DNA of 36,717 nt from the NCBI GenBank assembly GCA_027365105.1, contig DAHXNZ010000014.1, forward strand, positions 1-36,717, written 5' to 3'. A program made the position numbers and the translations under genes. Shown here in pieces: positions 1-36,717 of the stretch; positions within the stretch are counted from its first letter, which is position 1, and each line of letters begins with the position of its first letter. A model generated the notes under the pieces. The model was not told where the DNA came from, searched no databases, and saw nothing but the letters and a program-made list of their open reading frames with translations. The stretch comes from Thermoplasmata archaeon (GTDB lineage: Archaea > Thermoplasmatota > Thermoplasmata > Lutacidiplasmatales > UBA184).

Positions 1-77
1 GCCAGCCAACGGCGCTGCGCCTCATCCATGCTGGGGAGCAAGACCAACCACGGCTCCTTCTCGTGGGGTTCGCCCAT
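1..77 (-). CDS. Partial gene start (N-terminal 25 residues), product unknown, cut by the left edge
   Basis: An ATG at 77 on the minus strand opens a frame that runs out of the window. The visible protein begins MGEPHEKEPW and contains MDEAQRRWL. An AT-rich stretch with a TATA-like box (96-106) lies about 25 bases upstream, the spacing seen at other genes here, so this looks like a true leaderless start. The MDEAQRRWL segment resembles the beginning of some transposases, which would fit the IS element next door, but 25 residues are too few to name a family. The upstream 78-233 stretch holds only this promoter and no other gene I can support. Confidence 0.4.
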   Translation of the reverse strand, partial: MGEPHEKEPWLVLLPSMDEAQRRWL

Positions 78-95
78 GCGGTTGGGTATGGCGCG

Positions 96-106
96 CTAAT
101 GTATCA
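96..106 (-). promoter_or_regulatory. TATA-like box for the partial gene at the left edge
   Basis: On the minus strand this reads TGATACATTAG inside a locally AT-rich stretch (about 91-131). Its centre is about 24-25 bases before the ATG at 77, consistent with archaeal transcription starting at or next to the start codon. Confidence 0.4.
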
Positions 107-233
107 AGTTAACCATTTACAATCCCTTAACGGCTCGATTACCACGTTCCGACTCACCCAGGCACGGGCATGGCTGCAGAAGCACCCTTGCGGATGGTGC
201 GGAAGGGGATCCTAGTTTAGTGACACAGTAGAA

Positions 234-1291
234 CTAGTGGGGTGTTTCTGACAGATATCCCATTCTCGCCCCGGTCGCCGGGTCGATGATGGGACCGAAG
301 ATCCTCCGACGGAGCTTCTCGCTCTTTCGGATGATCTCCGGGGCCTCCTTGGTCCAGGTCCAGGGCTTGGCCACGCTGTTCGACGACTCGGTGAAGTCGA
401 GGGTGGCGTGCTTGGGCTCGGGGACGCTCTTGAAGCTCCCTCGGAAGAGCGCGTGCTGTTCGAGATGGCCCAACCCACCCTCGACCATGTTCACCCACGA
501 GGAACTCGTGGGCGTGAAGTGAATGTGGAATCTGGGGTGTCGGCGGAGCCATGCCTGCGTGCGGGCGGCCGGGTGGACGCTCCGGTCGTCCAGTACCCCA
601 TAAACCTGGAGCTCCGGGGGAACCTTGCCATCCAGGGTGTTGAGGGCGTCGAAGAGGTCTGCGGTCCATGACGTCGGTCGTCGTGGGGCCGTCCTTCCGG
701 CCAGTCCTTCCCCATCGGGAGGAGGGCCGGGGCGCGCTCCGGTGCTTGGGTCTCGGGCTTCGCGTCGACCCTGAAGATGACGCTCTGGTCCGGAGGGTTC
801 TGGTAGACCCCCATCTCGTCGATGAGCTTCTCCACGAACCTCGGGTCCTGGCTGAGCTTGAACGACCGGGTCTGATGGGGCCGTAGCCCGTAGCGTTTCC
901 AGATGCGGTGCACGGTGACGTGGTCGAGCCCTGCCTCCCTGGCCATGACGCGGGTGGACCAGTGGGTGCGCCCTCGAGGCTTTGTCCGCAGGGTCTTGAC
1001 GACGACGGCTTTGGCCGCTTCGAGCGTGACTTGGGGGTTGCGACCCGGACGGGGCGCGTCCTTCTGGGTGCCGGGGATGCGCAGAGGGGAGAAGCGGTTT
1101 CTCCAGAGGGCGACCGTGTGGGGATCGAGCCCCAGTTTCTCCGCGATCTGCTTGTTCTGCTTGCCTTCAGCAGCCGCCAGAACGATGCGAGCCCGCTCGA
1201 CGAGCCGTTGGGGAAGAGCCCTTCCGCGTGACCACTCTACGAGCTGCTGGCGTTCCTCTGGGGTGAGCGAGCTAGCCTCGGCGACCCGCAT
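234..1291 (-). pseudogene. IS630-family transposase, interrupted by one frameshift
   Basis: The 5' part (1291 down to about 665) encodes an N-terminal helix-turn-helix region (QNKQIAEKLGLDPHTVALWRNRF) followed by the start of the DDE domain, with the first acidic residue in VDAKPETQ. The reading then continues in another minus frame (about 664 down to 234). That frame gives ELQVYGVLDDRS (second Asp) and TPTSSSWVNMVEGG (catalytic Glu), ending with a TAG in the terminal repeat. The join falls at HG/ADLF, where CATGGACCGCA lacks one base relative to a continuous HGTADLF. All three DDE residues survive in the two halves, so this is either a recent inactivating deletion or an assembly error. Programmed frameshifting is less likely because there is no slippery run at the join. 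It ends at the boundary of the sedolisin gene. Confidence 0.75.
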
Positions 1292-1348
1292 GTCCCGGCA
1301 AGGGCATGTCCGAACATCGGGTCACCGAACAAGGAAATGCCCCCACTA
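235..1348 (-). mobile_element. IS630-type insertion sequence bounded by TA dinucleotides
   Basis: A 9-base inverted repeat, CTAGTGGGG at 234-242 and its complement at 1341-1349, brackets the transposase gene. Each copy contains a TA (235-236 and 1347-1348), and IS630/Tc1-mariner elements duplicate a TA target. The repeat is weakly matched further in (GTGGGGTGTTTC against GTGGGGGCATTTCC). The right TA belongs to the stop codon of the neighbouring sedolisin gene. Restoring the uninterrupted site still gives CCC-TAG for that gene, so the insertion left its C-terminus unchanged. Confidence 0.65.
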
Positions 1349-4300
1349 GGGCGAAGACCGGCGACGCGCCCCGCGCCGCAGGGCCGCCACGACTCCGACC
1401 AGCACGACCACCACGATCGCCCCGATAAGCGCATACCCCTCCGTCGGAGAGATCGGCAGTCCGAAGAAGGTCGAACCCGCCGTCGCCGAATTCGCCGACC
1501 GGTAGGTGAAGTACTCGGCGACCGACCCGCCCTGGACCACGACCCGGATCGTCGTCGGCGAGACCGTGTAGCCTGAGATCGAGAGCGGTGTCAGCGTGTA
1601 GGTCCCGTTCGGCTCGTCGGCAACAAGCTGACTCCCGGTCCCCGAGGTGGTGTTGCTGCCCAGGCTCACCGACCAGAAGGTGCCGGCCGGCAGCCCGGCC
1701 TCTTGGATCCGGATCGGGTAGGTGACCAAGGTCCAATGGACCTGGATCGTGACCGACGTGCCGGCCACGACCAACGTGCCCGAATACAAGGGAGTCGTGT
1801 ACCCCGATATTTCCGAGATCCGGTAGGGCTCGCTGCCGTTGGGAGCGCTCAGGGACAGGGTCGTCCGGGTGCTGGTCCAGAGCGTTCCATTGACCGTCAC
1901 CGACCAAGCGGTCCCCGAGGGCAGCCCCGTCTCCGCGAAGGCGATCGCATAGGTGATCGGCGTCCACGCGACGGTGACGCTCACCGGGCCCCCGTTCACG
2001 TTGACCTGCCCCGAAGCCGGCTGGGGCCGCCACCCGGCCGGTCCCCGGATCGAGTAGGCGTAGATCCCGTTCGGCTCCCCGAAGGTCACGGCCGTCCCGG
2101 TCGTGGTCGATGAGGTGCCGTTCAGGTCGACCGACCAACTCGCACCCGGGTCAAGGCCGGCCGCCACGAACTTCACCGTGTAGTCCACCGCCTCGAACGA
2201 GAGGGTGAGGCTTCGGTTCGAGCCCTGGACGGCGAAGCTCCCGTTGAGGAGGTGATAGCCCGGGGAGACGCTCGTCGCCGTGTACGGATACGTCCCGTTC
2301 GGCAGCTCGACCGTCAGGCTCGGCCGATCGGAGAGCGTGGACGGCCCACCCGAAACGTTGAACCACCACGAACTCCCGGACGGAAGGCCGGTCTCGGTCA
2401 CCGTGAGGGTGAAGTTGAACGGCTCGAAGACCGCGGTCACTGTCGGGGCCTGGCCCTGGACCCGGGCCGTCCCGCCGATCGGGGTGATGTATCCGGCGAC
2501 CGGCCCGAACCGGTACGGGTAGCTTCCGTTCTCCGCCGGCACGGTGATCCCCGTCCCGTGGGAGGTGTAGGCCGTCCCGTTCACGGTCACCGTCCAGACG
2601 GTTCCGTTGGGGAGCCCCTGCTCGATGAACTGCATCGGGTAGGTGGTCGGGGTCCAGCGGAGGACAATCCCGAACGTCGCGTTCGAACCGATGGCCACGC
2701 TGCCATTGAACGCGGGCAGCGTGTAGCCCGGCACACCCCCCATCCGGTAGCCGTACCTCCCGGCGAGCACGGTGAAGTTCGCCCACGAGCCGGTGGATCG
2801 GTTGGTCTGGTTCCCGAGGGTCACCGACCATTGGGTCCCGTTCGGCAGGCCGACCGACTCGAAACTCACGATCGAGGCGATGTCGTGGAAGACGAGATCG
2901 ACCGTCTGGTTGGAACCGGCGATGGTGATGTTCCCCGGAGAGACCGCATAATCGGGGTCGCTCGTGCCTCCACGGTACGGGTAGGTCCCGTTCGGAAGGG
3001 TGAAGTTGAGGGAGCCGGTCGTGGAGGTGGAGTTGCTCCCACCGGTCAGGTTGATCCACCAGAAGGTCCCGCCGGGGAGACCACTCTCCTGGACCTGCAC
3101 GGGATACGTTACGGCCGTCCAGTTGAGGGCGAGGGTGGTGCGGGAACCGTTGATGACGACCCTCCCGTGGGTCCGGTTGGCCCGGTACCCCGGCACCGGT
3201 CCGACCGACCAATTGTAGGTCCCGTTCGCGACCGAGAAGGTGATCGTCGAACCGGTCGAGTTGGTCGACCGATTCCCGAGAGTCACCGACCAGTTCGTGC
3301 CCGAGGGGAGGCCCCGCTCGGTAAACGCCACCGAGTACGTCACTGCGGCGAAGCCGATCGTTCCTGTCACGTTCGCTCCGGCGACTGAAAAGTTTCCGCC
3401 CGGAGCCTGGAAGCCGGGCCGGGCCGACGCGACGGTGTAGCGGTAGGTCCCGTTCGGCTCGGTGAAGTTGAGCGCGGTGGAGTTGGTCCGGTGGCTCGCC
3501 CCTCCGGTGACGTTGAGCCACCAGGTGGTCCCACTCGGCAGACCCGTGGCCGTAAACCGGAGGCCGTAGGTTACCTCGACCCAGGTCGAGTTGACCGTGA
3601 CGTTGGCGCCCCGGACGACGGCCGAGCCCGAGTAGGTCGAAGTCCGGTAGCCCGGAACCGACCCGATCGACCAGGCGTAGGTCCCGTCGGGCTCCAGGAA
3701 CGTGATCGAGCTTGCGGTGCTCCGCTGGGTGGTCCCATTGACTGTGACCGACCACGGAACGCCGGCGGGGAGGCCGGCCTCCTGGAAGACGAGATGGTAG
3801 CTTCGGACCGGCTCAAAGGCGAGGATCCCCTGGGTCGAGTTGCCCGGTGAGATGCCGAGGTTCCAGGTGTTTCCACCGGCCGAACTCCAGCCCTGGTTCG
3901 CCGCCGACTCACCGGTCTCGTCCACGCCGAAGCCGAACGGGGCCGTGCTCGCGGGAATGAAGGACGTCTGACCGAGCGGCTGGACCGCGACGGTGAGGTT
4001 GCCGGAGGTCGGCGCCGTGAAGTTGCCGGTGGCGGAGGACGGGCCGCCGACCAGGCCGAACTGCGGGGAGAGACCTCCCGGCACGGGGTTGTTCGGGTAC
4101 GGGCCGTTGGAATAGTTGACCCCTTGCCAGGAGTAGTTGGTCCACAGGCCGCCGATGATGTAGGACGCCCCCGGGACCGGCAACGTCAGGGTCTGGTTCT
4201 GGACCATGAAGCGGATCTCCTGGGACTGGAAGCCCGGACGCTGGACGAGCTGGCTCGTGACATTGAGCCGGGCGGGGAACGTCACATACTGACCGGCCGG

Positions 4301-6643
4301 GAAGTTGTACTCGTAGACGGTCAGGGACGGGTACTGCCCGTAGAAGGGGAAGACCACCCAGCCGCTGTAGGTCAGGTACCACCCGCTCGAGGTGTTGGTC
4401 ATGTAGATGACGTTCTGGACCCAATAGATCGGGGCGCCCAGCCCATCGGCCAGGAAGAAGTTCTGCTGGATCGACGCGTTGTAGGCGGTGTTGACGAGCC
4501 CGTTCGCGAAATAGGAAGTGACCGCCAGATTCTGGAGGGTGAAGACATCGGAGACCCCGGAGAGCCGGCCGTAGGGTAGGACGGAGGTGTTGGTCAGGAA
4601 GAAGACGGTATAGTTGTACGCGTCGATCGATCCCCAGCCCGTCACCAGATCGTAGCCGAACCCGGCGGAATAGAGATCGTTCTGCCCCTGGGTCACATCC
4701 ATGAGGGGCAGGACCGGCAGCGACGAGTTGTAGCTGCCCGTCAGGCTGAAGCCGGTCGTGGCGGACGAGGCGAGCGCCGCACACTCCTGGTTGGCCAGCG
4801 CGTAGAGGTCGGGGTTCAGGAACCCCAAGGGAGCGTCGCCCTGGGCCGATAGGACATGATCGATCTCGGCGACGATGCCGGCGGTCAGTGGAGAGCCGAC
4901 GCTCGTCCCCCCGGCATATTCGTAGGAACCGCCCAGGGTGGCGTTGGTCGCCTGGAGCTGGACACCGTCGACCGAGATCGTGATGAGCGTGTTGTTGGCC
5001 ACGGCGGCGATGTCCGGCGTGGCCCGGCCTGCCCCCTGGATGGTCCGGTTCGCCGAGGTATTGAGCTGCCAGGACGGTTCGGGAAAGACCGCGCTGATGC
5101 CGCCGGAGCTCCCGGCCGTGCTGCCAATCCCTGCGTAGGCGGCCGAGACGTTCCACGCGATCTGGGACTTGAGGTGGAGATAGTCTGCGGATCCGACGGT
5201 CGAGTGGAGCGCCACGGTCGTTCCGCCGACCGCGGTGACACCGAAGTCATCGTAGGCCATCGTCGAAGGAAACTCGGGGCCGGTGCCGGTCCACTTGCTG
5301 CTGTTGGGGTTGTCGCCGGAGTCGCCGGAGGAGGCGAGTACCGTGATCCCCCGAGTCTGGGCCTCCTGGAGGTACAGGTACCACGACGAGTCGTTCTGGT
5401 CGCTTCCGCCCCAGGAGTTGGTGATGACGCTCACATTCTTGAGCCCCGGGACAGAGGCGTTCGGGTTCAGGATGTAGGCGAAGGCGTTGTCGAGGTTCGC
5501 GGAGGTGGCCGACGGCCCGTAGACATTGTAGATGGAGGCTCCCGGGGCCGTCGATCCGGCCATCTCGAGGTCGAGGGTGTTCTCGAAGTTCGCGCCGCTC
5601 TGGTCGTAGCTGGCCGAGATCCCGGGCTTCGGGGCGCCATTGACCGGGACCCCGTAGATGTGGGCGTGGGGTTCCCCGGCGGGAAGGGTCTCGTTGTAGA
5701 AGGCGTAGACATCGCTCGGATCGAACGGGGCGACCGACGCACCGCTGCTGTTCGTCCCCGCCCATAGGATGGTGGCGATCACGGCCGAGGTGGGGTAGCC
5801 CGAGGCGTTGAACAGGGAGGCCTCGTCGTAGGCGATCTGGAAGTCGGGGGCATACTCGAGCTGAACCCCACCCGAGGTCACCGGGGCAAGGTACCCGCTC
5901 GCCGACTGGACCGGCCCCGAAGTCGAGGGGGGGGCGACCCGCGACGCGATGGCGAGGTCCGCCGGGTGGATCTGCAGGGCCGAATAGGTGCTGAGCCCCT
6001 CGACGGCGACCACCGACCCGGCCAGCGACGCGGGCAGGCTCGGCGCTCCGAGGGCCGCCACATAGCTCCGGTCTCCGAGCCGGAACCGTTCGATCGAGAC
6101 GTGGAAGATCTGCCTCAGCTGGGTGGGGGTCGCGTCGAAGGTCAGGGTGAGGCGGTCCGCGTAGGTGGTCATCCGGGCGACGCCCTGGGCATGGAAGAAA
6201 CGGGCGAGGCCCTGATAGGCATTCGTCGGGCCGCCGAACTCGGCGTCGAACTGGGCCGCGGTGAGGTAGTGATGGTAGGCCGGGCTCTTCGGCGTGGAGA
6301 GCGCCTGAAGCAGACGGTCGAGCCGGGCGGGATGGGACTCCCTGACGGTCACCACGATCAGAAGCGACCCCGAAGTGTCCGGCCCCAGAGCGATCGCTCC
6401 GGTGATACGGGCGCTGGCCTGGGAGTCCGGGACCGGCACCCAAGGACCGGACGCCGATAGCGCAGCGCCGGAACCCCCGGCCGAAGGCGACGCGATCGGA
6501 ACCGTCCCCGGGACGGTCCCGAGGAGGGAGCTCAGGAGAAGGAGGGTCAATACCCCCGTGACCAGCAGGCCGGCCCGCAGGCCTCCCATGGGAGTTGTCG
6601 AGGATTGTGACCGGGTCTCTCGGCCTCGCGAACGTGCGTTCAT
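1346..6643 (-). CDS. Secreted S53 (sedolisin) protease with ten C-terminal GLPxGTxW repeats and a membrane anchor
   Basis: Serine-carboxyl protease, probably anchored outside the cell and active at acid pH (known of the family). From the ATG at 6643 (1,765 residues) the order is as follows. A hydrophobic signal segment lies at about 22-42 and a pro-kumamolisin activation domain at about 70-230. The S53 catalytic domain has Glu354 and Asp358 (FENTLDLEM), Asp441 (ASSGDSGD) and Ser581 (GGTSVGSPL). A calcium site is suggested by MDVTQGQN and GYDLVTGWGS at about 648-675. A beta-rich middle follows. Ten tandem repeats of about 77 residues come next, each opening like TYxVxFxExGLPSGTxWSV and carrying NGTY. 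The protein ends in a transmembrane helix and a basic tail (RRGARRRSSP). Very many N-x-S/T sequons suggest heavy glycosylation. A longer version using a TTG at 6685 is possible, but that codon lies upstream of the TATA box, so the ATG is preferred. An IS630 element abuts the stop codon. Confidence 0.9.
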   Translation of the reverse strand: MNARSRGRETRSQSSTTPMGGLRAGLLVTGVLTLLLLSSLLGTVPGTVPIASPSAGGSGAALSASGPWVPVPDSQASARITGAIALGPDTSGSLLIVVTVRESHPARLDRLLQALSTPKSPAYHHYLTAAQFDAEFGGPTNAYQGLARFFHAQGVARMTTYADRLTLTFDATPTQLRQIFHVSIERFRLGDRSYVAALGAPSLPASLAGSVVAVEGLSTYSALQIHPADLAIASRVAPPSTSGPVQSASGYLAPVTSGGVQLEYAPDFQIAYDEASLFNASGYPTSAVIATILWAGTNSSGASVAPFDPSDVYAFYNETLPAGEPHAHIYGVPVNGAPKPGISASYDQSGANFENTLDLEMAGSTAPGASIYNVYGPSATSANLDNAFAYILNPNASVPGLKNVSVITNSWGGSDQNDSSWYLYLQEAQTRGITVLASSGDSGDNPNSSKWTGTGPEFPSTMAYDDFGVTAVGGTTVALHSTVGSADYLHLKSQIAWNVSAAYAGIGSTAGSSGGISAVFPEPSWQLNTSANRTIQGAGRATPDIAAVANNTLITISVDGVQLQATNATLGGSYEYAGGTSVGSPLTAGIVAEIDHVLSAQGDAPLGFLNPDLYALANQECAALASSATTGFSLTGSYNSSLPVLPLMDVTQGQNDLYSAGFGYDLVTGWGSIDAYNYTVFFLTNTSVLPYGRLSGVSDVFTLQNLAVTSYFANGLVNTAYNASIQQNFFLADGLGAPIYWVQNVIYMTNTSSGWYLTYSGWVVFPFYGQYPSLTVYEYNFPAGQYVTFPARLNVTSQLVQRPGFQSQEIRFMVQNQTLTLPVPGASYIIGGLWTNYSWQGVNYSNGPYPNNPVPGGLSPQFGLVGGPSSATGNFTAPTSGNLTVAVQPLGQTSFIPASTAPFGFGVDETGESAANQGWSSAGGNTWNLGISPGNSTQGILAFEPVRSYHLVFQEAGLPAGVPWSVTVNGTTQRSTASSITFLEPDGTYAWSIGSVPGYRTSTYSGSAVVRGANVTVNSTWVEVTYGLRFTATGLPSGTTWWLNVTGGASHRTNSTALNFTEPNGTYRYTVASARPGFQAPGGNFSVAGANVTGTIGFAAVTYSVAFTERGLPSGTNWSVTLGNRSTNSTGSTITFSVANGTYNWSVGPVPGYRANRTHGRVVINGSRTTLALNWTAVTYPVQVQESGLPGGTFWWINLTGGSNSTSTTGSLNFTLPNGTYPYRGGTSDPDYAVSPGNITIAGSNQTVDLVFHDIASIVSFESVGLPNGTQWSVTLGNQTNRSTGSWANFTVLAGRYGYRMGGVPGYTLPAFNGSVAIGSNATFGIVLRWTPTTYPMQFIEQGLPNGTVWTVTVNGTAYTSHGTGITVPAENGSYPYRFGPVAGYITPIGGTARVQGQAPTVTAVFEPFNFTLTVTETGLPSGSSWWFNVSGGPSTLSDRPSLTVELPNGTYPYTATSVSPGYHLLNGSFAVQGSNRSLTLSFEAVDYTVKFVAAGLDPGASWSVDLNGTSSTTTGTAVTFGEPNGIYAYSIRGPAGWRPQPASGQVNVNGGPVSVTVAWTPITYAIAFAETGLPSGTAWSVTVNGTLWTSTRTTLSLSAPNGSEPYRISEISGYTTPLYSGTLVVAGTSVTIQVHWTLVTYPIRIQEAGLPAGTFWSVSLGSNTTSGTGSQLVADEPNGTYTLTPLSISGYTVSPTTIRVVVQGGSVAEYFTYRSANSATAGSTFFGLPISPTEGYALIGAIVVVVLVGVVAALRRGARRRSSP

Positions 6644-6666
6644 CGTTCGTGGGACCCTACGGGCCG

Positions 6667-6674
6667 GTATATGA
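6667..6674 (-). promoter_or_regulatory. TATA box of the sedolisin gene
   Basis: Minus-strand reading TCATATAC, centred about 27 bases before the ATG at 6643. This spacing argues for a leaderless transcript and rules against the upstream TTG start. The same AT-rich core (GTATATGATGG on the plus strand) might also serve the divergent OsmC gene. Confidence 0.6.
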
Positions 6675-6777
6675 TGGTATGCCAACCCATCGCCGGCGGG
6701 GAGGGTCGACCGGTTCGCCCGGGCTGGGTCCGGGACCCCCCGGGCAGCCTCAAATCGGCCGGCGAGATGGCGAGGGG

Positions 6778-7254
6778 ATGGCCGACCCGCCCGCTTCGGC
6801 GACCGAGCCCGTCCATTCGGTCCGTCTGGAACTGACCGGCGGCTACGCCTTCCTCGCCCGGTTCCCCGGGATCGACGCGACCTGGACGCTGGACGAACCG
6901 ACGCCGCTCGGCGCCTCGACCGGCCCGAATGCCTCCCAGGCCCTCGCCACGGCCACGGCCCACTGCCTTTCGGCCAGCCTCCTCTTCTGCCTTCGGCGGG
7001 GAGGCATCGAACCCCGGGGGCTCGTGGCCGAGGCCCGTGCGTTCACCGGCCGGACCGAGGAGCATCGGCTTCGGGTCGTCCGGATCGAGGTGACCCTCCG
7101 GCTGGAGGTCGCCCCGGACGCCGACCCGGTCCGGCTGCGCCGGTGCCGGGAGGTCTTTGAGAACTACTGCGTGGTGACCGGAGCCGTCCGGACCGGCATC
7201 CCGGTCGAGGTCCGCCTCGACTCCCCTCCGCCCGAACCTCCCGGCTCGGCCTGA
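6778..7254 (+). CDS. OsmC/Ohr-family peroxiredoxin-like protein
   Basis: OsmC-like thiol protein; family members reduce organic hydroperoxides in the cytoplasm. From the ATG at 6778 it has 158 residues, a normal length. The N-terminal beta region (VHSVRLELTGGYAFLARFPG) is followed by the central helix carrying Cys63 (TAHCLSASLLF) and a second conserved cysteine at Cys131 (ENYCVVTGAVRTGIPVEV), the positions expected for the redox pair. Cys71 and Cys123 are extra. The frame is open further upstream (ATG at 6679, MPTHRRRGG), but that extension is proline/arginine-rich and lacks family similarity. It is divergent from the sedolisin gene. Ohr versus OsmC subtype cannot be settled by eye. Confidence 0.8.
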   Translation: MADPPASATEPVHSVRLELTGGYAFLARFPGIDATWTLDEPTPLGASTGPNASQALATATAHCLSASLLFCLRRGGIEPRGLVAEARAFTGRTEEHRLRVVRIEVTLRLEVAPDADPVRLRRCREVFENYCVVTGAVRTGIPVEVRLDSPPPEPPGSA

Positions 7255-7409
7255 CGGAACCTCGCCGATCCGATCGCCTCTCCGACCGCTCTCGGCTGGC
7301 AGGAGGTCCGGGCCGTCTCGAGATCCCGCCCCTCGGTCGGAGGGGCCTCACCCCGGGTGCTCACCGGCGGTGACCTAACCGTAAGAGGGTCCGGCCCCTG
7401 ACCACCGGC

Positions 7410-8627
7410 ATGCCCGAGACCATCGCCCCGGGGGGCGCCCGGACCGAGCTAACCGGAACGATCGAATCCCTGAGGGTCGAACCGCGAGCCACCGTCGTCG
7501 TCCGCGGCGACCGGCTGACGGTCGAGCAGGCGGCGCTCTTCCTCGGCCCGGCGAGATTCCAGGGCTCGCTCGCCTGCGGACGGTTCGAATCGAGGGGCGG
7601 CGAAGTGCGCCTGGTCGGGGACCTGGAATCCCGGGAAGGGATCGAGGTCCGGGACGGGGAGCTCGAGGTCACCGGGCGGCTCGATGCGCCGACGGCGGAT
7701 ATCGACCGGAGGTTGACGGTCGGGGGCCCGGCCCGGGTGGCGTCGCTCGACGTCGGGGGACGGCTCCGCTGCGGCTCCACCCTGGTCGCCCAGCGGGTCT
7801 CGGTCGGGGGGAGGATCGAGGTCGAGGGCCGGCTCGAAGCCGACCGGGTCGACGCCGGCGGGTCGGCGGAGATCCACGACGCCGCGATCGGGGAGCTGGA
7901 GGTCGGCGGGACGATCCGGATCGGAGGCGGCGCCGTCCACCGGCGGATCGACATCGGCGGTCGGCTGGTCGCCGAGGGCCCCCTGACCTTCGGAAGCCTG
8001 GAGGCCGGCGGCATGGTCGAGTTCCGGGAATCGGCCTCGGGGGGGTCGATCGACGTCGGGGGGATCCTGGAGGCCCGGAGGGATCTCGCGTTCGAGGACC
8101 TGAGGATCGGCGGGATCGGCCGGATCAACGATCGCGGGCACGGGCGGTCGGCGCGCATCGGGGGCCGGTTCACGGTCGGGGGGGATCTCGAGCTCTCCGG
8201 ACGCCTGGAGGTCGGCGGCGAGGCCTCGGTCCACGGGTCGCTCGAGGCCCTGGACGTCGAGGTCGGGGGCCGGCTGGAGGCGGACCGGGTCCGGGCCGCC
8301 CAGACCGTCCAGATCGGCGGTTCGATCTCGACCCGGGCCGGGGCCCGCGCCGGGCGGATGCGGCTCGGAAAGCGCTCGACCGCGAAGGGCCCGCTGGTCG
8401 GCGACCGGGTCGAGATTGGCCCCCATGGGACCGCCGAGGAGATCTTCGGGAGGTCGGTCCTTGTCGAACGGGGCGCCCGGATCCACCGGATCGTGGCGGA
8501 GGAGGTCGAGCTCCACGCCGAGGCGGAGGTCGACGAGGTGATCTACACCCGGGAGGCGAGGGTCGACCCGGAGGCGCGGGCCCCGACGGTCCGCCAGGTC
8601 GGGACCCTGCCGCCGTTTCCCCTGTAG
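7410..8627 (+). CDS. Beta-solenoid protein, bactofilin-like/polymer-forming type
   Basis: A 405-residue protein made almost entirely of short turns repeating every 15-20 residues around VGG, IGG or AGG (for example LEVGGEASVHGSLEAL and IDIGGRLVAEGPL). This is the pattern of a right-handed beta-solenoid like bactofilins and archaeal polymer-forming proteins. There is no signal peptide or membrane segment, so it should be cytoplasmic. It is about three times longer than a single bactofilin domain and strongly charged. The last 60 residues (from about VLVERGARIHRIVAEE) become more acidic and end in a proline-rich tail. A weak TATA-like stretch (CTAACCGTAAG, 7375-7385) is about 30 bases before the ATG. 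A winged-helix gene follows 10 bases later and probably shares the transcript. A structural or scaffolding role is inferred. Confidence 0.65.
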   Translation: MPETIAPGGARTELTGTIESLRVEPRATVVVRGDRLTVEQAALFLGPARFQGSLACGRFESRGGEVRLVGDLESREGIEVRDGELEVTGRLDAPTADIDRRLTVGGPARVASLDVGGRLRCGSTLVAQRVSVGGRIEVEGRLEADRVDAGGSAEIHDAAIGELEVGGTIRIGGGAVHRRIDIGGRLVAEGPLTFGSLEAGGMVEFRESASGGSIDVGGILEARRDLAFEDLRIGGIGRINDRGHGRSARIGGRFTVGGDLELSGRLEVGGEASVHGSLEALDVEVGGRLEADRVRAAQTVQIGGSISTRAGARAGRMRLGKRSTAKGPLVGDRVEIGPHGTAEEIFGRSVLVERGARIHRIVAEEVELHAEAEVDEVIYTREARVDPEARAPTVRQVGTLPPFPL

Positions 8628-8637
8628 GCGAACGCCG

Positions 8638-8949
8638 ATGGCCCCCACTGCCCCCCCGCGACCTCGTCGGGCCCCCATGGACCTCTACGCCTCGGTGCTC
8701 GAGGTGGCCCGGCGTCACGAGGGCCGGGCCGGTATCACCCGGCTCTCGTACGGAGCGGGCCTGCCCGTCGATCGGCTCCATCCGGTCGTCGACCGCCTGG
8801 TCGGGGTCGGCCTCCTGAGGTTGGCGCCCGGGGACCGGCCGACCTACACAATCACCGCCCGGGGCCACGAATTCCTTCGGACCTACTGGACCCTCAAGGG
8901 CTTCCTCGCCGGGATCGACTGGCTCGCGGCCCGCGAGGAGCCTCGGTAG
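8638..8949 (+). CDS. Small winged-helix DNA-binding protein (Sso10a/HTH_45-like)
   Basis: A 103-residue protein. The family-like part starts at the internal Met14 (MDLYASVLEVARRH, position 8677). The order is helix, helix-turn-helix (AGITRLSYGAGLPVDRLHPVVDRLVGVGLL), a short beta wing (GDRPTYTITARGHEFL) and a C-terminal helix (RTYWTLKGFLAGIDWL) that could form an antiparallel coiled coil, as in Sso10a dimers. The ATG at 8638 gives a proline/arginine-rich N-terminal extension and may not be the true start; 8677 is an alternative. It follows the beta-solenoid gene after 10 bases and converges on the DUF973-like gene. It is likely a regulator or chromatin-type protein; the target is unknown. Confidence 0.7.
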   Translation: MAPTAPPRPRRAPMDLYASVLEVARRHEGRAGITRLSYGAGLPVDRLHPVVDRLVGVGLLRLAPGDRPTYTITARGHEFLRTYWTLKGFLAGIDWLAAREEPR

Positions 8950-8988
8950 CCCGGCCGACGGCCCCGGTGGCCGGCCCGCCGGTCCGAC

Positions 8989-9732
8989 TTACCCCGACGG
9001 CGGGGCGGGCACGGTCGGCAGCTTGCGGACCGCCCGGATCCCCACCCAGAGAAGGATGTCCCCGAGGAGCGGGAAGAGCAGGAGAAGGACCGCCCCGACC
9101 TGGATCAAGGACTCGTGGTAGCGGCGCTCGAGCCGCCACAGCCCGATCGCGAGGTAAATCCACCCGATGACGCTGAGGATCGCCCCCACCACGATCAGGG
9201 CGGCCCCGACCAGCACCGGCCAGAGCGCCCCGGTCTGGACGCAGGGCATGGCGCCACCGGGTGGGCCGGGCGGGTGGCAGGTCAGCACCGAACCGAGAGT
9301 GAGAAGCACGACCGGAACCCCGACCAGGATGAGGAGGAGCCCGGGGTAGGCGAGGATCGAGAGACGGAGCGGGGAGTCCAGCTCGGGCGACGGTCCCGGC
9401 AGCCCCCGGAGCCCGGCCCGCGTCCAGGTCAGCTGGACGAGCGAGAGCAGGATGGCGAAGGCCAGGAGACCGATCGGTGCGATCCAGTTCGGCCCCGAGG
9501 AGAACCCGGCCCGGAGCTCGAGGGCCCGGGTAAAGCCGCTCGCGCTGATCGCTTCGGCCACGGTGAGGCTGATCACGCCTCCCACCCCGCCGATCACGGC
9601 CCCATTCGAGATCTTCCGGAGTCCGGCCCGGTCGGCCTCCGTGATGGCCCGGGGCGGGAAGGCCCCTCCCAGGGGTGGGGGCGGGGGTACCCGGACGGTC
9701 GGTATCGAGGGGTCCGGTGGAGGGAGCGACAT
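8989..9732 (-). CDS. Multi-pass membrane protein, DUF973-like
   Basis: A 247-residue protein. A proline-rich cytoplasmic N-terminus (PPPDPSIPTVRVPPPPP) is followed by about five hydrophobic segments: SNGAVIGGVGGVISLTVAEA, IAPIGLLAFAILLSLV, ILAYPGLLLILVGVPVVLL, VLVGAALIVVGAILSVIGWI and IQVGAVLLLLFPLLGDILLW. The C-terminal pattern (IGLWRLERRYHESLIQVGAV...LWVGIRAV) resembles the archaeal DUF973 family, whose function is not known. Two cysteines lie in an extracellular-looking loop (LTCHPPGPPGGAMPC). A TATA-like TTGAAATAG (9798-9806) on the minus strand lies about 70 bases upstream, which would give a leader of about 40 bases, unlike most genes here. Confidence 0.6.
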   Translation of the reverse strand: MSLPPPDPSIPTVRVPPPPPLGGAFPPRAITEADRAGLRKISNGAVIGGVGGVISLTVAEAISASGFTRALELRAGFSSGPNWIAPIGLLAFAILLSLVQLTWTRAGLRGLPGPSPELDSPLRLSILAYPGLLLILVGVPVVLLTLGSVLTCHPPGPPGGAMPCVQTGALWPVLVGAALIVVGAILSVIGWIYLAIGLWRLERRYHESLIQVGAVLLLLFPLLGDILLWVGIRAVRKLPTVPAPPSG

Positions 9733-9878
9733 GGTCCGACTCGGAGGGAGCGGGCCCGGCCCGGCCCCTCGTCTGGGCTTCCGGTGGGCGGTCCCGCTAT
9801 TTCAACCTGCGCTCTCAGCGGCTCCCGGGCGGACCCGGACCCCGCGGTCGGGAGGCGGACGTCGTCCGGTGTCCGATG

Positions 9879-9886
9879 AAAATATA
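9879..9886 (+). promoter_or_regulatory. TATA box of the first GltD-type gene
   Basis: AAAATATA in a GC-rich setting, centred about 38 bases before the ATG at 9921, so the leader would be about 10 bases. A GAGGT just before the ATG is a possible, very close Shine-Dalgarno element. Confidence 0.55.
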
Positions 9887-9920
9887 CTCTTTCGCCGGCT
9901 TCGGAGCCCGGGCGAGGTCC

Positions 9921-11357
9921 ATGGGAGAGTCCACCCGATACCATCGTACGCCGATCCCCGAGGTGGACCCCAAGGCGCGGGCGGCCGAGTTCCAGGAGGA
10001 ACTGCTCCCGTACGACCGCGAGCAGGCCGTCCTCGAAGCCCGACGCTGCCTCCAGTGTGCGATGCCGTTCTGCGTGCAGGCCTGCCCGATCACCCAGGAC
10101 TGCCGCGGGTACATCCGGCTCATCGGGGAGGAACGGTTCGACGACGCCGCCCGTCTCACCCTCGAGGCCAACCCCATGGCCACCGTGCTCTGCAAGACCT
10201 GCTACCACTACTGCGAGGACGGCTGCGTGATGGGCGATCGCGGCGTGCCCATCGCGATCCGGCACCTCAAGCGCGCCGCCCTGGAGCACGGCCGCTCCGA
10301 CCTCCTCTACGTCCCCGGAGCCCCCCGGAACCAGCGTGTCGCGGTCGTCGGCGGCGGGCCGGCCGGGATCATGTGCGCCTGGGAGCTCGCCCTGCGGGGC
10401 TACGGCGTCACGGTCTTCGAGGCCGAGCCGTTCCTCGGGGGGCAGGTCGACACGATCCCGCGCTACCACCTCGCCGACGGCGATCTCGACCGAGACCTGG
10501 CCCGGTTCAAGAACCTCGACATCACCTGGGTCCTCGGCAAGAAGGCCGGCGTCGACTTCACCCCCGAGAGCCTCCGCGCGGAGGGCTACCTCGCGGTCTT
10601 CGTCGCGATCGGCGCGTCGAACCCCCGGGCGCTCGGCATCCCCGGCGAGGAACTGCCCGGGGTCTACCATGCCCTGCCGTTCCTCCTCGCGGTGAACCAG
10701 GGCCCCTCGGGGCTCCTCGGCCGGTCGAACCGGACCGTCGTCGTGATCGGGGGCGGGGACGTCGCGCTCGACGCCGCCCGGTCGGCGTTGCGGCTCGCCC
10801 AGAAGGGGGCCGTGACCGTCGTCTACCGCAAGGGCCGGGCCGAGATGCCGGCGGGCAGCGAGGAGGTCGACGGCGGCGGGGCGGAGGGCGTGAACTTCCT
10901 CTACGACCGGGCGCCCGTCCGGATCCTGGGCACCCACCGGATCGAGGGGCTGGTCGTCCAGCGGACCGAACTCGGACCGCCGGACGCCCACGGCCGCCCC
11001 ACGACCCGGCCGATCCCGGACTCCGAGGAAACGATCCCCTGCGACACGGTGATCGTCGCGGTCGGGGAGACGGCCGACATCCAGGGCCTCCCGACCGAGC
11101 TCGACTTCAACCTGAGCCACCACCCCTGGCCCGAGGGCCGGCGCGAGGACTGGATGACCGATGTCGAGGGCGTGTTCGCCGCCGGGGGCCGTTCGGTCGT
11201 CTACGCCATGGCCGCCGGTACGAAGGCGGCCGAGGCGATCGACGCGTACATCGCCCGCACGACCGGGCGGGCCCCGACGCCCCGGCCGGATCCGTTCGGA
11301 GGCGCCGTCCCGCCCCGGCTGCCCGACGGGTACGGCGGGCCGGCCTGGCACTTCTGA
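9921..11357 (+). CDS. GltD-type FAD/NAD(P) oxidoreductase (glutamate synthase small-subunit family), copy 1
   Basis: A 478-residue flavoprotein of the GltD/NfnL family, which uses NAD(P)H, FAD and Fe-S clusters; in archaea stand-alone members can act as glutamate synthase. Visible parts are two cysteine clusters (Cys43, 46, 51, 55, 61; Cys91, 94, 98, 102), an FAD Rossmann motif (GGGPAG, 144-149) and an NAD(P) motif (GGGDVALDAA, 277-286) followed by YRKGRAEMP. The C-terminal second FAD motif reads GVFAAGGRS (418-425), where the family usually has GVFAxGD, so the aspartate is replaced by Gly423. The start is chosen at the ATG at 9921, just after the TATA box; upstream residues look non-coding. 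A paralogue lies at 28068-29501. No glutamate synthase large subunit is nearby, so amination of 2-oxoglutarate is inferred, not shown. It converges on msrA with a 22-base gap. Confidence 0.8.
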   Translation: MGESTRYHRTPIPEVDPKARAAEFQEELLPYDREQAVLEARRCLQCAMPFCVQACPITQDCRGYIRLIGEERFDDAARLTLEANPMATVLCKTCYHYCEDGCVMGDRGVPIAIRHLKRAALEHGRSDLLYVPGAPRNQRVAVVGGGPAGIMCAWELALRGYGVTVFEAEPFLGGQVDTIPRYHLADGDLDRDLARFKNLDITWVLGKKAGVDFTPESLRAEGYLAVFVAIGASNPRALGIPGEELPGVYHALPFLLAVNQGPSGLLGRSNRTVVVIGGGDVALDAARSALRLAQKGAVTVVYRKGRAEMPAGSEEVDGGGAEGVNFLYDRAPVRILGTHRIEGLVVQRTELGPPDAHGRPTTRPIPDSEETIPCDTVIVAVGETADIQGLPTELDFNLSHHPWPEGRREDWMTDVEGVFAAGGRSVVYAMAAGTKAAEAIDAYIARTTGRAPTPRPDPFGGAVPPRLPDGYGGPAWHF

Positions 11358-11379
11358 TCGGATCGGCCCGACCGCGGGC

Positions 11380-11958
11380 CTACCGGGCCGGCGCCGCCCA
11401 GCGGTCCCGGTACTGCTCCCGGAAGTGGGCGACCTTGGGCGCGATGACGATCTGGCAGTACGACCGCTCGGGATGGCGCCGGAAGTACTGCCGGTGGTAC
11501 TCTTCGGCCGGGTAGAAGGCGGTCAGCGATGTCACCTGGGTCACGATCGGCCGCTTCCAGACGCCGGCGGCGCCGATCTCCGAGAGGACCGCCTGGGCGG
11601 TCCGGGCCTGCGCCTCCGAATGGGTCAGGATGATCGACCGGTACTGGGTCCCGACGTCGGGGCCCTGGCGGTCCCGGGTCGTCGGATCGTGGACGGTGAG
11701 AAAGATCCTCAGCAGGTCGGCGTAGCCGATCTCCCGGGGATCGAACTCGATCTGGACGACCTCGGCATGGCCGGTGGTCCCCGAGCAGACCATCTCGTAG
11801 GTCGGGTGGGGGGTCGTGCCCCCGGCATACCCCGAGGTCACCGACCGGACACCGCGCAGCTCGAGGAAGACCGCCTCCATGCACCAGAAGCAGCCTCCGC
11901 CGAGCGTCGCCCGTTCAAGGGTCGGTTCGGCGGCCGGCACCGGGGAGGGTTCGCTCAT
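11380..11958 (-). CDS. msrA: Peptide-methionine (S)-S-oxide reductase MsrA
   Basis: Reduces methionine-S-sulfoxide in proteins. A 192-residue protein with the diagnostic GGCFWCME motif (catalytic Cys23, Cys26), the conserved GYAGG and GHAEVVQIEFDP segments, and a C-terminal YCQIVIAPKV carrying a likely resolving cysteine. The ATG at 11958 overlaps the truA stop in an ATGA, which decides the start over an upstream ATG at 11973 inside truA. It is the last gene of the aminotransferase-truA-msrA run, and its translation is probably coupled to truA. Confidence 0.93.
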   Translation of the reverse strand: MSEPSPVPAAEPTLERATLGGGCFWCMEAVFLELRGVRSVTSGYAGGTTPHPTYEMVCSGTTGHAEVVQIEFDPREIGYADLLRIFLTVHDPTTRDRQGPDVGTQYRSIILTHSEAQARTAQAVLSEIGAAGVWKRPIVTQVTSLTAFYPAEEYHRQYFRRHPERSYCQIVIAPKVAHFREQYRDRWAAPAR

Positions 11959-12842
11959 CGCTCGGGAGCGCAAGGCACGTCCGGCTTATCGCGCTGGCGG
12001 GGCCCCTCGGGCGACGGCCCGAGCGCCCGGAGGAGCGCCGGAAGCAGCCGGGACTGCCGGTCGATCGCCTCCAGATAGGCCTGCTGGTGGCGGGTGCGGC
12101 GGGCCGTCACGTGGGTCCAGGGACGGTCGTACTCCACCTCCCAGAGGACCAGGGCGTCGGGCGGGGCGAGCGCGAGCGTGATCCGACGCTCGCCCCGCGC
12201 CGCCCGTTCCAGTTCGGCCGCGCTCCGCCGGCCCGAATCGACCTCGCAGATGCCGGCCACGATCTTCCGGACCATGCCCCAGACGAATGACGGCGCCTCG
12301 ACCTCGATCCAGGCGTCGACGCCGTCGTGGCACGCCCGGATCCGGGTCAGCGGCCGAAACTGGGGCTCGGCCGCGGCGACGCCCCGGCCGAAGCTCCGCA
12401 CATCGACCCGGTCCCCCAGCCGGTCGGCGATCGCCTGGAGCCGGTCGATCCGGTCCGGGCCGGCGTCCAGATAGTAGCGGTAGCGGCGGCGTCGGGCGTG
12501 GCGGACCCGGAACGCCTCGGGGATTTCGGTCGCGGCGCTGAAGTAGATCTCGGGGGCGATCCCGTTGAGGATCCGGAGCAGTGCGGCCGCCGGCCGGTCG
12601 GTGGTCAGGGCCAGCGCGTTGGCCCGGGCGCTGACTCCGGCATCGGTCCGGCTCGCGACCTCGACCGAGTCGGCGGCCGACCGGCCGACGGTCCCCGACC
12701 GGGCGAGTCCCTCCCGGAGGGTTCCCTCCACCGTCCGGCGGCCCGGCTGGCGGGCCCATCCGCCGAACGGGCGGCCGTCGTATCCGAACCGGATCAGCCA
12801 CCGCGTCGTGCGCCCTCCAGCCCCGGTCCGTTCCCGGCTCAC
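11955..12842 (-). CDS. truA: tRNA pseudouridine synthase TruA
   Basis: Makes pseudouridine at positions 38-40 of the tRNA anticodon arm. A 295-residue protein starting from a GTG (12842) that overlaps the preceding aminotransferase stop as GTGA. It begins with the family pattern RWLIRFGYDGRPFGGWARQPGRRTVEG and has the catalytic Asp67 in SRTDAGVSA. Later conserved parts are RRYRYYLDAG and PSFVWGMVRKIVAGI. The frame is open through the upstream gene, but that part is a shadow of the aminotransferase. The C-terminal tail (about 30 residues, LLRALGPSPEGPRQRDKPD) is poorly conserved. msrA follows with an ATGA overlap. Confidence 0.92.
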   Translation of the reverse strand: MSRERTGAGGRTTRWLIRFGYDGRPFGGWARQPGRRTVEGTLREGLARSGTVGRSAADSVEVASRTDAGVSARANALALTTDRPAAALLRILNGIAPEIYFSAATEIPEAFRVRHARRRRYRYYLDAGPDRIDRLQAIADRLGDRVDVRSFGRGVAAAEPQFRPLTRIRACHDGVDAWIEVEAPSFVWGMVRKIVAGICEVDSGRRSAAELERAARGERRITLALAPPDALVLWEVEYDRPWTHVTARRTRHQQAYLEAIDRQSRLLPALLRALGPSPEGPRQRDKPDVPCAPER

Positions 12843-14182
12843 CCCGGCGGCTCCGCCGACTCGGCGTCGGCGATGGCGAGCGCCCGATCGAGCACGTCCA
12901 GCCCCCGGTCGAGCTCCTCCCGGCGGATGATGAGCGGCGGGGCGACGACCAGGTGGCTCACCCACGCCATGCAGTAGACCCCCTCGGCCATCATCGCCCG
13001 GGCCACCGCCTCGACCACGAGCGGCCGGCCGAGCCGCTTGTCCTCCTCGGTGTTGAACGGCGCCTTCGTGGCCCGGTCCCGGACCAGCTCCACCGCGGCG
13101 AAGAGGCCGAGGCCCCGGACCTCCCCGACCGAGCGGTGCCGGCCCTGGATCTCGCGGAGGCGCCGGAGCAGGTGGTCGCCGTCGCGCCGGGACTTGGCGA
13201 GGAGGTCCTGGCGCCGGTACTCCGCGATCGCCGCCACCGCGGGGGCGAGGGTCAGCGGATGCCCCTCGTAGGTGTGGCCGATCGGCAGGTAGCGGTCCTG
13301 CCAGGCGGCGACCACCGCGTCGCTGGCCGCCGTGAGGCCGAGCGGGGCATAGGCGCCGGTGAGCCCCTTCGCGGTCGTCAGGAGGTCGGGAACGACCCCG
13401 TACCGGTCGACCGCGAACCACTCGCCGACGCGGCCCCAGCCGGTCATCACTTCGTCCGCGATGAGCCAGACGTCGTGCGCCCGGGTGATCGCCCGGATCC
13501 TCGGCAGGTACTCGGGGACCGGGACCAGGACGCCGTTGGTCCCGACGATCGGCTCGACGATCATCGCGGCCACGTCCCCGGTCCGTTCGATGAGCTCGTC
13601 CACGTACTCGGCACAGGCCACGCCGCACGACGGGTACTCGAGGCCGAACGGGCAGCGGTAGCAGTAGCAGTCCGGGGCGAAGACCGTGCCGGGAACCGAC
13701 TGGGTCGGCTCGACGGCCCGGCGGCGCAGATCCCCCGAGACGCTCAGGGAGGCCGCCGTCGAGCCGTGGTAGGACCGGGAACGGGCGACCACCCGACGGC
13801 GTCCGGTCCCGCCCCGGGCCATCTTGAGCGCCGCCTCGTTCGCCTCGGTGCCGGAGCTGCTGAAGAAGTAGTGGTGAAGGCCGTCCGGCACGACCGAACC
13901 GAGGGCCCGGCTGAGTTCGGCCCGGACCTCCGTGGCAAAGGAGGGGCTCACGTACGGCAGGCGGGCGGCCTGGGCGACCAGCGCCTCGGTGACCGCCCGG
14001 TTCGCGTAGCCGAGGTTCGCCGCGACCTGCTGCGACGAGAGATCGAGATACTCCCGGCCCCGGTCGTCCCAGAATCGGGAGCCTTCGGCGCGGACGACCA
14101 TCAGGGGGTCCCACCGCCCCTGGATCTGCCAACCGGCCAGCCCGGTCGATCGGAGCGTCGAACGGGCCTCCTCCGGGTCCAT
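12839..14182 (-). CDS. Class III pyridoxal-phosphate aminotransferase
   Basis: A 447-residue fold-type I PLP enzyme. Features are SSSGTEANEAALKMAR (phosphate binding, about 108-123), Asp243 in IADEVMTGWGR (pyridine nitrogen) and Lys272 in TTAKGLTGAY (Schiff base). A cysteine-rich stretch CYCYRCPFG...YPSCGVAC (172-190) occurs in a subgroup that includes enzymes acting on omega-amino acids such as taurine or beta-alanine; the substrate here is not determined. The start at 14182 (MDPEEARSTL) is fixed by a TATA box 29 bases upstream, so the longer open frame to 14323 is not used. It is the first gene of an operon with truA and msrA (GTGA then ATGA overlaps). Pairing an aminotransferase with tRNA and protein repair genes gives no clear functional link. 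Confidence 0.85.
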   Translation of the reverse strand: MDPEEARSTLRSTGLAGWQIQGRWDPLMVVRAEGSRFWDDRGREYLDLSSQQVAANLGYANRAVTEALVAQAARLPYVSPSFATEVRAELSRALGSVVPDGLHHYFFSSSGTEANEAALKMARGGTGRRRVVARSRSYHGSTAASLSVSGDLRRRAVEPTQSVPGTVFAPDCYCYRCPFGLEYPSCGVACAEYVDELIERTGDVAAMIVEPIVGTNGVLVPVPEYLPRIRAITRAHDVWLIADEVMTGWGRVGEWFAVDRYGVVPDLLTTAKGLTGAYAPLGLTAASDAVVAAWQDRYLPIGHTYEGHPLTLAPAVAAIAEYRRQDLLAKSRRDGDHLLRRLREIQGRHRSVGEVRGLGLFAAVELVRDRATKAPFNTEEDKRLGRPLVVEAVARAMMAEGVYCMAWVSHLVVAPPLIIRREELDRGLDVLDRALAIADAESAEPPG

Positions 14183-14207
14183 CGGACGGACGGAGGACGG
14201 AGCGGCG

Positions 14208-14214
14208 TAATAAA
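14208..14214 (-). promoter_or_regulatory. TATA box of the aminotransferase-truA-msrA operon
   Basis: Minus-strand reading TTTATTA in GC-rich surroundings, centred about 29 bases before the ATG at 14182. This supports a leaderless transcript and the shorter aminotransferase start. Confidence 0.65.
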
Positions 14215-14429
14215 CGGACGGGGACCGGGCCGGGTCCCCTCCCGGCCGCCCGGAAGGGCCGGCCTCCGACGGGCCGAGCCGTTCGGACCGTCCGCCCGGA
14301 GGTCCGGACCACGGTCGGCCCACCGGGTCGCTCGGGTCCAGCGGGCCCGGCCACGTCGATCGGCGCCGGGGGACGGTGCGGGCCGAGGCCCGAAGGGACG
14401 CGGGGATCCGGGGCGCGACCGACCCGCCC

Positions 14430-15110
14430 CTACGCGGGGGGCGACCGCGGGGCGCGTGCCGCCGGCCGGCGCGGCCGGGGCGTCGCTCGCTTCGGGGCCG
14501 GCGACCGAGCGGCTTCCGACGCTGTCGGGGCGGCGGCCGGGGGCTCGGGGGGGGACGCCGGGGCCGCCGGAGCGGTCGAGCGCTGGAACAGTTCCCGGAA
14601 CGTCTCGAACTGGCGGAGCATCGGATCGGCCCGACGCTGTTCCTCCAGCTCCCCCAGGGCGATCGTCAGCTGGGCGGCCACCTTGGGGTCGCCCGCCGCC
14701 CGGACCAGATAGATGCAGAGGACCTGGTAGTGCGGGAGCACGAAGGCGTCGGTCCGGGGGGTGCTCATGTCCCCCCGGCGGGGGCGGTAGAGCCGGTCGA
14801 GCGGCACCCGCTCGGCGACGGCGCGACGGTGGGAGAAGCCGAAGTATCGCCCCGGGCCGAGGACGCGGTTCACCTCGGAGAGCCGGCCGCCCAGGGCCAC
14901 GGTCAGCCGGTCGCACTCCTTCCAGCACCAGAGGCCGAAGCCGTAGTCGCCCTCCTGGTACGCCGCCCAGGCCCGGTCGTACAGGAGCCGCTCCCGCTCC
15001 TCGGCCGGCGCCTCGGGCGGAAGCTCCGATCGCCAGTCGTCCAGGAAGACGTCGACCCGCATGGTGGGCGAAATCTCCCGAACGGGGGGCGGGGTCGACG
15101 GGCCGGCCAT
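14430..15110 (-). CDS. Unrecognised protein with a charged helical body and a Pro/Ala/Arg tail
   Basis: I do not recognise this 226-residue protein. Residues 17-180 look like a folded, mainly helical domain (MRVDVFLDDWRSELPPEAP, YQEGDYGFGLWCWKECDRL, ALGELEEQRRADPMLRQFETFRELFQR). The last 45 residues are a low-complexity proline, alanine and arginine tail ending RPAARAPRSPPA. There is no signal peptide or membrane segment. The start may be at 15110, 12 bases after the amidohydrolase stop, or at the internal ATG at 15062 (MRVDVF), which has GGGAG-like purines about 12 bases upstream. Its spacing suggests co-transcription with the amidohydrolase. The opposite strand also has a long open frame, but this frame has the more protein-like composition. 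Confidence 0.6.
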   Translation of the reverse strand: MAGPSTPPPVREISPTMRVDVFLDDWRSELPPEAPAEERERLLYDRAWAAYQEGDYGFGLWCWKECDRLTVALGGRLSEVNRVLGPGRYFGFSHRRAVAERVPLDRLYRPRRGDMSTPRTDAFVLPHYQVLCIYLVRAAGDPKVAAQLTIALGELEEQRRADPMLRQFETFRELFQRSTAPAAPASPPEPPAAAPTASEAARSPAPKRATPRPRRPAARAPRSPPA

Positions 15111-15122
15111 GGAGGGACGGTC

Positions 15123-16670
15123 CTAGGCCCGGGAGTATTCGTCGTTTGCGTCCGGCGATCCGACCAGCGGCCGGCCCTCCGACCAGACCGCCCGGATCGC
15201 CGAGGCCCCGGTGACCAGGGCGTCCGCGAGGCGCGGGGCCCTCGTCCAGAGGAAATCGGCCCGGGCCCCCTCGACCAGCACGCCCCGCTCGGGCTCGCCG
15301 AGCGCGACCGCGCCGCCCCGGGTATAGATCTCGAGCGCCTCCTCGGGCCCGAGCGCCTCCGCCGGGATCGCCCCGGGACTCCCCGACCCGATTACGGCCC
15401 GGAGTCCGGCCCACGGATCGAGCTCGTCGTAGGGGGCATCGCTCGAGCCGGCGAGCCGGGCCCCCGAGCGACGGAGGGAGGCGAAGGCGTAGGCGGTGGG
15501 CGCCCGGGCGGCGCCCAACCGGGCCTCGATCCATCGGTCGGTGACCCGGAAGTGGGGCTGCACCACCAGGATCCGGCGGGAGCGCCCGAGCCGGTCGATC
15601 AGATCCGGCGGGGTCACGGAGGCGTGCTCGATCCGGAACCGCTCGGCACCGGGCCGGCCCTCCGGCCCCGAGCCCCAGCGCTCGGCCGCCTCGACGGCCC
15701 GGTCGCCGATCGCATGCAGGGCCACCCAACCCCCCGCGCGCTGGATCTCGGCGATCCGCTCGCGGGTGAGCTCGGGCGGCGCGGTCGAGAGGCCGGTCTC
15801 CGCCGGGGCATCGGCATACGGGGCGCGGAGCGCCGCGGTCCGGGGACCGAGCGCCCCGTCGAGGAACGCCTTGACCCCGACCGCCCGTCCGTTGCCGTCG
15901 GGCTCCTCCGGCAGGGTCGGGCCCGGCCAGGGCGGGGCTCCGTCGACCCACCGGCGGAACGTCCGGATCTGGGGCGAGCGGGGCTCACGGCGCACCGCCG
16001 CCCGGATCGCCGCCTCCTCCGGCGGCTCGACCGCCATGGCCCCGAGCAGCGTGAGGCCGAGGCCGGCGAGCTCGGCCAGCAGCGACCGCCACGCCCCGGC
16101 ATCGACCGGCGGGCCGGCCGCTCGCACCGGCTCGAGCAGCGGCACCGCCGCGTCGTACAGCGCGCCCGTCAATCCTCCGCTCCCCCGACCCAGACGTCCG
16201 CCCGGAGGGTCCGGGTGGGTCGCGTCGAGGCCCACCGAGCGGAGCGCCGCCCGGTTCGCCCAGGCGGCATGGCCGGACCGGTCGAGGATCAGCCACGGCC
16301 GCCGGTCATCCCGGGCGAGCGTCGGCGGGCCCTCGGAGTGGATCGAGCCGATCGCGACGACCGGCCGGCCCGGGAAGCGACGGTCGTAGGCGGCGAGACG
16401 TTCGGGCAGGGAGGGACCGTCCACCGGGGCGGCCAGGTCGAGGTAGAGACGGCGGGCGAGGAGGTCGCCCGGGTGGAGGTGCGCATCGACCAGCCCGGGC
16501 AGCAGGAGGCCGTCAAAGCGGTGGGTCTCGGTGCCCGAGGGGGATCGGGAGCGGACCCGGGGCTCCCGGCCGACGGCGGCGATCCGGTCGCCCTCGATCA
16601 GGAGCGCTTCGGCCCCGCCGGCGCCGGTCCAGATCCGCCCGCCGACCCACAGATGCGCTCCGGTTTCCAT
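15123..16670 (-). CDS. Metal-dependent amidohydrolase, YtcJ-like (amidohydrolase 3 type)
   Basis: A 515-residue TIM-barrel hydrolase. The N-terminal beta-sandwich (AHLWVGGRIWTG) leads to the metal motif VDAHLHPGD (His64, His66). Later come GVKAFLDGALGPRTAAL (the position of the bridging lysine), LHAIGDRAVEAA, FRIEHAS, and a late aspartate in GSSDAPYDELDPWAGL. This order matches the YtcJ group, whose members hydrolyse amides or imidic compounds; the substrate cannot be told. It is cytoplasmic, with no signal peptide. The minus strand carries a TATA-like GTTATG about 29 bases upstream of the ATG. The unrecognised gene at 14430-15110 follows after 12 bases, and the DpnI-like gene is divergent. 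Confidence 0.85.
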   Translation of the reverse strand: METGAHLWVGGRIWTGAGGAEALLIEGDRIAAVGREPRVRSRSPSGTETHRFDGLLLPGLVDAHLHPGDLLARRLYLDLAAPVDGPSLPERLAAYDRRFPGRPVVAIGSIHSEGPPTLARDDRRPWLILDRSGHAAWANRAALRSVGLDATHPDPPGGRLGRGSGGLTGALYDAAVPLLEPVRAAGPPVDAGAWRSLLAELAGLGLTLLGAMAVEPPEEAAIRAAVRREPRSPQIRTFRRWVDGAPPWPGPTLPEEPDGNGRAVGVKAFLDGALGPRTAALRAPYADAPAETGLSTAPPELTRERIAEIQRAGGWVALHAIGDRAVEAAERWGSGPEGRPGAERFRIEHASVTPPDLIDRLGRSRRILVVQPHFRVTDRWIEARLGAARAPTAYAFASLRRSGARLAGSSDAPYDELDPWAGLRAVIGSGSPGAIPAEALGPEEALEIYTRGGAVALGEPERGVLVEGARADFLWTRAPRLADALVTGASAIRAVWSEGRPLVGSPDANDEYSRA

Positions 16671-16696
16671 CGACCGGGCCGGACCGCGTCCGGCCC

Positions 16697-16702
16697 CATA
16701 AC
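16697..16702 (-). promoter_or_regulatory. Possible TATA box of the amidohydrolase gene
   Basis: GTTATG on the minus strand, centred about 29 bases before the ATG at 16670 in an otherwise GC-rich intergenic stretch of 89 bases shared with the divergent nuclease gene. The match is short. Confidence 0.35.
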
Positions 16703-16759
16703 CCCGCGGCCGGGACGCCCCCGCAACCCTGATCCCCGACCCGGCGATCGCCGCCCGCC

Positions 16760-17536
16760 ATGTCCCTCGCCCTGGCGCTCCCTCCGGCCCCCGACGGCCT
16801 GGAGAGCCCCCGGGCGCTCGCCCGGGTCCGGACCACGGCCTGGGTCGAGACCAACCTCTACTGCCCCCAATGCGGCCGGCACCGGCTGCGGCCGACCCCG
16901 GCCGGGACCCCGTTCCGGGACTTCGTCTGCACCGGCTGCCAGGAACCGTTCGAACTCAAGGCTTCGAAGGACCCGCACCGGACCCGCGTGGCCGGCGGCA
17001 GCCTCCGGCAGTACCGGGAGGCGATCGAGCGGGGCGCCGCGCCGAACCTCCTCCTCCTCACCTACGACCCGGGTGAGTCGAGGGTCCGGGACCTGGTGGC
17101 GATCAACCGTTCGCTGATCTCGCCGCTCGCCGTCATCGGCCGGCCCGCCCCCCTCGCCCGAACCTCGCGGACTCCCTACTACCTGTGCGATCTCGACCTC
17201 TCCGGGGTCCCGCCGTCGGCCCAGGTCCCGTACCTCCGGGCCGCCCACGAGCGCCCGAAGCGGTTCGTCCTCGACTCCTGGAACCGGTTCCGCTTCCTCC
17301 GCGACGCGCCGCCCGCCGACGAGCCGGACTGGATCCGCGACCTCCTCGCCTTGATCGCCCGGATCCCCAGCCGGGAGTTCACGCTCGACGACCTCTACGA
17401 GCACACCGAGGAGCTCGCCCAGTGGCACCCCCACAACCATCACATTCCGGCCAAGATCCGCCAGAAGCTCCAGGTCCTCGTCCGGCGCAAGATCCTCCGA
17501 CGGGCCGCGCCCGGGGTCTTCGAGCCGATCTACTGA
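16760..17536 (+). CDS. DpnI/Dam-replacing-family restriction endonuclease, stand-alone
   Basis: A 258-residue protein laid out like DpnI (about 254 residues), which cleaves GATC only when the adenine is methylated. The N-terminal PD-(D/E)xK nuclease begins WVETNLYCPQCG. Cys35, 38, 57 and 60 form a zinc site around the catalytic Asp54 (RDFVC), followed by Glu65 and Lys67 in FELKASK. The C-terminal part (about 185-258: DEPDWIRDLLALIARIPSREFTLDDLYEH, KIRQKLQVLVRRKILRR) looks like the winged-helix domain that in DpnI reads the methylated site. No methyltransferase gene is adjacent, as expected for a methyl-directed enzyme. The exact recognition sequence is unknown. It is divergent from the amidohydrolase and converges on glnA; the 105 bases between them hold GC-rich inverted repeats only. 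Confidence 0.82.
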   Translation: MSLALALPPAPDGLESPRALARVRTTAWVETNLYCPQCGRHRLRPTPAGTPFRDFVCTGCQEPFELKASKDPHRTRVAGGSLRQYREAIERGAAPNLLLLTYDPGESRVRDLVAINRSLISPLAVIGRPAPLARTSRTPYYLCDLDLSGVPPSAQVPYLRAAHERPKRFVLDSWNRFRFLRDAPPADEPDWIRDLLALIARIPSREFTLDDLYEHTEELAQWHPHNHHIPAKIRQKLQVLVRRKILRRAAPGVFEPIY

Positions 17537-17641
17537 CGGGTCCCCTCGGGGGCGGGGACTCGGGGGCCGCCGGCCACCGGGGGAGCGTCCGGGAGCCCGG
17601 ATCGACGGCCGCGCCGGCCGCCGGGCGGCCGCTCCCGCGGA

Positions 17642-19123
17642 TCAGACGTCGAGGTACCGGTAGAACTCGTACGGGTGGGGCCGCAGGTTGAGCTGCAGCT
17701 GTTCCTCCCGCTTGATCTCCCGGTACGTCTCGAGGACCGAGTCGGAGAACGCCGGGGCGAGGAAGGCGTGGTCGGAGGCGAGGCAGTCGAGGGCCTCCCC
17801 GAGCGACCCGGGCAGCTCCCGCACCCCGAGCTCCTTGCGCCGGGCCGGTGAGAGCTTGTAGATGTCCTGGTCGACGGGGGGCGGAGGCTCGATCTGATGG
17901 CGGATCCCGTCGAGGCCGGCGAGCGCGAGCGCCGCCTCGGTGAGGTAGATGTTCGCCGCCGAGTCGGGGGTCCGGTACTCGAGCCGCTTCGCCGCGGCCC
18001 GGCCCCGGTGGTAGAACGGTACCCGGACGTTGGCCGACCGGTTCGCCTTGCTCCAGGCGATGAAGACCGGGGCCTCGTAGCCGGGGACCAGGCGGCGGTA
18101 CGAGTTGGTGGTCGGGTTGGTGATCGCGCAGAGCGCCCGGGCGTGGGCGAGCAGGCCCCCGATGTAGTAGCGGCAGGTCTGGCTCACTTCGGCGTAAGGA
18201 TCGTCGGCATCGAAGAAGACGTTGCGGCCCTTCGACCAGAGCGACTGGTTGGTGTGCATGCCGCTCCCGTTGTCCCCGAAGATCGGCTTCGGCATGAACG
18301 ACGCGATCTTGCCGTGCCGGTGCGCGACGTTTTTCACGACGTAGCGGATGTCCTGGACATGGTCGGCGGTCGGCAGGAGCTCGTCGTAGTGGATGTTGAT
18401 CTCCGCCTGACCGGCGGTCGCGACCTCGTGGTGGTGGGCGTCGAGGACGACGTGGAACCGGTCGGCGAGGAGGTTCATCATCTCGGTCCGCAGCGCGCTC
18501 ATCGAGTCGTAGGGCGGCGCCCGGTAGTACCCTTCCTTGAAGCGGGCCATGGAGGGGCTCGCCCCTTCGGTCCACGGCGCCTCCGAACTCTCGATCCGGT
18601 AGCCCGACCCGCCCCAGGCGTCCCGGACCGCGCCGGGGGACGGGAGCAGATGGACCGCGTCGAAGAGGAAGAACTCGATCTCCGGCCCCCAGTAGCTGCG
18701 GTCGTAGCCGGCCTCCGCGAGGATCTGGGCGGCCCGGCGGGCGATCCCCCGAGGGTCGTGGGGGTAGGCGTCGGTCGTCCCGCCGTAGAGGATGTCGCAG
18801 ATGAACCGGGCGGTCGGTCCCTGGCCCTCGTCCCACGGGATGGCGGCGAGCGTCGAGGGGTCGGGGCGCAGGAGCATGTCCGACTCGTAGATCTCCCGGA
18901 ACCCGCGGACCGACGAGCCGTCCAGTTTGGGGACTCCCGAGACGAACGAGTCGGCGTCGAGCGTCGCGAGGGGCACCTGGACCCGGTTGAACCCGCCGAG
19001 GAGGTCGGTGAAGAAGAGCTCGACCCAGCGGACCTTCTCGTCGCGCAACCGCTCGAGGATCGCTGCGGGAGTGGGGGCGGCGGTTTCGGCCAGCGGGTCG
19101 GCCCAACGACGCGCGTCGCTCAT
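17642..19123 (-). CDS. glnA: Glutamine synthetase, type I
   Basis: Makes glutamine from glutamate, ammonia and ATP. A 493-residue protein, a little longer than the usual 440-470. Visible signatures are the Glu pair in YWGPEIEFFLF, AEINIHYDELL, KPIFGDNGSGMHTNQSLW (ATP/Mg region), NPTTNSYRRLVPGYEAP and LEYRTPDSAANIYL. The C-terminus lacks the adenylylation tyrosine motif (NLYDLP), so control by adenylylation is not expected. It is divergently arranged with an Lrp/AsnC gene across about 116 bases, which makes Lrp control plausible. Only a weak TATA candidate (TGTAGGCC, about 19147-19154) is seen upstream. With two GltD-type enzymes in the window it suggests GS/glutamate synthase ammonia assimilation. 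Confidence 0.93.
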   Translation of the reverse strand: MSDARRWADPLAETAAPTPAAILERLRDEKVRWVELFFTDLLGGFNRVQVPLATLDADSFVSGVPKLDGSSVRGFREIYESDMLLRPDPSTLAAIPWDEGQGPTARFICDILYGGTTDAYPHDPRGIARRAAQILAEAGYDRSYWGPEIEFFLFDAVHLLPSPGAVRDAWGGSGYRIESSEAPWTEGASPSMARFKEGYYRAPPYDSMSALRTEMMNLLADRFHVVLDAHHHEVATAGQAEINIHYDELLPTADHVQDIRYVVKNVAHRHGKIASFMPKPIFGDNGSGMHTNQSLWSKGRNVFFDADDPYAEVSQTCRYYIGGLLAHARALCAITNPTTNSYRRLVPGYEAPVFIAWSKANRSANVRVPFYHRGRAAAKRLEYRTPDSAANIYLTEAALALAGLDGIRHQIEPPPPVDQDIYKLSPARRKELGVRELPGSLGEALDCLASDHAFLAPAFSDSVLETYREIKREEQLQLNLRPHPYEFYRYLDV

Positions 19124-19207
19124 GGATTCCGGCGCCTCGAGCGCTTCCGGCCTACATGAAGCCTGCCCGACCGATTCTGGACGATTGACCGCTGGGGATG
19201 CGAACTA

Positions 19208-19216
19208 TCTATAAAC
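19208..19216 (+). promoter_or_regulatory. TATA box of the Lrp/AsnC gene
   Basis: TCTATAAAC, centred about 28 bases before the ATG at 19240. It lies inside the longer open frame that begins at 19198, so the earlier ATG is excluded as the start. It sits in the divergent glnA/lrp control region (19124-19239). Confidence 0.65.
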
Positions 19217-19239
19217 ATGGCCGTGAAATACCCCACGAC

Positions 19240-19746
19240 ATGGGACGTTCATCCACCATCGACCCGGTCGACCGCGCGATCCTGATCGAGCTCAACGCCG
19301 ATGCCCGGACGAGCCATCGGGCGATTGCCCAGCGGCTGGGGCTCTCCCCGACGACGGTGAGCCACCGGATCGGGCGGATGGAGGCGCAGGGGGTCATCCG
19401 GGGGTACATCCCGATCCTGGACGACGGGCAGCTCGGCTTCGACCTCTGGGCGACGATCGGCGTGCGGATCTCGCGGGGGCGGCTTCGGGAGGTCGAGGAG
19501 CGGCTGGCGGGGGATCCGAGGGCGTACGCGATCTTCGACGTGACCGGGGAGTACGATGCGCTCGTCCTCGGACGGTTCCGGGACCGCACCGACCTCGACC
19601 GGTTCGTGAAGCACCTGCTCCAAGACCCGCTGGTGGAGCGGTCGATCACCCAGGTCGTCCTCAACCGGGTCAAGGAGGACCGGCGGGTTCCCCTCGAGCC
19701 CCCGGGCCGGTCGTCGGCGCCTCCCGCGCCGACGGGAAACCGATAA
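19240..19746 (+). CDS. Lrp/AsnC-family transcription regulator
   Basis: A 168-residue regulator. The N-terminal helix-turn-helix (TIDPVDRAILIELNADARTSHRAIAQRLGLSPTTVSHRIGRME) is followed by a linker strand (GVIRGYIPILD) and a ligand-binding RAM domain (DLWATIGVRIS...AIFDVTGEYDALVLGRF). The C-terminal 20 residues are proline-rich and lie outside the family fold. Family members bind amino acids and form octamers. Its divergence from glnA suggests it senses nitrogen or amino-acid status and controls glnA and itself. The start is set by the TATA box 28 bases upstream. Confidence 0.88.
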   Translation: MGRSSTIDPVDRAILIELNADARTSHRAIAQRLGLSPTTVSHRIGRMEAQGVIRGYIPILDDGQLGFDLWATIGVRISRGRLREVEERLAGDPRAYAIFDVTGEYDALVLGRFRDRTDLDRFVKHLLQDPLVERSITQVVLNRVKEDRRVPLEPPGRSSAPPAPTGNR

Positions 19747-19781
19747 GTGGACGGCCCCGGTCGCCGCTCCGAGGGCAGGCG

Positions 19782-20576
19782 ATGCAGTGGGGTCTCGAGA
19801 ACCGGATCCGGCGGATGTTCCCTGGAACGAGCGGACACACGGTCATGCTGGCCGTCGACCACGGCTACTTCATGGGGCCGACCCACCGGCTGGAGAACGT
19901 CGGGAAGACCCTCGAGCCCCTCCTGCCGTACGCCGACGCGATCGCACTCACCCGCGGCATCCTCCGCAGTTCGGTGCCCCCGGCCACGACCGTCCCCGTG
20001 ATCCTCCGGGTCTCGGGCGGGGCGACGATCCTCAAGGAGGATCTCTCCCACGAGGCCCTCACGGCCTCGATGGACGATGCGGCCCGGCTCAACGCGAGCG
20101 CCGTGGCGCTCTCGGTCTTTGCCGGCGCGCCCCATGAGCACGAGTCGCTGGTGAACCTCTCCAAGCTGGTGGACGAGGGGGAGGCCCGGGGCCTCCCCGT
20201 GCTCGCGATCACGGCGGTCGGCAAGGAGCTCGAGAAGCGCGATGCCCGCTACCTGGCCCTCGCCTGCCGGGTGTCGGCCGAGATCGGCGCCCACCTGGTC
20301 AAGACCTACTACTGTGACGGATTCTCCCGGGTCGTGGACGGCTGCCCGGTGCCGCTGGTCGTCGCCGGCGGCCCCCGGCTCGACAGCGATGCGGCGGCAC
20401 TGACCCTGGCCCACCGGGCGATCGAGGCGGGGGCGGTCGGCATCGACATGGGTCGGAACATCTGGCAGTCGGAGACCCCGGTGGCGATGCTCAAGGCCCT
20501 GCGGGCGATCGTCCATGAGAAGGCCACGGTCGCCGAGGCCCTCGACGTGCTGGCGGCGGCCCGCGCTCCGCGCTGA
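19782..20576 (+). CDS. LsrF-like class I aldolase/thiolase
   Basis: A 264-residue TIM-barrel enzyme that closely follows the E. coli LsrF sequence as I recall it: WGLENRIRRMF, TVMLAVDHGYFMGPT, TRGILRSSVPPAT, the Schiff-base Lys174 in LVKTYYCDGF, GCPVPLVVAGG and GIDMGRNIWQS. LsrF is 3-hydroxy-5-phosphonooxypentane-2,4-dione thiolase, used in AI-2 breakdown; related class I aldolases make fructose bisphosphate or aromatic precursors. No other lsr genes are present, so the substrate in this organism is uncertain. A GATAAG element about 38 bases upstream may be its TATA box, or it may be read through from the Lrp gene that ends 35 bases earlier. It converges on the MFS gene with a 16-base gap. 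Confidence 0.82.
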   Translation: MQWGLENRIRRMFPGTSGHTVMLAVDHGYFMGPTHRLENVGKTLEPLLPYADAIALTRGILRSSVPPATTVPVILRVSGGATILKEDLSHEALTASMDDAARLNASAVALSVFAGAPHEHESLVNLSKLVDEGEARGLPVLAITAVGKELEKRDARYLALACRVSAEIGAHLVKTYYCDGFSRVVDGCPVPLVVAGGPRLDSDAAALTLAHRAIEAGAVGIDMGRNIWQSETPVAMLKALRAIVHEKATVAEALDVLAAARAPR

Positions 20577-20592
20577 GGGGCGGGCCGGCCCT

Positions 20593-21897
20593 TTAGCGGC
20601 CGTCCGGGGAGCCGGTCGGGGCGGAGCCGGGGATCGGCCGGACGTCGGGGCTGCGGCCGTCGAGGTCGCGGAGCTTCGGGAGCGCATAGAAGCCGGCGCC
20701 GGCCACCACCAGGAGCGCCCCGACCAGGACGAACTCCGGGACCACGCCGATCCGGGCGATCAGGAGCGCGCCGACCGCGATCGCCGGGGGGCCCGAGACG
20801 AAGCTGAGCCAGCCGTCGATCGCGAAGTAGCGGCCCCGCATCTCGCGGGGCACCAGGTTCTGCGCCGAGGTGAGCCAGACGTTGCCCGCGAACCCGGAGA
20901 TCCCGCCGAAAAGGGCGAGGTCCACGGCGATGAACGCCGGGGCGGGCCGGAGGCCGAGCCCGAGGATCAGCACCCCCGCCGCCAGGCCCGCGCCCAGCAC
21001 CCAGACCTTCCCGGCCGACCGGAGGGCGCGCACCCGCCCCACCGCGAGCGACCCGAGCACGTCCCCGGCGGCGAGCCCGGCCAGCACGATCCCGAAGAAG
21101 AGCGGGCCGGCGCGGGCGCCGCTGACGACGTAGACGACCAGGTAGGAGAAGCTCGCCGTGACGAGGAAGTTGAAGACCGTCGCCGAGAGGGAGAGCTGGA
21201 AGAGGCCGGTCGATCCGATCAGCCAGCGGCCGGCCGTACGGAGGTCGCGGACCATGCCGGCGAGCCCGGGGCCCCGGGCCGCCCCGGCCGCCGGGCCGGC
21301 CGGGGCGCCGCGGGGAATCCAGAGGATCGAGAGCGCCATCGCGAAAAGGTACGCCGCCGCGGCGAAGGTGAACCCCGCCGCCACCCCGAGGGCCAGGATG
21401 AAGGCGCCCGCGAGCGCGCTCGCGAGCGCGCCGACGATCGAGGTGGCGGCCCGGTCGATCCCGTTGGCGTCGGGGAGCTGCTCGCCCGGAACGAGGTCGG
21501 GGAGGAGCGCGTGGGTCGAGGAGCGGAAGAGCTCGGTCGACGCCGAGATCGCCACGGCGAGCAGCACGAGGCCCCCGAGCTGGAATCCGCTCAGGATCGC
21601 CAGGACGGCGAGCAGCGCGACCCCCAGCCCCCGGACCGCGTGGGCGAGCACCAGGATCGTCCGCCGGTCGTACCGGTCGACGATCGACCCGGCCGGCAGG
21701 GTGGCGATCAGCGTGGCGATCGACTGGGCGACCGCCACGATCCCGACCGCGACCGCCGAGCCGGTCGCGGCGTACACGAACCAGACGAGGCAGAGGCCGA
21801 CCACCGTGCCCGCCGTCCGAGAGCCGACGCTCTGCCCGAGGTAGCCCAGGAAGGTCCGCCGACGGAGCAGGGCGCGCCGGGAGGTCGCCCCGCTCAT
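20593..21897 (-). CDS. Major facilitator superfamily exporter (DHA3-like)
   Basis: A 434-residue integral membrane protein with about 12 hydrophobic segments. It carries the loop 2-3 motif DRYDRRTILVLAHAVRG. The arrangement (FLGYLGQSVGSRTAG at the start, FRSSTHALLPDLVPGEQLPDANG in the middle, QNLVPREMRGRYFAIDGWL near the end) resembles the DHA3 drug/macrolide exporter group, which uses the proton gradient. The substrate is unknown. The C-terminal 30 residues are a proline-rich cytoplasmic tail. A TATA-like CCTAAATC lies 25 bases before the ATG. Confidence 0.85.
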   Translation of the reverse strand: MSGATSRRALLRRRTFLGYLGQSVGSRTAGTVVGLCLVWFVYAATGSAVAVGIVAVAQSIATLIATLPAGSIVDRYDRRTILVLAHAVRGLGVALLAVLAILSGFQLGGLVLLAVAISASTELFRSSTHALLPDLVPGEQLPDANGIDRAATSIVGALASALAGAFILALGVAAGFTFAAAAYLFAMALSILWIPRGAPAGPAAGAARGPGLAGMVRDLRTAGRWLIGSTGLFQLSLSATVFNFLVTASFSYLVVYVVSGARAGPLFFGIVLAGLAAGDVLGSLAVGRVRALRSAGKVWVLGAGLAAGVLILGLGLRPAPAFIAVDLALFGGISGFAGNVWLTSAQNLVPREMRGRYFAIDGWLSFVSGPPAIAVGALLIARIGVVPEFVLVGALLVVAGAGFYALPKLRDLDGRSPDVRPIPGSAPTGSPDGR

Positions 21898-21918
21898 GCC
21901 GAGCGAGCCCTCCCCGGG

Positions 21919-21926
21919 GATTTAGG
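21919..21926 (-). promoter_or_regulatory. TATA box of the MFS exporter gene
   Basis: Minus-strand CCTAAATC, centred 25 bases before the ATG at 21897, consistent with a leaderless mRNA. Confidence 0.5.
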
Positions 21927-21952
21927 GGCACCGGCCGGCGCCCCGGCCCCGG

Positions 21953-22903
21953 CTACGGTCCCCGGGACGCCGGGCCGGCGGGGGGCGGACGGGGCGCGAC
22001 CTCCCGGTACGCCTTCCAGATGCTCGTCCCTCCGATGATGCCGACCACGATCACGATCAGCGCGGTCGCGTAGCCGATCGAGTTCAGGTTGGGGATCGGG
22101 TTGCCCGTGGAGAGGGCCACGGTGCTGAGCCACGGCGCGGCGGCGACCACGGCCCCGACGACGACGAACGCGAGGCCCCCCAGGTAGAGGGTCCGGGCCG
22201 CGGTCGACCGGCCGATCCGCTGGATCTGCACCATCGTGAGCTTCTTGAGCCGGGCGAGGCGGGCGAAGAAGGCACCGGTGGCGATCTGCATGACCATCGT
22301 GCCCAGGCCGAAGCAGGTCCCGACGAGCGCCGCCCACCCGACGTTGGGCATCTGGGGCGCCAGGATGAACACGATGATGACCGCGAACCCGCCGAAGCCC
22401 CACCCCGCCACGAATCCGTGGAGGATGGCCATCCGGAGCGGGACCGGCCGGATCTCGCCTTCGGCGACCGGCTGACGCTCCGCGACGGTCGAGTGGTGGG
22501 AGTGGTCCCGGAAGAAGGGGTGGAGCAGCCGCTCGAGCCAGTGATCGAGCGGCAGGTGGATGTCACTGCCCCGGAGCAGATACCAGCCGGCCAGGAACAT
22601 CACGAACCCGACCACGATGTAGACCGGGCCGTCCAGGTTGTAGACCTCGTAGACCGCCGCGAGCCCGAGAAAGCCCAGGGCGGTCAGGATCGACCGCTGG
22701 AGGGTGAACCCGGCCGAGAAGACGAACCCCGCCTTCATCCCGCCCCGGCTGCTGTAGCTGCCCACCGAGTAGCTGAAGGTGATCGGCCAGGTGTGTTCGT
22801 CCGGCGTCGCGCCGTGCATGATCCCGAGGATGAATCCGAGGGCCAGGATCGTCGGGATCGTGAGGCCGGCCGGGGGGTTCAGGATGAAGTCCAGGTTCCA
22901 CAT
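21953..22903 (-). CDS. NicO/RcnA/UreH-type divalent metal transporter
   Basis: A 316-residue membrane protein with about seven hydrophobic segments. The first carries LGIMHGATPDEHTWPITF, like the HxxxPDH-type metal motif of nickel/cobalt permeases and exporters. A histidine-rich cytoplasmic loop (HLPLDHWLERLLHPFFRDHSHH) precedes the fourth segment, and ILHGFVAGWGFGGF echoes the first motif. The ATG at 22903 shares one base with the TGA of the upstream DtxR-like regulator (TGATG), with a GGAGGGG ribosome-binding site just before it. A GTG at 22906 is the alternative. The overlap and neighbour imply metal-dependent control. Metal (Ni, Co, Fe, Mn) and direction of transport are not determined. 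Confidence 0.72.
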   Translation of the reverse strand: MWNLDFILNPPAGLTIPTILALGFILGIMHGATPDEHTWPITFSYSVGSYSSRGGMKAGFVFSAGFTLQRSILTALGFLGLAAVYEVYNLDGPVYIVVGFVMFLAGWYLLRGSDIHLPLDHWLERLLHPFFRDHSHHSTVAERQPVAEGEIRPVPLRMAILHGFVAGWGFGGFAVIIVFILAPQMPNVGWAALVGTCFGLGTMVMQIATGAFFARLARLKKLTMVQIQRIGRSTAARTLYLGGLAFVVVGAVVAAAPWLSTVALSTGNPIPNLNSIGYATALIVIVVGIIGGTSIWKAYREVAPRPPPAGPASRGP

Positions 22904-23343
22904 CACCCCTCCGATTCGGGGCCGGGCCGCCCGGCGCAGGGCGGGATCGGGGCGCCGTGGGGGCAGGCGGGCGGGTGCCCCTCGGCCCGGCAGAGCCGCT
23001 CCACGGTCCGGTGGGTCAGGGCGAGATCGATCTCCCGGGCGGCCGAGCAGACCTCGCCCGGGGGGAGCCCGATCCGGGAGAAGAGCCGTTCGGCGATCCG
23101 GTGGTGGCGCTGGTATTCGACGAGGCAGGCCCGGCCCCGGTCGGTGACCGACGTCTTGCCCCGATGGCGTCGCACGAGTCCCTCGCGCTCGAGGACGGTG
23201 AGGTGGGTGAGCGCGGAGGGGGGCCGGACCTTGAGGAGGCCGGCGATCCGGTTCAGGGCGGCCCCGGCGGCCCGGGGATCGGAGGCCACGACCGCGGCCA
23301 GCGCATCGATCTGCCGTCGGGTCAGCCGCTCCAGGACCTCCAT
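22903..23343 (-). CDS. DtxR/MntR-family metal-dependent regulator with altered metal site
   Basis: A 146-residue regulator. A winged helix at about 1-70 (RIAGLLKVRPPSALTHLTVLEREGLVRRHRGKTSVTDRG) is followed by the dimer/metal domain (HHRIAERLFSRIGLPPGEVCSAAREID) and a C-terminal GHPPACPHGAPIPPC. By eye alignment, the first-site pair His81 and Glu85 is kept, but the usual His in EVH is Cys99. The C/E, E and H ligands of the second site appear as Arg103, Asp106 and Leu107. Extra cysteines (118, 127, 136) and His129 may form a different site. There is no SH3-like third domain. It is co-transcribed with, and overlaps, the metal transporter gene it probably controls. A TATA box lies 25 bases upstream. 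Confidence 0.82.
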   Translation of the reverse strand: MEVLERLTRRQIDALAAVVASDPRAAGAALNRIAGLLKVRPPSALTHLTVLEREGLVRRHRGKTSVTDRGRACLVEYQRHHRIAERLFSRIGLPPGEVCSAAREIDLALTHRTVERLCRAEGHPPACPHGAPIPPCAGRPGPESEG

Positions 23344-23364
23344 GCCCCGGGCACCGGGCGCGGG

Positions 23365-23371
23365 TAATTAA
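23365..23371 (-). promoter_or_regulatory. TATA box, with possible operator, of the DtxR-like regulator/transporter operon
   Basis: Minus-strand TTAATTA centred 25 bases before the ATG at 23343, in the 36-base gap after the molybdenum hydroxylase gene. Just upstream, minus-strand TTAGAGTCTAGCTTAA (23370-23385) is a rough inverted repeat (TTA...TAA) overlapping the TATA box. This is where a self-binding repressor would sit, but the symmetry is poor. Confidence 0.55.
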
Positions 23372-23379
23372 GCTAGACT

Positions 23380-25520
23380 CTAATTTTTAGGTGTGGCAAA
23401 ATCCGTAGCACGGGCACCGGTCGGGAGCCGGCCGCCCGGGAGAAGGGGCAGATGGCGGATCCGTTCGCCGGTGGCGTCGTCGATCGCGTTCGCGATCGCG
23501 GGGGCGACGGCGATGAGCGGGGTCTCTCCCGCTCCGGCCGAGGGGAGGTCGGGGCGGTCGAGGAGCAGGACCTCGATCGGCGGGACGTCGAGAAACCTCG
23601 GCACGGGGTAGGCGGAGAGCCGCCCGTTGAGGATCCGGCCCCGGTCGAAGTGGATCGCTTCCCCGAGCGCTCCCCCGAGGGCCATGATCGTTCCACCCTC
23701 GACCTGCCCCTCAAGGTGCCGCGGGTTGACGATCGCCCCGCATTCGTAGGCGGTGATGATCCGGCCGATCCCGACGGTCCGGGACGCCGTGACCTCGACC
23801 TCGACATAGGTCGCGACGCGGCCGCCCTTCTCGAGTCCGAGGGCGATCCCCCGGCCGGTCGAGGGGCCGGAGCGGGGACCGCGGCGCCGCGGCCGGGCCG
23901 TCCAGCCCGCACGGGCGGCGACCGCGTCGAGCACCGCCCGCAGCCGCGGATCGTCGAGCGAGCGCCGCCGGAATTCGACCGGGTCGACCCCGGTCCGCGC
24001 GGCCAGTTCGTCCATCTGGGACTCCCGGGCGAAGTTGTTCGCGGTGGCCGCGAGGGCGCGGTACGATCCCTGGCGCAACGGGGAGTCGGTCGGCCGGTTC
24101 TCGACCCGCTGATGGTCGACCCGGTACGGCGTCCGGATCGCGGAGGCCCCGGCGTTCCAGGTGATGCACTCCCACGCGGTGAGCCGCCCGTCGCGATCGG
24201 CGCCCGAGCGGATCTCGACGACGGCCATCGGGCGCAGGTAGGTCTGGGTGAACTCCTCCTCCCGGCTCAGCGTGACCCGGACGGGGTGGCCCGAAGCCCG
24301 GGCGAGCCGGGCCGTGCCCGCCGCCAGCTCCTCCGCGTGCTTTCCGCCGAACCCGCCGCCCGTGGGCGGCACGACGATCCGGATCCGTTCGTTGGGGATC
24401 CCGAGCGTGCGGGCCAGAGCGGCCCGGACGCGGAACGGGGTCTGGCTGCCGATCCAGACGGTCAACCGCTCCCCAACCCATTCGGCGATTGCCGCGTGCG
24501 GCTCGAGCGGGACGTGCGCGATGTAGGCGGTCGTGTAGGTGGCCTCGAGGGCGATCGCGGACGCACCTCGGGCCGCGGCCGGATCGCCGACCGCATACCG
24601 GTCGAGATCCCAGTGGTCGTCCGGTGGCTTGGGATGCGTCCGGAAGTACTCGACGATCCCGTCCTCCCCGGGCGCCTCGGGCACCTCCCATTCGGCCCGG
24701 AGGAGCCCCCGGGCGGCCCGGGCGGTCGCCCGGTCCGGGGCCGCGACCCCGACGAAGCCGCCCTCCCGGACCACGGTGACGCCCGGGATCGACTCGGCCG
24801 CCCGGGTCTCGAGGCTCCGAAGCGTCGACCGGAAGGTGGGAGGGAACAGGATCGCCCCCTCCAACATTCCCTCGAGGCGGAGATCGGAGGTGTACCGAAC
24901 GGCCCCGGTCACCACCTTCGCCCCGTCCCGGGAGGAGGCGGGACGCCCGGCGACGCTCCACTCGGCCGGCGGGGAGGGGTGGCTCTCCGACGGCACCGGC
25001 TCGATCCGGGAGCGGCCGGCGACCAGCTCGGCATAGGGGATCGATCGGGCCGTCGCGCCTTCGCCGGCCATCGCCCGGCCGGAGTCGAGCCGGACCGAAC
25101 CGGGTTCGACGCCCAGCCGCTCCGCCGCCCAGCGCCGGAGGAATTGGAGCGCTCCCGCCGCGGCGGCCCGAAGGTGGGCCCCGGCGTCGGCCATCGACCG
25201 GCTCCCGAAGGTCCCGATGTCCCACGGGGTGAGGTCGGTGTCGCCGAGGATCAGGTCGACCGACGCCGGGAGGACCTTGAGCTCCTCGGCGACCAGCATC
25301 GTCAGGGCGGTCGTGACGCCCTGGCCGAGCTCGACCTTGCCCGCGAACGCCCGGACCCGCCCGTCCTCTCCGACGTGGACCCACGCTCCCCCGTGCGGCG
25401 GGCCCCCCGATCCCGCCGGCTGGGCCGGTCGGTAGACGACCAGCCCGGGACCCCACCGGTCGAAGTACGGGCGGGCCGCGGGTTCGACCAGATCGAAGGG
25501 GACGGACCCCGGGGTCGGGG

Positions 25521-25524
<4 letters not shown>
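23380..25524 (-). CDS. Molybdenum hydroxylase large subunit (xanthine dehydrogenase/IorB family)
   Basis: A 714-residue molybdopterin-binding subunit of the xanthine dehydrogenase family. Visible are GKVELGQGVTTALTMLVAEEL (Mo-cofactor domain repeat), the aldehyde oxidase hammerhead region from about VVTGAVRYTSDLRLEGML, PTGGGFGGKHAEELA, QGSYRALAATANNFARESQMDELA and the catalytic Glu near the C-terminus in GAGETPLIAVAPAI. The order of domains and the absence of a flavin-subunit gene fit two-subunit enzymes such as isoquinoline or nicotinate dehydrogenases; the substrate is unknown. The ATG at 25524 overlaps the small-subunit stop as ATGA, so the longer open frame is not used. There is no Tat signal, so it is probably cytoplasmic. 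Confidence 0.85.
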
Positions 25525-26036
<512 letters not shown>

Positions 26037-26103
26037 CGACCCCCCCCGGACCTGACCCCCCGTTCCTGTAAGAGTTCGACGAGCGCCGGGCGGGCGCGAG
26101 CCG

Positions 26104-26116
26104 CCCCCCCCCCCCC
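26104..26116. repeat. Run of 13 C residues in a divergent intergenic region
   Basis: An uninterrupted C13 tract between the divergent molybdenum hydroxylase and recombinase genes, with a second C8 run at 26040-26047. Such runs can vary in length. No gene spans it if the preferred starts are right. Confidence 0.6.
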
Positions 26117-26190
26117 GCCGGAGCCGTCCTCTCGGCCCACCGTTCACGGACCGGGAAAGCCACAACCCGAGCCCACGGCTCGACCTCCCG

Positions 26191-27684
26191 ATGGCGGTGG
26201 AGGCCCCCCCAGATCGTCGGATCCTCGGGCGTCACCGGTCGCTCCTCACCGACCCCTGGGTCCATTCCTGGTGGATGGAGCGGTCGCTCCGGTCCCGGCT
26301 CAGCGCCGACACCTACCTACGGCACATCGGCCTCTTCTGCGAACGGTTCGGTCTCCGACCCCGGGGGCTGGTCGAGCTGGCCCGAGTTCACCCGGAACTC
26401 CTGCGTCGGCGGCTCGTGGAGTACGCCCTCGCTCAACAGCGGGCCGGCCGTCTCGACAGCTACATCGCGAAGACGTTGGAGGGCCTGGCTTCGTTCCTGC
26501 GCCACCGGGAGATCCCGTTCGACCGGTTCCCCGCCCTGGCCCCGATCCGGGGGGCCAGCCTCGCACGGGAGAGGGTACCGACCCCCGAGGAACTCGACCG
26601 GGTCCTCGAGAACCTGAGCCCGCGGGGCCGGGTCATCGGGCTCTTCCTCTCGGACGCGGGCGTCCGCCCCGGAGTCCTCGGATCGTACGGGGGCGAAGAC
26701 GGGCTGCGACTGGCCGACCTCCCCGAGCTCGAACTCGCTCCCGGTCCGGTGTCCGTCACATCGGACCCGTTCGTGATCCGGGTGCCGGCCCACCTGTCGA
26801 AGACCCGACGCGAGTATCTCACGTTCGGGACCGGCCGGCTGGCCCGGGCGCTGGAGCGCTACCTCGAGGAGCGGCGCCGGGGCGGGGAACTGCTGGGCCC
26901 GGACCGCCCCGTCATCGCCCCGGGGCACCTCCGGGGCTGCGCGGCCCGCTCCCGCCGGGCTGCGGCGTTCGGGCGGGGCTTCCTGACCACCAAGGCGGTG
27001 ACCCGGGAGATCCATCAGGGCCTCGCGGCGGTCTGTCCCGACGGCGTCACCTGGCGACCGTACGTGCTGCGGGCGTTCTGCGCGACCCGGCTGCTGCTGG
27101 CGGAGGGCCGAGGGTGGATCTCGCGCGACCTGCGCGAGGCGATCCTTGGCCACTCGGGGGGCGTGGCGGCCCGCTACCACGTCGGCAAGCGATGGGGGCC
27201 GGAGCTGCTCGAAGAAGCCCGACTCCAGTACGGCCGGGCCGCCCGCCTTCTCGAGCCGGGCGCTCCGGAGCAAGACGCCGATCCGGTGGGGACCCCGGAT
27301 CTCACCGGCCCGCCGACCGTCCCGAGGGTCCGCCCGTTCCGCCTCAAGGAAGCCGAACGCCGGCTGGCCGAGGGGTGGAGATACATCGGGCCCTTCGGAG
27401 CCTCGAAAGTGCTGCTCGAGTCGGTCGGCCCGGCCTTCCTCGAGGCCCGCCGACGTGAGCCCGATCCGGGACCGACCCGCCCGGCCTTCGGGCCCCCCCC
27501 AGCAGGGGACAAGGTGGGGTCCGTTCCGCTCTCGTCGGGCGGCCCGCATCGTCCGGAAGCGCCCGGTCAGGTTCCGGGAACGGGATCGTCGGGCCGATCC
27601 GCGTCCGGTGCTGGAGTCGGGGTCCGGCGCTCGCGATCGAATCGGCGTATGGGAGGACCGCACGGGGAACCGGATCCGCCGTGA
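26191..27684 (+). CDS. Tyrosine recombinase/integrase, archaeal type
   Basis: A 497-residue site-specific recombinase. An N-terminal SAM-like DNA-binding domain (about 30-110) precedes the catalytic domain with Arg159 (SDAGVRPGVLG), Lys204 (LSKTRREYLTF), Arg294 in YVLRAFCATRLL (box II; Tyr291 replaces the common His), His321 in LGHSGG and nucleophile Tyr329 in ARYHVGK. After about residue 420 the protein becomes a proline/glycine/serine-rich tail ending PHGEPDPP, probably disordered. It does not lie beside a recognisable tRNA gene, and no att repeat was found, so it may be a chromosomal or relic integrase rather than part of an active element. No TATA box is obvious. Divergent from the molybdenum hydroxylase operon. 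Confidence 0.8.
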   Translation: MAVEAPPDRRILGRHRSLLTDPWVHSWWMERSLRSRLSADTYLRHIGLFCERFGLRPRGLVELARVHPELLRRRLVEYALAQQRAGRLDSYIAKTLEGLASFLRHREIPFDRFPALAPIRGASLARERVPTPEELDRVLENLSPRGRVIGLFLSDAGVRPGVLGSYGGEDGLRLADLPELELAPGPVSVTSDPFVIRVPAHLSKTRREYLTFGTGRLARALERYLEERRRGGELLGPDRPVIAPGHLRGCAARSRRAAAFGRGFLTTKAVTREIHQGLAAVCPDGVTWRPYVLRAFCATRLLLAEGRGWISRDLREAILGHSGGVAARYHVGKRWGPELLEEARLQYGRAARLLEPGAPEQDADPVGTPDLTGPPTVPRVRPFRLKEAERRLAEGWRYIGPFGASKVLLESVGPAFLEARRREPDPGPTRPAFGPPPAGDKVGSVPLSSGGPHRPEAPGQVPGTGSSGRSASGAGVGVRRSRSNRRMGGPHGEPDPP

Positions 27685-28003
27685 GGCGATCGGCGTCCAC
27701 GGCGCGGCCGGCCGGGCCGTAGACGAGACGGGGGTCGAACGAATCCGGGGGGCCCACCGAACTGGACCCGGGTCGGGAGGATCCCTCCGCCGGAGACGAC
27801 CCGTGGCGACGGCGGGATTCCGAAGGACCGCTCAGAATCGAGTCAGTGTCCGATGGGTTCCCCGGCCCGGGCCGGCACGAGCGCTTCCGCGGTCGTGCCG
27901 ATTCTCCCCTACCCCGCCGTAGGGACCGACCCCACGCGACGTGGGTCGCGCGCCCGGGCCCATCCCGTGTCAAGACCTGCCCCGGTTGTCCTTTCCTCCG
28001 ATG
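27685..28003. other. Gene-free stretch with a cluster of inverted repeats
   Basis: No convincing gene is seen between the recombinase and the promoter of the second GltD-type gene. It holds a 14-base perfect palindrome (27862-27875), a hairpin with arms CGGCACGA/TCGTGCCG (27873-27900) and inner pairing GCG-CTTC-CGC, a hairpin CCCTAC/GTAGGG (27907-27924) and a hairpin CCCACG/CGTGGG (27931-27945). These could be a terminator region, an operator array or a structured RNA. Confidence 0.5.
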
Positions 28004-28011
28004 AATATAAA
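28004..28011 (+). promoter_or_regulatory. TATA box of the second GltD-type gene
   Basis: AATATAAA in GC-rich surroundings. Transcription should start near 28033, giving a leader of about 35 bases, in contrast to the leaderless genes nearby. Confidence 0.65.
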
Positions 28012-28037
28012 CCCCCGCACGGCCCTGATGGAGTGAC

Positions 28038-28065
28038 TCTCCCCGCATTCGGGGAGATGAGGTGA
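28038..28065 (+). promoter_or_regulatory. Leader hairpin and strong ribosome-binding site of the second GltD-type gene
   Basis: TCTCCCCG-CATT-CGGGGAGA (28038-28057) forms an 8-base-pair hairpin at the predicted 5' end of the mRNA. GAGGTGA (28059-28065) follows directly and is a strong Shine-Dalgarno element ending two bases before the ATG at 28068. The stem stops one base short of the Shine-Dalgarno, so it could protect the 5' end or modulate ribosome access. Regulation is inferred. Confidence 0.55.
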
Positions 28066-28067
28066 CC

Positions 28068-29501
28068 ATGACCGACGCGACCTCTCGGTTCCACCGGATC
28101 GAGATTCCCGAAGAGCAGCCCCGCGAGCGGATCGCCGATTTCCGGGAGGTCCTCCACTCCTACACCCGGGAAGAGGCGATGGTCGAAGCCCAGCGCTGCC
28201 TCCAGTGCGCGCTGCCCTTCTGCGTCGAGGCCTGCCCGATCACCCAGGACTGCCGAGGGTACATCGGGCTCGTCGCCTCCGGGCGGTTCGACGAGGCGGC
28301 CCGCCTCACCCTCCGCGAGAACCCCTTGGCCACGACCCTCTGCAAGGTCTGCTACCACTACTGCGAGGACGCGTGCATCATGAAGGGCCGGGGCATCCCG
28401 ATCGCGATCCGCCACCTCAAGCGGGCGGCGCTCGAGTTCGGCAACTCCGATCTCGAGTACGTTCCCGCGGCGCCGCGCCACCAGCGCGTGGCGGTCGTCG
28501 GTGCCGGTCCGGCGGGCATCATGTGCGCGTGGGAGCTTTGCCTGCGCGGCTACTCGGTCACCGTCTACGAGAGCCAGCCGGCGGTCGGGGGCCAGGCCGG
28601 GGCGATCCCCCATTACCGGATGCCGAACCACGAACTGCTCATCGACCTGAAGCGGTTCAACCGGTTCGACCTCACCTTCGTCCAGGGCCGGCGCGTCGGG
28701 GTCGACTTCACCCCCGAGGAGTTGCTAGCGGAAGGGTACCGGGCCGTCTTCCTCGCCATCGGGGCCTCGGCGGCCAACTACCCCGGGATCCCGGGCGAGA
28801 AGCTCCCCGGGGTGCTCCCGGCCCTCGAATTCCTCTACGACGTGAACCAGGGCCGCCCGGTCAAGGTCGGACAGCAGATCGTCGTGATCGGAGGCGGCGA
28901 CGTCGCGGTCGACGCGGTCCGGACCTCGAGAAGGCTCGCTCCCCACGCCACGGTGACGATGGCCTACCGGCGGACCCGCGGGGAGTCCCCGGCGGGCGAG
29001 GAGGAGATCCGGGAGACCGAACCCGAAGGCATCGACTTCCGCTGGCTCCTCTCGCCGCTGCGCATCCATGGGACCGACCGGGTCGAGGCGGTCGAGTTCC
29101 AGCAGATGGAGCTCACCGAGCCGGACCGCTCCGGCCGGCGGGCGGTGCGCCCGGTGCCGGGCGCGACCGTGACGATCCCGTGCGATACCCTGATCGTCGC
29201 GATTGGGGAGAAGGCCGACCTGAACGGCATCGATCCGAAGCTCGGTCTCAAGATCGGGACGAAGGGCTGGCCCGAAGGCCCCCGTCCGGGCGGGATGACC
29301 GAGGTCGAAGGCATCTTCGCGGCCGGGGGCCGCTCGGTCGTGCATGCGATGGCGGCCGGAACCCGGGTCGCCGAGGCGATCGACGCCTTCCTCTGTGAGA
29401 AGGAGGGGCGGACTCCCGAGCCTCGGAGAGATCCGTTCGGTACGGGAGAGATCCCCCCGAAGGTCCCCGAGGGCTACTCCGGGCCGGTCTGGACCCCGTA
29501 G
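28068..29501 (+). CDS. GltD-type FAD/NAD(P) oxidoreductase, copy 2
   Basis: A 477-residue paralogue of the protein at 9921-11357, with the same domain order: cysteine clusters (QRCLQCALPFCVEACP and LCKVCYHYCEDAC), FAD motif GAGPAG, NAD(P) motif GGGDVAVDAVRTS with YRRTRGESP, and C-terminal GIFAAGGRS. It again has Gly where GltD-family proteins usually have the FAD-binding Asp. The N-terminal third is nearly the same in the two copies and the rest is moderately similar. The start is placed at the ATG at 28068 because a GAGGTGA ribosome-binding site fits it; the GTG at 28062 lies inside that site. It could be a glutamate synthase or an electron-bifurcation-type transhydrogenase subunit; no partner subunit is adjacent. 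Confidence 0.8.
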   Translation: MTDATSRFHRIEIPEEQPRERIADFREVLHSYTREEAMVEAQRCLQCALPFCVEACPITQDCRGYIGLVASGRFDEAARLTLRENPLATTLCKVCYHYCEDACIMKGRGIPIAIRHLKRAALEFGNSDLEYVPAAPRHQRVAVVGAGPAGIMCAWELCLRGYSVTVYESQPAVGGQAGAIPHYRMPNHELLIDLKRFNRFDLTFVQGRRVGVDFTPEELLAEGYRAVFLAIGASAANYPGIPGEKLPGVLPALEFLYDVNQGRPVKVGQQIVVIGGGDVAVDAVRTSRRLAPHATVTMAYRRTRGESPAGEEEIRETEPEGIDFRWLLSPLRIHGTDRVEAVEFQQMELTEPDRSGRRAVRPVPGATVTIPCDTLIVAIGEKADLNGIDPKLGLKIGTKGWPEGPRPGGMTEVEGIFAAGGRSVVHAMAAGTRVAEAIDAFLCEKEGRTPEPRRDPFGTGEIPPKVPEGYSGPVWTP

Positions 29502-29809
29502 ACCCGGGGCCTCGTCGCGCCTTCTCCGACGCGATCCGGTCCCCTCCGGTCGGGAGACTCGCTGACCTCCCTCGTCAGTTCCTCACCCCGCCCGCCCCGT
29601 GGCCAGGCAGTTCCGGACCCCTCTCGTGCCGGGTTGAACGGCCCTCGAGCCGAGTCGTTTCCCCCTGTGTCTTAGCTGGTGATTTTCCCCTCGGCGACCC
29701 AGAGGATCCGTCGGGTTCTGCCTAGGAGCATGTCCCCGTACTCCGTTTGGCCTAAGGTGGGCGCTCAGTCACTGTGAGCCGGGCTCCGGCCCGCCCGTTG
29801 GAGGTCGCC
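29502..29809. other. Gene-free stretch between the second GltD-type gene and the IS1182-like transposase
   Basis: No gene, tRNA or repeat array can be supported. A short hairpin (CTGAC/GTCAG, about 29567-29583) followed by TTCCTC, and later pyrimidine-rich runs including GATTTTCCCC near 29690, could end transcription of the GltD-type gene. The palindromic GCTCAGTCACTGTGAGC (about 29762-29778) may mark the left end of the insertion sequence, but a matching right end was not identified. Confidence 0.35.
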
Positions 29810-31198
29810 TCAGCCGATCCGCGCCCGATGGATCTTTCGTAGATTGTGCGCGAGGCACCCGAGGAACCACTCGCCCCGGACCTTTCGCCGCCCTCGGAGG
29901 AGGAACTGGCGGAATCGCTGTCCCTCTTTCATCTGTCCAAACACCGGCTCCACGATCGCCTTCCGCCTCCGATAGTGGGTCCGCCCTCTCCGACCCCGAA
30001 TCCCCCTCCGCCTCGCCGCGGTGAACGTCTCATCGTTCGGCGGACGGCCCCTCCGACACCCCTCGCGCTCCTCCTTCTTCCCGCGCCCCGGTGGACAAAA
30101 CACCTCGACCCCTCGTCCCTCCACCGCTCGGATCCCGTCCTCGCTGAAGTACCCAGCATCCGCGAGCAGCTTCTCGGGCCGCCGGCCCAGCTGCGCCTCG
30201 ATCCGATTGAGCATCGGCACGAGGTGGGGTTGGTCGGGGGCCGCCGTCATCACCTCCGCTCCCACGATAATCTGGTGCGCCTCGTCCACCGCCGCCTGAC
30301 AGTTGTACCCCTGGAGGAACGCCCCCTTGCTCCCTCCGTCCGGCATGATCCGCGACTCCGGGTCGGTGAAGTTCCGCTGCGCCTTCGCGTCCACCGAAGG
30401 CGGCGGAGTTCCTCCCCCATCCTTCGGCGACTCCTCTCGATCGGTGTCGGCACGATCGGCGGAGGCCGCGATCTCCGCCGCCGCTTTGGCCCGGGCCTCC
30501 TCCTCCAGCGCGAGCTTCGCCGCGCGGATCTTCGCCAGCCGGTCCCGGTGGAACTTCAGCTCCTCCGGGAGATCCTTCGGCCGCTTCCCGTGACCGTACT
30601 CGGCATCCTCCTCGAGGTCGATCTTCCGAGCCGCGTCGAAGAGCTTTCGGACCTTCGCCTTGAGCTCCTTTTCCTTGACGAGCATCCGCCCGTAGCTCAT
30701 CGCTTTGTGCTTCGAGGCGTGCGCCCGAACCTTCGTCCCGTCGAGGGCTACTCGACCCAGCTTGACCAGCCCAAGCCGCTCGGCAATCTTCAGCCCCTGG
30801 ATGAATAGACCCTCGAGAACGTCAAGGTTCTTCTCCCGGAACCTCGCGATAGTGTTGTGGTCCGGGTGCCGGTTCGCCGCGAGGAACCGAAAGGCGACAT
30901 CCTCGTAGGTGGCACGCTCGATCTTCCGGGAGGAGCGGACCCCGATGGCATACCCGTAGACGATGAGCTTGGTGAGCATCTTCGGATGGAGGGCGGGGTG
31001 GCCGCCCTCGGCGTTGCGGTAGCGCTCGATCAGCGGCGAGAGGTCGAGGGACTCCTCGACAACCTCGGAGATGAAGCGAGCCAGATGCTCCTCGGGGAGC
31101 CAGTCGTTGAGGTTCGGAGGCAACAGGAGGCTCTGGTTCGTGTCGTACGGCGAGAAGACCGGCGACGCACGCTCTTCGGTGGGAGTGGAGTTTCGCAC
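29810..31198 (-). CDS. IS1182-family transposase
   Basis: A 462-residue DDE transposase. The N-terminal DUF772-type domain (NQSLLLPPNLNDWLPEEHLARFI, HPKMLTKLIVYGYAIGVRSSRKIE) leads to the catalytic core with Asp in RVALDGTKVRA, Asp in LLADAGYFSEDG and Glu in AIVEPVFGQMKEG. A charged coiled-coil-like insertion (KEKELKAKVRKLFDAARKIDLEED...EEEARAKAAAEIAAS) lies between the first and second Asp. A GTG at 31198 is preferred. The frame stays open to an ATG at 31339, but that part overlaps the 3' end of the next transposase and looks non-coding. It appears intact, with no frameshift seen. Terminal repeats were not resolved. Confidence 0.85.
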   Translation of the reverse strand: MRNSTPTEERASPVFSPYDTNQSLLLPPNLNDWLPEEHLARFISEVVEESLDLSPLIERYRNAEGGHPALHPKMLTKLIVYGYAIGVRSSRKIERATYEDVAFRFLAANRHPDHNTIARFREKNLDVLEGLFIQGLKIAERLGLVKLGRVALDGTKVRAHASKHKAMSYGRMLVKEKELKAKVRKLFDAARKIDLEEDAEYGHGKRPKDLPEELKFHRDRLAKIRAAKLALEEEARAKAAAEIAASADRADTDREESPKDGGGTPPPSVDAKAQRNFTDPESRIMPDGGSKGAFLQGYNCQAAVDEAHQIIVGAEVMTAAPDQPHLVPMLNRIEAQLGRRPEKLLADAGYFSEDGIRAVEGRGVEVFCPPGRGKKEEREGCRRGRPPNDETFTAARRRGIRGRRGRTHYRRRKAIVEPVFGQMKEGQRFRQFLLRGRRKVRGEWFLGCLAHNLRKIHRARIG

Positions 31199-31238
31199 AA
31201 TCCTGGCCCCTCTCCGAACCCCGGTGAGGGGTTGACCG

Positions 31239-32627
31239 CTACCGTGTGAGCGACAGTGCCTCCACCAGGGGCCTGACGATTTCGCGAAGTCGCGGTTCTC
31301 CCCCGCACTTCGAGAAAACCTCCTCCCGCCACAGTTCACCCCTCAGCGCCGACATCGCGTCTGCGAACGATGGACGCACCTTCTTCGGATACCACGGGAG
31401 CCTCGGGAGCCGCGGCTTCGGCCCTTGGGTCTCGAGGTACCACACCCACACTGCGCTGTAGAGCCAGAACGCGAGCGAGGCCGCCCGCTCCGGCCCCTTG
31501 CCCCGCCACGTCTGCGGCTCCTCCCCGCCGAGGCTCTGCTTCGAACTCCTCAGCGTATCTTCGATCGGCCACCTCCCGTGGTAGTGGCTCACCACCGCCC
31601 CGGGGGTCATCGCGAGGTCGGTCGTGAACAGGAAGTCGTCCTTCTCGCGCCCCGTCGGGTCGCGGCTGACCACCACCCGGATGGGACGGACTCCGCAGAC
31701 ATGATACCACAGAACTTCTCGGGAGAGCAGGAGCCGCTCCTCCAGCCGTCCCCGTCGGTCCACGACTGCCTTCTCCCATCCATTCCGGGCCCGGGCCGCC
31801 CATGCGGTCAGGGAGGGGAGGCGGTCTCCCTTCTTCCGGGGCCGTCCCGGATGTCCGGGTCGGTGAGGGGGAGGGAAGTCGTGGAGCGCGGCGTCCCGAC
31901 GGATCCGCGAGGTGACCTCGGTGCGGGGAAGGTCCCGGCCCGCCAAGGGGGCGTAGGCCCCGTCGGCGATGAGGTGGAACTCCCGGCCCGGGAAGCGTTC
32001 GGCGAGCCGCCGGACCGCTTGAACTCCGAGGTCGGGGAGCTTCGTTCCCCCCTTGCGGTGGAGGTGGACGGCGAGAGGGAGGGCGAGGGGCTCACCGCCC
32101 CAGGGAGCCTTCACGCGGAGCGCGAGGACCAGGAGGTTGAGGCCGCGGTCGTAGACGACGGAGTTCGCACTGGAGCGTACGGCATCGCGGAAGGTCCCGG
32201 CGCCCTCGACCTTCCGCCCTCGGCGGTGGAAGAGGGTGTCGTCGAGGAGGAGGTCGACCCGTCCCCGCGGGACGAAGAGACCGATCAGCAGATCGGCGGT
32301 GAGATCCCAGAGCCCATCAAGGGACCATGTCGCGGTGCGCACGAGACGGTGATAGGCGTCATGAGGCCGTCGGTGCACGAGGCCCCCACCGCGCATCATG
32401 CCGGTGACGGTGCGGCGGACGGGACAAAGGACCCAGGCGGTGAGGAGTTCGCCGAAGATGGAGAAGGTCGGGGCGGTGAAGAGCGGGGCAAAGAGCGCGA
32501 CGAAGTCGCGCCAGGTGTCGCTGTGCGACCGTGAGGCCGACTGGGCCGACGAGTTGCTGAGGGTCGCGGCAAGGGGGCCTCCGAACGCGGAAGGCTGCAT
32601 GGGGCGTCTCTCGGGCCCTTCTATCAA
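31239..32627 (-). CDS. DDE_5/IS701-like transposase
   Basis: A 462-residue transposase of the IS4/IS701-like DDE group. Asp in LLLDDTLFHRRGRKVEGAG, Asp in LIADGAYAP, and Glu in GRWPIEDTLRSSKQSLGGEEPQTW form the catalytic set. The N-terminal part (ELLTAWVLCPVRRTVTGMMR) is the helical region typical of the family. The start may be 32627 (MIEGPERRP) or the internal ATG at 32600 (MQPSAFGG). It is complete, on the same strand as the IS1182-like gene 40 bases downstream, so two unrelated insertion sequences lie side by side or one has landed at the edge of the other. CCCTCTC-like sequences flank it (near 31207 and 32636) but do not make a convincing repeat pair. Confidence 0.8.
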   Translation of the reverse strand: MIEGPERRPMQPSAFGGPLAATLSNSSAQSASRSHSDTWRDFVALFAPLFTAPTFSIFGELLTAWVLCPVRRTVTGMMRGGGLVHRRPHDAYHRLVRTATWSLDGLWDLTADLLIGLFVPRGRVDLLLDDTLFHRRGRKVEGAGTFRDAVRSSANSVVYDRGLNLLVLALRVKAPWGGEPLALPLAVHLHRKGGTKLPDLGVQAVRRLAERFPGREFHLIADGAYAPLAGRDLPRTEVTSRIRRDAALHDFPPPHRPGHPGRPRKKGDRLPSLTAWAARARNGWEKAVVDRRGRLEERLLLSREVLWYHVCGVRPIRVVVSRDPTGREKDDFLFTTDLAMTPGAVVSHYHGRWPIEDTLRSSKQSLGGEEPQTWRGKGPERAASLAFWLYSAVWVWYLETQGPKPRLPRLPWYPKKVRPSFADAMSALRGELWREEVFSKCGGEPRLREIVRPLVEALSLTR

Positions 32628-32711
32628 GTCGAGAGGGTTCCACGCGAAACGGAGCTCCCGGCCGGTCGAATCGGGGAAAACAGATTCATCTACCCCGGCT
32701 CATGGAGGCCT

Positions 32712-33371
32712 GTGTCCCACCGTCGGAGGCGAACGAGTTCCACCGAGAGAAAGTCGCCCCCTTCCCGGGAAGGGGGCACCCTCCACCAGTTGAAGGTCAC
32801 GCTCCTCGGATCGGACCCTCCCATCTGGCGTCGGCTCTTGGTTCCCAGCACATGGACCTTGGACGACCTCCATGAGGCCCTCCAACGCGCGATGGGGTGG
32901 GAGGGGTACCACGTCTACGGATTCTCCGCGGGACGCCGTCGATGGTACATGCCGCGGGAGGGTTCGGGTGTCGATGGCATGTTCGTCGGCCTCTTCACGC
33001 CCCGTCCCACCGCGTACACCCACACCGTCCACCTAGACCATGTGGCGCCCGACAAGGGCTCCTCGATTGTCTACGTCTATGACTTGGGGGACCAGTGGGA
33101 GCACGACATTCTGGTCGAAGACGTTCTCCCATGGACCCCGGGCGAACCGATCCCTCGGTGCCTCGGAGGGGAACGGGCCTGCCCCCCGGAGGATTGCGGT
33201 GGGATTGGGGGATACGAGGACATCGTGAGAGCTATCCAAGACCCCAAGCACGAGCCCGAACGGATGTCTCGGGAGGAGCTACTGGAATGGCTTCCGGAAG
33301 GCTACAGCCCCGAGAGCTTCGATCTCGAGGAGATCAACGAACGGCTATCCGAGTACTCCGAGAACGTGTGA
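32712..33371 (+). CDS. Plasmid pRiA4b ORF-3-like protein
   Basis: A 219-residue protein with the family hallmarks QLKVTLLGSDPPIWRRLLVPSTWTLDDLHEALQRAMGW, YHVYGF, VYVYDLGDQWEHDILVED and RCLGGERACPPEDCGGIGGYEDIV, ending in an acidic tail. The family is common near mobile elements in bacteria and archaea and its function is unknown. The N-terminal 25 residues (SHRRRRTSSTERKSP) are basic and not part of the fold. The start used is a GTG at 32712, with an AT-richer stretch about 27 bases upstream (around 32677-32695) that may hold the promoter. It sits right beside the IS701-like element, divergent from it. Confidence 0.85.
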   Translation: MSHRRRRTSSTERKSPPSREGGTLHQLKVTLLGSDPPIWRRLLVPSTWTLDDLHEALQRAMGWEGYHVYGFSAGRRRWYMPREGSGVDGMFVGLFTPRPTAYTHTVHLDHVAPDKGSSIVYVYDLGDQWEHDILVEDVLPWTPGEPIPRCLGGERACPPEDCGGIGGYEDIVRAIQDPKHEPERMSREELLEWLPEGYSPESFDLEEINERLSEYSENV

Positions 33372-33617
33372 AGGGGGCGCACTCTCACAGCCGCAGAAAA
33401 GTGCGAAACTCAACTGGGAGGCATGCACGGGGAATAGCGCCCCCAGATTTAGTACCGTCGGTCGAGGCGGCCGGAAACCATCACGGGTTGGGAGTAGGGA
33501 GACAATCTCCTAGGTCTTCTGAAGTTCGGTGCGCGCCATCGAAGCCCCTAGATACTGTGGCTAACTCGTACGTCGCATTCTTGGCAAATGGGAGTCCCTG
33601 GACCGGGGCCGAAGACC
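33372..33617. other. Intergenic stretch with a long-range inverted repeat
   Basis: GGGGGCGC (33373-33380), starting two bases after the pRiA4b-like stop codon, pairs with GCGCCCCC (33437-33444) across 56 bases. The rest is of ordinary composition and shows no gene. A short sequence GTGCGAAACTC (about 33411-33421) also occurs at the 5' end of the IS1182-like gene, which may be chance. Confidence 0.4.
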
Positions 33618-34379
33618 ATGTCAGCTACGGAAGTACAAGATCCACTGGAGGAGCTTCAGCGTGAGAACGAGACGGCCGAGAACTTGTTGTTGCGCATTCT
33701 GGAGGAGGCCGAGTATCTGAAGGCGGGAACGGACGTTCCGCCGGGGAGGGTCGCCGAGGAACTGCGTCTCCTCGACCAGTACCTCGAAGTGCACCGGCAA
33801 CGGCTGGACCAGATACTCCAGCCGGAAGCGCGTGTCGTCGCAATGCCCGGATGTTTCCCTCACCTTGACAAGATTCTCCAGGACCATGAAGAGGTCAAGG
33901 GCCGGATGCGCGATGCGCGTGAGGCGCTGGAGGCCTTCGAGCAAGGTTCGGAAGGGGCCCGAGCTCGGCTGGCCGAGGTTTTGGAGTTGCTCGCGACTAA
34001 GGACCACGAAGTTGCCGTCTACGAGGGGGACTACCCCCTCTCCTGCCTGATGGCTGCGCTACCCGAAGAGGCTGCCCGCCGGGTCGCTGAGAAGTTCGGG
34101 ACCTCCCAACCCAACCTCGCGGATCTCGACGAGCACATCCGACGGGTCTTGGCGGCTCCCTCCGGCGATTCCGGCTCGCCCCTGCGAGTCCATTGCGCCC
34201 AGGAAGGTTGTTCCGCCATGGCCGATGCTCGCGTGGTCCCTGCGCGGGGGGGACGACTCGGGCTCATGGCTCCGGAAGGCGGCTGGGGACTCATTGCTCA
34301 GAAGGCCGAGTTGAAGGCGACCGGGGCCACCAGGATCCGGGTCGACTTCCGCTGCCCTTCCCACGCCGGCGGGGCGTAA
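33618..34379 (+). CDS. Hemerythrin-like helical protein with a C-terminal cysteine-bearing domain
   Basis: A 253-residue protein from the ATG at 33618 (the frame is open to an ATG at 33588). Residues 1-175 are a four-helix-bundle-like region (PLEELQRENETAENLLLRIL, DQYLEVHRQRLDQIL, HLDKILQDHEEVKGRM, LLATKDHEVAVYEGDYPLSCLMAALP). The His and Glu spacing recalls the hemerythrin HHE family, but the usual H-x3-E pairs are incomplete, so di-iron binding is uncertain. The last 55 residues form a separate small domain with CAQEGC and CPSH, possibly a zinc ribbon. It converges on the second hemerythrin-type gene at 34437, hinting at related roles in oxygen, NO or iron handling. Confidence 0.55.
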   Translation: MSATEVQDPLEELQRENETAENLLLRILEEAEYLKAGTDVPPGRVAEELRLLDQYLEVHRQRLDQILQPEARVVAMPGCFPHLDKILQDHEEVKGRMRDAREALEAFEQGSEGARARLAEVLELLATKDHEVAVYEGDYPLSCLMAALPEEAARRVAEKFGTSQPNLADLDEHIRRVLAAPSGDSGSPLRVHCAQEGCSAMADARVVPARGGRLGLMAPEGGWGLIAQKAELKATGATRIRVDFRCPSHAGGA

Positions 34380-34436
34380 GTTTAGCGCCCGGGGCCATCG
34401 AGGCACCGTCGGCCCCCTCTCCCCCCCGAACGGTGC

Positions 34437-34934
34437 TCACGGGGGAGCGTGCTCGGCAGAGAGCACGGCGAGAACCCTGTCGTAAAGAACCAGGTTCTCT
34501 GCGACGGCCGGGGCATCGTTGAAGGAAGGGTAGAGTAACCCTTCCTCGCGGGCGTTGTGGGACCAAAGGACGTCACGCAGGACCGCCTCCTCAAGCTCGA
34601 CGTCCCCGGAACCCGCCTCGATCTTCTTCACGAGGGCGTTCAGCGCGGACCGGATCTGGTCGTGCTCTTCCCGAAGGAGATTCGTGAAGCGGCGGGCTGC
34701 AGCGTCTCCGTGCGCTTCGAAAAGGGGGAACATGACCTCTTCCTCAGCTTGGATGTGCCGAAGGAGGCCGTCTCGGAACGATAGGAACAGGACCTTGGCT
34801 CCGGCCCGATTCTGCGGCCAGGTCCGGGTCGCCTGTTCCCAGAGGTCGTCAAGACGTCCATGATCCGCTTCCATCCATTTCCCGAGCGGAGGGCGGGTTT
34901 GTTCATGACCGCTCGGCGTCGGTTCCTCGCTCAT
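34437..34934 (-). CDS. Hemerythrin HHE cation-binding domain protein
   Basis: A 165-residue cytoplasmic four-helix bundle with a complete set of likely di-iron ligands: His25 (EADHGRLDDLW), His and Glu in RHIQAEEEVMFPLFE, His in LREEHDQI, and His and Glu in SHNAREEGLLYPSF. Family members bind oxygen or NO or store iron. It follows the DUF488 gene after 13 bases and is probably co-transcribed with it. Confidence 0.85.
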   Translation of the reverse strand: MSEEPTPSGHEQTRPPLGKWMEADHGRLDDLWEQATRTWPQNRAGAKVLFLSFRDGLLRHIQAEEEVMFPLFEAHGDAAARRFTNLLREEHDQIRSALNALVKKIEAGSGDVELEEAVLRDVLWSHNAREEGLLYPSFNDAPAVAENLVLYDRVLAVLSAEHAPP

Positions 34935-34947
34935 CGTCTTCCCGGAT

Positions 34948-35298
34948 TCACCGAAGGTTCTCTTCCACGAGCTCCTTCAACACGGTGGCATTGCAGTACC
35001 TACGGTCCTTGGCCGCAAACAGAAGGGTGACGGGCCCTCTCTCCGCTGAGATGACCAGATCTGCCAGCAGTTCCCGGTGGCGGAGCAACTCCATGCGATA
35101 GCGAGCCCGGAACCTGGCGAATCGTGACGGGTCGTGGGCGAACCATCTCCGGAGCTCGTCGCTCGGCGCGAGTTCTCGCTCCCAATCGTCCAATCTCGCC
35201 GACTCTTTCGTGAGTCCCCGGGGCCAGAATCGGTCGACGAGGATACGCCTCCCGTCTTCCGGGGACGGAGGGTCGTATACCCTCTTCGTCCGGATCAT
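34948..35298 (-). CDS. DUF488 family protein (YeaO-like)
   Basis: A 116-residue protein matching the short DUF488 type: IRTKRVYDPPSPEDGRRILVDRFWPRGLTKE, LDDWERELAPSDELRRWFAHDP, and GPVTLLFAAKDRRYCNATVLKELVE. The biochemical function of the family is not established. It is the first gene of a pair with the hemerythrin protein, a pairing that suggests stress or metal-related roles. A GGTAACC lies directly before the ATG; no convincing TATA box at the usual spacing was seen. Confidence 0.85.
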   Translation of the reverse strand: MIRTKRVYDPPSPEDGRRILVDRFWPRGLTKESARLDDWERELAPSDELRRWFAHDPSRFARFRARYRMELLRHRELLADLVISAERGPVTLLFAAKDRRYCNATVLKELVEENLR

Positions 35299-35435
35299 GG
35301 TAACCCCCTGCGTAAAGCCGGTGGGCCCCCCACCGCACGGCCCTCCCTTACGTTCTGGCCCAGGAATGCGTCGGCTAAGATGTCCCCCCCTAGACCTTTC
35401 GATTCCCCTCGACTCGGCCGGGACTTCCGGGCCGG

Positions 35436-35445
35436 TTCAAATAGA
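35436..35445 (+). promoter_or_regulatory. TATA-like box of the HTH-10 regulator gene
   Basis: TTCAAATAGA in GC-rich sequence, centred about 40 bases before the ATG at 35480, predicting a leader of about 14 bases. It also argues against the much longer open frame that starts at 35210. Confidence 0.45.
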
Positions 35446-35479
35446 GGGGGGGCGTTCTTGGGCCACGGTAACTCCATCG

Positions 35480-36217
35480 ATGGCCGCCTCGAAGCGCGCG
35501 TCTAAGCTGCAGGCTTCGACCGGGGCCCGGTCGCGCGCGCGTCGCGCCGACGAGCGCGCAAAACCGATCGGAGAGAGCCCTGAACCCAGGCTGCTCTCCT
35601 GCCGAGTACGCGTGAACGTCCCCTCGGACCTCTGGATGGGCAGATTTTCGGCCGCTCATCCCGGTCTCCGACTGGAAGTCCTCGATCGATTGGAGGTGGG
35701 AATGGGGCTGACCATGCTGGAGGTCCTGATCCTCTCCCACGGAGGGGGAGGATGGGGCGAGGAAATCCGTGCCCTGCCCGGTGTCCATAACGTCGAGCTG
35801 ATCGATGCCACCCAAGGCGCTCAGGTCTTCCGGGTCTTCTTCCGAGGAAAGACCTTCATTCCCCTCTTGAAAAGGCTGGGGATCGTCCGTCACTTTCCAT
35901 TCCCGATAGAGAACGGGGTCGCCAAGTGGACGGTAGTGGGGCCGGAAGGAAAGGTCCGCTCGCTTCTCAAGCGGCTCGGAGACGAGGCTTCCGGGTTTTA
36001 TGTTGAGGCCGTTCGCCACGGCTCCGTCCCTCGAGGATCGCCCCTTTTGACTCCCCGCCAACAGGAGGTCCTGCGCCGCGCTATGGCCGAAGGGTACTTC
36101 GATGTCCCGCGTCGGATCTCCCTCACGGAACTGGCTCCCAAGCTGGGAGTCACCATCTCGACGTTGTCGGTCACGCTGGCCGTCATCGAGAAAAAGATCC
36201 TCGAGCCCCACGCGTGA
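35480..36217 (+). CDS. Bat-type HTH-10 transcription regulator
   Basis: A 245-residue regulator from the ATG at 35480. A basic N-terminal 35 residues precede an alpha/beta domain of the bacterio-opsin-activator kind (LSCRVRVNVPSDLWMG... LEVLILSHGGGG... VHNVELIDATQGAQVFRVFFRG... GIVRHFPFPIENGVAKWTVVGPE). The C-terminal HTH_10 (190-241) reads LTPRQQEVLRRAMAEGYFDVP then ISLTELAPKLGVTISTLSVTL. HTH-10 proteins are archaeal regulators, often of stress or redox genes; no sensor domain (PAS/GAF) is present here. The DUF488-hemerythrin pair is divergent from it and is a plausible target (inference). Confidence 0.85.
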   Translation: MAASKRASKLQASTGARSRARRADERAKPIGESPEPRLLSCRVRVNVPSDLWMGRFSAAHPGLRLEVLDRLEVGMGLTMLEVLILSHGGGGWGEEIRALPGVHNVELIDATQGAQVFRVFFRGKTFIPLLKRLGIVRHFPFPIENGVAKWTVVGPEGKVRSLLKRLGDEASGFYVEAVRHGSVPRGSPLLTPRQQEVLRRAMAEGYFDVPRRISLTELAPKLGVTISTLSVTLAVIEKKILEPHA

Positions 36218-36368
36218 CCGTGGTCTTCCCCCCGCCGGACCTAGACGTTTCGTGGTGGGGCGAATAGGTCCCTAAGTTTGATGGCCGTACCGGGACGGAC
36301 CGATGGGCGATACTGGTGGTGGCACGAACCCGAGGCAGGCCTAGCGGTCCCCTCCCGAGGCGTGGAAA

Positions 36369-36626
36369 ATGGATCCAAAGAGATGGGCAGAGGTCGAGGT
36401 CGCGCGGCTGGCCGAGATGCACTTTGCGGGGCGGACTCTTCCCCTCCAGCGCATTGTCGTGAATCTGGCCCGCCGCCACGAGTCGGTTTGGCGAGAACTG
36501 GAGCAGGGCGTCTTCCGGCCGACCCCGAGCATGTACGCCGTCGCACTCCGATGGGAGCTCGGGAAGCGCGGCGCGACCTGCGGAATCTGTCCTGTCTTCC
36601 ATGCGAGTTACGGACTAGGTAGATAG
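36369..36626 (+). CDS. Small unrecognised protein, 85 residues
   Basis: Not recognised. The sequence has a helical, mixed-charge N-terminal half (DPKRWAEVEVARLAEMHFAGRTL) and two cysteines near the end (TCGICPVFH), which could bind a metal or form a disulfide. The ATG at 36369 follows GGAAA. No clear TATA box is seen at 25-30 bases; an AT-richer patch (about 36261-36280) lies 90-100 bases upstream. The last 19 bases overlap the 3' end of a convergent partial gene, which is possible but tight. Confidence 0.4.
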   Translation: MDPKRWAEVEVARLAEMHFAGRTLPLQRIVVNLARRHESVWRELEQGVFRPTPSMYAVALRWELGKRGATCGICPVFHASYGLGR

Positions 36627-36717
36627 CGTGTTGCCCCGAGGGCGGAGAGGATCTCCTCCTGTTCCTCGGTCAGTCGGGTCGACCACTCCCGGACGGTTTT
36701 CCCCACCCCAAACCGCA
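36608..36717 (-). CDS. Partial gene (C-terminal 35 residues), product unknown, cut by the right edge
   Basis: A minus-strand frame enters from the right edge and ends with TAA at 36608-36610. It encodes TVREWSTRLTEEQEEILSALGATRYLPSP, which has protein-like amphipathic helix character (TEEQEEILSALG). Other frames in this stretch are less protein-like. The family is unknown. Confidence 0.4.
   Translation of the reverse strand, partial: RFGVGKTVREWSTRLTEEQEEILSALGATRYLPSP

Follow-up and report, generated by a model that had tools for sequence, protein, structure and literature searches.

A stand-alone DpnI-family nuclease with a diverged catalytic-domain reading surface in a small Thermoplasmata clade

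The locus and its DpnI-family gene

The DNA analysed here is a stretch of 36,717 nucleotides from a Thermoplasmata archaeon (the window; its genome is referred to as G000). An open reading frame at positions 16760-17536 of the plus strand runs from ATG to TGA over 258 codons, encodes a protein of 258 amino acids and shares its ATG start with the ortholog in G013, another species of the genus. It is present as one copy in the window genome (1.83-Mb draft, 201 contigs, 97.5% completeness). The gene, its parts and its two flanking genes are as follows:

15123..16670, minus strand: amidohydrolase (PF07969), flanking; conserved neighbour of glnA in the genus (profile match; synteny)
16760..17536, plus strand: DpnI-family stand-alone methyl-directed nuclease, 258 aa (PF06044, PF17726, PADLOC mREase_II, 4esj/4kyw)
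16802..16855, plus strand: residues 15-32, an N-terminal segment with the minor-groove helix at its end, carrying R18/A19 in place of DpnI S17/Q18 (homolog alignment; PMC4117772)
16862..16939, plus strand: zinc site, Cys35, Cys38, Cys57 and Cys60 (sequence; homolog alignment)
16919..16960, plus strand: PD-(D/E)XK residues Asp54, Glu65 and Lys67, equivalent to DpnI D53, E64 and K66 (sequence; homologs)
17132..17188, plus strand: base- and methyl-reading loop IGRPAPLARTSRTPYYLC, residues 126-143, with Tyr at W138 and Leu at G140 (homolog alignment)
17321..17533, plus strand: C-terminal winged-helix reader domain, with DpnI K229/R231/Q235 as K232/R234/Q238 (PF17726 at residues 189-253)
17642..19123, minus strand: glutamine synthetase glnA, flanking (PF00120, 4e-121; synteny)

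Four independent tests (Pfam, PADLOC, phmmer and fold search) identify the ORF as a genuine full-length DpnI-family nuclease. Both Pfam domain profiles bear out the DpnI-like protein proposed by a reading of the sequence alone: the catalytic domain (PF06044) matched at E=3e-31 (108.8 bits; curated cut-off 26.7), and the winged helix (DpnI_C, PF17726) matched residues 189-253 at E=1e-16 (61.1 bits; curated cut-off 23). The PADLOC model of methyl-directed restriction enzymes (mREase_II) matched at 7e-45, and phmmer aligned residues 18-252 with the DpnI structures 4esj/4kyw (E=1e-31). The AlphaFold model had a mean pLDDT of 92, and when it was used for a fold search the same two entries were the only PDB structures at E<0.001 (E 1e-22). 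Superposition on 4esj (TM 0.75, rmsd 3.2, E 6e-22) covered the catalytic and winged-helix domains, which settled the structure check suggested by the sequence-only reading in favour of DpnI.

Between the window and G013 gene copies, dN/dS (Nei-Gojobori method) was 0.285 for the nuclease, which lies between the values of glnA, Lrp, DeoC and the aminotransferase (0.10-0.15) and those of the amidohydrolase and the MFS gene (0.33-0.44). Selection on the nuclease is purifying and unremarkable in strength. A chance match or a pseudogene is ruled out by the profile and fold matches, the open frame in two species and this dN/dS value.

A profile search of the neighbouring genes (amidohydrolase, glnA, Lrp, DeoC, aminotransferase and MFS) found no methyltransferase, in agreement with the earlier statement that none is adjacent. 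G013 shares this gene order (amidohydrolase, nuclease, glnA, Lrp/AsnC, DeoC), and its nuclease is 80% identical. When 28 other glnA loci of the genus were examined, the amidohydrolase stood beside glnA in 24/28 and the nuclease in 0/28; in G056, the nearest relative by glnA identity (81%), the amidohydrolase and glnA lie ∼90 bp apart with nothing between them. Since the two genes are neighbours across the genus without the nuclease, its presence is most simply accounted for by an insertion between them in the common ancestor of G000 and G013. The housekeeping location that had been considered unusual for a restriction gene is explained by insertion between genus-wide neighbours. The dam-replacing gene of Neisseria (Drg) is likewise a stand-alone chromosomal insertion and is GmATC-specific, but was inserted at the dam locus (PMC4269198) rather than between an amidohydrolase and glnA.

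Elsewhere in the window, ORFs at 9675-11357 and 28062-29501 resemble by eye a glutamate synthase small subunit/NADPH oxidoreductase, in the same window as glnA and the Lrp-type regulator. Two adjacent minus-strand ORFs at 29810-32627 look, again by eye, like transposases of different types.

Catalytic, reading and winged-helix residues

The zinc and active-site residues named beforehand (Cys35/38/57/60, Asp54, Glu65 and Lys67) are all at those positions in the sequence. Among 13 homologs Cys35, Cys38 and Cys57 are invariant and Cys60 is nearly so. The catalytic roles of DpnI D53, E64 and K66 have been described (PMC4117772); in 109/109 homologs positions 53 and 66 are Asp and Lys, and position 64 is Glu or Gln. 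The catalytic D54/E65/K67 site is intact in the window nuclease.

In DpnI, target reading by the catalytic domain depends on a few residues (PMC4117772). S17 and Q18 insert into the minor groove, Q18 being the one that selects the A:T pairs at the centre; both guanines are held by R126 and R135; and L129, R135 and W138 form the methyl pocket, in which G140 provides the space for W138. N48 contacts a flanking base with no contribution to specificity, and D78 touches the DNA through its backbone (PMC4117772). An alignment of 109 distinct homologs, including the G013 ortholog, was used to compare these positions. Relative to DpnI the window protein carries S17R, Q18A, W138Y and G140L, and the G013 ortholog is changed at the same four positions and has additionally lost R135. 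Elsewhere these residues hardly vary: position 18 is Gln in 105/105 other homologs with a residue there, Ala being confined to the window protein and G013; R135 is Arg in 107/109, G140 is Gly in 104/109, and W138 is Trp in 103/109, with Tyr in five and His in one. The window protein also carries N48G and D78G, but both are found in other homologs, and a reading of these two changes as special was dropped.

The loop that contributes most of these residues has the same length in the window protein as in DpnI and is the lowest-confidence block of the AlphaFold model (residues 126-143, pLDDT 70). The family motif R-x-PL-x-x-x-ARRAGWxGC is replaced by IGRPAPLARTSRTPYYLC in the window protein and by GRPRPLARNSPEPYYLC in G013, so that ARRAGWxGC becomes TSRTPYYLC and NSPEPYYLC, respectively. 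In a gap-free alignment of the loop, DpnI R126 and R135 correspond to R128 and R137 of the window protein, the latter being Pro in G013; the MAFFT alignment is shifted by one residue and places Thr and Glu at R135. R126 may be kept, and the status of R135 and L129 in the window protein hinges on the loop alignment; with either alignment, S17, Q18 and G140 are lost and W138 is changed. Three bacterial homologs (L139, L143 and L159, two of them from Sulfurimonas) have a partly similar loop, R-P-x-Y-I-M-C, and retain Q18.

In the window protein and its ortholog, several catalytic-domain residues that read Gm6ATC and are otherwise nearly invariant have been replaced. Of the claim that the whole DpnI layout is kept, the active site and the winged helix stand, and positions S17, Q18, W138 and G140 do not. 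A layout that predicts DpnI specificity is not supported, given S17R, Q18A, W138Y and G140L and the loss of R135 in G013, and the accompanying caution that another methylated target was equally possible proved well founded in view of these changes.

In the winged helix the key residues are present. Mutation of K229, R231 or Q235 impairs DpnI or HHPV4I (PMC10101028), and all three, together with Q232 (implicated by homology), are kept in the window nuclease; the family-invariant Q233 is a Lys (K236). In known proteins the winged helix supplies m6A targeting to other nuclease domains (PMC10101028; PMC11037411), so the protein could remain functional even if its catalytic domain reads more weakly. 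Short ORFs (∼80-145 aa) with a DpnI_C-like winged helix only were seen at L127 1474-1722 (G056:C50), L126 (G042:C23) and G107:C1 484069-489844, once as three neighbouring pieces; these are possible stand-alone m6A readers or remnants.

Across the 42 alignment columns that were at least 90% conserved, the window protein departed at 12 and G013 at 11, compared with 6 for the next homolog and a median of 0. Departures occurred at 4/6 base-reading positions vs 9/36 elsewhere (Fisher p=0.06), an enrichment that is only suggestive. In a maximum-likelihood tree the two proteins fell inside the DpnI clade of their own archaeal family (support 100/99). The stem leading to the pair, at 1.48 changes per site, exceeds every other branch of the tree, and the tips that follow are only 0.15 each. 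Rapid change followed by constraint is the pattern that would be expected from a change of function, and transfer from an unsampled lineage, from which the long stem can also come, would look similar.

Distribution of homologs, host methylation and GATC

DpnI homologs were found in 17/106 genomes of the order, 41/400 sampled genomes of the class and 28/390 of the phylum. In a one-genome-per-species collection at least 471 matched stretches encode a relative, and the best 80 of these come from many bacterial and several archaeal phyla; archaeal homologs include those of Hadesarchaea, Jordarchaeum, Bathyarchaeota and Woesearchaeota. The notion that a DpnI is unusual in an archaeon is ruled out by the 41/400 class genomes and the other archaeal phyla, and the surprise expressed in the sequence-only reading was misplaced, as ∼10% of sampled class genomes carry homologs. 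Distribution is patchy, with most species of the window genus lacking the nuclease. Searches of phage and viral-contig collections for a viral source returned no full-length relative at the sensitivity used, and winged-helix matches only.

Several of the homolog loci have features of their own. At L036 (G129:C2; 1789-2559 and 2769-3545) a canonical DpnI homolog close to an HNH-like ORF directly adjoins a DPPY-type N6_N4 methyltransferase gene, from which it is divergent; unless the two have different sites, an m6A methyltransferase next to a DpnI would seem to conflict with it. At L030/L031 (G141:C85, contig positions 992-25414) a strong MethyltransfD12 (Dam/DpnM-type) gene is found 2-3 kb away from a complete DpnI gene, and the contig also carries two broken DpnI copies; it looks like a DpnI/DpnII-type exchange region. 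At L029 (G114:C48; 507-1253 and 2732-3265) intact and broken DpnI copies stand side by side, and GATC is strongly under-represented over 52 kb of this contig (Karlin ratio 0.46), unlike in the window genus.

In the 97.5%-complete window genome there was no match to PF02086 (Dam/DpnM), PF02384 (type I) or PF07669 (Eco57I-type). Five convincing PF01555 methyltransferases were present: one belongs to the PvuII m4C type (345 bits to 1boo), three more carry TSPPY motifs, and one carries DPPY and resembles virus and plasmid methyltransferases. The TSPPY motif is typical of m4C enzymes. From this gene content, Gm6ATC methylation is likely absent from the host. Across 150 genomes mutual exclusion of DpnI and PF02086 was not seen (both occur in G068, G103, G116 and G141), a comparison limited by the many specificities that PF02086 spans.

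The DPPY gene (L111 1393-2394, G000:C122) is surrounded by short virus-like ORFs, a possible provirus, and its product shares 49% identity with a protein from a Halorubrum tailed virus. A TSPPY-type orphan (L107 1393-2346, G000:C124) appears to be conserved in the genus, almost every genome of which has a match. CTAG is avoided to a varying degree across the genus (Karlin 0.25-0.75), and persistent orphan m4C methylation is plausible.

The earlier impression that GATC is common was confirmed by 380 copies in the window (observed/expected 1.09). Over 436 kb of the window genome the Karlin ratio was 0.98, well above the avoidance cut-off (≤0.78), so that GATC is not avoided. If the nuclease cuts Gm6ATC, a host that does not avoid GATC cannot carry that modification. 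A survey reported GATC to be under-represented in 38/42 genomes with DpnI-like enzymes (PMC4687349). Within the genus, genomes with a canonical DpnI had ratios of 0.88 (G071) and 0.95 (G002), and DpnI-free genomes ranged from 0.90 to 0.97; because the two groups differ so little, GATC avoidance does not discriminate between specificities here.

Predicted specificity and role

Several characterised systems frame the interpretation. R.DpnI of Streptococcus pneumoniae (type IIM; PDB 4esj, 4kyw) has 254 residues to the 258 here and shares the four-Cys zinc site, the D/E/K active site, the winged-helix K229/R231/Q235 and the lack of a methyltransferase partner, but is only ∼28% identical and differs at S17R, Q18A, N48G, D78G, W138Y, G140L and Q233K. 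FcyTI, which has been shown to be Gm6ATC-dependent, and Psp4BI have the same PD-(D/E)XK-wH architecture, but are ∼58% identical to DpnI (PMC11037411), to which the window nuclease is far more distant. The canonical homologs of its own archaeal family (G081, G071, G002 and others) fall in the same 100/99 clade at 35-43% identity and, unlike the window nuclease, retain the S/Q and ARRAGW motifs; in G002 and G071, both of which were checked, the genes are at other genomic places. The archaeal virus endonuclease HHPV4I/HhiV4I (PUA-wH-HNH) uses the same type of winged helix as its Gm6ATC reader, but has an HNH nuclease domain and cuts outside the site, and offers a model for targeting by the winged helix without reading by the nuclease domain (PMC10101028).

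Weighing these comparisons, we consider it probable that the gene encodes a DpnI-family restriction nuclease (type IIM/IV-like) that stands alone, depends on DNA modification and has an altered catalytic-domain specificity, and that these few Thermoplasmata keep it on the chromosome for defence. The m6A dependence, the changed specificity and the role in defence are predicted. Like that of DpnI, the winged helix would most likely bind DNA that carries methylated adenine within ApT, and the zinc-bearing PD-(D/E)XK domain would then cut with D54/E65/K67. Because residues that read the sequence and the methyl group have been replaced, the strict Gm6ATC readout of DpnI has probably been lost; site choice would rely more on the winged helix, or a somewhat different methylated sequence would be read. 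In our judgement, the exact DpnI specificity is more likely altered than retained. The case for alteration is limited by the tolerance of W138Y, the occurrence of N48G and D78G elsewhere, the possible retention of R126 and R135, and the presence of Q233K in the winged helix itself.

An alternative is an ordinary DpnI with strict Gm6ATC specificity in both domains, in which the substitutions are neutral or compensated. The fold, the catalytic site and the key winged-helix residues are the same; DpnI W138Y retains partial activity and Tyr is natural there in Neisseria enzymes, whose homologs have Tyr or His at this position as the window protein has Tyr (PMC4117772); the loop can be aligned so that R126 and R135 match arginines; and GATC is abundant in a genome in which a Dam-family methyltransferase was not found. 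Nevertheless, the otherwise invariant Q18 is lost, as are S17 and G140, R135 is also gone in the ortholog, and the stem branch is extreme, and we regard an ordinary DpnI as unlikely. A DNA role outside restriction, for example in repair or as a structure-selective nuclease, would fit the stable syntenic position in two species, the purifying selection and the burst of divergence, but is quite improbable given the conserved m6A-reader residues of the winged helix, the patchy distribution and the absence of the gene from most species of the genus. Lastly, that this is the nuclease half of a conventional restriction-modification pair is very improbable: several PF01555 methyltransferases, including the DPPY type in a virus-like stretch, could supply a partner elsewhere in the genome, yet none adjoins the nuclease, those that can be recognised include one PvuII-like enzyme (m4C) and a genus-wide type present with or without it, and the DpnI-family members characterised in PMC4117772 and PMC11037411 are methyl-dependent.

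Returning to a restriction nuclease of altered specificity, what is new here is a diverged catalytic-domain reading surface in a confirmed stand-alone DpnI-family nuclease, the family itself being known in archaea. We tentatively suggest that the G000 and G013 enzymes could represent a natural respecification of DpnI, in which the m6A-reading winged helix was kept and the catalytic domain reads or ignores a different sequence, giving either a new target or cleavage directed by the winged helix. The Gm6ATC readout of DpnI is almost invariant across the homologs examined, and a clade in which reading-surface residues are replaced, with the catalytic site and the winged helix retained, provides a natural test of how recognition is divided between the two domains. 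If the enzyme is an ordinary DpnI, Q18 and the ARRAGW loop would be shown to be dispensable; if its specificity has changed, it could supply 6mA mapping with a methyl-dependent nuclease for another target.
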